A stretch of 64,000 nt of DNA, taken from Saprolegnia diclina VS20 (Eukaryota > Oomycota > Saprolegniomycetes > Saprolegniales > Saprolegniaceae). This document shows positions 1-64,000 of the stretch, in pieces (position 1 is the stretch's first letter; each line of letters opens with the position of its first letter). The position numbers and the translations under genes are program-made. The notes under the pieces are model-generated. The model was not told the origin of the DNA and ran no database searches. It was given only the letters and a program-made list of their open reading frames with translations. The DNA is taken from positions 41,872 to 105,871 of the forward strand of contig NW_008246081.1 in assembly GCF_000281045.1 (NCBI RefSeq), in the 5' to 3' direction.

Positions 1-2
1 GG

Positions 3-239
3 CAACAACAAGTGCAGCAGCAAGGGCAACAAGCTCCGCCTTTCCCAGAGCCCATCTCGTATGGCCAGTACATGGACCCGGCGCAGCCAGGCTACAACAA
101 TGGCGCCATGTCCAACTACGAAGAGGCTCGTGCGGCGCTGCTCCAAATGCAGCAAAGCGGCAACCCAAACAACGCCAACAGCAGCGACTCGTACCAGTAC
201 AACGGCGGCTTTATCGACTCGGCCAACTACTGGCGCTAA
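3..239 (+). CDS. C-terminal part of a Gln/Asn-rich protein (5' truncated)
   Basis: The window opens inside this gene. The frame is open from base 3 and ends in TAA at 237-239. About 78 residues are visible: a poly-Gln run, a Pro-rich patch, then a low-complexity segment rich in Asn, Ser, Tyr and Gln that ends in SANYWR. Such tails are common on RNA-binding proteins and transcription factors, but no folded domain is present here, so no function is assigned. It converges on the next gene, whose stop codon is only 36 bp away. Confidence 0.6.
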   Translation, partial: QQQVQQQGQQAPPFPEPISYGQYMDPAQPGYNNGAMSNYEEARAALLQMQQSGNPNNANSSDSYQYNGGFIDSANYWR

Positions 240-274
240 ACGCAGTGTGGTCGAAGAGACACTAGTATATATCC

Positions 275-921
275 TCATGGAATCGCAAATTTAAGGGGCG
301 TGTGCGCCTCGTTCTCACCTACGTACGATAAGCTTGCGGTAGAGCTTGAATACGCACCAACTCGAACGAGCTCGTAGACCTGGCGCGGCTTGATGACGTC
401 GAGGCCCCGATCGCGGAGGCGCTCGTTCATTTTGACGCGGACGCCTTGGGCGTCGGCAATGTCGAGAACGGCGCTTTGACTCTCTACAGCCTACAGTCGC
501 AGAGCGTATGCAGCGTTTTGATTGCTTGCCTTTGACGGTCTTCATGACGGCCATGAGCTCTTCCAGTTGCGCTTCGTATTTGGCTTGGAGCTCTGCGTGC
601 AACGTCAACACACTGGACGGTGTACGTACTACCTTCGAGCTCGGCGGGCGTCTTTTCGGAGGACTCGACGAGGCCGTAGCTGTGCGCCTCGCGCTCCTTC
701 TTGACGCCTTCGATGTCGATGCCGATTTTGACCGACTTTTGCCGGCAGAGGTCGTCGACGTCCTTGCTGAACGAGGCCTTGACGAAGCCGAGGAGGATGT
801 CGCACGTGACGTTCGTGTTGAACATCTTGAGCGGCATGTCGTCTACGCCACTCACTTCTTATTGCGCGTCCTATCTGCGCGCAGAAGGTGTACCAAAGCC
901 GTACTTGATCCAGACAAACAT
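275..921 (-). CDS. Small CXorf65/C22orf15-like protein (hypothetical)
   Basis: Modelled as four or five exons: 921-894, 842-633, 592-530, 483-275, with an optional last intron 319-357 of 39 nt. It encodes about 156-169 residues beginning MFVWIKYGFDDM. The N-terminus, with a hydrophobic strand followed by FNTNVTCDILL, recalls the vertebrate CXorf65/C22orf15 family (ubiquitin-like fold), but the match is from memory and weak. The second half is an acidic-basic coiled coil (EELQAKYEAQLEELM). The third intron is best read either as a GC-AG intron (484-529) or as a GT-AG intron (482-536); both keep the same downstream frame. The start is the ATG at 921 because its exon joins in phase to the conserved-looking second exon. 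Function unknown. Confidence 0.5.
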
Positions 922-1330
922 CGCGCGGTATGAGCGGTTTCGCATGCAACTGATCCGGTTCACACAACCGGCTCGGTCCAACCGGTTTGCATCAATCAGG
1001 GGTAGGTGAGCCGGGTTGAACGTTCGGCACGAATCTTTGGTATTTAAAAAACGGTACCACACAGGACATACAATTAGCTAGCTTAAATCTGCCACAATGG
1101 ATTAAAATACGCACTAGTCACTACATGCGTCAGTTGCGCACCACCTCACATTGGGTGGCGGGGACACAGAACGCCCGCTGATTGGCCAAGACTTAAATCG
1201 ACGAACCAATCGTGTCGCGAGGCGTCCCTTCGATTTTTTGATTGGGATGCACTTTTGAATTTGCTCCAAGCTGCACAAGGTACCGTGATGCATTCGATGC
1301 AGTAGGAAGGGTAGTGAGAGATAGACTTTG
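922..1330. other. Intergenic region, shared promoter area
   Basis: This stretch lies between the divergent small gene and the THI5 leader. No coding potential was seen. It holds inverted CCAAT boxes (ATTGG around 1179) and a CCAAT at about 1206, and an A/T-rich patch at 1040-1110. A CCGGTT-rich inverted repeat at about 950-990 looks superficially like the P4/P5 part of a TPP aptamer, but the rest of the aptamer is absent. Confidence 0.5.
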
Positions 1331-1452
1331 AGCTGCGGGGGGTGCCTGCGGAGTGTCGTCCCATGCGAACGCATGACTATGGCGATCATTCCAGGGCTGA
1401 GATTATACCCTTTACACCTGATCCGGTTCGTACCGGCGGAGGGACAGCAGCT
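1331..1452 (+). promoter_or_regulatory. TPP riboswitch aptamer 1 (THI element)
   Basis: All conserved blocks of the thiamine pyrophosphate aptamer occur in order. P1 is a perfect 6-bp helix (1331-1336 with 1447-1452). GGGGTGC lies at 1339-1345, then an extended P3 arm with a 6-bp hairpin (1362-1367/1370-1375), the pyrimidine-sensing CTGAGAT at 1397-1403, ATACCC closing P2 at 1405-1410, ACCTGATC at 1416-1423, the P5 stem CCGG/CCGG (1423-1426/1433-1436), and GCGGAGGGA at 1436-1444. The long P3 is usual for eukaryotic TPP riboswitches. The element sits in the 5' leader of the THI5 gene, about 270 nt upstream of its ATG. Its arm contains several ATG triplets that would act as upstream starts if the leader is not spliced. 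Confidence 0.93.
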
Positions 1453-1473
1453 CCGAGAAGTGAATATGTTAAC

Positions 1474-1596
1474 CAGCGAGGGGTGCTTGTGGAGTGTCGT
1501 CCCAGAGAGACTGTCTTTGTGGGTATGGCGATCATTCCAGGGCTGAGATCATACCCTTTCTACCTGATCCGGTTCGTACCGGCGGAGGGACTGCTG
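1474..1596 (+). promoter_or_regulatory. TPP riboswitch aptamer 2 (tandem copy)
   Basis: A second complete aptamer begins 21 nt after the first. P1 is shorter (1474-1477 with 1593-1596). GGGGTGC lies at 1480-1486, CTGAGAT at 1543-1549, ATACCC at 1551-1556, ACCTGATC at 1562-1569, the CCGG/CCGG P5 stem at 1569-1572/1579-1582, and GCGGAGGGA at 1582-1590. The ligand-binding core is nearly identical to copy 1, while the tip of P3 differs (1501-1525), so the pair is an older duplication with both cores apparently kept under selection. Tandem aptamers could give a sharper dose response. This inference rests on known bacterial tandem TPP riboswitches. Confidence 0.93.
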
Positions 1597-1656
1597 TGTA
1601 CTAAAAGAGTGAGAGCTAATATGTATGTGTGCTCGCCCCCAGATCCAACCCACGAC

Positions 1657-1716
1657 GTACGTACTACGCGTATCGTGTGGTGTGCGCTAACCGCGGCGAT
1701 GTGTTGATACTTGCAG
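1657..1716 (+). promoter_or_regulatory. Probable 5'-leader intron of the THI5 gene
   Basis: A 5' splice site GTACGT at 1657, a branch-like GCTAAC at 1686-1691 and a 3' site TTGCAG ending at 1716 define a 60-nt intron eight bases before ATG 1724. The 3' site is probably shared by alternative 5' sites further upstream. In fungi, TPP riboswitches control thiamine genes by choosing between 5' splice sites in just this arrangement. The CGTAC of the P5 region in both aptamers (1429-1433, 1575-1579) is complementary to GTACG at this 5' site. Confidence 0.6.
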
Positions 1717-1723
1717 GACCACC

Positions 1724-2770
1724 ATGGCCCCCAGCGCTCCGCTCAAGAAGACCACGTTCCTCCTCAACTGGTACGCCAACCCGTACCACACGCCCATCTT
1801 CGTCGCCAAGAAGCGCGGCTTTTACGAAGAAGAAGGCATCGACCTCGCCATCATGGAGACGACCAACCCCAGCGACGTGACTGAGATCGTCGGCTCGGGC
1901 GCCGCCGACATGGGCCTCAAGGCGATGATCCACATCCTCGCCGCCAAGGATCGTGGCATCAACATTACGTCCATGGGTGCGCTCCTCGACGAGCCCCCGA
2001 CCGGCCTCATCTTCAAGGCCAGCCTCGGCATCACCAAGTTCACCGACATCGTCGGGAAGCGCGTCGGCTACATCGGCCACTTTGGCAAGATCATGATCGA
2101 CGACTTGGCCAAGCAGGCCGGCCTCGCGCCGGACAGCTACACCACCGTGCGCGTCGGCATGAACGTGACGGACGCCATCATGCGCGGCGTCATCGACACG
2201 GGCATCGGCTTCACCAACTTCCAGCGCCTCGAGCTCGAGGAGCTCACGGGCGAGCCGGCGGGCATGCTGCGCATCGACGAGTGCAACGGTCTCGGCTGCT
2301 GCTGCTTCTGCTCTGTCATGTTTGTCGCGAGCGACGCGTACTTCCAGAAGAACAAGGACACGGTCGCGGCCTTTCTGCGCGCGACGCGCCGCGCGATGGA
2401 CATCGTGATCGAGTACCCGGACGTCGCGTGGGAGGACATGTGCATCATGAACCCGCGCCTCCGCTCCACCAAGCGCATGGTCAACGTCGAGGTCGAGGTC
2501 GACGGCAAGAAGGCCACTGCGCGCGTCGAGACGGGCAGCGACGTCTACGAGAAGATCTACCAGCGCACGCTGCCGTACTTTTCGCGCACGCTCCTCAACG
2601 TCGAGCGCGACTGGGCCAAGGTCGGCGACTTCTGCAAGTACCTCCACGTGCTCGAGAACGAGGTCGACCAGCACACGGTCTACTCGAACGAGCTCGTGCC
2701 CGCCATGGGCAAGGCGTCCGTCGAGCCGCTCACGCCGGGTGGCGTCCTCGGCCTCGTCTCGCAGCAGTAA
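1724..2770 (+). CDS. THI5: THI5/NMT1-type HMP-P synthase (thiamine pyrimidine)
   Basis: A single-exon, 348-residue protein of the THI5/NMT1 family. Known members make 4-amino-5-hydroxymethyl-2-methylpyrimidine phosphate from their own active-site histidine and bound PLP, using iron and oxygen, a single-turnover reaction. The hallmarks are present: LLNWYANPYHTP near the start, GLKAMIH with the PLP lysine (K66) and donor histidine (H70), LLDEPPTG, the GYIGHFGK loop, GMNV, and the cysteine cluster CCCFC at residues 192-196. A short insertion is visible near residues 255-275. The ATG at 1724 sits in ACCACCATGG, directly after the leader intron, and the upstream leader carries two TPP riboswitches, so expression should fall when thiamine is ample. 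The family is best known from fungi; horizontal origin is possible but untested. Confidence 0.93.
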   Translation: MAPSAPLKKTTFLLNWYANPYHTPIFVAKKRGFYEEEGIDLAIMETTNPSDVTEIVGSGAADMGLKAMIHILAAKDRGINITSMGALLDEPPTGLIFKASLGITKFTDIVGKRVGYIGHFGKIMIDDLAKQAGLAPDSYTTVRVGMNVTDAIMRGVIDTGIGFTNFQRLELEELTGEPAGMLRIDECNGLGCCCFCSVMFVASDAYFQKNKDTVAAFLRATRRAMDIVIEYPDVAWEDMCIMNPRLRSTKRMVNVEVEVDGKKATARVETGSDVYEKIYQRTLPYFSRTLLNVERDWAKVGDFCKYLHVLENEVDQHTVYSNELVPAMGKASVEPLTPGGVLGLVSQQ

Positions 2771-2999
2771 AACGCTCCTTGGCGCCGCCTTTAACGCGAT
2801 GAATCCAATTCTACGTCGTGTTGGGCCCTTGTCATTCCAGTGGTTACGACTAGCAGCAATAAGATCTCAATGACCTTGGATAGCAGGCATGGCGTAGTAG
2901 AGTTCCGGCCACACCAAGTCCTTTGATGAAGATAGATAACGTCATATTCTTCAGTAGGACGCGCTAGGCTGCAAAAGAAATCCAGCTTGGGCAGCAGCT

Positions 3000-3973
3000 T
3001 CAGCTTTTGGCTCGCTTCGGTTCTTGTGTCTTTTGTGTGGCGTCGCGGGCGCGCTTGTTCCTTGCTGCAGCTTTGGCGCCGAGCCCCGTCGTCGCTGTGA
3101 GGTTGTAGTAGTTTCCAGGAGCATCGTGTTGCGGCGTCGCCCCTGCGGCGTTTGTTTGAGCCCCTGCAAGCACAAGGCCTTGGAGAGATGTCTTCAAGTC
3201 GGCGCACGACTCGCACATGGCCGTACTCGTATGCTTGATGCGCTCCTGGATGTACTGGTATCGCGCGCACTTGGCGTGGCGGAGACGATGGCGTGAGTCC
3301 ACCGAGACGTTGCCCAGCTGAAAAAAGCGAAAGAAGCGTTGCACGTCGTCGAGGCCGACGTCGGAGCTGACGAGCCCGGGGCACGCGATAAAGACCTTGC
3401 CTCTGTGCGAAATACCGCCGCCATCAAAGGCGATCATGTGCAGGTCGACTTCAATGGCGAACATCTCGAGCTCTTGCAGTAGTAGCACTGTTCGGCGCCG
3501 ATCGTCTTCAAGGTCGTTGAGAGCGGCGATTTGAAGGGCGTCTAAAACGTGCTTCACTTGCTCTGTGATGCACACCTTCCGTCTCTCGATCGGATCCATA
3601 GCGCCCATCATGTACAGTGGGGATCTCAACGGCCCGTCCTTCCACTTGGCGAGAACGCGCTTGTAGTTGTGCGCGGCCTGCTCGCACGGCTGGCACCGTT
3701 TGGTCGTGGTACCCAGTGGCAGCAGGATGGGGCATCCGATCGGCCGCACGCCGTTGTGCGAATAGGCGTAGCGCTCGTGGTAACGCAGCTCGTGTGCGCC
3801 CTCCGGCAGCCCCGGGCACGGCAGCAGCGCAGCGGTGTCGGCGGGTCTCATCAAGGCCGTCTCCGAGGCCTCCTTCCGCATGGCATCGTAGCATTTCTTG
3901 CACAAACCGCCGCTGCGCAGCGCGCGCGCGCCTCTCGATTGCACCGGCTGCACCGTGGCGATGGCTTCGCCAT
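3000..3973 (-). CDS. Cys-rich unknown protein, probable zinc ribbon, possible frameshift
   Basis: The main open frame (3953-3000) gives 317 residues with no recognised family. It has scattered CxxC pairs (CKKC, CQPC, CESC) and a Lys/Arg-rich tail ending KRAKS, suggesting a nuclear nucleic-acid-binding protein. It has no ATG at its own upstream end. An ATG at 3973 opens another frame reading MAKPSPRCSRCNREARA, which supplies a CxxC pair but runs into a stop. The two frames meet in a GC dinucleotide run at about 3920-3930. Removing one GC unit would join them into a CxxC-x12-CxxC zinc ribbon. Either the assembly has a slippage error, the allele is broken, or there is an unseen upstream exon. 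Confidence 0.55.
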
Positions 3974-4520
3974 CGACCCCTTGTGACGTTTCGAGAGGGG
4001 GGATCTTGGTAATTAAAATTGAGACGGGTTTGATAAATGGTGCATCGCCGACTTGAGCGCTGTGTTGTGGTGGACTCCTTTCGCTTGTAGACTCTCATAT
4101 ATTTGCTTTCGAAAGCCTATTCCTCTGTCGGCCTCGCTGTACATTCTCAGTTCGGCCGCTGCCCAAAGACGCTCACTCAAATTCCTTCTCGCTTCCCTTC
4201 CGCCACTGCTTCGACCAGGAATAAAACTAGGGCTCCGTCATACACCCCACGTATTGTTCACCTCAGTAGCTTCTCGGAGTGTCATCCGTGCAGTCGTCTT
4301 GTGTTCGCTTCGCATCGGATGGGGGGCTGAGGAGGCTGGAAAGAGTGTGTTTTGTTAAGTCTATAAAAACCCAAAATTAAGTAATTCATCCTTGGTCGCA
4401 CGCGCACATTCCTTGTCGAAAGTTGCGTGTTCTCAGTCATACCTCAAAAGACCATTGACCAATCCAAAGCCGCGAAACGCGGCTTGGGAAATCCCAACAA
4501 TTGGTCACGACTCGGCGACG
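3974..4520. other. Intergenic promoter region
   Basis: This lies between the divergent Cys-rich gene and TRM7. No coding potential, RNA gene or repeat was recognised. An inverted CCAAT-like TTGACCAATCC is at about 4454-4465 and an A-rich patch at 4365-4385, consistent with a promoter for TRM7. Confidence 0.4.
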
Positions 4521-5440
4521 ATGGGCAAGACCTCGGCAGACAACCGCGTACGTGGCTGCGCTTGGTGTTGCCGCGCTCATGGCTCGTAGGACATCTTCTA
4601 CCGCAAGGCCAAGGAGGTCGGCTTCCGCGCCCGCTCGGCCTTCAAGCTCATGCAGCTCGACGACCAGTTCAACCTCTTCCAGAGTGCGTCCTTCTTCTGC
4701 CTCGTCGCGCAACCTCTCACGCTTGCTTGCAGACGTGGAACGCGCCGTCGACTTGTGCGCCGCACCGGGCAGCTGGAGTCAAGTGCTGAGCCGAAAGCTC
4801 TATGAAAACCGGTCGATCCCGAACATTGAGGCCATCTCGCACGCGGACGCGGCCGAGCAGACGCAGATCCGCGTCGTGTCGGTGGACTTGCAAGAGATGG
4901 CGCCGATTCCCGGCGTCGCTACCATCCAAGGCGACATCACGTCGACCAAGACGGCGGAGCAGATCATCGCATACTTTCACGGGCAAAAGTATGCGTCGAT
5001 CTATGAATCGTAGTCTGAGCACCGTGTGTAGGGCCGACATTGTCGTGTGCGACGGCGCGCCGGACGTGACGGGCGTCCATGACATTGACGAGTACGTCCA
5101 GTCGGAGCTCCTTCTCGCGGCGCTCAACATTACGACGTTCGTGCTTTCGCCGGGCGGCAGCTTCGTGGCCAAGATCTTCCGCTGCAAGCACTACGAGTTC
5201 CTCGCGGCGCAGCTCAGCCTTTTCTTTGCCGAGGTGACGTGCGCCAAGCCGCAGTCGAGTCGCGCGTCCAGCAACGAACACTTTGTCGTGTGCCGCGGGT
5301 TTCAGTTGCCGCCGGGCTACACGCCCGTGATGACGTCGCCGCTGCTGCCGCAGTACGGCCAGCCCAGCGAGATGAAGCGTGATCCCGAGCTCATCTCGTT
5401 CTTGGCGTGCGGCGACCTGAGCAGCTACGACGAAGAGTAG
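4521..5440 (+). CDS. TRM7: tRNA 2'-O-methyltransferase TRM7/FTSJ1
   Basis: Four exons (4521-4547, 4590-4683, 4733-4988, 5032-5440) give 261 residues. This is an RrmJ/FtsJ-fold SAM-dependent methyltransferase. In yeast and human, TRM7/FTSJ1 methylates the ribose at positions 32 and 34 of the anticodon loop of some tRNAs, with partner proteins. The N-terminus [18 protein letters not shown] is followed by [10 protein letters not shown], which carries the first K of the K-D-K-E tetrad, then the SAM-binding [15 protein letters not shown], the acidic strand [11 protein letters not shown], and FVAKIFR with the second lysine. The length and the GAPDVTG motif favour TRM7 over the longer rRNA enzyme SPB1 or the mitochondrial MRM2. 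All three introns are 42-49 nt. Confidence 0.9.
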
Positions 5441-5574
5441 ATGTTTACAAATAGGACGCGACTGGATGGTTTTGTATTGCCTTGGCCAAGTACACTCGGA
5501 TGCTCCGACATCGTATAACAAGGGCTGCAAAGGTGCACATCAAGGTGGGCAGCAATGTCTTAGGCCTTATTGCA

Positions 5575-6711
5575 CTAAGGGAACGTGGGCATGAGCTCGA
5601 CGGGCTTGCACGCCGGTGCTTCGCTAAAGTACTCGTGTTGGAGCGCATCGGCGGCCGAGATACGCTGGTTTGGGTCGAGCGTCAAGAGCCGCTGCATCAA
5701 GTCAAACCCGGCGTTCGAGAGCGCGCTCTGACCGTACGTGAGGCTCGCGACAGGGAACTTCTCGCGCAGCACCGACCGCTTCGGGCCCTTCCACTTGACG
5801 TTGGCGACGTTTGGGAGGTCCGTGACACCCGGCCAGTTTTCTTCAGTCGGCGGCCCGAGGAGCTTAAATATTTGGTCGAGCTGGTCAATCTCGCCGCGCC
5901 CCATGAGGAGCGGCTTCATCAAGACAAGCTCTGCGAAGATGCACCCGACAGACCACATGTCTACCGCAGTCGAGTACGACGACGTGCCAAGGAGGAGCTC
6001 TGGTGCGCGGTACCACAGCGTCACGACGAGGAGCGTGTAGTTGCGGATCGGCGACCCGTACTTTCTGGCCATGCCAAAGTCGCAGACCTTAAGGACGCCG
6101 TCGTCGTAGAGCAAGTTGCTGCTCTTGAGGTCGCGGTGAATGTACCACTTGCCGTGCATGTAGGCCATGGCCGAGAGGAGCTGGCGCAGCAGCGTCTTGA
6201 TCTCAGACTGCAGGAACGGGTGGTTCTCGGCCTTCTTCTTCTCGAGCACGTGCTTCAAGTCCTTCGTCGCGTAGTCCATGACCATGTAGATCTTGTCGGG
6301 CGTCGACCCGACCACCATCTCGCGCATGCGCACGATATTCGGGTGGTCAAGCGCGAGGAGGATGTTGGTTTCCCGCAGCGCCGTCACCGGAAAGCCTTCC
6401 CGGCACATGTCCACGGTCATCTTGACCTGCTTGAGCGCTACGATGTCGCCCGTCGCCTTGTCCCGCGCCTTGGACACGACGCCGTACGTGCCTTCGTCGA
6501 TCTTGCCGATGCGCGCGTAGTTGTCGACGCCCCGACAGCGCGGCCGGCCCTTGGTCGCCCGCCGACCAGCGTCCGACGTCACGGCGTCGACTGCTGGCGC
6601 TACGTCGCTGGACTTGATCTCCTTGACGTCGACCTCGGTCTCGCGCCTGCTTCCCGCCCGGCGGTCGCTCTTGTCGTCCTCGTCGTCGCTGCTCCAGCGA
6701 TTGCGCTTCAT
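5575..6711 (-). CDS. CDK11: Cyclin-dependent kinase 11 (PITSLRE-type)
   Basis: A single-exon, 378-residue Ser/Thr kinase. CDK11 with cyclin L acts in transcription and pre-mRNA splicing. The kinase domain fills about residues 65-360: glycine loop IDEGTYGVV, ALKQVKM lysine, the alphaC motif GFPVTALRE (PITSLRE in animals), the catalytic loop HRDLKSSNLL, DFG, and the T-loop NYTLLVVTLWYRAPE. The GVDNYARIGKIDEGTYG lead-in is also typical of CDK11. The first 60 residues are a short charged region rather than the long RE-rich extension of animal CDK11. The start is the ATG at 6711 (MKRNRWSSDDEDD); no ATG lies further upstream in frame. Confidence 0.9.
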   Translation of the reverse strand: MKRNRWSSDDEDDKSDRRAGSRRETEVDVKEIKSSDVAPAVDAVTSDAGRRATKGRPRCRGVDNYARIGKIDEGTYGVVSKARDKATGDIVALKQVKMTVDMCREGFPVTALRETNILLALDHPNIVRMREMVVGSTPDKIYMVMDYATKDLKHVLEKKKAENHPFLQSEIKTLLRQLLSAMAYMHGKWYIHRDLKSSNLLYDDGVLKVCDFGMARKYGSPIRNYTLLVVTLWYRAPELLLGTSSYSTAVDMWSVGCIFAELVLMKPLLMGRGEIDQLDQIFKLLGPPTEENWPGVTDLPNVANVKWKGPKRSVLREKFPVASLTYGQSALSNAGFDLMQRLLTLDPNQRISAADALQHEYFSEAPACKPVELMPTFP

Positions 6712-7786
6712 GATGGGCGACCCAATCCTTTGAAATGCGATCGAATCCAACAAAATCAGTTTTCAGAGGCATTTGGATTCGGCATGCATGCCGAATGTAG
6801 CACCCGTGAAAGCGGCCGAAGGGTTGAAGCTGACCGGATGCAGCTCTCGGCAACAGCCACCTGCGAGCTTTATGGCGGGCTCTCAAGACGGGAACCGCTT
6901 CACAGGATTTGGTGAGCAGTCAGTAGACTGTATGAAGACACCAAGTCTCGGACGCGACAGGAGACGAAATCGTGTGGCAGTGCAGGCCGTCGGACGAACA
7001 TGCGATTGGCCTTTGCTGCACCGCGATAGACTTGCATTCATGAGCTCGTCATGCAAACGAACGCATACCGGCCGCAACGAGCAACTCAGCTGCGGCGGTG
7101 CTTCCAACACCATCAACGTAGCGGTAGCAAGCGTCTGGCGTCACCTGGCAGAGACGGTCCCTGCTTGAGCACAACCGCGCGATCGGGATCTGGGCGCGAG
7201 GGATCGGTGAAGTCATGGCGGTGAAAAGTGGTACGACAGGGATCTTGTGCATGCTTTCGCAAGGCAGTTCTTATTTGACCAAGTCACGCCCGTGGCTGTC
7301 CCTTGTCATAGCGACGAGGCTGCCAATCAAGGCGCGGGAAAGAGACGCCGACAGGAATAATGACCAATCCCGCGGCGTGGATCCTGATGTGGCCAATCAG
7401 CGCGCGATCTTTTGGGAAATGACCTCCTTACGTGGCAGCCACGGCGGCGATGACAGGTGACCTGGCCACCCACTTGACCTTGCCGTTTGTATTGAACTTG
7501 GGACTTTCAACAAAGTGGCCCGGATGATGGCACCCGCGCTGCTGTTTACAAATCGCTCGTCACACTCCGCGCGGTTTGTTGCATATACACACGCACCGAA
7601 TAAAAAGCGTCGCAAGTCGAATTCAAGCGTATGCAATACAATTCATCCATTTAATTCATTGTCAGAGGTTTCTCAGGCTCGCGATCGCGCCTGTTGAACG
7701 CTCCATGTGGCGCCATATTCAAAGAAAGAGGTTGCGGCGACCTCGGTGGAAAGGCCCACTTGTCAATTTTTGAGACCGAGACTGCG
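6712..7786. other. 1.07-kb intergenic region
   Basis: This separates CDK11 and acetoacetyl-CoA synthetase, which are transcribed away from each other. Short open frames are present but none has domain-like composition or supporting splice structure. It holds several CCAAT boxes (about 7324, 7360, 7393), consistent with a bidirectional promoter. No tRNA, repeat or transposon remnant was recognised. Confidence 0.4.
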
Positions 7787-10134
7787 ATGGTGGACGCGCT
7801 GAAGACGGTCGCCGACGACGACATGAAGCTATGTATGTACGCGCCGGCTGGCGCAGGCGCCTCACGCCTCTGCTTCTATAGTGTGGACGCCGTCCAAAGA
7901 GCTGCTGGCCTCCTCCAACTGGACCAAGTTTACGGCCTTTGTCAACAAGAAGCATCGGTACACACTGCTCTCTCAGTCGCTCCGCCACTAACACTGTCAT
8001 AGCCTCCAGATTACGACGGTCGCCGAGCTCTGGCAGTGGTCAGTCGACCACATCTCGGACTTTTGGGCCGCGGTACGCTGCGATGTGATGACTATCGATG
8101 GCTAAGATTGACGCGTAGACGTGGGAGTACACGGGCATGATCGCGTCGACGCCGTACACAAAGGTCATTGACGACGAGAAGAAGATGCCGGGCGCCAAGT
8201 TCTTTCCGGGCGCGCGCCTCAACTTTGCCGAGAACCTGCTGCGCTTCCGCGACGACCGGACCGCGATCGTGTTCAAGTCGGAGACGAGCAACACGCCGAT
8301 CACGCTCACGTACAAGCAGCTTTACGCGCGCGTTGCGGCCTTGAGCCAGCGCCTGCGCGAGATGAAGGTCGTTGCTGGTGACCGTGTCGTTGGCTACATG
8401 CCCAACACGCCGGACGCGATCATCGCGATGTTGGCGTCGACGAGGTACCTCAATTCTTCACGCTCGCATGCTCATAAGGACTAGTGTCGGCGCGGTCTGG
8501 TCGAGCTGCTCGCCCGACTTTGGCAAGAACGGCGTCCTCGATCGCTTTGCGCAGATCACGCCCAAAGTCATGTTCACCACGGACGGGTACTTTTACAAGG
8601 GGAAGCGCATCGACACGATGCCGGGCCTGCGCGAGATCACGCACGAGCTCCCGTCGCTCGAGCGCATCGTCGTCTTCCGCTACACGATCGCCGATGCGTA
8701 CGACCTCGACCTGCATAGCATCCCGCGTGCCGTGTACGCCGACACGTTTATCGCCGAGCTCCAGGCGCCGGTGAAAACCAGTATCGAGTTTGAGAAGCTG
8801 CCGTTCGACCACCCGGTCTACGTCATGTACTCGTCCGGCACGACGGGCCTCCCCAAGTGCATCGTGCAAGGCCCCGGCGTGCTCCTCAACCACCTCAAGG
8901 AGCACGTGCTGCACCTCAACGTCACCCGCGACGACGTCGTCTTTTACTACACGACGACCGGCTGGATGATGTGGAACTGGCTCGTGAGCGGCCTCGCGGT
9001 CGGCGCCACGGTCGTCCTCTTTGACGGCAACCCGCTGTACCCGTCGACGGCCGCGCTCTGGAAGTTCGCCGAGGTATCTCTCTACTAGATCGTAGCGACT
9101 AAGTTGGGCGGTGTAGGAAGTGGGCGTGACAGTCTTTGGCACGAGCGCGCGGTACCTCGCGGCCGTCATGGACTCGCACTGCAAGCCCGGGAAGGAGTTT
9201 AACCTCTCGAAGCTCAAGATGATTGCGTCGACGGGGTCGCCGGCCAGCACCAACATCTTCCGCGTGCGTCTTGTCGATCTCATGGGGTTTCTTATTGCTC
9301 ATCTACCAAATGTGTCTCTAGTTTGTCTACACGGAGATCAAGACCGACGTGCAGTTTGCGTCCATCTCGGGGGGCACGGACCTCAACGGCTGCTTTGCGC
9401 TCGGGTGCACGAACCTCCCGGTGTACAACGGCGAGCTCCAGTGCCGCGGCCTCGGCCTCGACGTGCACATCTTCAGCGACGACGGCAAGAAGCTCCTGAA
9501 AGAGCAGGGCGAGCTCGTCTGCCTCAAGCCGTTCCCGTCCATGCCGCTCTACTTTTACGGCGACAAGGACGGCTCCAAGTACTTTGGCGCGTGTACGACG
9601 TCCTCACGTAGAGGATCGGAGATCTGATTTTGCGTAGACTTTGACGTGTTTCCGAACGTGTGGCGCCACGGCGACTTTGCAGAAATCACGGCCAACGACG
9701 GCATGGTGCTCTACGGGCGCTCGGACGCGACGCTCAACCCGGGTGGCGTCCGCATCGGCACGGCCGACATTTACAAGGTCGTCGAGCACATCAAGGACGT
9801 GGCCGACTGCGTCATCGTCGGCCAGGACTATGTGCTCGCCGACGGCACGCCGGACGTCAAGATCGTCCTCTTTGTCGTCATGGCCGACGGCCTCGAACTC
9901 ACAAAGGAGCTGCAAAAAAAAATTTGCAGCAAGATCCGCGCCGAGAACTCGCCGCGCCACGTGCCCGGCCTCATTGTCGCGTGCCCCGACATCCCGTACA
10001 CGGTGAGCGGCAAGAAGGTCGAGATCGCCGTCAAGCGCATCCTCGGCGGCAAGCCCATCACGAACGCCAGCGCGCTCCGCAACCCCGAGTCGCTCACGTG
10101 GTTTGAGGTGTACGCGGCCGAGCACGCCAAGTAG
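7787..10134 (+). CDS. AACS: Acetoacetyl-CoA synthetase
   Basis: Eight exons with seven introns of 40-58 nt (7833-7881, 7958-8002, 8073-8118, 8445-8484, 9074-9116, 9264-9321, 9593-9637) encode 673 residues, the usual length for AACS. The enzyme activates acetoacetate with ATP and CoA in the cytosol, feeding sterol and fatty-acid synthesis or ketone use. The N-terminal acetyl-CoA synthetase-type region has PGARLNFAENLL. The ANL-superfamily core shows the P-loop YSSGTTGLPK, the TTTGWMMWNW segment, ISGGTDLNGC, and the hinge region GRSDATLNPGGVRIGT. The C-terminal domain ends with the catalytic-lysine region VSGKKVEIAVK. ISGGTD and WMMWNW separate it from plain acetyl-CoA synthetase. Confidence 0.93.
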
Positions 10135-10173
10135 TTTTAGAGTAAGTCGCCCAATATGCATGATGCTTTGGAT

Positions 10174-11123
10174 TTAGCTTAAGAGCTCGCGGAAGAGCGC
10201 GAAGATGTCGTCGCCAGTCGACCACGTGCGCACGTTGACGCTGACGGGCGACGCAGCAAGGCGCTTCGCAAGCTCGTACTCGGCGCGGGCCAGCGCATAG
10301 TCGGTCCTATCGCGTTGTGAGTTTTGGAGAGCAGAGAGGAAGGGCGTACGAGCAGAGCTCGGACGTCGGGCAAAAGTCGCCGCCGCCATCGCCTGCGATT
10401 AGGTCATCGTCATGTTCCTGCAAGACTGGTGGGCGTACCAATGTAGACGATCTTGGTGTACGACTTGGCCGCCTTGATCGAACGCAAAATGGCGCCTAGG
10501 AGCCATGAGCGACGACGACGCAAGCAATTGTACCCTTGCACATGTTGACGGGGCACTTAGGGCAGCCGTGGAGCGCGTCGGCCTTGGGATGGAACGGGTG
10601 CACGCGCAGGATGTTGCCGTCGAACGTCCCGGGGTTGGTGAACACCGGGCGCACAATGTCCTGCAAGCCATGCAGCGCGAGCATGCTCTCGATGAAGACC
10701 GTGTTGGCGTCGCTCACAATCATAATCTCGGCGCCTTGGGCGTGGGCGAAGCGGACCGCCTCGAGCATACCTACCCACGATGAGCGCGAGCTCCGCTGAT
10801 ACATCGATGGTACCAGGCTGGACGGGCACGCGCGCAATGGCCTCGATGAGCTGTTCGCGCGTCGTCGACGTCAATTGCCCAAGCGTTTGATCTAGCGGGC
10901 ATGAGTCTCGACCGCATCGCCGACGTCGTACCCACGGCGTCCGTCCACTGCACGCCGCTCGCCGTGAGCTGCTTGAGGTTGTCGAGCAGCGCCGGCTGGA
11001 GCTCCTTGAAGACGAACGTATCCGAGTTGTCGTTGATCAAGCTCCTACGCTCGGCTGCATGAGGCCACGCCCTTCGCCCGCCCGCCTGTTGCACCAGTCG
11101 TAGTCGAAGACAACCAAGGCCAT
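10174..11123 (-). CDS. PHOSPHO1/PHOSPHO2-type HAD phosphatase
   Basis: Seven exons (11123-11095, 11044-10932, 10891-10814, 10770-10534, 10495-10439, 10392-10350, 10306-10174) encode 229 residues. The protein belongs to the HAD family of PHOSPHO1 (phosphoethanolamine/phosphocholine phosphatase) and PHOSPHO2 (pyridoxal phosphate phosphatase). Motif I is VFDYDWSLINDNSD, with the nucleophilic first Asp. Motif II is IVSDAN. Motif IV is IGDGGGDFCP. The family-specific HGCPKCPVNMCKG cysteine cluster, typical of this family, is intact. The exact substrate cannot be told from sequence. A possible link to PLP, a THI5 substrate, is only speculation because the genes are not adjacent. Confidence 0.85.
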
Positions 11124-11341
11124 TTTGCTGTAGTTCAGGCGGGGAATTCTAGGACTGCGGCGGTCGACCCACCGCTTGCATCCGAGATGGGTGGATTCGT
11201 TTGCATCAGGAGGGGGCGATTATCTCACAATGCGCTGCACACGGTGGTTTTGAAACAGTAGAAATATTTATACCTGTAAATAAAATAAAATAATTGCTGG
11301 CTCTTTCCCTTTTGTACAGATATCGTCGGCGCCCGAGTCGC

Positions 11342-12451
11342 TCACTTGAATTGGGTAAAGAAGCTCAAGCGGGACGCGGAATCTTCGCGAAGGTCCGCGC
11401 CGCCGAGGCCGCCGTTGTCCGAGGAGAGGAACCAGTCCGAGGGCGACGACGAGTCGGTCGCGTCGCCGCTGCCGCCAATCGAGACCGCCGAAAAGTCCTT
11501 CCAGAGCTCGTCGGCCTGCAGCGAGAGGTCGCGCTTGAGCGGCGACTTGAGCGACGAGCCGGCGGGAACCGTGGGCGGAAGGCCAACCTTGGGCGAGGAG
11601 GCACCGACGGTCGGCGCCGGCGCCTCGTTGTCCGGGAACGACTGCGAAAACTTGAGAAGCACGCCGATCGCGTCTTGCAAGCCGTTGTACTCGACGCTCT
11701 GGTCCAGGACGTTGCTCATTGAAGGCGACTTCTTGGGCGGGCCGATTGGGCTCGTCTTGGGCGCGTACGTGTGCTCAGACGGGCTGCGCAAGAACGTCGG
11801 CGTCGAAGCGACTTCGCCCGAGAGCCACGTCGGCGACGATTGGCCGTTGAGCATGCCAAGGTCCGAGTTGTAAGGCATGAGGCCATTCGATGCGGGGAGG
11901 TCCGAGTTGTACTGGGCGTTGAGGAACGAGAGGTCGCCTTGGGACGTGGGGGAGATCTCGTTACGTGGAGACAAGCCACTCGACTTGTACATCGACCCCG
12001 AGCGGCCGACGGGCTCCTCTTCGTGAATGAAGCGGCAGCGGCTACCGTAAGGGCAGTGGCCCGACCCCCAGTAGGACTTGCACTTGGTGGTCTTGTACTT
12101 GGGGTGGCGGAGCACGTGGCGAAGCTCGGGCATGCCGTGAGCAAACTGGCACTTGGCGCCGTAGCGGCAGCTGCCGTACTCGGAGAAGCGCTTGCAGAGC
12201 TCGGTCTTGTAGAGCGAGGGCTTGGCGTTGTTCTTGGGCGAGACGATCTGGCCCGAGAGGTCGTACTGGTCTTCGCCGTCGTCCATGTAGTGGCCGTGGG
12301 GCATGCCCATCGAGTGCGAGTGCTCGAGCGAGAGGCTGTAGGGCGGGGGCTGGTGGTTGGCGAGGTCCAGGTACTCGGCCTCGGAGTGGTGGCTGTTCAT
12401 CATCCCCATCGAGAGCCGACGCTGCGAGTGGTCCATGGCCGTCACCAACAT
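11342..12451 (-). CDS. Tandem CCCH zinc-finger protein (TTP/ZFP36-like)
   Basis: A single-exon, 369-residue protein. Two C-x8-C-x5-C-x3-H fingers sit at about residues 80-145, each led by the YKT(E/T)(L/K)C motif of the tristetraprolin family, which binds AU-rich elements in 3' UTRs and promotes mRNA decay. The rest is low-complexity and Ser/Pro-rich with many SP sites, suggesting control by proline-directed kinases. It ends in the short motif FFTQFK. The start is ATG 12451 (MLVTAMDHSQ); the open frame extends upstream but has no earlier ATG. Confidence 0.85.
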   Translation of the reverse strand: MLVTAMDHSQRRLSMGMMNSHHSEAEYLDLANHQPPPYSLSLEHSHSMGMPHGHYMDDGEDQYDLSGQIVSPKNNAKPSLYKTELCKRFSEYGSCRYGAKCQFAHGMPELRHVLRHPKYKTTKCKSYWGSGHCPYGSRCRFIHEEEPVGRSGSMYKSSGLSPRNEISPTSQGDLSFLNAQYNSDLPASNGLMPYNSDLGMLNGQSSPTWLSGEVASTPTFLRSPSEHTYAPKTSPIGPPKKSPSMSNVLDQSVEYNGLQDAIGVLLKFSQSFPDNEAPAPTVGASSPKVGLPPTVPAGSSLKSPLKRDLSLQADELWKDFSAVSIGGSGDATDSSSPSDWFLSSDNGGLGGADLREDSASRLSFFTQFK

Positions 12452-14216
12452 ACTGTTACGAAGAGCTTCTGGTAAAGTCAAATGCGGCGGACCCAAGGAG
12501 CGACTGCTTCTTGGGGCGTGCGGATTATGCGAAACAAGAGCAAATGAAAAAATGAACAATTACAAATCGGCATGCCTCTCCCGACGCGTATTTTAATAGC
12601 GTTTTTCGCACAGTCCATACAAACCGCCATATAAATGGCACCGCTTCGGCGCGATTCTCGAAATTATGCCCGCAGCCCGTATTTTAATTCACGGCCGTAC
12701 GAAATAACTACCCTCCACCAATATTCTCGTCCAATCCGTACAATCCTTCATTTTTCGAATCCTTCGCCGTACATCGTACATCCGTACAAACACTCCGTGA
12801 AAACACCGTACGGAGACCGTACAGAGCGTACATTCCCCAGCTGGGCCAGGCGTCGCCGGCCAAGACGCCCTCGGATTGGCTGCTTCCCAGGTGCTGGCTG
12901 TGCAATAAAAATGCAGTCCGTTCGGTCCTGAATTTTATTTGAAGGCCTCTCTTTTTTTAAATTCTGCGACTCGGAAACTGACCCGCGTTGCATTATATTT
13001 CGTAGTATTATTTTGGTGTGCTATTTTAAAACGAGGTCACCTGTCGCCCGACTTCGGCGCGAATCGGCGATGATTTTTTCTTGCTAGCGGCCACTTTTTT
13101 TCGTATTTTAATGCAACGCGAGGTCTCCGCCAAAGTATCCAGCCGAACGATTCGTGGCGCTGCATGATGTGGCTGCCTTGGCCAGCTGAAATGCGACATG
13201 CTGTCGAGGGCATTCGCCAGCCTTGCTTCGCCATGGACATGCGGCGCCTGTGGACTGCCGCACACGGCCGAGCTGTCGCGCCAGTCGGCGACCCTCCACA
13301 ACGCCCGACGCGGCGGAAGCCTTGCCAGCCGCATACCGTTTCACAGCGTCCTGAGATATCCACGTGCGTGTGATAGCGAGGCCGATGGGCGGCTCTGAGG
13401 TTGTCGTTGCCCTTGTGCCGTCGCGCAAGACTAGCGCGTCGTGATGATAAGGCTTGAATACCGGGAAGACTTGTCGATTCCGAGGTGACGGACTTTGCAG
13501 TGCGCTCCCACAGCCCTCTGCAATGAAGGTGGCACGAAGAAGGCGGGAGAACCTTGCCAGCGGGGCGACTGATCCGTCGTTAGAAGCGCGGCGTACTGTC
13601 GCCGACCTGATAAATGCGATGCTTGCAGCGAATGACGACGGTACATATATAGGGACAATGCGAGGCGGCGGCAGTACACGGTACTACTATTCGACGCGGG
13701 AGCAAAGGGACCTTTAACGCCGTCCTCTGCTGGAGTAGCCTACGAGCTTGACGCAGGCCCAAGCGGCGCGGCAACCGCGCCGACGCCACGCTTCGGGAAT
13801 CTTCCGCACCCAAGAATGCACGTCAGCCGCCTCCTGTTTGAAGTTGGATCGAACGCACACAATTACACAATTCACCGAGTGATCGGCTTTTCACACGCAA
13901 ATACCACACGTGAAATTCGACGCCGAGAGTGCTGGTCGATTTTGAGTGAAGGTACGGTAACCGAGCATAACCGGTTAAGCAAACCGGTTGGTGGAGGAGT
14001 CACGCGCCGACTGCACCAAGCAAGGCAGGCCAGCAGAGCAGGCTGGCAGGCCAACACACAGGGCGAATGACGTGGCAGCTAATAGCTAGCGCCATGTTAG
14101 TCATGGGCTAGAGCGTTAGCAGCTCAAGTAGCGTGGTGGGGAGTTTTCTCATTCTAGAACCTTCGATGCAACGACCTTCGAAGCATCGAGCAAGGAAGGA
14201 GGACGAGATGGTGTTA
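12452..14216. other. 1.8-kb gene-free stretch with short dispersed repeats
   Basis: No convincing gene on either strand. The composition is more AT-rich than neighbouring genes. The 11-mer CGTATTTTAAT occurs three times (12587-12597, 12678-12688, 13102-13112). CCGTAC/CGTACA is repeated densely at 12690-12835. AACCGGTT palindromes occur around 13968-13990. These could be remains of an old mobile element or a promoter-proximal repeat array, but no terminal repeats or transposase were found. Confidence 0.4.
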
Positions 14217-14384
14217 TTATTGTGGATTATCATAAGCAAGCAGAAGCAGTCGCGCGGTCGGGCCGCTCGCTCGCGTCCGCTCGCAGCAATGATCCGCGAA
14301 GGGACCTAAGTACAGGAATAGAATATATGAATGAGACGTATCTTGGGCCCTTGGCGACAAGGAGGGGGTCAAACCACCCCCTTC

Positions 14385-14586
14385 NNNNNNNNNNNNNNNN
14401 NNNNNNNNNNNNNNNNNNNNNNNNNNNNNNNNNNNNNNNNNNNNNNNNNNNNNNNNNNNNNNNNNNNNNNNNNNNNNNNNNNNNNNNNNNNNNNNNNNNN
14501 NNNNNNNNNNNNNNNNNNNNNNNNNNNNNNNNNNNNNNNNNNNNNNNNNNNNNNNNNNNNNNNNNNNNNNNNNNNNNNNNNNNNNN
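14385..14586. other. Assembly gap (202 N)
   Basis: A run of 202 undetermined bases lies at the 3' end of the SR-protein gene, inside or just after its Arg/Ser-repeat coding region. That is a likely place for an assembler to fail on low-complexity repeats. The sequence next to the gap on the 14587 side is a GGC/TAC-type repeat on the plus strand. Confidence 0.95.
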
Positions 14587-15176
14587 CTGCGACGGGGGCT
14601 GCGGCTACGGCTACGGCGAGGGCTACGACTGCGGCTACGACCTGCACGACCAGCTTCCTTAATACTGATCACAGAGGTACCCATCTTGCACTTGAACTCC
14701 GAGTTGTTCAGCGTGTCCAGCGCCCGGTTCAAATCTTCCTTGTTGGAGAACTCGGCATAGCCGCCACCCCCACGCGAGTTGACCTTGGTGTAGATGACTT
14801 CACCCGCGGGACGCATGTGGTCCTTGAGGTCCTGCCACGACGCGCCGTCGGGCAAGTTGGTGACATCCAGGGCGTACTTGCCGCTGCCCGGCAAGTTACG
14901 GCCGAATTGGCTCGTGTTGCGGTCACCGCGGTCACGGTAGCCGCCCTTGGTGGGCTCGACGCGCAGGCGGGCGCCGTCAAAGCGGTAGCCGTCACGGCCG
15001 CGGATGGCATCGTCAGCGTCGCGCTCGTCCTCAAACTCGACAAAGGCAAAGGCCGGCGGGCGGCTGGGCAGCTTGATGTCAATGTCCACGATGCGCCCGT
15101 ACTTGTAGAAGAGGTCGTCGATCTCGCGCGTACGCACGTCCATCGGAAGGTTTCCCACGTAGATGCGGCCGCCCAT
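14587..15176 (-). CDS. SRSF1 (ASF/SF2)-like SR splicing factor, 3' end lost in gap
   Basis: About 196 residues are visible before the gap. RRM1 starts at MGGRIYVGNLP (RNP2) with AFAFVEFE as RNP1. RRM2 is a pseudo-RRM whose helix carries SWQDLKDHMR, the SRSF1 hallmark used for RNA and SRPK contact. A Gly/Arg linker separates them, and an RS domain (RSRSRSPRR repeats) starts just before the gap. SRSF1 proteins bind exonic enhancers and recruit U1/U2AF in the nucleus. The stop codon is not seen. The start ATG at 15176 matches the usual SRSF1 N-terminus. TATCCGGAT and TCCGGATAA motifs lie 60-75 bp upstream. Confidence 0.88.
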
Positions 15177-15752
15177 TGTGCAGAGTCGAAGTTTCGAAAT
15201 GTGTGGCATCAATGGCGCCCGGTTTCCATTTCACTATCCGGATCTCCGGATAATAAAACCAGCCGACGCTGGCTAGTCGCACGCAACTTCAGCCACGCGG
15301 ATGGCAGCTCCCTGCCCGTTGTCGGCGCCCGACGCTGAGAACCGTCCTATCGCGCGAGGCTATAGAAGATAAGATGGCGTTGATCTCGCATGCGCGCCAT
15401 TCTCTGTCGACATCAGCTCGTCAAATCTGTAAAGGTTGGGTGTTTCAAGCCTACGAGGTTGGGCACGCGTCGTTGACACCTCCCTCGGCCAAAGACACGG
15501 CGACGCGGCTGGTCGCACGCAATTCACCAGGTGCCAACGGGCCAGGAGCGGTGCAGTTTAGCGCGGGCTCGTCGTGGGCCGAGGCCCTCGAGGCCTTTGG
15601 CGGTCGGCGCTCCGGGTCCGACGAGCCGGCGACGCGCGAAGAGCGAGCAGCGCTGCGTAGTCTTTACCGCCGAGAGCAACCTCTGATACTTGATGATTGC
15701 CAACATTGCTTTATGGAGTATTCCTATCGCATTTCGCATTTCGGCGAGCGTC
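15177..15752. other. Intergenic region upstream of the SR and LRR genes
   Basis: This holds the divergent promoters of the SR protein and the LRRC40-like gene. The paired TATCCGGAT...TCCGGATAA lies at 15235-15253. The part from about 15530 to 15690 is GC-rich and has an open frame (SSWAEALEAFGGRRSG...), which may be an upstream exon of the LRR gene. I could not connect it by a convincing splice. Confidence 0.35.
15235..15253. promoter_or_regulatory. Paired ATCCGGAT motif upstream of SRSF1-like gene
   Basis: TATCCGGAT at 15235-15243 and TCCGGATAA at 15245-15253 lie side by side, 60-75 bp before the ATG of the SR gene. See the finding on this motif. Confidence 0.5.
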
Positions 15753-18427
15753 ATGCAGCGAGTCTTGCGGCAGTCGCGGCAGTCGGGCACGCTCAACTTG
15801 ACGTCCCGCGACCTGACGCATGTTCCGGCCGAAGTCCTCTTCCCACTCAAGCACCTTGAGGCTGTAGGTCCTACTAATGCTATCCACAGAGCTCATGCAG
15901 GCACGTAGGACGAGAAGCATTGGGAATGCATCGATCTGTACAAACTCGACCTGAGCTACAACCAGCTGCGCAGTCTGCCCGAGGCCCTCCGCGAACTCGC
16001 AGGGCTCAAGTGGCTCAAAGTCAAGGACAACCAGCTCACGCGGCTTCCGGCGTCGCTGGGGTCGCTCCAGCTTCTCGTGTACCTTGACGTGAGCGAGTAC
16101 GCCATCCGCATAGTCGTATGTTGCATATCGTTGCTCATGGCGGCGTGTAGCAACCGACTCAATGACGTCCCCGAGTTTGTGGGCGACTTGCTTCAGCTGC
16201 GGGAGCTCTGCGTGACGAGCAACACGATCTCGTCCTTGCCGAGCTCGCTCGGTCGCCTCGAGCACCTCGAGACCTTGCGCCTCGACAACAACCAACTCAC
16301 GAGCCTGCCCGAGGCCATTGGTGCGCATTCGAAGTAGGCTGCGACGCTGCATCTCAGCGTGATATGTAGGGCACCTGACGAAGCTCCGTGTGTTGAATGC
16401 GCAAAGCAACCAGCTCGCGTCGCTGCCCGCCTCGTTCGCCAACCTCTTGAGCCTCTCTTCATTGGACCTGAGCAAGAACAATCTGGGGGCGACGGTCGTT
16501 GTCCTTGACAAGATGGCACAGCTCGAGTTTGCGGACCTCCGCAACAACGGGCTCTCGGCCTTTCCGTCGCTGCCGACGACGACGCGCTTGGACCACTTGC
16601 TCTTGGGCAACAATAAGCTTACGTCCATCGACGACGCATCGCTCGCACGCGTCGCTACGTCGCTCACGGTGCTCAACATCCACGACAACCAGCTCAACGC
16701 GCTGTCGGCGGACCTCATGTCGCAGTTTGCAAAGCTCAAGACCCTCGACCTCTCCAACAACAACCTCTCCGACCTCCCTTACGGTACCAACGACGCTGTG
16801 GCACCCAAGTTCTTATGGTATCTTAGTGCTTGGTCACATTGGGTCGCTCAACCACATTCTCGTCGAAGGCAACCCGCTCCGGTACACTGCACGCATACGT
16901 TCTGCTTCGCTCATGGGTCCTGTAGGTCGATCCGGTTCTCGGTGTTGACGGGCGGCCACCAAGCGCTCAAGTCATACCTGCGCGGTCGCGGCCCCGCGGC
17001 TGCGACTGAGAGTGTGGACGTTGCCGAGTCGCTCTCAGAAACGAAATCCGATCCGGCTGCACGTAGCACGCGCGCAATGACCGACGACTCGCTCTTGCAT
17101 GCGTTTGAAGCCGGGACGCTGGACTTGACCAAACAACAGTATGGTTCTTATTTCTACAGCATTTCGCTACACCCAGTTGCATTAGGCTAACGCAAGTGCC
17201 CGTGATCGACGTCGACCACATTTGCGCGACGCTCGTCCACCTCAACCTGTCGCGCAACCTCCTCACCGAGCTGCCCGCGCACATGGGCAGCCTCATGGCG
17301 CTGCAGGTACGCACTTCGCACGCTTGCATCCTCGTTGACACACGAGCGCAGACGCTGACGGCCGAAGAAAACTTGATCACGCGCATCGACCCGAGCATTG
17401 GTGCACTCCCGCGACTGCAATTTCTCCGGCTCAAGCGCAACCGGCTCAACGAAAAGGCCATCGCCGCCATGCTTCCGCCCACGACCGAGGTCGTCTCGAT
17501 GCTCAAGGTTCGCGTCTCCTTCCCACCGAAGTATCGTAGTAGTCCGTCTGTTTAGGAACTGGACTTGCGGAACAACGCGTTCACGCACGTACCGCCTATG
17601 GTCGTCGAGCTGCCCGTCCTCGACACGCTGCTGCTTTCGTTCAACAAAATTTCGACGCTCGACGGCGTCGAATGGGCGCAAGCCCAGAAGCTCTCGGTCG
17701 TCGCCTTCTCGGACAACAAGGTGCGCCGTGACGACACGACCGCTGGTGATGAAATGCACTGCATTGTAGCTCACGTCGCTCGGGTCGATCCACGAAGCCA
17801 AGCACTTGACGTCGCTCAGCCTCGAAAACAACAACCTTATGCATGTGCGAAAGTGCTTCGTGGTAGAGAGACTGGGCTGACATAGGCGTGTAGATCCCTC
17901 CCGAACTCGGTTTGTGCGAGCACCTCCGCGCCCTCGTCATCACGGGCAACCCGCAGCGCCGCATCCGGTTCACGATCCAGCAAAAGGGCTCGGACGCAGT
18001 GCTGCAGTGTCTTCGTGACCAGCTTGGTGTGACCGCGCCCGTCCCTGTCGCCAACGCAGAAAACGTGCCGCCGCCCAACCGTACTCTGAGCCAGCGCAAC
18101 GCAGGCCATCCTCGCCCCGCGGCCGGCCACGAGTCATCGGCGCCAGCGCCACGCACCACGGGTCCGCGTACGAGCATCACACCTCCGCAGCGGCCGCAGC
18201 AGGTTGCGCCAGTCGGCCGGAGCAGCGCCGCGCCGCCGGCCAAGCGCAAGCTCGACGCGGAGCCGGCAACGGACATGGCGCAGCTCGTGGCCAAGATCCA
18301 CGAGCTCGAGGTTCAGGTCGAAGAGTGCTCGCTGAGCAACGCCAAGCGCTACGCGGTGAAGAAGGAGCTCGCGATGCTGCGCTCGCGCAAGATCCGCGAA
18401 GATCGCAAGGCGCACGCGTCGCAGTAG
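15753..18427 (+). CDS. LRRC40-like leucine-rich-repeat protein
   Basis: Eleven exons with ten introns of 43-54 nt give 733 residues. The order of blocks matches vertebrate LRRC40. There is an N-terminal RQSGTLNLTSRDLT lead, then a long array of LRRs (LDLSNNNLSDLP-type). The first array ends with EGNPLRSIRF...LKSYLRGR. A second LRR array ends with the related TGNPQRRIRF...LQCLRDQL. The oomycete protein adds a Pro-rich linker and a C-terminal charged coiled coil of about 60 residues. Its function in animals is not established; LRR arrays are protein-binding scaffolds. The start at 15753 is the minimal one: an N-terminal exon upstream is possible. Confidence 0.8.
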
Positions 18428-18564
18428 GACTCTTGGGGCCAGCAAACCCAGATGCCCATTTAAGATTGGAAATGGACCAATCACAGCCCGTGCTGCCATT
18501 TGACTGGTCTTGAGTATGCTAGCCTATTATTCGCCAATCAATCCATCTTATTTTTGAGAAAGCG

Positions 18565-19986
18565 ATGGCAGGCGACGAGTACAAGGTGGGCAGCATCGCC
18601 GCGTCCTTCGGCGCCGAGACGACCGGGAAGAAGGCCAAGAAGGCGGCGGCGCCAGCGGTGGCGCCGACGAACGCGCTCGCGTCCTTCTTCAGCACGAGCG
18701 AGAAGCTCTTCGCCAAGAAGCCCGAGCCGAGTATGACCCAAGCGTACGCCGACTGCCCATGGCTCATGGTACCTTGTAGAGATCGTCGCGCCTGTCGTGG
18801 TCCCGGTCGTCAAGGCGGCCAAGGCACAGGAGACGGTCGACGCGCCTAAGGCGCCCAAGGTCGTGCTCTTTGACGGCGAAGGCCCGAAGAAGGTCAAGAA
18901 GCCCAAGCACTCCAAGGTCAAGCCGGAAGCCAAGGTCGAGGCCGCGCCCAAGGAAGAGGAGGACGACGAGAAGGCGCCGCGCACGATCTTTGTCGGCAAC
19001 GTCTCGCTCGAAGCGACGGCCGAAGAGCTCAAGAAGTTCTTTTCGTCCTGCGGCAAGGTCGAGTCGGCGCGTCTCCGATCCGTGCCCGTCGCGGGCTGCG
19101 CCATCGACCAGCACGGCAAGCAGAACCTCGTCAAGAAGGTGTGTGCCAACAAGAAGCTCTTCGTCGAGGGCCGTGACAACTGCAACGCCTACGTCGTGTT
19201 TGCGTCCGAAGACAGCATCGCGGCCGCCCTCGCGCTCAACGGCGCGGTACGCCCATCCCCTCGTATCTTCGTCTTATATCTATGTGGATGCAGGAGTTCC
19301 ACGAGAAGAAGATCCGCGTCGACCGCAAGGTGCTCACGACGGACCCGAAGCGCACGGTGTTTGTCGGCAACATGGCGTTCGCGGCGACAGAGGACGAGAT
19401 CCGCAACCACTTCGAGTCCAACTTGGAGAAGGACGACGAAGACGAAGGCTCGGCGCTCGTCGAGTCGGTGCGCATCATCCGCGACAAGGACACCCACCTC
19501 GGCAAAGGCTTTGGCTACGTCCTCCTCAAGGACGTGACGACAGCCGCGAAGGCGCTCAAGCTCGACGGTTCCAAGATCGGCAAGCGCGAGCTCCGCGTCT
19601 CGGTCTGCGGCAAGCGCTTCAAGACCACGGCCACCGACAAGACGGCTCGGCCGTTCGAGGGCCGCCGTGCCAAGCCCGCGCCCGGCGCCCAGATGCGCGT
19701 CATGAAGAAGCGCAAGCTGGACGGCGACAACGGCAAGCCGGCCTTTGTCAAGAAGCCCAAGTTTGACGGCAAACAGGCGGACGGCAAGAAGCCTGCGTTC
19801 AAGAAGACGGACGGCAAGAAGCCGTTCGAGAAGAAGCCGTTTGGCAAGTCCAAGCCGGTCGGGAAGAAGGGCGACAAGAAGTTTGCCAAGGGCGATAAGA
19901 AGACGTTTGAGAAGCCGAAGAAGCCCAAGCACGCGGCACGGAAGGCTCGTCAGGCGCTTGAGGCGCAAATGGCCACCGGCAAGTAA
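18565..19986 (+). CDS. Nucleolar RNA-binding protein, RBM34/Nop12-like
   Basis: Three exons (18565-18730, 18780-19246, 19294-19986) encode 441 residues. Two RRMs are separated by an Arg/Lys-rich link. RRM1 starts at RTIFVGNVSLEAT and contains a characteristic basic insertion before NAYVVF, as in RBM34/Nop12. RRM2 starts at RTVFVGNMAFAAT, with GKGFGYVLL as RNP1. The N-terminus has the Nop12-type VGSIAASFG block. The C-terminal 120 residues are almost entirely Lys-rich repeats (KKPF, GKK, KPKHAARK), as in nucleolar proteins. Nop12 acts in 60S pre-rRNA processing in yeast. A CCAAT box lies at about 18533. Confidence 0.85.
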
Positions 19987-20279
19987 GGGTACTAGTTGAT
20001 ATTAATAAGATAGACAACATTCGTCGTATACGTCGCCAGTCCATAACTGCAGCGGCACACCGATGGAGCAGGACCAGTTGGAAAGCGAACAAAGCAGCGA
20101 ATAGGACGATCAGATCTTAGTCGGACAACCTTTGCAGGTCCAGTGGATGCGTTTGGCGATCTGTCTGCAGGACCAAAAAGGACGTGATCACGCTGGCTTG
20201 GAATCAGACGGCGCCGATTGGCCATTGCGACGCGCTCTGCGATTTCATTGGCGCACGCGGCCAATTTGCCTTTTGCCCA

Positions 20280-21501
20280 ATGGCGCTCATGCTGACGACC
20301 AAGCAGCTCCAGTACGACATGGAGGTCGAGACAGCCGCCGCAGCGTCGCCGAGATCGACCGAGCAGCGGCGAAGGCGACAGCGGCAGCGCGACGCCCAGC
20401 GCCGCCACCGCCAAATCATCGCCGACGAGATCCACGAGCTGCGCCAGACCGCCGCCTGGCTACGCACGACGCTCGCAAAAACCAACGTGCGCCGCCCGTT
20501 GAATTGGAAGGAGGTGGCGCTCGCGCTGGCCGAGACGCGCAAAGAGAGCGAAGAGGAGTACAAGGCGCTTCAGCACGACCTGCGCCGGTGGCAGCACCTC
20601 TCGTCCATCATGTTCCAGTGGGTGCAGGCAAGCGAGGCTCCGGTACAGCGAGATGGGATATGATGGTTGGCGACTGTCAGCGTACTCTGTGTAGTGCTAC
20701 CAGTTGCAAGAGCAGCGGAATTGGCGGCACCGATCGCTCTTGTCGGACCCGACGGCGCGCAAGATGGGCTACGACTGGATCATGAACCAGATGTACTACA
20801 ACCTCCCACGCACTTTGGCCGAGACGGGCCTTCCGGCGTCCACGGACGCGTACTTTTCGTTCGACCTTGTCGACGTCGACGACCCGACGCAGACTGTCGT
20901 GATCGCGAGTCAGTTTCCTGTGCCCGGGAGCTTTGAAGCCACGAGCTACATCATGGAGCGCCGCTTCGACAGAGCCCACGCCCTCCAGGTAAGTTTCCAT
21001 GCGATCGTAAATTTGATTTGACTCGGTTGCACAGGTGCTCGATGTCCCCGACAACGACACTCGCTACGTGCGCTTCGTGTACAACCCCGAGTGGCAGCAG
21101 AACACCATCATCCGGGTCGTCCGCGAACCGTCGCGTGTCATCTTCCTCACGCAGTCGATCCAAGAAGACGACGTCCACGGCAGCGGGGGTAGCCAAACAC
21201 GCTACTGGTCAAGTTGGTACGACCGGCTCCCAGCATTTTTGTACTATGGAAAACACGTAGGACCATCGTCGAGCGCATCAGCACGACGTGCACGCTGATC
21301 AAAAATCGGTACACGAGCGCCGCGTGGGAAACAGACGCTGGGTACGTCCCGCTGGAAGCCAACGCGTCCGTGCAAGAGCTCATGCAGACGCACCCGACCA
21401 GTTGGTTCTCCAAGCACCGGCAATCTCGCTACGACGGATGGCGCCGAGGCTTTGAAGAGGACATTGCCGACGTGAGCACTCGGCTGGCGACCCTGCAGTA
21501 A
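20280..21501 (+). CDS. bZIP-like/START-like oomycete protein (unknown)
   Basis: Four exons (20280-20642, 20695-20988, 21035-21216, 21261-21501) encode 359 residues. The N-terminus has a very basic helix (EQRRRRQRQRDAQRRHR) running into a heptad coiled coil with the WKEVAL segment. The rest is an alpha/beta region of about 220 residues. This arrangement is found in a large oomycete-expanded family often labelled M96 or bZIP-START-like; I infer membership from the layout only. It may bind DNA through the basic helix and a lipid through the C-terminal domain. The start is the first in-frame ATG after the upstream CCAAT-type promoter. Confidence 0.6.
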
Positions 21502-22257
21502 TTTGTCCCTCAAGTCATTTTGTCGTTTTCTCACGCCATGGGCTCGCCTCGAGCAATCGTCGGCGTTGCAACGTCATTGGCATTGGGCTGCATCCACCGT
21601 CTACGCCCAACCAGCGAGGACGTTGGGAAGCGGCGAGACTTGTAGCCAACCAACAAGCCTAGTGTTTTCTACATCCACCAGCTGGTGCGCATGCTACGCC
21701 GCATCCATTCAATGGGGTGGGACGGGAGCTTGGACTGTCCTGACTAAGATTTCGAGAGTAGGTTTCCGTTGTGCCTGGCAGCATATTACTCTGCATATTA
21801 TGCCCCACCACCGTTCGCCATCATCCAACCCAGTTGTCCTTTCGGCGTTTGATTGGCCAAAATGAGTTCTTAGGCTGGAGTGCTTGTTACGACCTTCATT
21901 CTTAGCCAATCCCAGTGCAGCAAAATTCGAATCAGGTCGAAATTGCACTTTCAATTGGATCCAACGTGCGCATCTACGGGCGAGCTGCTAGCGCGCTCGC
22001 TTGGCCACATTGATGGGCCTTGGTTATAAGTTTAGTCGCTCGTCGTTCTACTAAGTATATCTCCAACTGGGTTGGCGGCGACTTTCGTCGTCTGGGCTGT
22101 CGCAACACTGGTCGTGCTTGCACATCTTGCCGACCACACGTCCAGCTGCGCGACCCAGTACACCACTTGTTTTTGGTTTGTCCAAAGCCGACCGTTTGTA
22201 AACATTTTGCGACCGTCGCTCGCGGATCTTTCGGCTCGTCAGTTTGGATTTGCCGAT
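21502..22257. other. 756-bp intergenic region
   Basis: No gene-like frame was found. The stretch is AT-richer than the flanks and holds CCAAT boxes in both orientations (about 21854-21858 and 21905). It presumably contains the terminator of the bZIP-like gene and the promoter of the SURNod19 gene. Confidence 0.4.
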
Positions 22258-23649
22258 ATGAAGTTTGCATCCACGGTCCTCGCGCTCCTCGGCGCCGTCG
22301 TCGCCGAGCGCAAGACGTTCACGGCCTACACGCAGCCCATCACGCTCGAGCAAGGCGGCATCAGCAACGCGTTCCACGTGCTCAAGATCCCCAAGGGCCC
22401 CATCGCGGTCTACCGCTTCGCCGGCGACATTGTCGAGATCGCTGCGGACGGCACGGTCATTCCGACGCCGACGTACGACGCGTACTTGCACCACCACGTC
22501 GTGGGCTCGCGCCACAAGCGCTACGCCAACCAAGAAGGCAAGTGGACGCCCATGAAGCCCAAGGGTGCGTACCGCGGCGTCGGCTTTGGCGCCGGCACGG
22601 AGGCGCGTGGCACGCCCCAAGAGTTTCACTACCCGTACGCCTTCTTCACGACCGAGGGTGAAGACGAGTGGATCGCCAACGTCCACATCCTCAACACGCG
22701 CCAGATGTCGCCGGCGCAAGCGCACCGGTGCCTCGAGTGCCCGTGCACGGCCGAAGACGACTTTTCCAACGGGACGATCAACGGCGTCGAGAACCCGCAC
22801 GAGTGCAGCCCGCAGCTGCTCTACGACAACAACACCGTGTGCAACTTTGCGACGTACACGGGCGGCCTCTGGTGCTGCAACACGGGCGAGTTTTGTCTCG
22901 AGAAGAACGAGCTGCCGGCGCCGGCGCCGCCGACGTCGACTTACTACATGCGCTACACGATCGACTATGACGAAATCCAGCCCGAGAACAAGGAGCTGTA
23001 CCTAGCGGGCTGCTGCGACGCGTCTGGCGACCTTCTCCACCACGGCGCGGTCGAGTACGACGTGCCCAAGTGCAACCCGGATGAGAACCCGGGGTGCGTC
23101 TACACCATCTCGGCGCGCCAGCACGTCGGCACGGGCAACGTGGTCTTTGACCTCGGCGAGGACTACACCCTCGACGACCGCGAGGTCGAGCTCGTCTACG
23201 CTGTCGGCCATCAGCACCGCGCCGGCCTCGGCATCCACCTCTACAACGACACGACGGACGAACATATTTGCTCGTCGATGCCGACGTACGGCAACGGCAC
23301 CGTCGCCGGCAACGAGAACGGCTACGTTATCGCGATGAGCACGTGCACCTTCGACCCGCCGCTCCGTATGCGCACAACCGACGTCCTCCGCATCGTCGCG
23401 TCCTACGACAGCACGCTCGCGCACACGGGCGTCATGAGTCTCTGGTACCTCGCGATCGCTGACGTGCCCAAGGAAACCACCACCAAGGTGCTGGCGCCGG
23501 CAGCGTCCACCGACAGCAACGGCTGGGGCTACGTCGTCGGCGGGCTCGTCGCCGTGGCGGTCGCGGCAACGGCGGCGGTCGTCTACCGCCGCCACACGCG
23601 CCAAGGCTACGCGCAGGTCGAAGGCGACAAGACGCCCGCGACGCTCTAA
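22258..23649 (+). CDS. SURNod19-domain secreted/membrane protein
   Basis: A single-exon, 463-residue protein. A signal peptide (MKFASTVLALLGAVVA) is followed by a large luminal domain with the stress up-regulated Nod 19 layout: an early PKGPIAVYRF strand, then AYLHHHVV in place of the plant YLHHW motif, and several Cys pairs. The C-terminal end has one transmembrane helix (GYVVGGLVAVAVAATAAVV) followed by a short basic tail. Potential N-glycosylation sites are numerous (NGT, NNT, NDT). The plant family is linked to stress and nodulation, with no known activity. The histidine cluster suggests metal binding. It is likely at the cell surface or in the endomembrane system. Confidence 0.75.
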   Translation: MKFASTVLALLGAVVAERKTFTAYTQPITLEQGGISNAFHVLKIPKGPIAVYRFAGDIVEIAADGTVIPTPTYDAYLHHHVVGSRHKRYANQEGKWTPMKPKGAYRGVGFGAGTEARGTPQEFHYPYAFFTTEGEDEWIANVHILNTRQMSPAQAHRCLECPCTAEDDFSNGTINGVENPHECSPQLLYDNNTVCNFATYTGGLWCCNTGEFCLEKNELPAPAPPTSTYYMRYTIDYDEIQPENKELYLAGCCDASGDLLHHGAVEYDVPKCNPDENPGCVYTISARQHVGTGNVVFDLGEDYTLDDREVELVYAVGHQHRAGLGIHLYNDTTDEHICSSMPTYGNGTVAGNENGYVIAMSTCTFDPPLRMRTTDVLRIVASYDSTLAHTGVMSLWYLAIADVPKETTTKVLAPAASTDSNGWGYVVGGLVAVAVAATAAVVYRRHTRQGYAQVEGDKTPATL

Positions 23650-23717
23650 CCGTTTTGAGTCGATAATGCATGCTTGTTGCATTTTCTTCTGTCTTATTTA
23701 CATGGGGCGGACAAAGC

Positions 23718-24283
23718 TTAGTCGATGTTGGTGTAGGACGTATACGTGCGATGGTGGAGGCGGCGATACATCAGCATCGCCAATACCCCTGCCGCCAGCC
23801 ATACACAAACGAGCCCGGTGCTGCCACGGTGCGTAGCGGCTCCGAGGTCCGTCGACCGAAGCGCGGCGCTGTGCTTGTTGACAGGATCTGGCGAAGCTCT
23901 GATTGGCGTCGGGCTCGGCAAGACGATATCTAGTGCACAACTCATGAGGGTTCTTGTACGACGACGAGATAAAGGACGTACGCCAAGCCGGTGCGACAGT
24001 CGTCGTCAATGGAGCGACCGGTACTGCCACGGTCAGGTCTAAGTTCTGAGCGGCGCCGCTGTCTGTGCTGTCTGGTTGTCCAAGCAGAGTCGATTCTGCG
24101 TCAATCGGCGGTGGTGTCGGGAACGTGAGCACGATGGCTACGGTCGTAGAGACATTGGCCGACGGTCGAACGATGGATCTGCTACGTACGAGGTCGGTCC
24201 TCGTTGGCCATCGCGCTCTCCCACGCGGGGCTGTGGGCAACGACGGTCCCGAGCAACAATACGAGCACGAGGCGCAGAAGCAT
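23718..24283 (-). CDS. Small membrane-anchored protein sharing the cathepsin Z tail
   Basis: Three exons (24283-24190, 24137-23982, 23929-23718) give 153 residues. It has an N-terminal signal peptide (MLLRLVLVLLLGTVVA), a Pro/Thr/Ser-rich stretch with two EIxxPTP-like blocks, and one C-terminal transmembrane helix (GLVCVWLAAGVLAMLM) followed by a Tyr/Arg-rich tail. The blocks IVLTFPTPPP and IVLPSPTP, and the intron just before the second, match the stalk region of the cathepsin Z gene 600 bp upstream (same strand). There is no protease domain. It looks like a partial tandem duplicate of the protease tail with its own secretion signal. Function unknown. Confidence 0.65.
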
Positions 24284-24898
24284 GGACCTTGGTGCTTGTT
24301 GCTGTTTGACTGTCCGATTGTAACGGTCGGAATGACCCGTCTGTGTGCCCAAGTTCAAGTTGCTTGGGATTCCACCCACACAAAGTTGTGCGCTGCGAGC
24401 TTGGAGTGCGAGCTTGGAGTGCGGTGTTTGGAAATGGCTTGTCGTTCGATGCCACGTCCTTCCAACCGCGAAAGCGTCGGGCATGATTGGCTTCGCTCTT
24501 TCGAGTGCTTTCCATTTTGGCTCGTGGATCCGTAGCGTCTATGCACAGGCCAACACTTCAAGCGCGGGCAGTACAAGCGGTTATCTGGTAGGAACGTTTC
24601 CGTGGTGTGTGGCTCCCAGTTCTTCTGTTAGAAATATCCCTTTTACGTTTTGACGCAGCTCAGGACGCCCCACAGCTCCGGTCGCAAGGAGTCGCGTGTA
24701 CGATGCTTGCACTTGCGACGATGACGGTTGCAGCGTCGATCCGCGTACGTGATACATGTATGCCTGGTCGTGGAAGCCGTGCGCATCGTGAGATTTTGTC
24801 CTCCTGGTACCCTAGCTCTCGCAGAGCTCCTACCCTCGAACACTAAAACATCGAAGGTTTCGGTGTGCATTGAAGGCATATTATGGAGCGTATGAAGA
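24284..24898. other. Intergenic region between the two anchored-protein genes
   Basis: 615 bp between the end of the cathepsin Z gene and the start of its tail-only neighbour. No remnant of a papain domain (no CGSC or NSWG block in any frame) was found. If the small gene arose by duplication, the catalytic exons were not copied, or have decayed beyond recognition. Confidence 0.45.
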
Positions 24899-26734
24899 TC
24901 AGTTGATGATGTCGTACGCGCCGTGGCGAGCGTGGCGGCTGGCAAAGCGGCGGAGAACAACGCCGGCGACAATCACCGTGAGCACTCCGAGGCAGACGAG
25001 CGACGACGTCGACAACGACGAGGCGGACGAAGACGACGCCGACTGCGCCATGATGGTGTCGTCCGTCCCGTTGCTTGTTGGTACCGGTGTTGCGCCTACA
25101 TTTATCTCTCCAGTGAGCTACACTGGCGATCCATATCAACGTACGGGGCGTGACAGGCGGTCGATGGGTCGTCGCCGCCGGCGTCGGAATCTCGGCGGTT
25201 GTCGGCGTTGGGCTCGGCAAAATGATTTCTACTTGGTGCGTTGGGGAGGGTTCTCCTTGATTCATTGAACGTACCCGTCGTTGGCTCGGGCGTCTCGGTA
25301 GTCACAGTAGCTGGCTCTGGTGTCTCAGTTGTCGGCTTTGGGGTCTTGATCGTTGGCTCGGGCGTCTCGGTGGTCGGCTCTGGCGTCGATGGCCCTTCCT
25401 CGGTCGGTTTGGGAGCCGTGGACTTGCGGGCGCTCGACTGGGGCGTCGGGGTGCTGACTACGATCTCTACAGTGAAATTAGCAACTGCATGCGAAAGAGC
25501 CGGGGTTGACCGGTCGTCGTGGGTGCGGGTGTTTTCGATGGGTCGACGGTTGCCTCGGGGGACGGCGTCGGCAACGGTCTCCCTTGGCCGCCCGTAACAT
25601 CCAGTGTATCGGGGACGGTCGGGTGCGCCTTGGCAGCGTCCGAGAAGGGCCGGAGACCCCAGATGGACCCACCGTACGCCGGCGCTTGGCTCCAGACAAG
25701 ATCTTCTTGGCTCACATCCGGTACGACAAACGTGCAGTCGGACTCGATACCGAGGTTGTTGCTGCCGCGGACGATCTTGAAGAAGCCGTTCTCGCCCCAG
25801 TAGGTACCCCACGAGTTGCGGATGTGCCAGTACTTGACGCCGTCTTCCTCGCCGTAGCCGACAATCTCGACGTCGTGGTCGACGTCCATAAAGCCGGTCG
25901 TGTCGTTGAAGATGCCGGCCGAGTAGTTGAACGTGAAGCCGTCGCTGCAGGCGATGCCGCACGTGATCGGGCCGTTGAGCAGCTCCTTCATCATCGCGTG
26001 TTCGCCTTTGATGTTACCATACGACGCCGCGCGGTACCGGACCATCTTGGTCACCGGAAAGCACTGCGCCACCTTGGGGCTCTCGGGCGTGTACATGCAG
26101 CTACGTTCCTATGAGACGACTTGTCCACAAAATGGACGACGTACTTCATGCAGTAGCCCTCGGGCGGGCACGTGCCATTCGTCCACGTGTACTTGGCGTA
26201 GTCGGTCGCGTTGTACGGGAGGCACGTCTCATCTGGAAGGCCGTAGTCGGACATGAAGCGCCACACGTCAATGCCTTCGCCGCCGTCGCAGCCATTCGAG
26301 ATGTTGTGCCCCGGTGCGCAGTTGAGGAAGCTCTGGCGCCCGAGCATGACATCGGCGCCAGTGAAGCCTTTCTTGGCGTGCATGATCTTGATGCGGTCTT
26401 GGGCCTGCGAGAGCGCGCCGTGGAGGTAGCACGACCCACAGTACTGCGGAACGTGCTGGTTCCACGACGGCCCGCACACCCCTTGCTCGCACCAGTCGAA
26501 CGCCGTCGGGAGCACGTTATCGATCTCGTGCCGCTGCGCCGGCGTCACCTCGGGCGGCGTGTACTCGGGGTGGTGCGGGTGCCAGTGCTCCCGACCGTGC
26601 ATGGTGCGGTGGCAGCATTTCTCTCTCTCGTGGCGCTCATGCTTGGAGAGGTGGTGGTGCTGGCTCGCATGGTGGTGCTTGGAGGCGACGCCACCGAGCA
26701 GCGCCGCCGACAGCAGAAGCAGCGCGTGCTTCAT
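24899..26734 (-). CDS. Membrane-anchored cathepsin Z-like cysteine protease (C1A)
   Basis: Five exons (26734-26145, 26100-25511, 25466-25275, 25231-25145, 25095-24899) encode 551 residues. After the signal peptide comes a His-rich propeptide, then a cathepsin Z/X-type papain domain. The mini-loop HVPQYCGSCYLHG holds the active cysteine (the usual CGSCW Trp is Tyr), GCDGG follows, the active histidine is in VDHDVEIVGYG and the asparagine in RNSWGTYWGE. Cathepsin Z is a lysosomal or secreted carboxypeptidase. Here a long Pro/Thr-rich stalk with TETPEP repeats follows, then a C-terminal transmembrane helix (SLVCLGVLTVIVAGVVL), so the enzyme is probably tethered at the cell surface. The first intron uses GTACGTCG; the second has a less usual GTCAAC 5' site. 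Confidence 0.85.
25276..25392 (-). repeat. Tandem 30-nt repeats coding TETPEP-type stalk
   Basis: About four imperfect copies of a roughly 30-nt unit encode (T/K)TPEPTxET in the stalk of the cathepsin Z-like protein. Such Pro/Thr-rich runs are typical of O-glycosylated, extended cell-surface spacers, and the copy number is likely to vary between strains. Confidence 0.7.
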
Positions 26735-26853
26735 CCTTGAAAAATGAGAGTGACCAGCCTTTCTAGCCGGCGCCGATGGAACATTAGCCGCGTCGGTTCG
26801 ATGTCTTCGATGCCGTTCGACCAACCGACGCGGTGCCGAGGCGTCGTGGCGCG

Positions 26854-26863
26854 ATCCGGATAA
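26854..26863. promoter_or_regulatory. ATCCGGATAA motif, cathepsin Z/QPRT divergent promoter
   Basis: The exact 10-mer lies 120 bp upstream of the cathepsin Z ATG and 160 bp upstream of the QPRT ATG, within their shared promoter. Confidence 0.5.
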
Positions 26864-27021
26864 AATTGAGTCATCGGCGATGAGTCATTTCGCGGGCGGC
26901 CAATCAAACGCCGCCGACGTCGGCGCGACACCCGCCGCGACGGGGATTCCAGCCAATCAGCGGCAAGTTGCACTTTCGAGCGGTCGACCGCTCAGTTCTG
27001 AATTGACGACAAAAAGAAGAG

Positions 27022-28103
27022 ATGGACTTCGCACACCTCCTGCCGCCGACGTGGAAGAAGCACGTGGCTCTCTGGCTCGAAGACGACATTCCGTCGTACG
27101 ACGTGGGCGGCTTCGTCGTCGGCGGTACGTCACCCGCGCCCAAGCCACTACGGTACTCATGGTCGTCGTCCCTAGAGGCTGAGCACGTCGCCTTCCTCCT
27201 CGGCAAGTCGGATGGCATTGTCGCCGGCGTTCCGTTCTTCACCGGTGCGTCAGACGCGTGCGACATGAGAGGCTCATCGCCCGTGTAGCCGTCTTTGAGG
27301 CCGTCGACTGCAAGGTCGAGTGGACCATGCCCGAAGGCTCTCTCATCACGCCGTCGGCCGTCCCGTCCGGCAAGATCGTCGTCGCCAAGGTGACGGGTGC
27401 TGTCCGCAACATCCTCCTCGGCGAGCGCACGGCGCTCAACATCATCACGCGGGCCAGTGGGATCGCGACGCAGGCCCACGCGGCGGTCAAGGCCGCGCGC
27501 GATCTCGGCTGGCAAGGGCATGTCGCCGGCACGCGCAAGACGACGCCGGGCTTCCGCATCGTCGAAAAGTACGCGCTCCTTGTCGCGGGTGCGAGCACGC
27601 ACCGTCACGATCTGAGCCAAATGGTCATGCTCAAAGGTAGACTTGTTCATGTACTACAAGCAGAAGCTGATCGCTATATATGTCTAGACAACCACGTGTG
27701 GGCTTCGGGCAGCATCACCAAGGCAGTCACCAAGGCCAAGGCGGCGGCCGGTTTCTCGATGAAGATCGAGGTCGAGTGCCGGAAGATCGAAGAGGCCATC
27801 GAGGCGGCGAATGCGGGCGCGGACATTGTGATGCTCGACAACTTTGAGCCGCCGCAGCTCAAGGAGGTGGCCGCCAAGCTCAAGCAGCAGTTCCCGCACC
27901 TTCTCATCGAGGCGAGTGGCGGCATCACGAGCGCGACGATGCCCCAGTACCTCTCGCCGCATGTCGACATTGTCAGCCAGGGCAAGTTGACCCAAGGTAC
28001 GCCTCCCATCGCCCGCAACATGGTCTCACGAGAGGGATTAGGGTACGGCTTTTTGGACTTTTCGCTCAAAATCCAAAAGAGCGAGGGTGTCTTGCACCAA
28101 TAA
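27022..28103 (+). CDS. QPRT: Nicotinate-nucleotide pyrophosphorylase (QPRT)
   Basis: Five exons (27022-27124, 27176-27244, 27289-27636, 27688-27996, 28042-28103) encode 296 residues, normal for QPRT/NadC. The enzyme turns quinolinate and PRPP into nicotinate mononucleotide in de novo NAD synthesis. Visible motifs are NIITRASGIAT, AGTRKTTPGFR (PRPP/quinolinate contacts), HRHDLSQMVMLKDNH, KIEVECRKIEEA, ADIVMLDNF, IEASGGI and the C-terminal LDFSLKI. The last intron (27997-28041, 45 nt) is a multiple of three with no stop, so retaining it would add 15 residues. The spliced form aligns better with the family. A GGCCAATCAAACG CCAAT box lies at about 26897, and ATCCGGATAA at 26854. Confidence 0.92.
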
Positions 28104-28149
28104 GTGCTGATGCAATATGATCTGGCTTTGATATATGTGGACACGCAGC

Positions 28150-29625
28150 CTATGCGATGTGGGCGAGCCATGCGTCGGGCACTCGGGTTGTCACATCGTA
28201 CTGCATACGACCCACCCAGACGCCGACTTCTTTTCGGAGCGCGGCGGCCAGCGACGTCGGCAGCCACGTCACTGCGTCCAGCACCTGCGTGAGCACGCCG
28301 ATTTGGTGCGTTCTAGATACACCCTGAGCCACGAAACATCGTGCATGTGTGCACCGTCGTTCGACGCTTGGTGGCTGGAGCTGAAGAATGTACTGCATGC
28401 ACTGAAGACACTCTGGGAGCGTCGTCGGGTGCGTCATCAGCGCAACGCAGAGCAGCTGGACGGTCAAGAGAGCGTGGTGCAGCACATCCACTCTACACAG
28501 CAGATTACATGAGCGCAAACAAGCTACGCCCGAGGCGACCGATGAGATTGCATCCACTCCATAAAGATGTCGGGGGTCACGAGTGCGCGCGAGACGTCGT
28601 GCAGGTAGCGCCGACGCGGCTCTGTCACGCCGTAAAAGCGAGCCAGCGTCTCGATGGCAGCGTCACTGGAGACCGCGCTTGCGCACGCGTCGCGTAGTCG
28701 TGCTGGTCGTTCGGTGAAGAAGAGCCAGCTCTACCGAAGGACGCTGAGAGCGCAAGTTCTTCATACCGCGAGGTACCTCGGTAGCGGACGTCGGCGGCGG
28801 CTGCTTGTCTAGAACGACCCGAACCGCAGCGGGCAATGCACTGTATAGCTCGTACACGAGTTGCTGCGTTCGCACAGTTGGATACGCGTCAAGGCGGCTA
28901 CCGTCAACGTGAGGGTGGCGTGGCTTCGTGAAGCGGGTACCTCGTGACGAAGCGGCGCGCGACCAAGTACATTGCAGTCGAGTACGTTGCTGCGTCGAAC
29001 GGCGGTGCGCTGGGCAACAATATGTTGCGCATCGAGCAAAACGGGTCGCGGTGCGCTTCAACGAGCCATTTCTCAAGCTACAAGAGCGCCTGTCGTACGT
29101 CTTGTGCGGAAGAGAGGCGACCTGGTGCTGCCACAGCCGCGGCCAGCGCGCCCAGAGCTGCCATTGGACGTCGATCTCCACATCGTGCATGTCCTGGCGC
29201 AAACGAGCTTCAAAGGACGCGGCGAGGTGCGACAGAGCAGGTTGCAGGGCTACGAGCGGAGCTACCTCGAGAAAGAGCGGGCGTGGCGCGGCCTCGAGCA
29301 TGGTCTGCACTTGTTGCAGTGCGGCAGCCGGGAGCGGCGCCGACGCACTGCGCAAGACGCGAACCACGGTCTCTTTGATGACGCGCTGCTGCAGCGGAAG
29401 CGATGGGCGGAGGACCATTGGCGCGCGTGTGACGCTCAGCGTGAGGTCGGGCTTGGCGTACACGGTGAGTGTATCGAGCACGGTGGTCCGCGCCCAGTCG
29501 CGCGCGCCGTCAGCGTCGCCGTCATCGTCGACGAGCGCTGCGTGGCACACTGTGAGAATGGCCGCATTCCGCGCCGGCGACTGGAGCTGCGCGACCAGCG
29601 CCTCCATCTCGTCCTGCGTTGCCAT
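28150..29625 (-). CDS. Unknown helical protein
   Basis: Modelled as five exons (29625-29122, 29077-28941, 28897-28777, 28730-28540, 28492-28150), 431 residues. I do not recognise the family. Secondary structure looks almost all alpha-helical, with amphipathic repeats of about 35-40 residues, which could be HEAT/ARM-like. A conserved-looking block is SWLFFTERPARLRDAC followed by FYGVTEPRRRYLHDVSR. Two introns have a GTCGCC 5' site. The final part of the last exon is less certain and may hide another intron. The ATG at 29625 is 16-33 bp from two TCCGGAT motifs. Confidence 0.55.
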
Positions 29626-29641
29626 TGTCGTGCCGCAATCT

Positions 29642-29658
29642 TCCGGATTGTCCGGATA
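29642..29658. promoter_or_regulatory. Two TCCGGAT motifs before the helical-protein ATG
   Basis: TCCGGAT at 29642-29648 and TCCGGATA at 29651-29658, both within 35 bp of the minus-strand ATG at 29625. Confidence 0.45.
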
Positions 29659-29715
29659 CGGATCGGCCCCAACACGCAAATAGGAAGAACTTGGTTCATT
29701 GCACAACTTGTCTCT

Positions 29716-30228
29716 CTAGTGAAGGACATATTCGTACTCGTTCCACGTCCCGAGCTCGTTCACGTCGGTCTCGAGGAACGTCCAGCCGTACTGCAGCAGG
29801 AGCTGGTTCATGCGCGCGTTTGAGACCCACGTCGCCGCTGTGATCCGGTGGAGGCCAATCGACTTGGCCCAGACCATGCATGCGTCGTGCATCTCGCGGC
29901 AGTAGCCCTTGCCTTGGGCCGTCTCGGAGAGGATCACGCCCCACTCGCCCTCGCCTTTGGCGACGTCCATGACGCGGAAGCCGGTCGTCCCGACAACGGC
30001 GCCAGAGCTCGTCTCGACCACGTCCAAGAAAGCACCTTCGCAGTTGGCCATCATGCTTCGGTGGGACGACCGCCGGCTGGCCCACGCGTCGTCCGAGAGG
30101 TTGCAAAGGAACGGGATGTACTGCATGTTGGCTTCCTGCGCAAAGATCGCGCGCACTGCGTCGTCCAAATGCGGCGCTGGCGCGAGGTACGTCAAGCGCG
30201 CCGACGTTGGAAGCGAAGGGAGCCCCAT
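29716..30228 (-). CDS. GNAT-family N-acetyltransferase (RimJ/RimL type)
   Basis: A single-exon, 170-residue GNAT fold protein. It starts MGLPSLPTSARLTYLAP. The central strands carry VVGTTGFRVMDV and EWGVILSE. The acetyl-CoA pyrophosphate loop is QGKGYCREM (Q/R-x-x-G-x-G/A type). HRITAATWVSNARMNQLLLQYGW is the typical Acetyltransf_3 helix region in which a partner is acetylated. The substrate could be a protein N-terminus, a ribosomal protein or a small amine; it cannot be told from sequence. It lies tail-to-head 90 bp from the helical unknown on the same strand. Confidence 0.75.
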   Translation of the reverse strand: MGLPSLPTSARLTYLAPAPHLDDAVRAIFAQEANMQYIPFLCNLSDDAWASRRSSHRSMMANCEGAFLDVVETSSGAVVGTTGFRVMDVAKGEGEWGVILSETAQGKGYCREMHDACMVWAKSIGLHRITAATWVSNARMNQLLLQYGWTFLETDVNELGTWNEYEYVLH

Positions 30229-30757
30229 GCGAGAGAAGCCTCAAGAATGAAAATGACCTCCTTGGCTCCCGCGCGCTGCATATGGCGGCGCAAACTGGCC
30301 TAGCCCTACACGGTAGATGCCACACGAGATTTCGCACCCGATCGCCGTGACCTCTTTCAAGGAGTCGCGAAGTGGGACCGTGATGTCGTGCACCGTGGCG
30401 AGGCTCGTGGCCAGGAGCTACTTGCGTACACTGCCCAACGTGGTCGTCCTTTGAGTACTACCTCTTGATCTTCTAGTTAGTCGATCACACAACTGCGATC
30501 GACTGTCTCTCCCGTGCCCGTAGAGCACATGGCAGGCGTTTGGCTGTTTGTGTTCCGGATCGCAATACATTTCTGCAGTCAGTGCTCGTGCCACTGAAAC
30601 TCAACTCAACGTTTTGGTTGAGTTGAGCTGCTTCTTTTAAGCGAGTATACAAATCGACATATAGTTGTGTGCGGTTGAAAAAAAGAGCGTCGCACCAGGT
30701 GGCCACTCTCTGGCTCGGACTGTGTCAATCGGCCGACAACCCATTTCGCTTGAGCCG
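30229..30757. other. Intergenic region, 529 bp
   Basis: This lies between divergent genes. A small open frame of 46 codons starts at ATG 30318 (plus strand) but has no family resemblance. No RNA gene or repeat was recognised apart from a CAACTCAAC/GTTGAGTTG inverted pair at about 30601-30627. Confidence 0.35.
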
Positions 30758-33700
30758 ATGCTGCCGACGACGACGTCGGGCCGCAGCCTCCTCAATGAGG
30801 CGCTCTCGCCGACGGGCCGGCGCGTCCTCAATGATTTCTTCCAGGCCAACGCGGGCGCCAAGGACACGACCAAGCCGCGGGGCATCGATCTGCAGTCGCT
30901 ACCGCTCTTGACCGAGGTCTTTGTCAAGTCCCGCGCCGCCCTCGACGTGCTGCAGCTGCGCGCCGACCGCCATGACATCATCCTCGTCACGAACGTGCTG
31001 CAGAAGAAGGCGGATGCGGTCGACGTTCTCGACTTGCGCAACATGGGGCTCATCCGGCGGGACGATGTCCTCGTGAGCATCAACACGGAACCCGTTCCGG
31101 ACGTTGCGGCGGCGTATACGGCGCTCAAGGAGCTGCCGTTGCCGATCACGCTCGTCTTCTCGCGGTCGCTCGTGCGCAAGAACACGCTCGGCGAGTACAG
31201 CGTCGAGGACGTCATGCGCCATGTCGAACACAACCAGAGCCGGCTCCTCGAAAAGTACGACGCCCACGACGCGGCCGTGATGCTGAGCATGATGGTGCGC
31301 TTCACGGGCCTCCAAGGCTCATACACGCTCCTTCGCGAGTTCATCATGGACGCAGAGAACCTGCTTATGCCCAAGCCGTTCGCCGTCCTGCCACCCAACG
31401 CCTTTGATGTGGTCCGACAGTACGTGCAGGTGATCCATGAGTACATGGGCAGCGAAGACGACGCGCGCAAGAAGCGCTGGTACGACGACAAGAGCAGTCG
31501 GTCGAGGCGCATCGAGTCGATGCAGAAGCAGCTCAAGGTCCTCGACGCCAAGCTGGACGCGACGACGTCGGCGCTGGCCGCATCGCCTGAACTCCAGGCC
31601 ACTCGCGGCGGTGCCGACTACGCCGAGTTGCGTAACCTTGTTGAGAACCTCCGGGCTGACGTCGAGCGCTCCAAGCAGATGCACTACCTTCCGTCGGTCG
31701 AAGGCTTTACACTGCGGTTTGGCACGGGCGGCGTCTACGTTGGCGTCGGGTACATTTTGCACTTTCTACTGTATCAAGGTGTCAACTTGAACGATTAGGG
31801 ACGTGTGGATGGCGTCGTACCAGACGTCGTTCTCGATCGAGACCCAGCGCGCCGCGCCGCATGTGGTCTTGCGCCTCACGCCCCTCTCCGATACTGGTCT
31901 CCAGATCCGTGCGACCAACTTCAAGGTGTACTCGGAAGGCCGGATCCCGACCTTCCACTGCGACGAGCTCAACATTGAAGCGCTCTTCACAGCCTCGATT
32001 CCCCTCGTCTTCGACGACCTCACGGGCTGGCGCGTCGACAAGAACGACCTCGACGTGAGCTTCAACAGCCTCAAGTACTACGAGCGCCAAGCCAACTCGT
32101 CCGTGCGCGGGAAGGCGAACGACAGCGTGCTCAAGCTCTTCCTCAACCGCGTGCTCCCATCGGTGGTCGAAGAGGCGGCTGTCAACTTCTTCAGCTCCGA
32201 GATGGGCGTGCTCTTCAAGGAAGGGCGGGCCAAGGTGCGGCTCACGGGCGACTTGCGTCTCGAAGGCCGCCCGCTCTCGGTCTTTGACGCCTCGCTGAGC
32301 GCGACCGACGACGCGCACGCGGACGAGGCCCGGACGCTTCTGTCGCTGACGCCGGCGCAGGGCGAGGCCCTCTACAAGCTCTACAAGGTGTTTGTGCTCA
32401 CGCCGGCCGCGACGCTCAAGCAAAAGATCTTCTCGAGCGACGCGGCGCTGAGTTATCTCTCGATGCGCGAGCTCATCGAGTACGTGCAGCGGCTGCGGCG
32501 ACAGCCCAACGTCCGGTATCTCCTCGCTGCATGCTGGCAGACGGCGCTCCGCCTCTTGAGTCCGAGCGACGAGGTCGACTTTTTGAGCCTCCTCGAGAGC
32601 GTCGGCGAGATCGAGTCGTACCCGGTCGACGTCTCGCTCGGGCTTCACAGCACCAACATCCGCGTCGACCTCTGCGAAGGCGCGGCCGCCGCATACGCGT
32701 CGATCGAGCGCCAGCTGCGCCAGAAGCTTTCGTCGCGCCCCGAAATGAAGACGCAGATTGAGGCCGAGATCACGACGCTCGAGGAGGGCTACAACAGTGT
32801 CAACCTGTTGCTGTCCAAGGTCGCGAGCCGCGTCGACGAGGTGGCGCTGCTGCTCAGCGGCGGCCTCCCCGCAGGGTTCGACAGCGACCTCTCGTTTGAA
32901 GCGACGGAAGTGACGTGCAAGGGGCCGTGGCAGGCGACAGTGCCGGTGCCGCTCACGGACCCCGAGGAGGCGTTCGAGGCGCGCGTGACAGCGCCGACAC
33001 GGACCGTCGTCAAGGCCGACGACGGCGATCTCATCGTGAGCCAGTTTGTCGCCGGCGACGACGGGGAGCACGAGATCCAGGTCCGCGTCCAAGATGCAGC
33101 GTTCCAGGTCCTCGTCCAAGCGCCCGACAATGGGGAAGGTAGCGCCTCTTCCTCGTCCTTCGTGCCACTCACGTTGGCCCTCAACACAGCTTCGCCGACG
33201 CCGACGCTGTCGCTCGAGATGGGCGACAACACCAAGTGCGCCATCCAGCTCAAGCGCCTCGCGTTCTGCAGTCCCATGTGGCCCGTACTGCGCTACTTGC
33301 ACGCCGAAGCGCTGGGCGCCGCGATCTCGGGCAAGTCGGATCTGCTGCTCGCGTACGTGAGCTCGCCCTTCTTTGCGTTCTCGCTGCGCTTCTTCACGTC
33401 GCTGCAAGTGACGCCCGAGCACATGTACTGGACGCTCAACTCGGCGTCGCTCTCCGAGTCGAACGTGAGCTTCATCACGCACCGCATCTGCCTCGCGCAG
33501 CTCCTCCGCGACCTCGGCGCGCTCGAGTGGGGCCAGGTGCACGGCGGCGAGACCGACGAAGACGTCAACCGCAAGGCCAAGGCCCGCGCCGCGTCGCGCA
33601 TGGCGCCGCTCAAGCGCCACGACTCGATCCAGCCGAGCCGCAACAAGAAGCGGAGTCTCAAGTCGCAGAAGAGCTTTCTGGGCGACGAAGACCCGCGGGC

Positions 33701-33806
33701 GCAGAACATGTTCCAGGTGGCGCCCGACGGCGCGTCGCTGCCCCCCGTGCACGAAGAAGAGCCAACAGCGCTCGAGTCGGTCGAGGACGACCCCTACTAC
33801 TTCTAA
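30758..33806 (+). CDS. Large protein with PDZ-like and lipid-binding-like regions
   Basis: Two exons (30758-31749 and 31799-33806) encode 999 residues. Residues about 60-140 have a PDZ-like pattern (DIILVTNVL...GLIRRDDVLVSINTEPV...ITLVFSR). A helical coiled-coil stretch follows to about residue 310. Residues 330-520 contain a beta-rich block (GLQIRATNFKVYSEGRIPTFHCDELNIEALF) that resembles TULIP/SMP-type lipid-transfer domains, but this is inference. The C-terminus is basic, then acidic, ending VEDDPYYF. No transmembrane helix was seen. Possible roles include membrane contact or lipid transfer. No gene name is justified. Confidence 0.7.
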
Positions 33807-33890
33807 GTGAATTGCACTCTGTCGACTGTGTATTCGGAGACGAGCAACAGGGTACGGGGTGGTATATTCTTCATCTATCTCTCGAAGTGC

Positions 33891-34514
33891 TTACAAGAGC
33901 GCGCAGTCGACGAGTTTGATCTCCGTGAGCGGCTTGCCCTTGACGCAATACACATTTTCTACCTTTCGGACCACGTCCATGCCCTCGACGACCTTGCCGA
34001 ACGCCACGTTGCGGCCGTTCAAGTGCGGCATCGGCGCCAATGTGATAAAGAACTGCGAGCCGTTCGAGTTGACGCCGGCGTTGGCCATGCCGAGGACGCC
34101 GGCCTCCGTGAAGCGCAGCGCAAAGTTCTCGTCCGCGAACGTGCCACCGGCCGCCGACTGCGCGCCCGTGCCGTTGCCCGCGACAATGTCGCCGCCCGTG
34201 AGGAACTGGTTCTTCTGGACAGCGTGGATCGGCGTGCCCTTGTAGCCGTTCTCCGCCAGCTGCAAAAAGTTGGCGGCCGTCGCCGGCACAATGTCCTTGG
34301 CGACCTCGATGACGACCTTCTCGGGCTCCGTGTTGCCAATCTGCACGCTAAAGGCCACGCGCGGGCGCGGGACCTCGGGCGCCGGGACAGCATAGTCGTA
34401 GCTCTTGGCCGCGGCCTTGGGCGCGTTCATCTTCTCGAGCGCGCGGTGGTACCAGCCCCAGCCGCGGGCGCCGGCACGGAGCGGCGCGATGCTTCCCAGC
34501 ACTTGACGACGCAT
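33891..34514 (-). CDS. Cyclophilin-type PPIase, probably mitochondrial, altered active site
   Basis: A single-exon, 207-residue protein. The first 35 residues are Arg-rich without acids, as in a mitochondrial transit peptide. The cyclophilin fold follows, with GGDIVAGNGTG, FADENFALRFTEAGVLGMANAG, NGSQFFIT and FGKVVEGMDVV. The region aligning to the catalytic FHRIIPGFMCQGG of CypA reads IHAVQKNQFLTGG, so the catalytic Arg55 becomes Ala98, and Phe60, Met61 and Gln63 are replaced. Trp121 becomes His164. Gln111 and Phe113 equivalents are kept (Q154, F156). It may be a weak or inactive isomerase that still binds partners. Confidence 0.82.
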   Translation of the reverse strand: MRRQVLGSIAPLRAGARGWGWYHRALEKMNAPKAAAKSYDYAVPAPEVPRPRVAFSVQIGNTEPEKVVIEVAKDIVPATAANFLQLAENGYKGTPIHAVQKNQFLTGGDIVAGNGTGAQSAAGGTFADENFALRFTEAGVLGMANAGVNSNGSQFFITLAPMPHLNGRNVAFGKVVEGMDVVRKVENVYCVKGKPLTEIKLVDCALL

Positions 34515-35439
34515 GATGCTCCTCGATTTGCTATCTGACGACTGGACAAGAGATGAAATCGAGCACCGGGCGCTGATTGGCGAAGACTTTTGGCCAATCA
34601 CATGCGTGTATCTTGCGAAGATGCGTTAAACGCGTTAAAGAGCACCGAGAGCGTTACATAAACGTGAAAGTGCAGCAGCGAGCACTAGTACACAGTACAT
34701 TGACTCGCAGCAAAGCGGAGACCTCGATGCACTGATGACAGCTGCCAAGTGGCGCAAGCAGAGCTGCAGCAACCGTCGTACACGTATGTAGGGCGCTGTT
34801 TCCGAACTAACGCACAGAGGCTTGGCAGCACGACCTAGCGATGGCGTAGGTTGGTGCCAAAACCACTGTCTACAGCTAGCAATCACAAGGCCGCAATTAT
34901 CACCAACGTCGAAGGGACTACCTAAGAGGCTCACGAAGCCATGCCGTCGACGGCCAGCAACCATAACCAGCTGCCACCGCATCGGAGCCGTCGTTGTTTT
35001 TGTGTTCGAGCCCAATACCACAGCAGCAAACGGCGTATACTTTTGATGCCCTTGCGGTGGCACTGGAGGAGGTGACACCGTTGTGATAGTCGTTGCTGCC
35101 AGCTCCGTCCCTTGTTGCCCAAGCCGTTTCAAACGGCCGAAACCACCTAAAACGCGTTTAAACCCCCCGCGTCGCCACGTGATGCTTTTTTAACGCGTGG
35201 AAGTCGACTCTCTGCATCTTTGTATACTGAGAGGTGCAAATCCCGATTTTATTATGTGCGACAAAAATTGCGCCAGGCTTGCCGAGGACACCGATGGCCC
35301 CCCTGTCGTCGCTTTTTGTACCCACCCTATACAAATATTGAGGTAAGCGAAGGCCGTAGGGAAATGCTTTGAGTGGGGACCCCTCGCACGTGCCATTCCC
35401 ATCATCCAAGAAGGCAGGGGTCATCATAATCCGACAAGC
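34515..35439. other. 925-bp intergenic region
   Basis: This separates the divergent cyclophilin and ankyrin-FYVE-like genes. A GGCCAATCACATG CCAAT box lies at about 34592, near the cyclophilin start, and TTAAACGCGTTTA-type palindromes occur at about 34624-34640 and 35148-35165. No gene, RNA or repeat family was recognised. Confidence 0.4.
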
Positions 35440-36618
35440 ATGGACGAGTCCAAGCGCAGCCCGGCCGCTGGCCACAGCAGCAAGGTCCTCGAGTTCAATG
35501 ACGACCCGTCGCCGGCCAGCCACCACGAGAACGTCCTCTTTGAAGACGACGAGGACGACGACGAGGTCGCACCGGCGCCTGTGGCCCAAGCGCCCCGTGT
35601 CAACTTTGCGCCGGCGCCGACGAAGTTGCACCACCCGTCGTCGTCGTCTTCGTCGGCCTCGACCTTCAGCTCGTCGAGCTCGTCGAGCGGCCGGAGCGCG
35701 GCGACGATGATTGCGATGCTCCAAAAGCATGGCTACAACCTCGAGGACCCGGACGCGGCCGAGGGCGCGTCCATCTCGCTCAACTCGGCGAGCATTCTCC
35801 ACCTCCGCGAGCGCAAGAACAACCAGACGGCGTTCCACATCGCGGCCAAGAAGGGCCACGTGGACGTACTCAAGGCGCTCATGAAGCTGCCGCGCGCCGA
35901 AGAGTTTGTCAACGTCCCGGACAAGATGGGCAACACGCCGCTGCACTTTGTCGCGTCCAAGGACAACGCAGACCTCCAGGAGCAGCTTGGCGGTCTCCTC
36001 CTCACGATGGGCGCCAACCTGCACGCGATGAACGTCCGCGGGCAGACGCCGCTCGAGGTGCACATCGTCACGGCGCGCGCCGACACGTCGGCGTTCGTGC
36101 ACCTGATTTCGTTCCGGGGCATGAACCTCAACACGCTCGTGAACGGGACGACGTATCTGCACATGGCCATGGAGCGCGGGTACATTGAGATGGCTTGCGC
36201 GCTCGTCAAGGCCGGCGCCAGCGTCAACCTCCCGGACCACAACGGCGTCATGGTCTCGGACACGGTGAACCGCCAGACGCTCGTCAAGATGATCCGCTGC
36301 ATGCGCGAGGGCACGCAGGCGCCGCCGCCGGACGTCCCGCGTGTCTCGTGCAAGCTGTGCAAGAACCCCAAGGGCCTGCTCGACTCGATCCGGGACTGCA
36401 CGCTCTGCGGGCGCACCGCGTGCCGCAACTGCTCCAAGAAGCTCTCGGAGTTCAAAGAGTTCAAGGACCCAGAGGAAGCGCGCCGCGAGAAGATCGACAA
36501 GGAAGCGCTCGCCGCACGCTACTGCATCACGTGCGTCATGGTGCTTCAGCTGCGGGAGAAGAAGCTCGCTGACAAGAAGCGCTTCAACGACAGTCTGATG
36601 GGCATGAACCGCGTCTAA
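35440..36618 (+). CDS. Ankyrin-repeat protein with C-terminal FYVE-like zinc finger
   Basis: A single-exon, 392-residue protein. The N-terminal 85 residues are acidic, then a Ser-rich run. Ankyrin repeats span about residues 115-280 (TAFHIAAKKGHVDVLKALM, NTPLHFVASKDN, TYLHMAMERGYIEMACALV). The C-terminus has eight cysteines with FYVE spacing: CKLC, CTLC, CRNC and YCITC. The basic RRHHCR patch that binds PI3P in true FYVE domains is missing (IRDCTLCG), so lipid binding is doubtful and protein binding more likely. Ankyrin-FYVE-like proteins are numerous in oomycetes. Confidence 0.8.
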   Translation: MDESKRSPAAGHSSKVLEFNDDPSPASHHENVLFEDDEDDDEVAPAPVAQAPRVNFAPAPTKLHHPSSSSSSASTFSSSSSSSGRSAATMIAMLQKHGYNLEDPDAAEGASISLNSASILHLRERKNNQTAFHIAAKKGHVDVLKALMKLPRAEEFVNVPDKMGNTPLHFVASKDNADLQEQLGGLLLTMGANLHAMNVRGQTPLEVHIVTARADTSAFVHLISFRGMNLNTLVNGTTYLHMAMERGYIEMACALVKAGASVNLPDHNGVMVSDTVNRQTLVKMIRCMREGTQAPPPDVPRVSCKLCKNPKGLLDSIRDCTLCGRTACRNCSKKLSEFKEFKDPEEARREKIDKEALAARYCITCVMVLQLREKKLADKKRFNDSLMGMNRV

Positions 36619-36670
36619 ATAGTAAGAGGAAGCAACTACCGTCTTGTGGTACATGAGATCTTATTGCGTC

Positions 36671-37036
36671 TTATTGCGTTGGGCCCTCGCGGGCGAGCGC
36701 GAGCTGGTACTTTTCGTTGATCTCGACGCAGCTCTTGTCGTACGGGTACGAGTAGTCGACGAACGAGCCTAGGAAGAGGATGCTGCAGCGCAATAAAGGA
36801 GCCTTCGAGCGTACCAAGGACGCCGAGGATCGCGAACGGGTATAGGCTGCGCTTGTACATGCTGATGGGCATGCCGCCGAGGACGCCGCCGACGCAAAAC
36901 TACGCATGGCCCAAGTCTTTCCTCCTGCGCACATCGTCAGCTAGACACGTACGGTGGTTTGGCGCTGGACCATGCAGCCCTGCAGCGCAGCTCGCAGCTC
37001 CTTGGCCGTCGGCTCTGCTCCGTGCTCGTCGGTCAT
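36671..37036 (-). CDS. 88-residue two-helix membrane protein (hypothetical)
   Basis: Three small exons (37036-36953, 36899-36815, 36768-36671) splice in frame to 88 residues. The start MTDEHGAEPTAKELRAAL is followed by a first hydrophobic, Gly-rich segment (FCVGGVLGGMPISMY), a positive turn KRS, and a second hydrophobic segment (LYPFAILGVLGSFVDY), then a charged tail. A Gly-rich hairpin with a basic turn is the layout of Mic10-type proteins of the mitochondrial cristae junction, but no specific match is certain. ATCCGGATAA lies at 37081-37090, 45 bp upstream of the ATG. Confidence 0.6.
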
Positions 37037-37430
37037 CTTGCGACTTTGAAAATGGCCACCGACCGGCGGTCTCCGTATACATCCGGATAAACTACTTCGC
37101 ACGTCTTGCTCATGATGAGAGCTTCGACTCGCTTGAGCCGCGCTCCAGCTCACTCCAGCTCGATGCATCCAGCGACAACCCATCCACACCCGCAGTGCAG
37201 CAGTGCAGACGTAATACTAACAGCATCACCAGCGCCTCGGTGGCTAATTCCGCGTCCTCGCCTGCGGTCGCAATTTCCGCACACCGGGCATCAACGACAA
37301 TACGGCGACTAGCATCACCAACGCTCGTGTGACGCTCCACGGCGATGGCAAGCGGTGTGAGGCAGTGCGCTATTGCGGGACACGAGATACATGTACATGA
37401 AGATGATTGTCTCGTCGCCACGCCGGACGC
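37037..37430. other. Intergenic region, 394 bp
   Basis: Upstream region of the small membrane-protein gene and 3' flank of RPA12. It contains ATCCGGATAA at 37081-37090 and a CAGCAGTGCAG-type short direct repeat at about 37193-37207. No coding region was recognised. Confidence 0.4.
37081..37090. promoter_or_regulatory. ATCCGGATAA motif, small membrane-protein promoter
   Basis: Exact copy 45 bp upstream of the minus-strand ATG at 37036. Confidence 0.5.
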
Positions 37431-37851
37431 TTATGTGTTGACCGAGTAGCGGTGGCCGCACTTTTTGCACTCGTAGAAGACGGTTTGGCCTTCATCGGCG
37501 GATCGCAGCTGCATCGTGTAAAACTCCATCTGCGGGTTGTTGCACTTGGGGCAGGGCTCTTCGACCGTCGCGCGCGCAGGGCCCGTCACCTCTTGCGACA
37601 CGATCGCGTTCTTGACCCACTTGGGCTCGGGCCGGTCCTCGCTGAACGTCACCGTGCACAGCGTCGGCAAGTCTACAGCGGCCATGAGCGATATTGCAGT
37701 GGCGGTTCGTGGTATTACCTTGGTACTGGCAGGTGTAGCCGCAGGACGAGCAGACAATGTTGTTGGTCTCGGGCAGGTCCAGGATCGTGCCGCAGTGCGG
37801 ACAGAAGGACGGGCCGCCGGCCGTCGCGCGCTTGGCAAAGAACTGGTCCAT
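37431..37851 (-). CDS. RPA12: RNA polymerase I subunit RPA12 (ZNRD1)
   Basis: Two exons (37851-37719, 37672-37431) encode 124 residues, the usual length. The N-terminal zinc ribbon has FCPHC and CSSCG. The C-terminal TFIIS-like ribbon has CPKCNN, the catalytic hairpin RSADEGQTVFY with its Asp-Glu pair, and CKKCGH. In yeast the subunit supports RNA cleavage and termination by Pol I in the nucleolus. The intron lies in the linker between the two ribbons. TTATCCGGAT at 37891-37900 lies 40 bp upstream. Confidence 0.93.
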
Positions 37852-37890
37852 CGAGCTTTATAGCGAGTGACCGAGCCCACAGGGACGCGA

Positions 37891-37936
37891 TTATCCGGAT
37901 GCTGCGCTGACCAGTCATAGCGCGATACTATCCGGA
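37891..37936. promoter_or_regulatory. Two ATCCGGA-type motifs, RPA12 promoter
   Basis: TTATCCGGAT (37891-37900; reverse complement ATCCGGATAA) and TATCCGGA (37929-37936) lie 40-85 bp upstream of the RPA12 ATG. Confidence 0.5.
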
Positions 37937-38495
37937 CGCCACCTTTTGCCACAATTAGCGTTGGCGCCGTTTTTGGCGCCTCGAAGGATGCGACGGACTG
38001 CGAGTCGACGCATCGACTGGGCATTGGGCCACACGTAGGCTGTGACCATGAACATGTAGAGCCGCTGTCCTACGTGAGGCTGCAGCTGTATGAAGATCGA
38101 GGTTAATCTGACCGCCCGTGTCCTGCGAGGCCACATAAAAGCGCCAACGTTCATTGACGACGAAGACGACGAAGAAGAAGCAGCAGCGAGACGCCTTCAT
38201 CTCTTCCGCTTCAAAGGAGCAGTCGACGTTATGTATCGCACTAGCATCTATCTACACGGGCCAAGCCGATTCGGTAGCTAGCGAATCTGGCGCTAAAAAT
38301 GCACACAGGCCCGGCGCCATCTTGAAACGCAGAGCTACCTGACATGGCGGTCCGCAGCACGGGCGACACAACGTGTACCTAGGATCCAGGCTCGCCTTGT
38401 CATCCAGGAGCATCGGCAGCGAGACCCGTCGAGTAAACCAACAACTTCTCGTCGCTTCGAGTCGAGGGACGCCCTTCGTTTTCGGGTTTCAAATC

Positions 38496-38505
38496 ATCCG
38501 GATAA
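38496..38505. promoter_or_regulatory. ATCCGGATAA motif, PS synthase promoter
   Basis: Exact copy 83 bp upstream of ATG 38588, directly followed by a CCAAT box (GGCCAATCAAACG) at about 38515. Confidence 0.5.
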
Positions 38506-38587
38506 CATTTGACTGGCCAATCAAACGCGGCGATTGCCATAGGGCGTAGCAAGTGCAAAGGCCATTCTCGAATTTTCACAGCCGACG

Positions 38588-39859
38588 ATGGCCTCGACGA
38601 TGCCAAAGCGCGTGCGCAAGTCCTCGGACGTCGCCGTCTATGGCGAGTACGCCGACTCGGTGCCCGAGATGGACGACTGGACGACGGCGCCGCACACGCT
38701 CACGGTTGGCTTGATCACGCTCGTCTTCTTCCTCTACAACATCTTCCAAGACAACGACCCGAGCGCGAGCTCGCTCGACGACCTCAAGCGCGGTATCTAC
38801 TTTGCCTGCCTCTTCTTCCTCGTGTACTGCGTGCTGCAGCTGCGCGACGGCCATTTCCTCCGGCCGCACCCGGCGATCTGGCGACTCATCACCGGCATCT
38901 TCATCCTCTACGAGATGCTGCTCATTGTGCTGCTCTTCCTCAAGACGGACGATGCGCGCGCCTTCATGAAGCACTTTGACCCGACGCTCGGCGTCAAGCT
39001 GCCCGAGACAGGCTACGCGGACGACTGCCGCCTGTATGTGCCGGACGCCGACGACCCGTTCCGGAACCTCCGCGCGACCGTCATGGACCGGTTCGTCGTC
39101 ATGCACTTCCTCGGCTGGGTCGTTGGTGCGCTCATGATCCGCTCGTACAACGTGTGCTGGGCGATCTCGATCCTCTTTGAGTTTTACGAGCTCACGTTCG
39201 CGCACTGGCTCAAGAACTTCAACGAGTGCTGGTGGGACCAAGTCTTCCTCGACGTGCTCATGTGCAACGCGGCGGGCATCTGGATCGGCATGCGCATCTG
39301 CCGCTTCTTCGAGATGAAGAACTACAACTGGGTCGGCATCCGCACGATCCCGACCGTCTCGGGCAAGGCGCAGCGTATGATGGCGCAGTTCACGCCCGTC
39401 AACTGGCTCTCGTACGACTGGAAGATGTTCCGGTCCGCGTCGCGCTTCTGGCAGGTCATGGGCATGGTCATCACGCTCTCGATCATGATGCTCAACTCGT
39501 TCTTCCTCAAGACGGTCCTCTGGGTGCCCGCGTCGAGCTACCTCAACGTCGTTCGCCTTTCGATCTGGTACTCGGCCGGCAGCTACGCGATCGCCGAGTA
39601 CTACATTTTTATGACGTACTCGGGCCCGGACGTTGTGACGCCCGCCAAGAAGCTCGGTCCCCGTGCTTGGCTCGGCTTTGGCGTCGTCATCTCGGAGGTC
39701 TGCCTCATCCTCAAGCACGGCAAGGGCATGTTCACCGAGCCGTTCCCGACGACCGTCAAGATCGCGTGGCTCGTCGCCGGTCTCTTCCTCACCGTGGGCT
39801 CGACCATCTACTTTGTGTGCGTCCACCGCGCCCGCGACGCTGCCAAAAAGCAGCAGTAG
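38588..39859 (+). CDS. Phosphatidylserine synthase (PTDSS1/2, base-exchange type)
   Basis: A single-exon, 423-residue polytopic membrane protein with about nine hydrophobic segments. The family exchanges the head group of phosphatidylcholine or phosphatidylethanolamine for serine at the ER or mitochondria-associated membrane. Diagnostic are DRFVVMHFLGWVVGALMIR, the FEFYELTFAHWLKNFNECWWDQ block with conserved acidic and His residues, and LDVLMCNAAGIWIGM. The animal-type order is kept, unlike the bacterial/yeast CDP-alcohol family. Downstream is the giant HECT gene on the same strand. Confidence 0.92.
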   Translation: MASTMPKRVRKSSDVAVYGEYADSVPEMDDWTTAPHTLTVGLITLVFFLYNIFQDNDPSASSLDDLKRGIYFACLFFLVYCVLQLRDGHFLRPHPAIWRLITGIFILYEMLLIVLLFLKTDDARAFMKHFDPTLGVKLPETGYADDCRLYVPDADDPFRNLRATVMDRFVVMHFLGWVVGALMIRSYNVCWAISILFEFYELTFAHWLKNFNECWWDQVFLDVLMCNAAGIWIGMRICRFFEMKNYNWVGIRTIPTVSGKAQRMMAQFTPVNWLSYDWKMFRSASRFWQVMGMVITLSIMMLNSFFLKTVLWVPASSYLNVVRLSIWYSAGSYAIAEYYIFMTYSGPDVVTPAKKLGPRAWLGFGVVISEVCLILKHGKGMFTEPFPTTVKIAWLVAGLFLTVGSTIYFVCVHRARDAAKKQQ

Positions 39860-40034
39860 GAATACCGATAAAGATTTCTGCATTGTTTCAATGTGTCAAG
39901 TGGTTATAAAACGGTGTGGGGTATCCGGAAGAACCTGAACAGACGAGGAGTTACTCGGTTGCCATCGGTTGGGCGGCGCCGACGACGCATGCTCCTTGGA
40001 CCCCTCGACCTTCTTCTCCGAGCAACCAGGAAGC

Positions 40035-43000
40035 ATGGGCCAAGTACACGCGACCTGCGGCGACAGCGAGAAGGCGCGCCGCCTCGACGCGCGCTGGGGC
40101 CGCGTGACGCTCGAGCAGCTAAGCGACGAGGCCTTCCTCACCAAACAGTTCCGGCGGTCGGGCTTTGCAGCGACGTACAACCAGTACCAGCGCCATCGCA
40201 TGCATCTACTCGTGTCCAAGCCCGACGACGACGCCGACGCCGAGACCCACGAAGCAGACGACCTGGCACTGGGCGACGCCGTCATGGCCGTCGTGGACCA
40301 GGACCCGACGCTCCTCGCCCACTTTAGCATCCACCGCCTCCGAGACATCTTCGTGCGCAGCTGCGAGATTGTCGACCCGTTCCTCACCAAGCTCGAGCTG
40401 CAAAAGTTCCTTCTGCGCTCTGCCCACGACGCGCTCTCGTCGCGCGCGGGTGCGCGTGCGGAGACCACCGAGAGCGCTACAGTTGCTCTCAGCAGCGCCA
40501 AAGGCCGGAACATGCCCCACGATGCTCTCCTCGGCGTCCACGTTTTCCTCGCACTTGTCGCCAGCCTCCATGAGCCCGACATGCGCGAGGGCCGCGCCCA
40601 GCTGCTCTTGGACATGGTCCCGCTGGTGCAAATGTTGTCGCCGCTCGCCCTCGCGCCGACACCGCCGGGGAAGGGTCGCATCCGCACCGAGTCGCCCGAC
40701 GCGCTTCTCGTGATCGAGCGTCTCCAGCATTTCCTCCTCGACATGTGTGCCGAGCCCGGCGACGTGAGCAGCGTCGCGATGCAAACGCTACTGCATCTTG
40801 CGATCGCGCGCGGCTCCGTGAGCACCTTCTTGCTCGCGATTCGCGTCTTGCTGAGCGCAACGGACGCCGCCTGCGACGCCGCTACCGACATCAAGAAGGT
40901 CGAGTTGCTACCCGATGAGAGCTTGCTCGACGACGACCTCGGGGCTCTCGACGTGAAATCGCTCCGCAAGCTGCCGCGCGTCGGACCGCTTCTCCGCGAC
41001 TCGGACGAGATCGTCATGACGGCGCAGCTCAAGAAGAAGGCCAAGAGCATTAGCCCCGTGCACCCGATCTCGGGGCCAACGTCATCTAGCCCGAGTCCGA
41101 AGAAGAACAACGTCCGCGACAAGCCGCTCAAAGCGGACACGAGCCTCGCGCCGCGGCCGAGCCGGTTTCAGTCGCTTGAGATCGAGCCGATTGTGTCGGT
41201 GCTGCGCGCGGCGACACCGCGCGAGTCAGCCGACGCTGGCGTCGCGGTTGACGACGAGGACGAGCGCGAGGTGTGGAGCTGCGGCCAAAACTCGTACGGG
41301 GAGCTCTCTCATGGCGACACCAATCCGCGACGCGCGTTTGAGCGCATCGAGACGCTGCAAGGCAAGGGTATTGTGCAAGTCTGCGCCGGCAACGAGCACA
41401 CGGTCGCCTTGAGCGGAGACGGCACCGTGTTCACGTGCGGCTACAACGACAACGGGCAGTGCGGCCAGGGCACGACGACGCGCGTCGCGTCCATGACACC
41501 GATTTCCAAGCTCGACGCGGGTTTCGAGCACGGCGTCAGTCAGATCCACGCTTACAACGGGTGCGAGCACACGGTGATTGTCAACGGCGATGGTGCGGCT
41601 GCGGCGTTCGGGTACAACTACCGCGGCCAGCTCGGGCTTGGGTCCACGACCAGCGAGAGCGTGCCCAAGGTGCTGCGAGGGCTGGACATGACAAAGCGCG
41701 TCAAACTCGTCTCCTGCAGCTACTACCACACGCTCCTGAGCGTCGACGGCGATGCGGTGTACGCCTTTGGGCGCAACGACTACGGGCAGCTCGGGCACAA
41801 CGACACGATGGACCGCCGGTCGCCCGCCCCTGTCGACGCACTCGCCAACGTCCCGCTGAGCTCGGTCGCGTGCGGCCAATACCACAGCACGGTCGTGACA
41901 ACGTCCGGCGTCATCCTCGCGTTTGGGAAGAACGATTACGGCCAGCTCGGCGTCGACGGCATCGAGAACCAGCTCGTACCAATGGTCGTCAAGAGCGGCC
42001 TCGAGCGCTTCGTGTGCACCGAGGTTCGCTGCGGCTACTACCACACGATTGCACTCTGCGTCGGTGGCCACGTTTACGGATTTGGCCGCAACGACTATGG
42101 ACAGCTCGGCATCGGCGAGGCTGCAAATGCCCAGCAGCGCATCGCGGTTCCGACGCTCGTGCCCGAGCTCGAGGGAAAAGACATTGTCCGCATCGCCTGC
42201 GGCTGCTACCACACCCTCGCGGTCGCCGACAACGGCATGCTGTACGCCTTTGGGCGCAACAACCACGGCCAGCTCGGGACAGGGGACACGAACGAGCGGG
42301 TCGTGCCAACGCCGATCGACGCCTTTGTGGGCAAGCGCATCGCGATGGTCGCGGCCGGCTTTTACCACACGGTGGTGCTCACGGGCGGAAAGGACGTGGC
42401 CGAGCTAACGCCCGCCGAGTCGGTGCTCGAAGCAACAGACAGCAGCGCGTTTACACCCGAGGCGGTGCTGGCCGACATGGCGGCGTTCGTGGCGCCAGGA
42501 AAACCAAAGCCGCCGCCGCGCACCGCGTCGCAGCCGCTCCGCGCCCTCGTGGACCCGTCGTTTGACCTGGATCCGGAAGACGAAGAGGCCGAGGCGTCGC
42601 TCGTAGCGCCCGAGCGCCCGCCGCCGACTGCCGCGTTGGGCCACGTGCAAGCCGCCGTGTGCCTCCTCGCCCACTTGGATCGACTCTCGCGCGCGTTTGC
42701 GCCACGCCGACATGTGTACCCGTCGCTCGCGGCTCCGACACCCAAGGAAGGCGCGGCCGGGCGCTTCGAAACCTACTGCGTCGACGTCCATAGCTCGACG
42801 TTCCTCGCGGTCGCCGACATCATCACGCGCGGGTGTCTCGGGCGCGACGGCGAGGCGGCGCAGACCCAAGTGTACATTCTATTGGCGTCGCTTCGGGTGC
42901 TGCAGGCCAACGTGACGCAGCTCGTGCGCTGCGGTCTCGGGAAGCGCCTCGTCGCTACACAAGCGCTCGTCGAGAAGGAGCCCGATATGGAGAGCCTCCG

Positions 43001-46000
43001 GAGCGCACTGCACCGAGTGCATGCGGTGTTGATCTCGCTCATCGACGTGCCAAAAAGCTTGCGCGACGGCGACAACCACGCGGGCGTCGTCGACGGCAAG
43101 AACCAGCTCGTGACTGCGGCTGTCGAAACCTTGCTCATCGGCTTTGAGCTCTTCTACCCGTGCCAGTGCACCCAGACGTCGGTGATCTTCTCGGTTCTAA
43201 AGGACACGGCACCGGTCATGGTGGCGGGCGGGTGTGCGTGTGGTGCCGGGACGCCGCCACCGATCCCGCGCAACCGAAAGGTCGTGCTCGAGCCACTTCT
43301 CCGGCGCATGGCAGATGACGCAATCCTCGCGCAGTTCATACCTCAGTCACCACAGGCGGGGACCGAGAGCTTGGAGAGTCTGGCGAGCGTTCTGGTCGAG
43401 CGAATTGGGGTGCAGACGATGGCGCTGCTTGCCAAGTCGGAGAAGGACGAGCTTCGCAGTGCCGACGCCGCCTTCCGCCCGTACGTTGTGCTGTTGAACG
43501 CGATGCAAAAGCAGCTCGCGAGCTGGGCCGGCAATGTCGAGTCGTGGACGCGGACAACTGTCGACATGCCCGTGCTCGACAGCGTGTTTCGCCTGACGCC
43601 GGACGCCGCCGGGCGTCTTCCCCGTGGCTGGCGCTGCTACATTGAGTTTATAACCACGGTTTTCGAGCACTGTACGAGTGCCATCAAGACGGTGAGTGTC
43701 CAGACTAGAGTGCGCGACGACGTCCTCGAACTTCTTCGCGTCTCGATGGTCGGCACAGTCTTGCCGGCGCTCGCCACTACGCATTTGCTTCTCTGTGACC
43801 GCCCCCTCTTTGCCATTGCGCTACTAACCCCGCTGTTGGACCTTCTCCGCCTTATTGACGGCCTGAACGCCCGGCTCGCTGTGGTGCGCGAGGCCGAGCG
43901 TCACTACATGGAGGCGCTTTGGCTGTACCAGGCGCCGCAGCCGCCGGCGACCGCGTCGTTGGACCTCGTACACAACTTGCATTGGCTCCTCACGCTTCAG
44001 AAACTGCTTGCGCAGGTGGCGAGTACGATGACGCACACGCTCTTGCTCGGAGAGAGCGCGCAGACGACCCCGGCAGTGGACGAGACGGCGCTCGCGTGGC
44101 TGAGCAGTCCGCTCTTTGCTCACGGGTTCGAGGCGCACGTGTTTGCTGCACTTGCCGAGCACGGGCGAGCGGTGCGCCACGCACCGCTGGCCGTTTCGAG
44201 TATGACACTGCCGCTGCCGCCACCACAATCCTGTGATCGGCTCCGACTGCTGGTGCAGATGCAAGACGGCGAACACGAGCGCCCGAGAGCGTTCTGCGCG
44301 TGGATACGAGCCGCGTACGCCCGCGTCGACGCCAGCTACCGCTTCCTTCTCAAGGCATCCCACGCCCTTGACGAGCGGCTCGAAAATGCCTTCTTCGCCG
44401 TCCTCATCAAGCGACACGACCTGACTGGCGACGCCGAGCTCTGGGCGGTGCGGTTTGCACCGGCAACCGCGCCCCCGCGACGACTGCTCGACCAGTGGCA
44501 CTTTGTGGCCGACCTCTCACGCGGGTTTGCCCAGCTCAAGAATGCGCTGCTAAACCAACAGGCGGCATCGACGCTCGATGACGTCGCGAACCTTCGAAGT
44601 CGCTTGCTCACAGCGACGCAGTTTTTGTTTACTCTGGCGAGTGACGTCGACGACGAGGCCACCGTCGTGACCATGCCATGGGACCCACCGACGACTAATT
44701 CGACGACGTCCGAGACTGCGTTCTTGGCCCAACACCCGCGGTCACGCTGGCGTCGGGTGCGCTCGTTGCTGCACACGATCGTCCGGTGGAAGCACGTGCT
44801 TCGTCCCCGAGGCGACATCGTCGGCAAGGCTGCGATTCGGTTTTTGCTCGCGGACGTCGACCTCTGCGGCCTGCAGCGCGCTCTCTTTGACCGGTGTCGT
44901 CGCGCGGCCTACCGAGCACGAGGCTTCGAAGCCGTCGTGACGCTGCTATCGCACATCACGCTGCAAAGCAGCGTCGTCGACGTGTATGCGAGCGTCGGGC
45001 GCAGCCTCCGCGGTCCTCTTGATGGCCGCGTACTCGTCGGTCTCGACGGCGTTGGTGCGTTCTACGAGGGCCTCGTGCGAGCTGCGTTCGGACAGCTTCT
45101 CTCGCGCATCACATCGGCGCTGTCGAGCACTTCCTTTGAAGACGAGCTCGTATTTCGAACGCCTCTGCTCCTCGCCCTTTTGCAGTGCTGGACGATCGCG
45201 ATCGAGCCGACAACGTACGACCTCGTCGCGCATCTCGAGCTCGTGCCGACGCTGCACCGACTCCGGCGCGCGGCGACGGCGGCGCAAAAGCTCGCCAAGC
45301 CCGACGTACTCGGCTTTCTGCGCAGAAGCGACAGCGCGCTGTGGGCAGCGATGCGGTACGTATTCGCATCGTTTGCGGCCCGGGCGACCGACCACGGCGC
45401 GCTTCAAACACCCAAGCGTCCGCTTCTCGCACGCTGTTTTGCTGTGCTCCAAAAAGAGGCCGAGCTGAGCTTGGCCCTGATGGTCCCGGCGTTCAAGGTC
45501 GAGCACGACCTAATCGTTGTGGCCGCCGGCGACGACGACAAGGTGGTCAAACGAAGCCATGACGTGATCACGTCACCAATGTCCTTTGGCGGCCTCGACC
45601 AAGGCGTGGGATCCGACTTGACACCGCTCTTGCCCCTGGGGCACGACTGCAACGACCTTAGTGTCACGTTCTGGATCTACGTCGACGGCGCCAAAGCGAG
45701 CGCGGTCGCCAAGCAGTTTGTGTTTGCGCGCACCAGCCGACGTGACGTCGCTCCGTACTGCGTGCTGTACGAAGCCAACGACGGCGACGACGACAGCAGC
45801 GAGTACGTTGTCGAGATCGGCGTCGTCGCCGGCGACGGCCACGACCGCCTCCAAGCCATCGAGACGGCGTCGTCTAAAACGCCGCTGCTGCCCAATCAGT
45901 GGTACCACGTCGGCATCGTGCTCGAAGGCCCCAAGCTCCGGCTTTTCATCAACGGTGCGCTTGAGATTCAAAGGGTGCTCTCGGCATCGGTCTCGCTCGT

Positions 46001-49000
46001 CGGCGCTGGCAGCGTTTGCGTCGGCAAGGCGGCGTCGCCTGTCGCCGAGATGCTGAGCGTCCACACGGGGCTGCAAGGCATGTTGGCGCAGGTGCGCGTG
46101 CACAGCCGGGCGCTCTCGGGCATTCATCTGCACATATTATTTGACCAAGGCCCGCCACCGCTGTACACGGAGACGGACCACGGATGCTATCAGATCGGAG
46201 CGCTGCTTCAGCTCTTGGCGCAGAGCAGCGAAGGCGCCGTCGAGCTCCTATCGCCGCGTTGGCTGCGCGTCGTGCTTTGGATGCTGCGCGGCGGGACCTA
46301 CCGCGTCCAGCAGCAGGCGCTGCGCCTCTTTGCAAAGCTCCTTCCGCGCGTGCCGCCGGCGTCGGTGCCGTTAAGCCAGTTCTTCGTTGCCGACGGCGGG
46401 TCGCTCGTCCAGTACTTTGTACGTCTCGTCGGGTTTGGCCTCTGGCGCTTTCACGCCGTGCCAGGTGCCGGCCCCAAACTCGGCGTTGACTTTCCGCTCA
46501 ACCTCGCCGCGCATTCGCTGAGCTTCCTCGAGTACGCCGGTGACAACTGCTTGACGACCGAGACAGAGCGCAGCCTGCATCTGGCCATGGAAACGTGCCG
46601 CCTCCTCACGACGCTCGCCGCCGACGCAACGTGGGCGGAGGCCGTCGCGGAGCATCTCGCAACCTCTCTGGAGGTTATGATGCGTCGCTGCCGCGAGTCG
46701 GCGGCTGCCGACGTCACGGTTGTCGGGAAAGCGCGGCTTGCGGCGGACGCCCTGGACGTTGCCGCGGGTCTCGGCGCACTCGCCGTGCTCGGTGGCGCCA
46801 TTGACACGGTGCGCATCGGAGCTGTCATGGAGCTCAGCCACGGGCGAGACCTCGGCACCGTCGTCGCGTTTGACCCGTCGCAGACGTTCGCCCAGCTCGT
46901 ACTGCAGAAGATCGCCACGACCACCGACCACGTGACGACGCATGCATCCTGGAGTGCCAGTGTCCACGCGACCCCCTTGAATATGGACACATGGAAAGTT
47001 CTCCGCCTCAACGTCGACGAACTTGCCGTCTCGTCGTCCGACACGCAGCTGTCGACGCGGTTGCGTGCACTCCTGCTCCACGCGGCGTCATCCATATGCA
47101 ACGACGGAGCGAGCACGCCGTTGGGGCGTCAGAGCCATGCGCGTGCGCTCAAAGCCTTGGCCGTGGCCGTGCGGTTCCAAGAGACATCAGCGGAGCTGTT
47201 GCGGGCGCACCCGTCGCTCTTCCAAAGCCTCTTGAGCCTCGCCGTTCAAAGCGACGGGTCGTTGGAGTTCATCACCCTGGCCGAGGCCGAGCTCAAAGCA
47301 GTGCTGTTGCGGCGACGGCAGTATGAGCTCTCGGCAGCAGCGGTCGAGTCCACGACCATAGCAACGACCCAACGAGCGGACACGTCCCGCGACCGGCCAC
47401 CGACGGCGGTCGGAAAAGGGTCGGAAGACGACCTTGGCGACGACGAAGCGGACGACGAAGCGGACGACGAGGACGACGAGCGCAATGGAGAGGACGACGA
47501 AGACGAGGACGAAGACGAGGACGAAGACGACGAGGACGATGCCGACGTCCGCGCCGAGCTCGTCGAAGAGCTCTCACTCATGGGGTTCCCGGAAGATTGG
47601 TGCGTCATGGCGCTCAAGCACACGAGCAACGACATTCTATCGGCATCCGCGTGGATCGTCGACAACCTCGACTACTTCAACTCGCTCCAGGCCGCCAAGG
47701 ACAAGGAAGAGCGGGAAAAAGACGCGCGGCTGGACGTAAACGAAGAAGAGGACGATGCGCCCGACGCATTATCGTCGTCGTCGTCGAGTGCCGTCGTCTC
47801 GCCGACGCTCCTCGATGACGCGTTCGCAGACAAGGAGACGGGCCGCAAGGTGTTTGGCGAACTCTACTTCCCGTTCGAAGAAGGTGGGTTCCTCTCCAAC
47901 TGCAGCCACCTCTTTCTCGACGCCAAGCTCGGGAATGCGTCGCCGCCCCTCAACATGCTCGAGAGCCTTTCGCGCTTCCAGCAAGAGCTCCGCGCCTGGA
48001 GCGCCACCGACGTGCTAGCTGCGGCTGCGGCCGCCGAAGCGTCGCTCAGCATCCTCTACGCGCGCCAGATTGTGGCCACCGCGCTCTCCCACGTCGCCTG
48101 GCTCCCGGCGAGCGACCTTGGAATTCTGCTGCGCTTCTCCAAGACCGTGCTCTTCCGGGGGCCGCAGGTCGTCTTGCGACACGTGGACGCCGGTGTACGC
48201 TCAACGTTTGCACCCGACCGCGTCGTCGCCAGCCTCGTCACCGACGCACTGCACAAGCACCTACAGACGTTTGGCGCGCTGCTCTGCGATGCGATAGCAA
48301 CCGAGCTTTTAGCTGCCTGCGATGTCCGCTTTGAAGGGTACCTCTGGACGCAGCGCGACGTGCACCTCGGCGACGCTGCTGCTCTGCTCGAGCCCAGCAT
48401 TGAGTTTGCGGCGTGGCTCCTAGACCGGTTCTTTGCGCAACCAACTTGCTTTCAGGCCTATTTGGAGACGACTCCGTCGCCGACTGACACTCTGCAGGCG
48501 TTGGTGCGGCGCCTTTTGCCGTGCTTGGCGAGCTCCAACTTGGCGCTCAAGCTCGTCGTGTTTCGGTGTCTCACGCTTTTGCTTGCCCACACGTCGTTCG
48601 CAGACGCCGCAGTGAAAGCGTCGCTCTGTGCGATACCGCCACTGCACGTCGACTGTCTCCTCCTTGCCGCCCGACGCCGGCATTTGCGCGAGATTGCGCA
48701 GAACCGGCTGTACTTTTCGCCGTATTTGCAAGGGCTCTTGGAGCTGGTTCGGGTTGTGCAGCCCCTTAGTGCTGGATTGCCCTTGAGCCTGCAGCTGGTC
48801 GCTGCCACAGAGATGTCGGTGACTGTCGCGTGGCCTTCGGGGGGCGACGACAACGATGCGTTTGTCGTCGAAGCCGTCGACGCTGACGGCAACTACACTG
48901 AGTGGTACTCGGGTCGCGATCTCCAATGCACGCGCGTCGGCTTGCGTCCGCAAACGTCGTACGACTGTCGACTGCGGCGTGGCGCGGCGTCGACAACCAC

Positions 49001-51838
49001 GGTCGTTGCCACCAAGTCTGCGCGTGACACGACCGCCGAGTCAGTGCCGTTCACGCTCGATAAGAAAAAGTGCCGGAGCAGCGCGCTCACCTTCGGAGAC
49101 GACGGGCTCGGCGTCGCGTACAGCGGCAACGAGGCGTGGCGCATGGTACTCGGCTCGGAAGGCTTCGTCGTCGGCCGGCACAAGTGGCAAATCAAAATCG
49201 ACAAGTCGTCGTCTGCGTACCTCTTCCTCGGCGTCGCGTCCAAGCGCGCGAACCTCGAGTCCTTCCTCGGGGCGGACGAGCACAGCTGGGGCTTTATCGG
49301 GGACGGCGCGCTCTATTACCAGCGCAACCGCCTCAAGACGTACGGCGACACGTTCGGCGAAGGCGACGTTATCGGGCTCGACCTTGACTGCGACCTCGGG
49401 ACGCTCTCGTACTCGAAGAACGGCGTCGATCTCGGCGTCGCCTTTGACAACGTCATCGGGGAACTCTTTCCCGCGGTCGCGTTCTACTCGCGCCACCAAA
49501 AGATCTCGCTCGTCGCCAACGGGTTTGAGTGCAGCGTCGGCCTGACGCTCCACGGCTCTCCGAAGGATGCGACCATCGACGAGTACCTTGGCGTCTGTGC
49601 GGTCATGGAGTGCATGGTGCAGAGTGCTGCGTTGCAGCCACCGCTTCTGCTGCGGGCGTACGACGCCTACACTCAGTGGTGCAACGAGACACGCGCGCGG
49701 TGCATGACACGCGCCGGCTACGATCTCCTCTTTGACGTCTCGGACGCCACGTGCGCTCCGTTCGGCTTCAAAGCCCACGACCGGGTCAAGACCCCGCGCG
49801 GCAACGGCACGGTCGTTGGTGTGGCCGACGGACGGCTTTGGATCGAAACCGAAGCCGAGGCGGGCTGCTGGTTCTACGACCCGAGCAAGGTGCGTCCGCG
49901 ACAAATCAACGTCCAGTCGGCCAGTGAGCCGTCGGCAACGGCCGCCAAGGCGCAGCCCGCCATCAGCCTCGACGCGTTCGCGGCCTGCGCCGACTGCCAC
50001 CACTGGAGCGTGGCCAAAGACGCAGCGCTGATCGCAACGCTCAACGGCGTCTGTGGCCTCGGCGGGCCGAGCCCGTGGAACATCTCGGTGGAGAAGGTCA
50101 CGGATGTGTTCCGCAGTGAGTCTTCGTCCGAGGCGGAGCTCGGGCGCATCGTCTGCCGCGTTGCGCTGCTCAAGCTCTTCAACCACGACGTGTCTCGTAC
50201 GATCGGGTTCTTTGACTTGAGCTGGCACTACTTTGGGCCGCGCCAGAGCTTCCAGAACGCGTCGCTGCTTGCCGCCACGAAAGGCTCTCTCTTCGTCTCG
50301 CTCAAACTGGCACTGCTCGACACGCTTCTCGAGAAGACGCTGACGCACCCGAAGAAGGCCGAAGACGACTACGACTACCCCGAAGACCTCCCGCAGCTCG
50401 TGGTCAACCGCCCGAAAGCGGCTGTCGCCCACTTCAAGTCGGACCTCGAGACGCTCGTCGGCCAGAGTCTTTTCGGCCAAGCGTTTGACGAGCTCCATTT
50501 TCTGGACAACAAAGTGTTGCGCATGGTAGACGACTCGAACATTACGCTCGGATTCTCATGCGCGAGGTTAGGTCTACTCGCATCCGATGGACGACGGCCA
50601 GCTGCGCACGTTCAAGGTCAAATTCGAAGGCGAAGGCGCCGACGACTATGGCGGACCGTACCGCGAGTTCTTTTCGCAGTTTGCCTCGGAGCTCCAGTCC
50701 ATCAAACCCGGTGCGTTTTGCGTCCAAGCCATGTATCTCATCGTGCAAAGTAGACTCGGCCGACTCGACCGACGGACTCCAGTGCATCCTTCCGTTCCTG
50801 ATGCCATGTCCCAACTGGCGCAACGGCGTCGGGTCGCACCGCGAGCGCTTCGTCTTGAACCCGTCCTTGCTTCGCTACGACGCCAAGTGGAACAAGGGCT
50901 CAGCGACGCACCCGGTCGACAACACGGGTCTTTTTTTGGAAATGTACCATTTTCTCGGGCAAATTCTGGGCATCATCTTGCGCACCAAAGTGCTCGTGCG
51001 CATCGACTTTGCCACGAGCATCTGGAAGCGGCTCGTGGGGTCGCCCGTCGATGCGTCCGACCTCGCTGCCGTCGACGCGTCCGCCTACGCGCTCCTCGAG
51101 CAGCTCAAATCGCTCTTGGCGCAGCATGGCACCGAGCCAGCGGTCGCCGAGGCGACGCTCGATGCACTGGACCTCAATTTTACCACGAATCTCTCAGACG
51201 GTTCGATGGTCAACCTCACGCCGGACGGCGCCGACCGACGGGTCACGTGGGCCGACCTGCCCGAGTACATGGAGAGAGTCTTGGAGACACGACTGCACGA
51301 GAGCGACCGCGCGATCGATGCGATCAAGCAAGGTTTGTGTACGATCGTGCCGGCCAACGCCGTCGCGCTCTTCTCGCACGACGAGCTCGAGGTGCGCATT
51401 TGCGGCCGAGCTGAAATCGACGTCACGCTGCTCATGGCGCACACCGAGTACGACGAAGACGTGAGCGCGGACGACGCGTTCGTGCAGCGCTTCTGGCGCG
51501 TGCTCGACGGGTTCAGCCAGGACGATCGGTGCGCGTTTCTCCGCTTCGTCTCGGCGCGGTCCCGCCTGCCCATGGACCAGCACGGGTTCACGCAAAAGTT
51601 CAAGATCCAGGCGGCGTCGGGCGAGGGCATGACGCAGAACCCGGACGACTCGCTGCCCAAGTCGCACACGTGCTTCTTCGCGCTCCTCTTGCCCAAGTAC
51701 TCGACCGACGACGTGTGCCGCAAGCAGTTTCTCTACGCGATCCACAACTGCCTCGAGATGGACGGCGACTTTCGCCTCGCCGACACGGAGATGACGGGCT
51801 GGAACGACGTGCACCCGAACGACGCGCTGCGCATTTGA
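40035..51838 (+). CDS. Giant RCC1-UBA-SPRY-HECT E3 ubiquitin ligase (HERC-like)
   Basis: Three exons (40035-50525, 50572-50710, 50754-51838) encode 3904 residues; the first exon is 10.5 kb without interruption. In order: RCC1 repeats at about residues 410-790 (GYNDNGQCGQG, FGRNDYGQLG), a concanavalin/LamG-type domain at about 1870-2040 (LSVTFWIYVDG...WYHVGIVLEG), an acidic Asp/Glu run, a UBA domain at about 2505-2545 (ELSLMGFPEDWCVMAL), an FN3-like segment at about 2910-2990, a SPRY domain at about 3010-3165 (WRMVLGSEGFVVGRHKWQIK), and a C-terminal HECT domain from about 3490. HECT motifs include EGEGADDYGGPYREFF and LPKSHTCFFALLLP with the catalytic Cys at about residue 3850. The layout resembles the large HERC ligases. 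Confidence 0.92.
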
Positions 51839-52313
51839 ACCAGAATATATAGTAGAGTAGGAGTAGGTGTATAGGGTCCATATAACACGGCGACAAAGCC
51901 CGTGCTTGCTTCAGTCCGAGCAACTCGGAGAGATGTGTCTCCAACTAGTCGTCGCCCTGACTCCAGCATTTGAACCCAAAAATCATGGTGGGCCGGTGTG
52001 GAGCCCAAGCTGTCGCAGCGCAGAAGCCTCGTTACGAGGAGTACACCTCACAGATCGCTGTGTGCAGAATGCGTTATCTGTACTGTCACCGACTGCTGGA
52101 TATGACCATGAACGTTCTAGAGTTTGTGCGTCTTAGCGCTACAGGTCTGTATGAGACAGCAAGTGGATGTGGGCAGCAACACCCAGCTCCGTCCGTCGTA
52201 TGGACCGCACTCCTGTCCACTTCAACAATGGACTGCAACCCCACTCGCGCGTGTCGCAGTCACAGATCGCGTCCGTGTGTCAGTCATTCCCTCGTCATTA
52301 CCCAACGTGCGCG
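51839..52313. other. Intergenic region, 475 bp
   Basis: The 3' flank of the HECT gene and upstream region of the ankyrin-like gene. The frame of the next gene is open back to ATG 52167, so part of this may be coding. Nothing else was recognised. Confidence 0.35.
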
Positions 52314-52994
52314 ATGACACCAACAGCAACGCGTCTGTGGTGCGAGGCGCAGAGTGCTATGGCCGTGCTGACCCAGCCGCATCTTGCGCGGTGCATCTTT
52401 GCGTACCAGTCAAGCGCTCTCTCGATGGCGCTCGCCCTGACCTTTCGGCGACTCAAAGCAGCGCTGGCGCGGAATCCAGCCCTTGTCGTTGCCGACGGTG
52501 CGCCATTCAGAGGCTACGTCTTGTGCAAACTCGTCGAAGCACGGCAGACGGCGCTGGCCCTCGAGCTCTTGCGCTGCTTTTCAGCGCCGTACGCACTTCG
52601 CCTGGCGGCCATCGATGACGCCAGCGTCTACGCCATTGACAACGCTGTGCGCACACAGAACGTCGAGCTGCTCCGGCGGCTCCTCGAACGTGGTTTTGGC
52701 AAATCGTCCACGGCCGCCATGGACACGGCGGCCGCCAACGGCAGCGTGATCATGCTGAAGCTGTTACACGAGTACCGCTCGGACGGCTGCACCAAGGTCG
52801 CGTTTCAAGCCGCTTCGGAGCATCGACATACCCACGCTCTAGCGTTCCTTCGCCGCTACCGACCACTGGATGTGAACGTACAGCCTCCGCGGAGAGTTAC
52901 CGGTGGGTTTCTCCCGCCCGAGCTCGCCAGAGCCGTGGGGTCGGGCAGCATGATGCCTCAACCGTCCGACACGATGCAATGTGTCGTTCAGTAG
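52314..52994 (+). CDS. Ankyrin-like repeat protein, oomycete type
   Basis: A single-exon open frame. From ATG 52314 it gives 226 residues; earlier in-frame ATGs at 52167 and 52200 are possible but their sequence is low in coding character. The body has degenerate ankyrin-type units (NAVRTQNVELLRRLLERG, AAANGSVIMLKLLHEY, ASEHRHTHALAFLRRY), as in the many small ankyrin-like proteins of oomycetes and other stramenopiles. No other domain is seen. Probably a protein-binding adaptor. Confidence 0.6.
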   Translation: MTPTATRLWCEAQSAMAVLTQPHLARCIFAYQSSALSMALALTFRRLKAALARNPALVVADGAPFRGYVLCKLVEARQTALALELLRCFSAPYALRLAAIDDASVYAIDNAVRTQNVELLRRLLERGFGKSSTAAMDTAAANGSVIMLKLLHEYRSDGCTKVAFQAASEHRHTHALAFLRRYRPLDVNVQPPRRVTGGFLPPELARAVGSGSMMPQPSDTMQCVVQ

Positions 52995-53152
52995 CAAGCC
53001 CTCGCATTCGATTCCCTTTTTGCGCCTTTCCAAGAATAAGAAACTACAATCTCATTGCTCCAGAACGTGTCTCAGGCGGTTTTCAGAGTGAAGGTCAAAC
53101 GATCTTTGACAGGAATGTTTGTGTGACATGGATGCCAGCGCTGACGTGGAGA

Positions 53153-55858
53153 TTAGTACTCGCCTTGGACGCGCGCGTTGGTCGGGTCAAAGACGCACTT
53201 GGTGTGCAGCGTCGCGGGCACGCGTCGCTCGTTGAGCGTCTCGATCTCGTAGACGCCGTCCTTGACAAACTTGGGCGTGACGACGGCGCCGTCCGGGTGC
53301 TGGATGTAGCCGTACCCGACGCTCTTGCCGACGCTGTGGCCGAACGCGCACCGGCGCACAAACCCGACGCACGTGCCGTCGCGCCAAATGGCTTCGTTGC
53401 CCTTGAGCGGAATGTGCTCGTTGGGCGTGAGGCAGATGAGCTTCTTGCTGACGCCGTTGGCTTTCTGCTTCGCAAGGACGTCGCGGCCGCTAAAGTCCTT
53501 GTCGAGTTTGCACGTAAAGAGCATGCCGGCCTCGACCGGCGTATCGTCGCTCCGGAGGTCCTCGTGCCAGTGCTTGTAGCCCTTCTCAACACTCAGCGCG
53601 TCCATCGCCAAGTACCCGGCGTTGCGGATGCCGAGCGCCTCGCCGGTCGTCCAGAGCGCGTCGTACACGGCTTCACACGCGTCTTTCGGGATGTGCAGCT
53701 CGTACCCGAGCTCGCCCACGAACGTGAGCCGCAGCATGCGGAAGGTGTACCCCGCCATCGTCACTAGGCGGTGCGTCGAGAACGGAAACGCGTCGTTGGA
53801 GAGGTCGGCGCCCGTGAGCTTCTCGAGGAGCGGGCGACTCAGCGGCCCTTGAACGCTAAGGACACCAAAGTCATCGGTAAAGTCGGCCAGTGACGTCTTG
53901 GGGAAGCGCCGCAACAGCGATGCAATCCACGCAAAGTCGTGCGTGGCCGAGGCACCGCCGGCCGTGATGTAGAACGTCGTGTCGTCCACTTGGCTGACTG
54001 TGAGGTCGCACTCGGTGCCGCCCGCGGCGTTGCACATGAGCGTATACACGGTCGCGCCCGGGCCCTTCATTTTGTTGGTGCAAATGTACTCGATGGCCGC
54101 CGGCGCGTCGTCGCCCGACAGGACAAACTTGCCAAAATAGCTCTGGTCGAAGAGCACGACAGTCTCGCGGCAAGCGCGGGCCTCGGCGCCGACAATCTCG
54201 TGGCTCCCGGGCCACCCAAAGGTGTTGTCGGCCTCGATCGCGCGCAAGTACGGGTCGTCCGCGTGCGGCGTATGGTTGTAGTTGCCGTAGTAGGTGTAGG
54301 GTTTGACCGCCACGTCGCCTTGGCTGCGGACGTCGGCAAAGTACCCTGGGCGTTCGTAGCCGTGGCGCGTCTGGAAGACGCAGTTGGCGGCCTTGAGCTT
54401 GGCGTGGAAGGGCGTGAGGCGGACGTTGCGGCCGCCGAGGGGCTCGTCGTGCGGGAACACGATCGAGTAGTTCTTGGCGTACGCCTCGTGCGACCGCTCC
54501 CGGTTCCATCGCTGGTGGCCGAGCATGCTCAGGTGGTAGCGCTGGATGTCGTACGAAAACATGTCGATCGTCGGGCGACCGGCCGTGACCCAGTGCGCGA
54601 GCTGCTGCCCTGCGCCGCCCGCGAGCATGATGCCCGCCGAGTTGAAGCCGCAGCCAAGGAAGAAGCCTCGGACGCCCGGCATCTCGCCGAGGAGCGCCTT
54701 GTGGTCGGGCGTGAACGACTCGGGCCCGCACACTGTCGAGCGCACGCCCGTGGCTTCGATGATCGGGACGCGGTTGACCGCGCCGTTGATGTGCGTCGAG
54801 AAGACGTCCCAGTCCAAGTCAAAGAGCGAGAACGCAAAGTCGTTCTGGACGTTCTCCCAGAAGATCGGGTTGGGCTCGTAGCCGCCGACTTGAAGGACGT
54901 CGCCCTAGCTACTGTGAGCGACTGCATGAAGAGGTTCCGAGTACCTGCAGCTTGAGGTACACCGAGGCGTCGTGGTCCCGAACGTTGGGCATGTTTTGAA
55001 TGCCCTCGATGCGCTCGGTGACGACGTACGCGTGGTGCATGGCGCAGAGCGGAATGTCTTTTCCCACCATCTTGGCGATGTAGTTGGACCAGACGCCGGC
55101 GGCGTTGACGACACGCTTGGTGCGGATGACGTGGCCGCCACCGAGTTGGACGCCGACGACCTGCGTCTCGTCCTTGCCGGCGGCTTCCGTGAGGATGGCT
55201 TCGACGGGCGTCTTTTCAAAAATCTTGGCTCCATGGAGCTTGGCGCCTTTGGCCAAGGCCGCGACCCAGCTCGACGGGTCGATGGTTCCGTCGCCCGGCG
55301 AGTAGAGCGTGCCCTTGAGGTCCGAGACATTCATGAGCGGGTACAGCGCTTTCGTGTCGGCCGGCGACAGCACCTCAGCGTGGATGCCAAAGTACTTGCC
55401 GAGCGTCGCGAGCCGCTGGTACTCGGAGAGGCGCTCCGCATTGGCCGCGATGAAAAGGCCACCGTTCTCGACCCAGCCCGTCGAGACGCCAGTCTCGGCC
55501 TCGAGCGTCTTGGCCAAATGCCGCGTGTGGTTGATCTAACACACTTTGCACATGAGTCGACGCGGTCGGTGGCGAGGCGACGCACGAGCTGAATGTCAAT
55601 GTCGCTGGGCCGGAGCCGCCAAAGGAGACCGGCGCTGTGCCACGTCGTGCCGGCCGTGAGCTGGTCCTTCTCGACGAGCACGGCGTCGACGCCCATTTGG
55701 CTCAAGTGGTACAAGGTGGACGCGCCGATGGAGCCGCCGCCAATGACGACGACGTCTGCGGACGACGGGAGTCCCTCGGTTGGCGCCGCCGCCGAGAACG
55801 GACGCGACCACGAGGCCAGCGACGGGCGCCGAACGTGCTTCTGGAGGTACCGGCGCAT
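53153..55858 (-). CDS. SARDH: Sarcosine dehydrogenase, mitochondrial
   Basis: Three exons (55858-55586, 55535-54945, 54904-53153) encode 871 residues. The start [19 protein letters not shown] is a mitochondrial presequence. The FAD-binding DAO domain follows ([17 protein letters not shown]; then [17 protein letters not shown], with the His that binds FAD covalently in the family; then [15 protein letters not shown] and [12 protein letters not shown]). The C-terminal half is a GcvT-like folate-binding domain ([17 protein letters not shown]-like [26 protein letters not shown]). Enzymes of this type demethylate sarcosine to glycine and pass the one-carbon unit to tetrahydrofolate. The long identical-looking stretches to the animal enzyme favour SARDH over dimethylglycine dehydrogenase. 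It shares a 356-bp divergent promoter with SmpB. Confidence 0.92.
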
Positions 55859-56214
55859 GGGGAAATGGGCTTCGGGGATGACCAAAGATCTTTCGGAAAG
55901 GCGCACTTAGCGCGGAACTTCAACCAGCAAGTCAGCACGAATTCGCTTAGATAAGGTCGTAAAGAGCGATTTCGAGCACCATGACAAGATTTGCCCGCAA
56001 CAAATTAGGTAGAAAGAACCAAGCAACAGTCGTACACTGCAAGGCTCCAGATACTCCGTCCAATATTTGGCTGGGTAGCGTCTCGGTGGCGGCGAGTTGC
56101 GCGTGTTGTTGACGCAATCGTTTAGGGCAACGGAGATTAACGCACTTTTTAAGGTAATGTCGACGCGCTGGGCGGCGCTCGATGCCATTGGCTGAAATTT
56201 AGTTGGAATTTCGA
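55859..56214. other. Divergent promoter region of SARDH and SmpB
   Basis: 356 bp between the start codons of two genes for mitochondrial proteins. CCATTGGCTG (a CCAAT box on the minus strand) lies at about 56184. No other conserved element was recognised. Confidence 0.45.
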
Positions 56215-56839
56215 ATGTTGAAGCGAGTGGCTCCGCTTTTGGCCGGCGTCCAGCGCCGCTTCGCGAGCATCGACACGGGCTGGCCGACCCGCAAGGTCGT
56301 CGAGAACCACAGCGCGCGCGGCAAGTACGAGGTCGTCAAGGAGCTCGAGGTCGGCCTCGTGCTCGTGGCCTCCGAGGTTAAGAGCATCCGCGACGGCAAC
56401 TGCGATATCTCGGCTGCCTTTGCCGCCGAGTACGCCGGCGAGCTCTACCTGCATCAAATGTACATTCCCGGTACGACCATCGACTTTACTCGGCGCATTG
56501 ACTGATCAAGAATGCAATACAAGTCTGGCGACATGGCATCATTGGGCGCCACGAGACGTACCGCGAGCGCAAGATCCTCGCCCATCGGCACGAGATCAAG
56601 CGCATCATCGAGTTTGCTCGGCAGCCCAACGCGCACTTGGTAGGGAAGCATCGGCAGTCATCGCGTCAACTCATGGCGAAGGGTAGGTGCCTCTGCGCGT
56701 GCACCTGGGCACGACCAACTGGATCAAGATCCAACTGGGTCTCTGCACCAAGAAGAAGGGCCCCGACACTCGCAAGCGCGAAGACGAGCGCGACGTAAAG
56801 CAGCAGATTCGCCGCGCGCTGAAAAGCGACGACTACTAA
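56215..56839 (+). CDS. smpB: SmpB, tmRNA-binding protein, probably mitochondrial
   Basis: Three exons (56215-56470, 56524-56639, 56687-56839) encode 174 residues. The start MLKRVAPLLAGVQRRFAS reads as a mitochondrial presequence. The SmpB fold follows: ENHSARGKYEVVKELEVGLVL, then ASEVKSIRDGNCDIS (bacterial GTEVKSLRxG), GELYLHQMYIP, and RKILAHRHEIKRI (RKLLLHKxEI in bacteria). PLRVHLGTTNWIKIQLGLCTKKKGPDTRKRE matches the final strand and the DKR motif. The C-terminal helix RDVKQQIRRALKSDDY corresponds to the tail that enters the decoding site. SmpB delivers tmRNA to stalled ribosomes (trans-translation). Mitochondrially encoded tmRNA has been described in oomycetes, so this gene is the expected nuclear partner. 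Confidence 0.88.
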
Positions 56840-57476
56840 CTAGACTTGACTTCCTTGCGCTGCGTGCATGCATCTAGCACATGACACGCCCAACGACGCA
56901 CTTGCTGCCAGTGATACCGACAACTGTTGCCAGTATGGTCAGTCGCCGCCTCGAAGCGCCGCACACGCGATGCTCTGCGCGTGCGTCACTGTGGGCACTG
57001 CGGTGTTACGTGGCAAGCCGCCCGTACAGTACGACAATCCAACCCCACGGTAAACAGACCAGTAGGCTACGTATGGACGCGCTGATCCATGCAGATCATA
57101 GAGGTATCCATCGTGTCCATGTCCCGTCGGCGGTGCAGCTCTGGACCACGACGACGACGGCCTTGCCGAGGGCTTGCCCATCCTGTCGTGTCCTGCGATA
57201 GTATGACCAACGGGTGCGTCACACGGTTCAGATGGCACCATTGGACCAATCAACGCGCATGGCGGGTGGTATTTCAGCCAATCGCTTGCGATGATGAGGT
57301 CCCCAAAAAAATCCATTTTGGATACCGGATACCGGCGAATCGGCAGCCAGTATAAGAACCATCTCTGCCGGCTATCCGGATAATCGAACTCTGTCGTTTG
57401 GACCGTTTTTCGGTGGTCGTATGACACAACGGACTCTCGCGTTACCTTCGCGGTCGAGGCCAGCAGCAGCAGCAGC
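56840..57476. other. 637-bp intergenic region
   Basis: Between SmpB and the PX-VPS9 gene (same strand). It holds CCAAT boxes at about 57255 and 57280, TATCCGGATAA at 57373-57383 about 95 bp before the next ATG, and a GGATACCGGATACC short repeat at about 57319. A CAGCAGCAG run abuts ATG 57477. No gene was recognised. Confidence 0.45.
57373..57383. promoter_or_regulatory. TATCCGGATAA motif, PX-VPS9 promoter
   Basis: Palindromic-core copy about 94 bp upstream of ATG 57477. Confidence 0.5.
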
Positions 57477-59195
57477 ATGACGAGTGTGCGGAGCGACCGC
57501 AGCTACCTCCGTCCAAGCGAGTCGCACTACCGAGCCTCAGAAGCAGAGGACAATCGGCGACCCATCGTCAGCGACGTCAACGACGTGAGCCTCCTCGCCG
57601 AGCCCTCGGTGCGGGCCAAGAACACAATGTGGAAGCTCGGGCAGCGCATCACGTACTCGGCCGAAGCGCGCTTCTTCACCTTCCTCGGCCAGCTGCTCGA
57701 CCGCGAGCAGAGCGTTATGGACCCGCGTCTGCCCGGCTTCAACACCAACAACACGTCGTTCTTGACGGCGCTACCGGATGCCAACAACAGCCAGCGCATC
57801 CAGCGCCACCCGACGCTCTACAACGCGCACAACGCCGTGCACTTGCCACCGCTGCCGCCACTGGACTTTGCGCCGACAAAGCACCGCAAGCGCCCGCGCA
57901 GTATGAGCTTGACCAACTACCATCGGTGGTCGCACGACTTTCCATCAATCCGCCCGGGCATGTCGGTGCGCGTCGTCCGCGCCGAGCGCACGCCCGACGG
58001 CGTGGCCCAGTACGTCATCAACGTCGTCGATCTGCACACCAAGGTGCTCTGGGTCGTCCGCAAGCGCTTTCGGGACCTCTATCGCTTCCGGAAGGAGGTC
58101 AAGGCGCTCTGCCGTGCCAGCCCGTACGGCGACCAGCTCAAGTATCTCTTTGACATTCCGTTTCCAGGGCGCAGCGTCGTGGCGAAGGCGCCCGAGATGA
58201 TCTTGCGTCGGCGACTCGTCCTCGATACCTTTCTGCGCAACATTGCGTCGCTCAACCCCGACACGCCGCTGCACGTGGCCGTCCTGGGCAAGCTCCAAAC
58301 CGAGCTCTGCACGCTCGAGTTTATCCGGCGCCTCGGGGCCATCGACCCGTACGAAGACCCGACCGACCTCGAGCTCAAGTGGCTCGCGTTCGACTTGTTC
58401 CGGAACCTCAACAGCTGCTGCACGATCGAGGGTGACACGTGCCAGCGCTTCGTGCACGTCTTCCGGAACCGCGTCGCCGTCGTCCAGGCCTGCGTCGTCG
58501 CGATCGCGGTCGACCACAAGAAGCTGGCGAGAGACGCACTCCGCGACCTCCGCCGCATCACGACGCAGATTGAAAAGTACGTGCTCGACACACTCGAGCC
58601 GCAGTACCGGCGCACGATCGCGGCAGCGTTGAGCGACTCGCACACGATCGAGGCGGTCGACGACGCGATTGAAGAGATTGTGCACGTGACGGTCGAAGAC
58701 GCGGTCATGGTGCCGCTCCAGGAGCAGATCCAGTACCTCGTGCAGCTCACGATCGACCACGCGCTCGAGGCGACCGTGACGCAGACCATGGAGCACAAGC
58801 TCTTTGGCAAGTCGCAGACGTTCTTTGGCATTCCCGAGTCGCTCCAGTCGGACTCGAACTGGGGCAAGGCCTGCTACCACTTGAGCATGATGGAAGAGCG
58901 CATGCTGCCGTGCGAGAAGCTCAAGGAGCTCGTGCTCTCGGCCGGCGAGATCTTTCGCGCGTGCCAGGAAAAGGGCTTTGCGTACACAGAGAGCATGTCG
59001 GCCATGAACGCCGACGACTTTTTGCCGATTCACATCTACGTGGTCGTGCACTCGGGGCTCCAGCGGCCGTACTTTGCCAAGGAGTTCCTCGGCGCCATGA
59101 TCCATCCGTCCAAAATGCTCGGCGAAACCGGATATTTCCTCACCATGTTTGAGGCCGCGCTCAAGTACGTGACGGAGAGCATGTCGGATCCGTAG
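57477..59195 (+). CDS. PX-VPS9 domain protein, Rab5-family GEF candidate
   Basis: A single-exon, 572-residue protein. A PX domain lies at about residues 160-290 (SVRVVRAERT...YVINVVDLHTKVLWVVRKRFRDLYRFRKEV; then the Pro-rich DIPFPGRSVV loop and RRRLVLDTFLRNIA). PX domains bind phosphoinositides, mainly PI3P on endosomes. The C-terminal part carries a VPS9 domain (LPCEKLKELVLSAGEIF, MNADDFLPIHIYVVVHSG, GETGYFLTMFEAALKYV); the Asp of the NADDFLP block is the catalytic residue of Rab5-type exchange factors. The protein probably links PI3P-positive endosomes to Rab5 activation. Confidence 0.85.
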   Translation: MTSVRSDRSYLRPSESHYRASEAEDNRRPIVSDVNDVSLLAEPSVRAKNTMWKLGQRITYSAEARFFTFLGQLLDREQSVMDPRLPGFNTNNTSFLTALPDANNSQRIQRHPTLYNAHNAVHLPPLPPLDFAPTKHRKRPRSMSLTNYHRWSHDFPSIRPGMSVRVVRAERTPDGVAQYVINVVDLHTKVLWVVRKRFRDLYRFRKEVKALCRASPYGDQLKYLFDIPFPGRSVVAKAPEMILRRRLVLDTFLRNIASLNPDTPLHVAVLGKLQTELCTLEFIRRLGAIDPYEDPTDLELKWLAFDLFRNLNSCCTIEGDTCQRFVHVFRNRVAVVQACVVAIAVDHKKLARDALRDLRRITTQIEKYVLDTLEPQYRRTIAAALSDSHTIEAVDDAIEEIVHVTVEDAVMVPLQEQIQYLVQLTIDHALEATVTQTMEHKLFGKSQTFFGIPESLQSDSNWGKACYHLSMMEERMLPCEKLKELVLSAGEIFRACQEKGFAYTESMSAMNADDFLPIHIYVVVHSGLQRPYFAKEFLGAMIHPSKMLGETGYFLTMFEAALKYVTESMSDP

Positions 59196-59358
59196 TATGT
59201 TCAAGTTCTAGTCGTTTTGGATAACCTAATGCAGACAGTCATGTCCCATAATCCCACACGCTTGTGCATTGGCTCCGGCACCGCGAGAAATGCTTACGGG
59301 GAATAGGGTTAGAAGTTGATACTTTGATACATAATGAAACGCTGTTCTTAGAGGCGTC

Positions 59359-62300
59359 TTAGAGCTGGGCCATCCACTCTTGGAGCGCCTCGCCGGGCGA
59401 CTCGTACCGGCGCGTTGTGTCCTTGAGCTGGTGCATGTAGTAAATCCCGAGGTAAAATTCATCGAAGACCATGCGGGAGACGACAGTGCTGCCGCGGCCG
59501 ACACGGACCGCCTTGCGAAACATGAGTTCGCCGTCGGTGCGGCACGACTCCTTGTCGACGCCCGCGATCTCGGTGAGGAACCGGCAAAACTTGGCGACCG
59601 TGAGGCTGATGCGACCGTCGTCGCCGGCGTCGCCACCAGTCGCAAAGTAATCAAAGAGCGGCCAGAGAACCGTCTCGACGTCGGCGCCGACGTAAATGGG
59701 CTTTTGGTGCCGACCGCCGACCTGGACCCGGCTCCAGTCGACGTCGTGCCACGCTTTGTGCAGCTTCTCGCGCACCGACATGGGCGTAGGGCACACGGCG
59801 TACGAGTGCAAGATGCAGGCGCCAAACACCTGGATAAACCCTTGGAGCGACAGCACCTTGTCGTTGTGCTGCGTCACGACCCCAAAGGCCTCGGCGACAA
59901 CCTCGGACGTAAACGCATTTGGCACGAGTTTGAGGTCTTGGAAACACTGCAGCGCGCCCTGCAGGTGCATGGCGACAGCGTGCGGTTGCGTCGCCGTCAA
60001 CGTCGCCTGCAGTTGCCGCTCGAGCGGTCCCCAGTGCGGTGCCGGCACCGGCGTTGGCGAGTTGGGGTGGTGCGTCGCATACTTGACGAAGAGTGCCACC
60101 AGCGGGCGCTCGTACGCCAAGATGAGGTCGCCGACCTGCGGCAAGTCATACCTAAGTCCATTGTGAGGATAGGGTTCTTCCATGCACGAGGGTATACCAG
60201 GCAATGCTCGGGTCAGTCACGGGGAGGTCGATTTGCGGCACGGCCTCGCTGGGATATGCGTGCTTGAGACTGGCTTTCTCCAGCACAGCGCGCTCGACGA
60301 CCGCGGTTTCGTGCTCGAGGACAGCGAGGAGCTTCTCCTGGTTTTGCAAAATGTCATCGCTGAGCTTGTTCTGGCGCGCCCACGACGGCTCGGGATTCTC
60401 ATCGGGAGCCAACAAGTGCCGCCAAAAGCCGTCGAGGCGGGCTTGCAGCGCCGGGTCCGACGCCTCGTCCCGCATTGCCCGCAAGTAGTCGTGGAGACCG
60501 TTGACAAACACTGGCAGCGTCAGCGGGGCGGCCGAAAAGTAGCTCCCGAGCGGCGCAAGGACGTCGAGGGTGTCGGTGACGGCACCCGCCGGTGCGAGCG
60601 TCGACTGCACGAGCTCGTAGCAGCTGTCGAGCGACATTTGCGGCGTCCAGCCGTCAGTCGTCGGCGCGTCGGCGTGAATACCAAAGAGCTGCGTGAGCCG
60701 ATCGACGACGAGGTCTTTACCGAGCTGCACGAGGCTTTGCGGGAGCGCCCAGGCTGCGTCAACAGTGCAGAGTGCCGTCATGTGGGTTGAGAGCGACGCG
60801 TGCGCCGCTTCGATTTCCGCCACCCGCGCCTCTTCCCGAAGTAGCTTCTTGGAGAGTGCCTCGACAGCGATGCGCGTGTCGTGGGTGACGAATTGGTATC
60901 GCTCGACGTCTGCGAGCAGCACCTTGTTGTACTGGTCGAGGGACTTGGCAAACTTGGTCTGGTCGTCGAGCGCAGTCTCAAGCGAGGCGACCCTGGTGTC
61001 GAGTGACTTAGTGGCTTTTGACAACCTCGCTGCCGCCCGCCACTGGAGCAACCACTGGCGGACACCGGTCGCCCGGTCGATATGTCGTAGAACGTACGCC
61101 ACAAACCCGTGCTTACTGAGCTGAAGCTCGCCCCGGAGCTGCGTCATGACATCGGTTTGCTCGGTCAACCGGTGCTCAAGCTGCCGCGTCGACTCTTCGA
61201 CCTTGGCCTTTTGCCGTGAGAGCGCAAAGACGCACTCTTTGGCTTCGTGGAGCTCGTGCACCTGGGCCGACGCCGTTGCGATGGCCGACTGTAGTACATT
61301 GCTCTGCGTCGAGCCCCGCCAGGTTGTTAGCGCCCGCCGGGTCGTATCGAGGCCGCGCAGTTGCATCCACCGATTGAGCCGGCGGAAAGCGTAGAGCCGA
61401 TAGCGGTATCGGACGGTGGTGTCGTGGCTTGTCGCTCGCCACCGCCGAAACGACGTACCGAGGGTCTTCATTCGCCACTGCTTGGAGTGTGCTTCCATGA
61501 GAAGAAGCATGCACTGCAGCGACGTCTCGCGGGCGTGGCGTCGGTACTCCTTGACCATCGTCGTCGCCATGGCTGCGCGGTGCTCGCCAGCCTGGAGCTG
61601 TCCCGAGCTGCGCAGACAGTGCAAGCCACGGTCCATGCCGTGTCGCTTCTCTGCGTGGGCAAAGAGGATCATTGCCATTTTGTTGGTCGCGAGCCCCAAC
61701 CGCGCCTGTCGCCGGCGCACCGACGTCACCCACTGCGTAAACACCCGTCGCAGCACCGACGCCGTGGCATGGTCGAAAATGCGGCGAAGCGCACTCGATT
61801 GTAGCAGACGCCGTTGCTTGGACCAGTGTACCTGGGCTTGCAGTAGCTTTGACTGGCTCGCTTCCATCGCTGCCGCCGAGTCCTGCAAGGCGCCCACGCT
61901 GGATTCAAGCGCCTGAATGTACGCTCGCAGCTGCATCTCGTTCGAGACGTGTGCAGCCACCGACTCTTCGAGGTGGGCCACTTTGGACGCGTACGCTGCG
62001 TTGGCCAAGTGCGCTGCTTCCAGCTCGGTCTTGAGCGTCTTGGTCTCGCCCAAGTAGGACGCAAAGGACGCGAGCTTGAGGTCGATCGTGTGCAGCAGCG
62101 TCTCGCCCTTGCGCGGTTCGTGGACGATGTGGGCTGTCGGCATCGACACGCGCTTCACGGGCGCGATGCTCAGCGCCGCGACACTGCCGTTGGCGTGCAG
62201 CGTGTGCCAGAGCGCTTGGCGCTGCGACTCGCCGAGGCTCTTGTGCTGCTCCGGCACCGACGAGAGGCTCTTTCGAACATACCGCGGCTTGGTCTCGTCG

Positions 62301-62740
62301 CCCTCGTGGACCGTCGCCAAGACACCCTTCTCCGACACGAGGTGGTCCCACTCGTGTTCGCTGTCGTCCCTGATACCGATGGTCGCGACGGTGCCGCCGG
62401 ACGGCAGGTCGCGGGCACTTGGTAGCGTCGTGCAGCGCACAGCTGCCCCTAAAGGTCCACTCGTAGTGTGCGCTGGCGGTGGCGGCGCCAACGTTGGGTC
62501 GGCTATCGTTGGTGGCAGCGGTGATTCGACGTGTGGTAGCGACGCGAACGGGTTGCCCGCGTTGGTCACCGGCGTTGGTGCGGCGACGGGCGTTGGTGCT
62601 TCAACTGGGGGCAACCGCCATTCGTCGTCCGAGACGAGGACGTTCTGCTCCGGTGTCTTGCCGATCGGCTTTGGCTCCGAGAAGAAGAGGTCGTCGAATG
62701 CAGCGTCAAAGTCCACGTCGCCGTCGTCGTCCGTGCTCAT
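59359..62740 (-). CDS. Long coiled-coil protein with Sfi1-like W motifs
   Basis: Two exons (62740-60198 and 60151-59359), joined across a 46-nt intron in frame, encode 1111 residues. The acidic N-terminus (MSTDDDGDVDFDAAFDD) is followed by a Pro-rich part, a first coiled coil, then several helices ending in W (VLRRVFTQWVTSV, LGTSFRRWRATSHD, FRRLNRWMQLRG, ALTTWRGST, WLLQWRAAAR) that resemble Sfi1-type centrin-binding repeats. A second coiled coil follows, and a helical C-terminal domain with no recognised family. It may be a centrosome or basal-body component; this is inference. The start is the first in-frame ATG. Confidence 0.72.
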
Positions 62741-62861
62741 CGCCGCGACCTTTCGCAACTGGTCGGTTCCGCTCCATTTTATTCAATTTCCATACAAATT
62801 CCAAGAGACCAACGGCGTAGATTGGCTGAGATTACGCTATCGTCGTCGACCACTGCCGGTT

Positions 62862-63512
62862 TCAGGCAGCCAAACAACGCGCCAAAACCACGCCGATGAC
62901 GGCGACCGCCGACGACCCGACGCACGATGCCGTCGACGGCGGAGCCGTTGTCGCCTTGGGCGGTGACTTTGTACTACCGCCCGGCGCAGTCGTCACGTTG
63001 CCCGGCGCCGTCGTAACATTGCCCGGTGCCGTTGTAACATTACCCGGCGCCAGCGTCGTTGCCTGCATTGTTGTCGGCGGCGGCACGGTTGTCGCTGGCT
63101 TCGTCGTGACGGGAAGTGTCGTCGTCATGGGCGTCGCTGTCTGGCTAACGTTGCTCGTGCTCGTACCATTGTCCGACGGCGTCCGAACGAGAGTCGCCGG
63201 AACAAGCATGCCGGGTTCGTCCGGTGTGAACGAAGCGTTGGTTGCCGACGGCGCGTTGCAGCGGAAGGCCACGTAAGGCGACGCCTTGGCTCGCATGCAG
63301 CACTGACGCACCGAGAGCTGGCCGCTCGCGTTGTACGCGTGTATCACGTACACGAGGCCGTCGCAACAGCCCTCGATGATCGGGTCGTAGCACTTGGCGC
63401 GGCCTTGGTTGCCGCAGAGCATCCCTTCATTGCAGCTCACGACCATCCCAGCAAACACAGCGTGGAGGTAGACGACGCTCAGGAGAGCAAAGGCACGGAG
63501 CGAGGCTGGCAT
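62862..63512 (-). CDS. Secreted Cys-rich protein, probable GPI anchor
   Basis: A single-exon, 216-residue protein. Signal peptide MPASLRAFALLSVVYLHAVFA, then a compact domain of about 80 residues with eight or so cysteines (SCNEGMLCGN, GCCDGL, QCCMRA), a Thr/Pro-rich stalk with three APGNVTT repeats, and a C-terminal hydrophobic tail (SSAVAVIGVVLARCLAA) preceded by a small-residue Ser/Cys/Gly patch, as in GPI-anchor signals. NVT and NGT are possible N-glycosylation sites. Likely a cell-surface protein. No family is recognised. Its ATG at 63512 is well placed. Confidence 0.75.
   Translation of the reverse strand: MPASLRAFALLSVVYLHAVFAGMVVSCNEGMLCGNQGRAKCYDPIIEGCCDGLVYVIHAYNASGQLSVRQCCMRAKASPYVAFRCNAPSATNASFTPDEPGMLVPATLVRTPSDNGTSTSNVSQTATPMTTTLPVTTKPATTVPPPTTMQATTLAPGNVTTAPGNVTTAPGNVTTAPGGSTKSPPKATTAPPSTASCVGSSAVAVIGVVLARCLAA
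62979..63053 (+). repeat. 21-nt tandem repeats (APGNVTT coding)
   Basis: Three complete copies and one partial copy of a 21-nt unit (62979-62999, 63000-63020, 63021-63041, then partial) with few substitutions. On the minus strand each codes APGNVTT in the stalk of the surface protein. The unit length preserves frame, so copy-number change would lengthen the stalk without breaking the gene. Confidence 0.85.
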
Positions 63513-64000
63513 CGAAGCGAACAGTTGAAGAATGAGGTTGGTGAAAGAAGTCGGCGATCGCGCCGTTGGTGGTGGAATGCGCGCTGCTGCCGTTGGACGA
63601 GCGCCTTCCAGCTCAACGTTCGCATGAGAGCTGGCTGTGGTCCCGGATGCCGCTTCGGTCTGTACCTGTCATCCCACTACGTAGCAGGTCGTAGTGTTTC
63701 TTGGTCACTCCATCCGGAGTGATGTACACCTTTTCCAGTTTCCTTGTTGCAATAGACCAGTCGGCTGACGATCGAGCCAACGGAATGTCCTGGCTCACTT
63801 CAAACCCGCTTCCGCTTGTACGCTGGTACAGCTCGTCAAGTCGACCGAAGCACAGCTTCAGACGGTGTTGTGTCGACAGGTAGATGCCCCAAAAAGACGC
63901 TCCAACTCGGCCAATCAAACGTCGTTTTCACGATCGTATTGGCCAATCAGCCACGCGCAGGAAGCTCCGTTTGACACAGCAACATAATCTGATTTGGATG
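63513..64000. other. Upstream flank to the window end
   Basis: 488 bp without a supported gene. A minus-strand open frame (63613-63918, about 100 codons) lacks an ATG near its start and has no recognised motif. It could be an internal exon of a gene beyond the edge, but I cannot support it. CCAAT boxes GGCCAATCAAACG at about 63910 and TTGGCCAATCAGCC at about 63940 suggest a promoter. Confidence 0.35.

Follow-up and report, generated by a model that had tools for sequence, protein, structure and literature searches.

A survey of 17 oomycete genomes (Mukherjee et al. 2018, Sci Rep, PMC5882874) describes, in the portion of the article available, the NMT1 gene of Saprolegnia as carrying two TPP aptamers within 5'UTR introns, which cluster in a tree and one of which plausibly arose by duplication; their mechanism could not be inferred. 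The tandem arrangement is already known for the genus Saprolegnia, and an earlier reading of the present DNA from its letters alone (the sequence-only reading), which held that no tandem pair had been described in an oomycete, was mistaken on this point. The locus analysed here, in the leader of THI5/NMT1 of Saprolegnia diclina VS20, agrees with the 2018 pair in genus, gene, aptamer number, 5'UTR location and proposed duplication, and no difference from the available description was found, the match being at the level of the genus. The same article provides the closest fungal parallel, the Type I arrangement, in which a donor, a short uORF, a second donor and the aptamer are followed by an acceptor just before the main ATG. 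As in the Type I switch of Neurospora crassa NMT1, the Saprolegnia leader has aptamer sequence in a 5' leader intron, a short uORF flanked by two sites that are candidate donors, and an acceptor preceding the main ATG, but it contains two aptamers in place of one, and a donor-side element is predicted to pair with the second copy across the folded first copy.

Tandem TPP riboswitches of bacteria (PMC9481103, available part) likewise have a thiamine gene preceded by a series of two TPP aptamers, but there each riboswitch makes its own terminator decision, whereas in Saprolegnia the two would share a splicing decision. Among eukaryotes, Micromonas clade D is reported to have more than one TPP riboswitch per gene (PMC4260697, in part), but these lie in both UTRs, at opposite ends of the gene, in contrast to the side-by-side Saprolegnia pair. 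No further eukaryotic tandem was found in the accessible text of two bacterial surveys and a riboswitch-discovery review (PMC9481103, PMC12452182, PMC10043782) or of a yeast study (PMC5997356). Same-ligand tandem sensing is well described in bacteria and hardly in eukaryotes, and the Saprolegnia THI5 leader offers a natural eukaryotic case. The computed anatomy presented here adds to the 2018 report and makes the mechanism testable with respect to the donor used, the pairing of an upstream element that we call alpha, and the need for each copy.

We searched the window, that is, the whole 64,000-nucleotide stretch of DNA analysed, on both strands with the 4227 covariance models of Rfam 15 at gathering thresholds. 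Exactly two matches were returned, both to the TPP family RF00059 on the forward strand and both full length (model positions 1-105; Table 1). The gathering score of this family is 54.3, which copy 1 exceeds by 2.0 bits and copy 2 by 4.3 bits, so that the covariance-model check called for by the sequence-only reading came out in its favour for both copies. That reading had also listed the conserved TPP blocks as present in order in each copy, and its list was correct: GGGGTGC starts at 1339 in copy 1 and 1480 in copy 2, CTGAGAT at 1397 and 1543, ATACCC at 1405 and 1551, ACCTGATCCGG at 1416 and 1562, and ACCGGCGG at 1432 and 1578, and GCGGAGGGA was likewise found in the sequence of both. Both copies contain the CUGAGA and GCG blocks, named the pyrimidine-binding and pyrophosphate-binding blocks respectively (PMC9544697, available sections), and folding of each copy by itself yields the helices P1-P5, of which P3 is long. 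By sequence and computed structure both copies are real TPP aptamers, for which binding of the ligand is predicted.

Table 1. Features of the THI5 leader and gene, and of the THI4 aptamer elsewhere in the assembly (window positions unless a contig is named)
Feature	Position	Strand	Basis or description
Candidate upstream donor S1	1280-1285	+	AAG/GTACCG; by eye from GT list
Five-codon uORF MHSMQ*	1288-1305	+	Sequence
Element alpha	1302-1313	+	GUAGGAAGGGUA; complement of 1552-1563 in the copy 2 core, with 12 pairs including one G-U
Candidate donors S2, downstream of uORF	1311 (GTAGTG), 1314 (GTGAGA); span 1311-1319	+	By eye
TPP aptamer copy 1	1328-1462	+	RF00059, 56.3 bits, E 2.3e-8; limits are those of the Rfam match
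TPP aptamer copy 2	1469-1608	+	RF00059, 58.6 bits, E 6.5e-9; limits are those of the Rfam match
Copy 2 strand from the 3' side of P2 through J2/4 into P4	1552-1563	+	Partner of alpha in ligand-free folds
60-base intron GTACGT...TTGCAG	1657-1716	+	Implied by SDRG_05281 gene model; annotated start ATG 1625
THI5/NMT1 coding sequence, 348 aa from main ATG	1724-2770	+	PF09084, 222.9 bits
Third TPP aptamer, upstream of THI4	C45:233088-233237	-	RF00059, 56.6 bits

In both copies L5 is a UUCGUA loop, where the alignment to the Rfam model has uUAAUa, a block that the sequence-only reading had not listed. The L5 UAAU is called conserved in the available text of PMC5882874 and is absent from both Saprolegnia copies; it is no required feature, since bacterial UCGU loops exist. 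A P4-P5 pattern, in which some of the loop letters are prescribed, was present in 84 of the 299 genomes examined from one bacterial phylum, and UCGU stood in L5 in four of the 105 bacterial matches listed (counted by hand), one of which equals the Saprolegnia copies over all 29 bases. Docking of P3 with L5 is described as important for tight TPP binding (PMC4775224, in part). We considered the odd L5 as a sign that the copies are degenerate, a reading weakened by the naturally occurring bacterial UCGU loops; to judge by sequence, L5 of both copies is unusual but natural.

The open reading frame directly downstream of both aptamers has a single match, to itself, in the 54.15-Mb assembly, and is 100% identical over 348 residues to SDRG_05281 of S. 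diclina VS20. Next among the best 120 of 1216 protein matches were proteins of Aphanomyces cochlioides (88%), a further protein (87%) and one of Pythium insidiosum (73%). The closest named proteins among the matches listed thus come from Saprolegnia, Aphanomyces and Pythium, in agreement with the oomycete origin proposed for this DNA, and the Rfam, PF09084 and protein comparisons together bear out the claim that two intact TPP aptamers stand in the leader of an oomycete thiamine pyrimidine synthase gene. Positions 1625-1656 joined to 1717-2770 reproduce the 361 residues of SDRG_05281 letter for letter, which implies the 60-base intron just downstream of copy 2.

Upstream of the aptamers the uORF lies between the candidate donors S1 and S2, and the acceptor ending at 1716 falls just before the main ATG. 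This acceptor agrees with the database protein, while S1 and S2 are non-consensus candidates picked by eye; donor strength was judged in the same way because a crude intron survey of the genome, made for a donor model, gave no enriched hexamer. We folded the leader from 1251, a putative start chosen for the initiator-like CACTTTT there. In a transcript beginning there, a 1279/1717 junction would leave the main ATG as the sole AUG, whereas a junction from 1311 or 1314 would keep the complete uORF; a retained leader would also keep seven AUGs between 1306 and 1656, the last of them the annotated start.

This layout suggests that splicing of the THI5 pre-mRNA is probably controlled by TPP in the OFF direction, as one would expect of a gene for biosynthesis. 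Where TPP is scarce, copy 2 would be open and its P2/J2-4/P4 strand would pair with alpha beside S2, with copy 1, stable on its own, inside the loop so formed; splicing from S1 at 1280 to 1716 would then remove the uORF and both aptamers and leave no AUG before the main one. Where TPP is bound, copy 2 would fold and alpha would be released, S2 (1311/1314) or the donor at 1657 would be used, and either the uORF or the AUG-rich aptamer region would stay in the mRNA, so that translation of THI5 would drop. Taken as a whole, the best explanation of the locus, and a fairly likely one, is that the aptamer pair controls THI5 splicing and reduces THI5 output under ample TPP. The alpha:copy 2 step of this splicing model is its more tentative part, less likely than not to be correct.

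The pairing was examined in four stretches (1251-1735, 1251-1620, 1270-1600 and 1200-1800) as secondary structure, without ligand or tertiary contacts. In the ligand-free folds of all four, alpha pairs with its copy 2 partner strand while copy 1 stays intact inside the loop, at mean pair probabilities of 0.67, 0.96, 0.96 and 0.93 respectively, and in all four the pairing falls to 0.00 once copy 2 is forced into the aptamer fold. Pairing of alpha with copy 1 is 0.00-0.02 in every state. Forcing the aptamer fold costs 0.9 to 1.2 kcal/mol for copy 1 and 5.0 to 11.7 kcal/mol for copy 2, and copy 2 would therefore be the one that must rearrange and the likely switch. At the donors, the effect of forcing copy 2 was mixed: it raised the unpaired probability of the GU at 1311 from 0.01-0.06 to 0.11-0.18; that of the GU at 1314 went from 0.33 to 0.34, 0.39, 0.20 and 0.13 in the four stretches, and S1 became more open in two of them and slightly more closed in the other two. 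The clearest gain was at 1302, from 0.00-0.12 to 0.39-0.77, and splicing from a donor there would join the uORF to THI5 in the same reading frame.

As a control, the 77 upstream bases were shuffled 2000 times and compared with either the 49-base core or the whole of each copy. Against the copy 2 core, the 12 contiguous pairs were reached by 10 of the 2000 shuffles and the duplex energy by one; against the whole of copy 2 these figures were 199 and 1602. The longest run with copy 1, eight pairs, was reached by 856 shuffles for the core and 1770 for the whole copy, and its duplex energy by 80 and 1828, so that no partner of its own was found for copy 1 in the 77 upstream bases. When 400 whole leaders were folded with the upstream part shuffled, the observed pairing of the copy 2 core was reached in nine, while copy 2 P2 did not exceed the observed value of 0.12 in 91 of them, nor P4 its value of 0.37 in 272, which implies that other partners, too, easily cause copy 2 to misfold. 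Support for masking by alpha:copy 2 pairing in these models is modest.

It is possible, though on balance unlikely, that only one aptamer regulates, the second copy being a duplication remnant that the intron tolerates. Between P2 and the core, 94 of 108 ungapped aligned positions are identical in the two copies, with five gap columns, as would suit a leftover; the likeness stops where the aptamers end, the best local alignment pairing 1335-1448 with 1476-1594, which fits an origin of one aptamer by local duplication, itself part of the preferred reading. The absence of any engagement of copy 1 by alpha, noted above, and the single aptamer of THI4 point the same way. On the other side, both copies retain their core blocks and closing helices, although the P1 letters differ between them and the P3 tips, each still a hairpin, differ in letters and length; moreover, the pair was reported for the genus in 2018 (PMC5882874, in the part available). 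The sequence-only reading had taken the differing P3 tips to imply selection on both copies. Changes of letters in P1 and P3 with the helices kept do fit constraint on both, but the argument is weak, as a duplication of no great age also predicts near-identical cores.

The THI4 aptamer was found in a search of the assembly in which 49 of 838 first-look candidates were scored with Rfam, and the total of at least three TPP matches (the window pair and one elsewhere) is for that reason a lower bound. A core pattern allowing up to three mismatches found the same three places, all of them without mismatch. The gene downstream is THI4 (PF01946, 348.5 bits, main exon); its single aptamer, at 4592-4741 on the reverse strand of locus L004, has a long and different P3 and the L5 loop GUAAAA, and is preceded by a short uORF, MRSR. 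Copy 2 and the THI4 aptamer have P1 letters in common, while copies 1 and 2 have P3 stem letters in common. The THI4 leader was examined for the same masking, and no such masking was seen. Just upstream of THI4 and on the same strand is an MFS transporter gene (PF07690, 152 bits; locus L004, 5487-6740, reverse strand), before which there was no TPP match among the 49 of 838 candidates scored.

An alternative to control by the pair through one splicing decision, likewise unlikely, is that the two aptamers act independently on separate outputs (copy 1, for instance, on the upstream donors, and copy 2 on the donor downstream at 1657), so that the response would be steeper though the copies do not communicate, like the pseudo-cooperative tandems of bacteria. 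Coupling calculated from the forced-fold free energies was +4.7, +0.1, -0.1 and +1.0 kcal/mol in the four stretches (positive being unfavourable), that is, near zero in three of the four, as independent action would have it, and bacterial tandem TPP riboswitches are so described in the available parts of PMC9481103 and PMC2258182. The outputs required are less apparent: the GU of donor 1657 is unpaired at 0.14-0.19, about the same in all four states, and copy 1 lacks a separate partner, its best run of eight pairs being the one that 856 of 2000 core shuffles reach. The same energies give no support to the cooperative sensing that had been suggested, since in these secondary structures, computed without ligand or tertiary contacts, no positive coupling appeared in any of the four stretches.

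Within the preferred reading, control of THI5 splicing by the pair, a specific and rather doubtful form would be a nested two-aptamer splice switch, in which the upstream element masks a donor by pairing with the distal aptamer's core, with the proximal aptamer folded in the loop, so that two sensors serve one decision. No description of such a switch was found in the literature searched, as far as its text was available; if true, it would give eukaryotes a tandem for one ligand in which both aptamers share a single platform. That the aptamers are intact in structure while THI5 is not under thiamine control is improbable: diatom genes with predicted TPP aptamers were unresponsive to thiamine, and mutation of the THIC aptamer left regulation of thiamine synthesis intact (PMC9544697, in part), but those aptamers lie in 3'UTRs, in contrast to the Saprolegnia pair, whose 5' leader has a usable acceptor and which thus stands where the fungal splice switches do, and an aptamer of the same kind also precedes THI4. 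The diatom result does mean that prediction alone is no proof of regulation in stramenopiles.

A search of prokaryote genomes with THI5 for the pair gave 50 loci, none titled as oomycete, and one of viral contigs gave none; among plasmids, the leader matched a single record, over 51 bases. THI5-like genes, 46-55% identical where the match is full length, are present in Legionella, Endozoicomonas, Chlamydiae and other bacteria, and many of the carriers are bacteria of eukaryotic hosts; one explanation may be transfer of such genes between these bacteria and their hosts. A THI5 piece at 6001-6561 of locus L051, on a contig titled as a Pseudomonadota MAG, is 65% identical to the Saprolegnia THI5 and closer to it than the other bacterial ones; this contig is possibly a eukaryotic contaminant. 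Of the genes neighbouring THI5 in the window, the open reading frame at 3000-3953 on the reverse strand (317 aa) had no Pfam match, and the only relative found beside the window-encoded protein was S. parasitica SPRG_14874, at 45% identity. A protein kinase gene (PF00069, 218.5 bits) lies at 5575-6753, also on the reverse strand.
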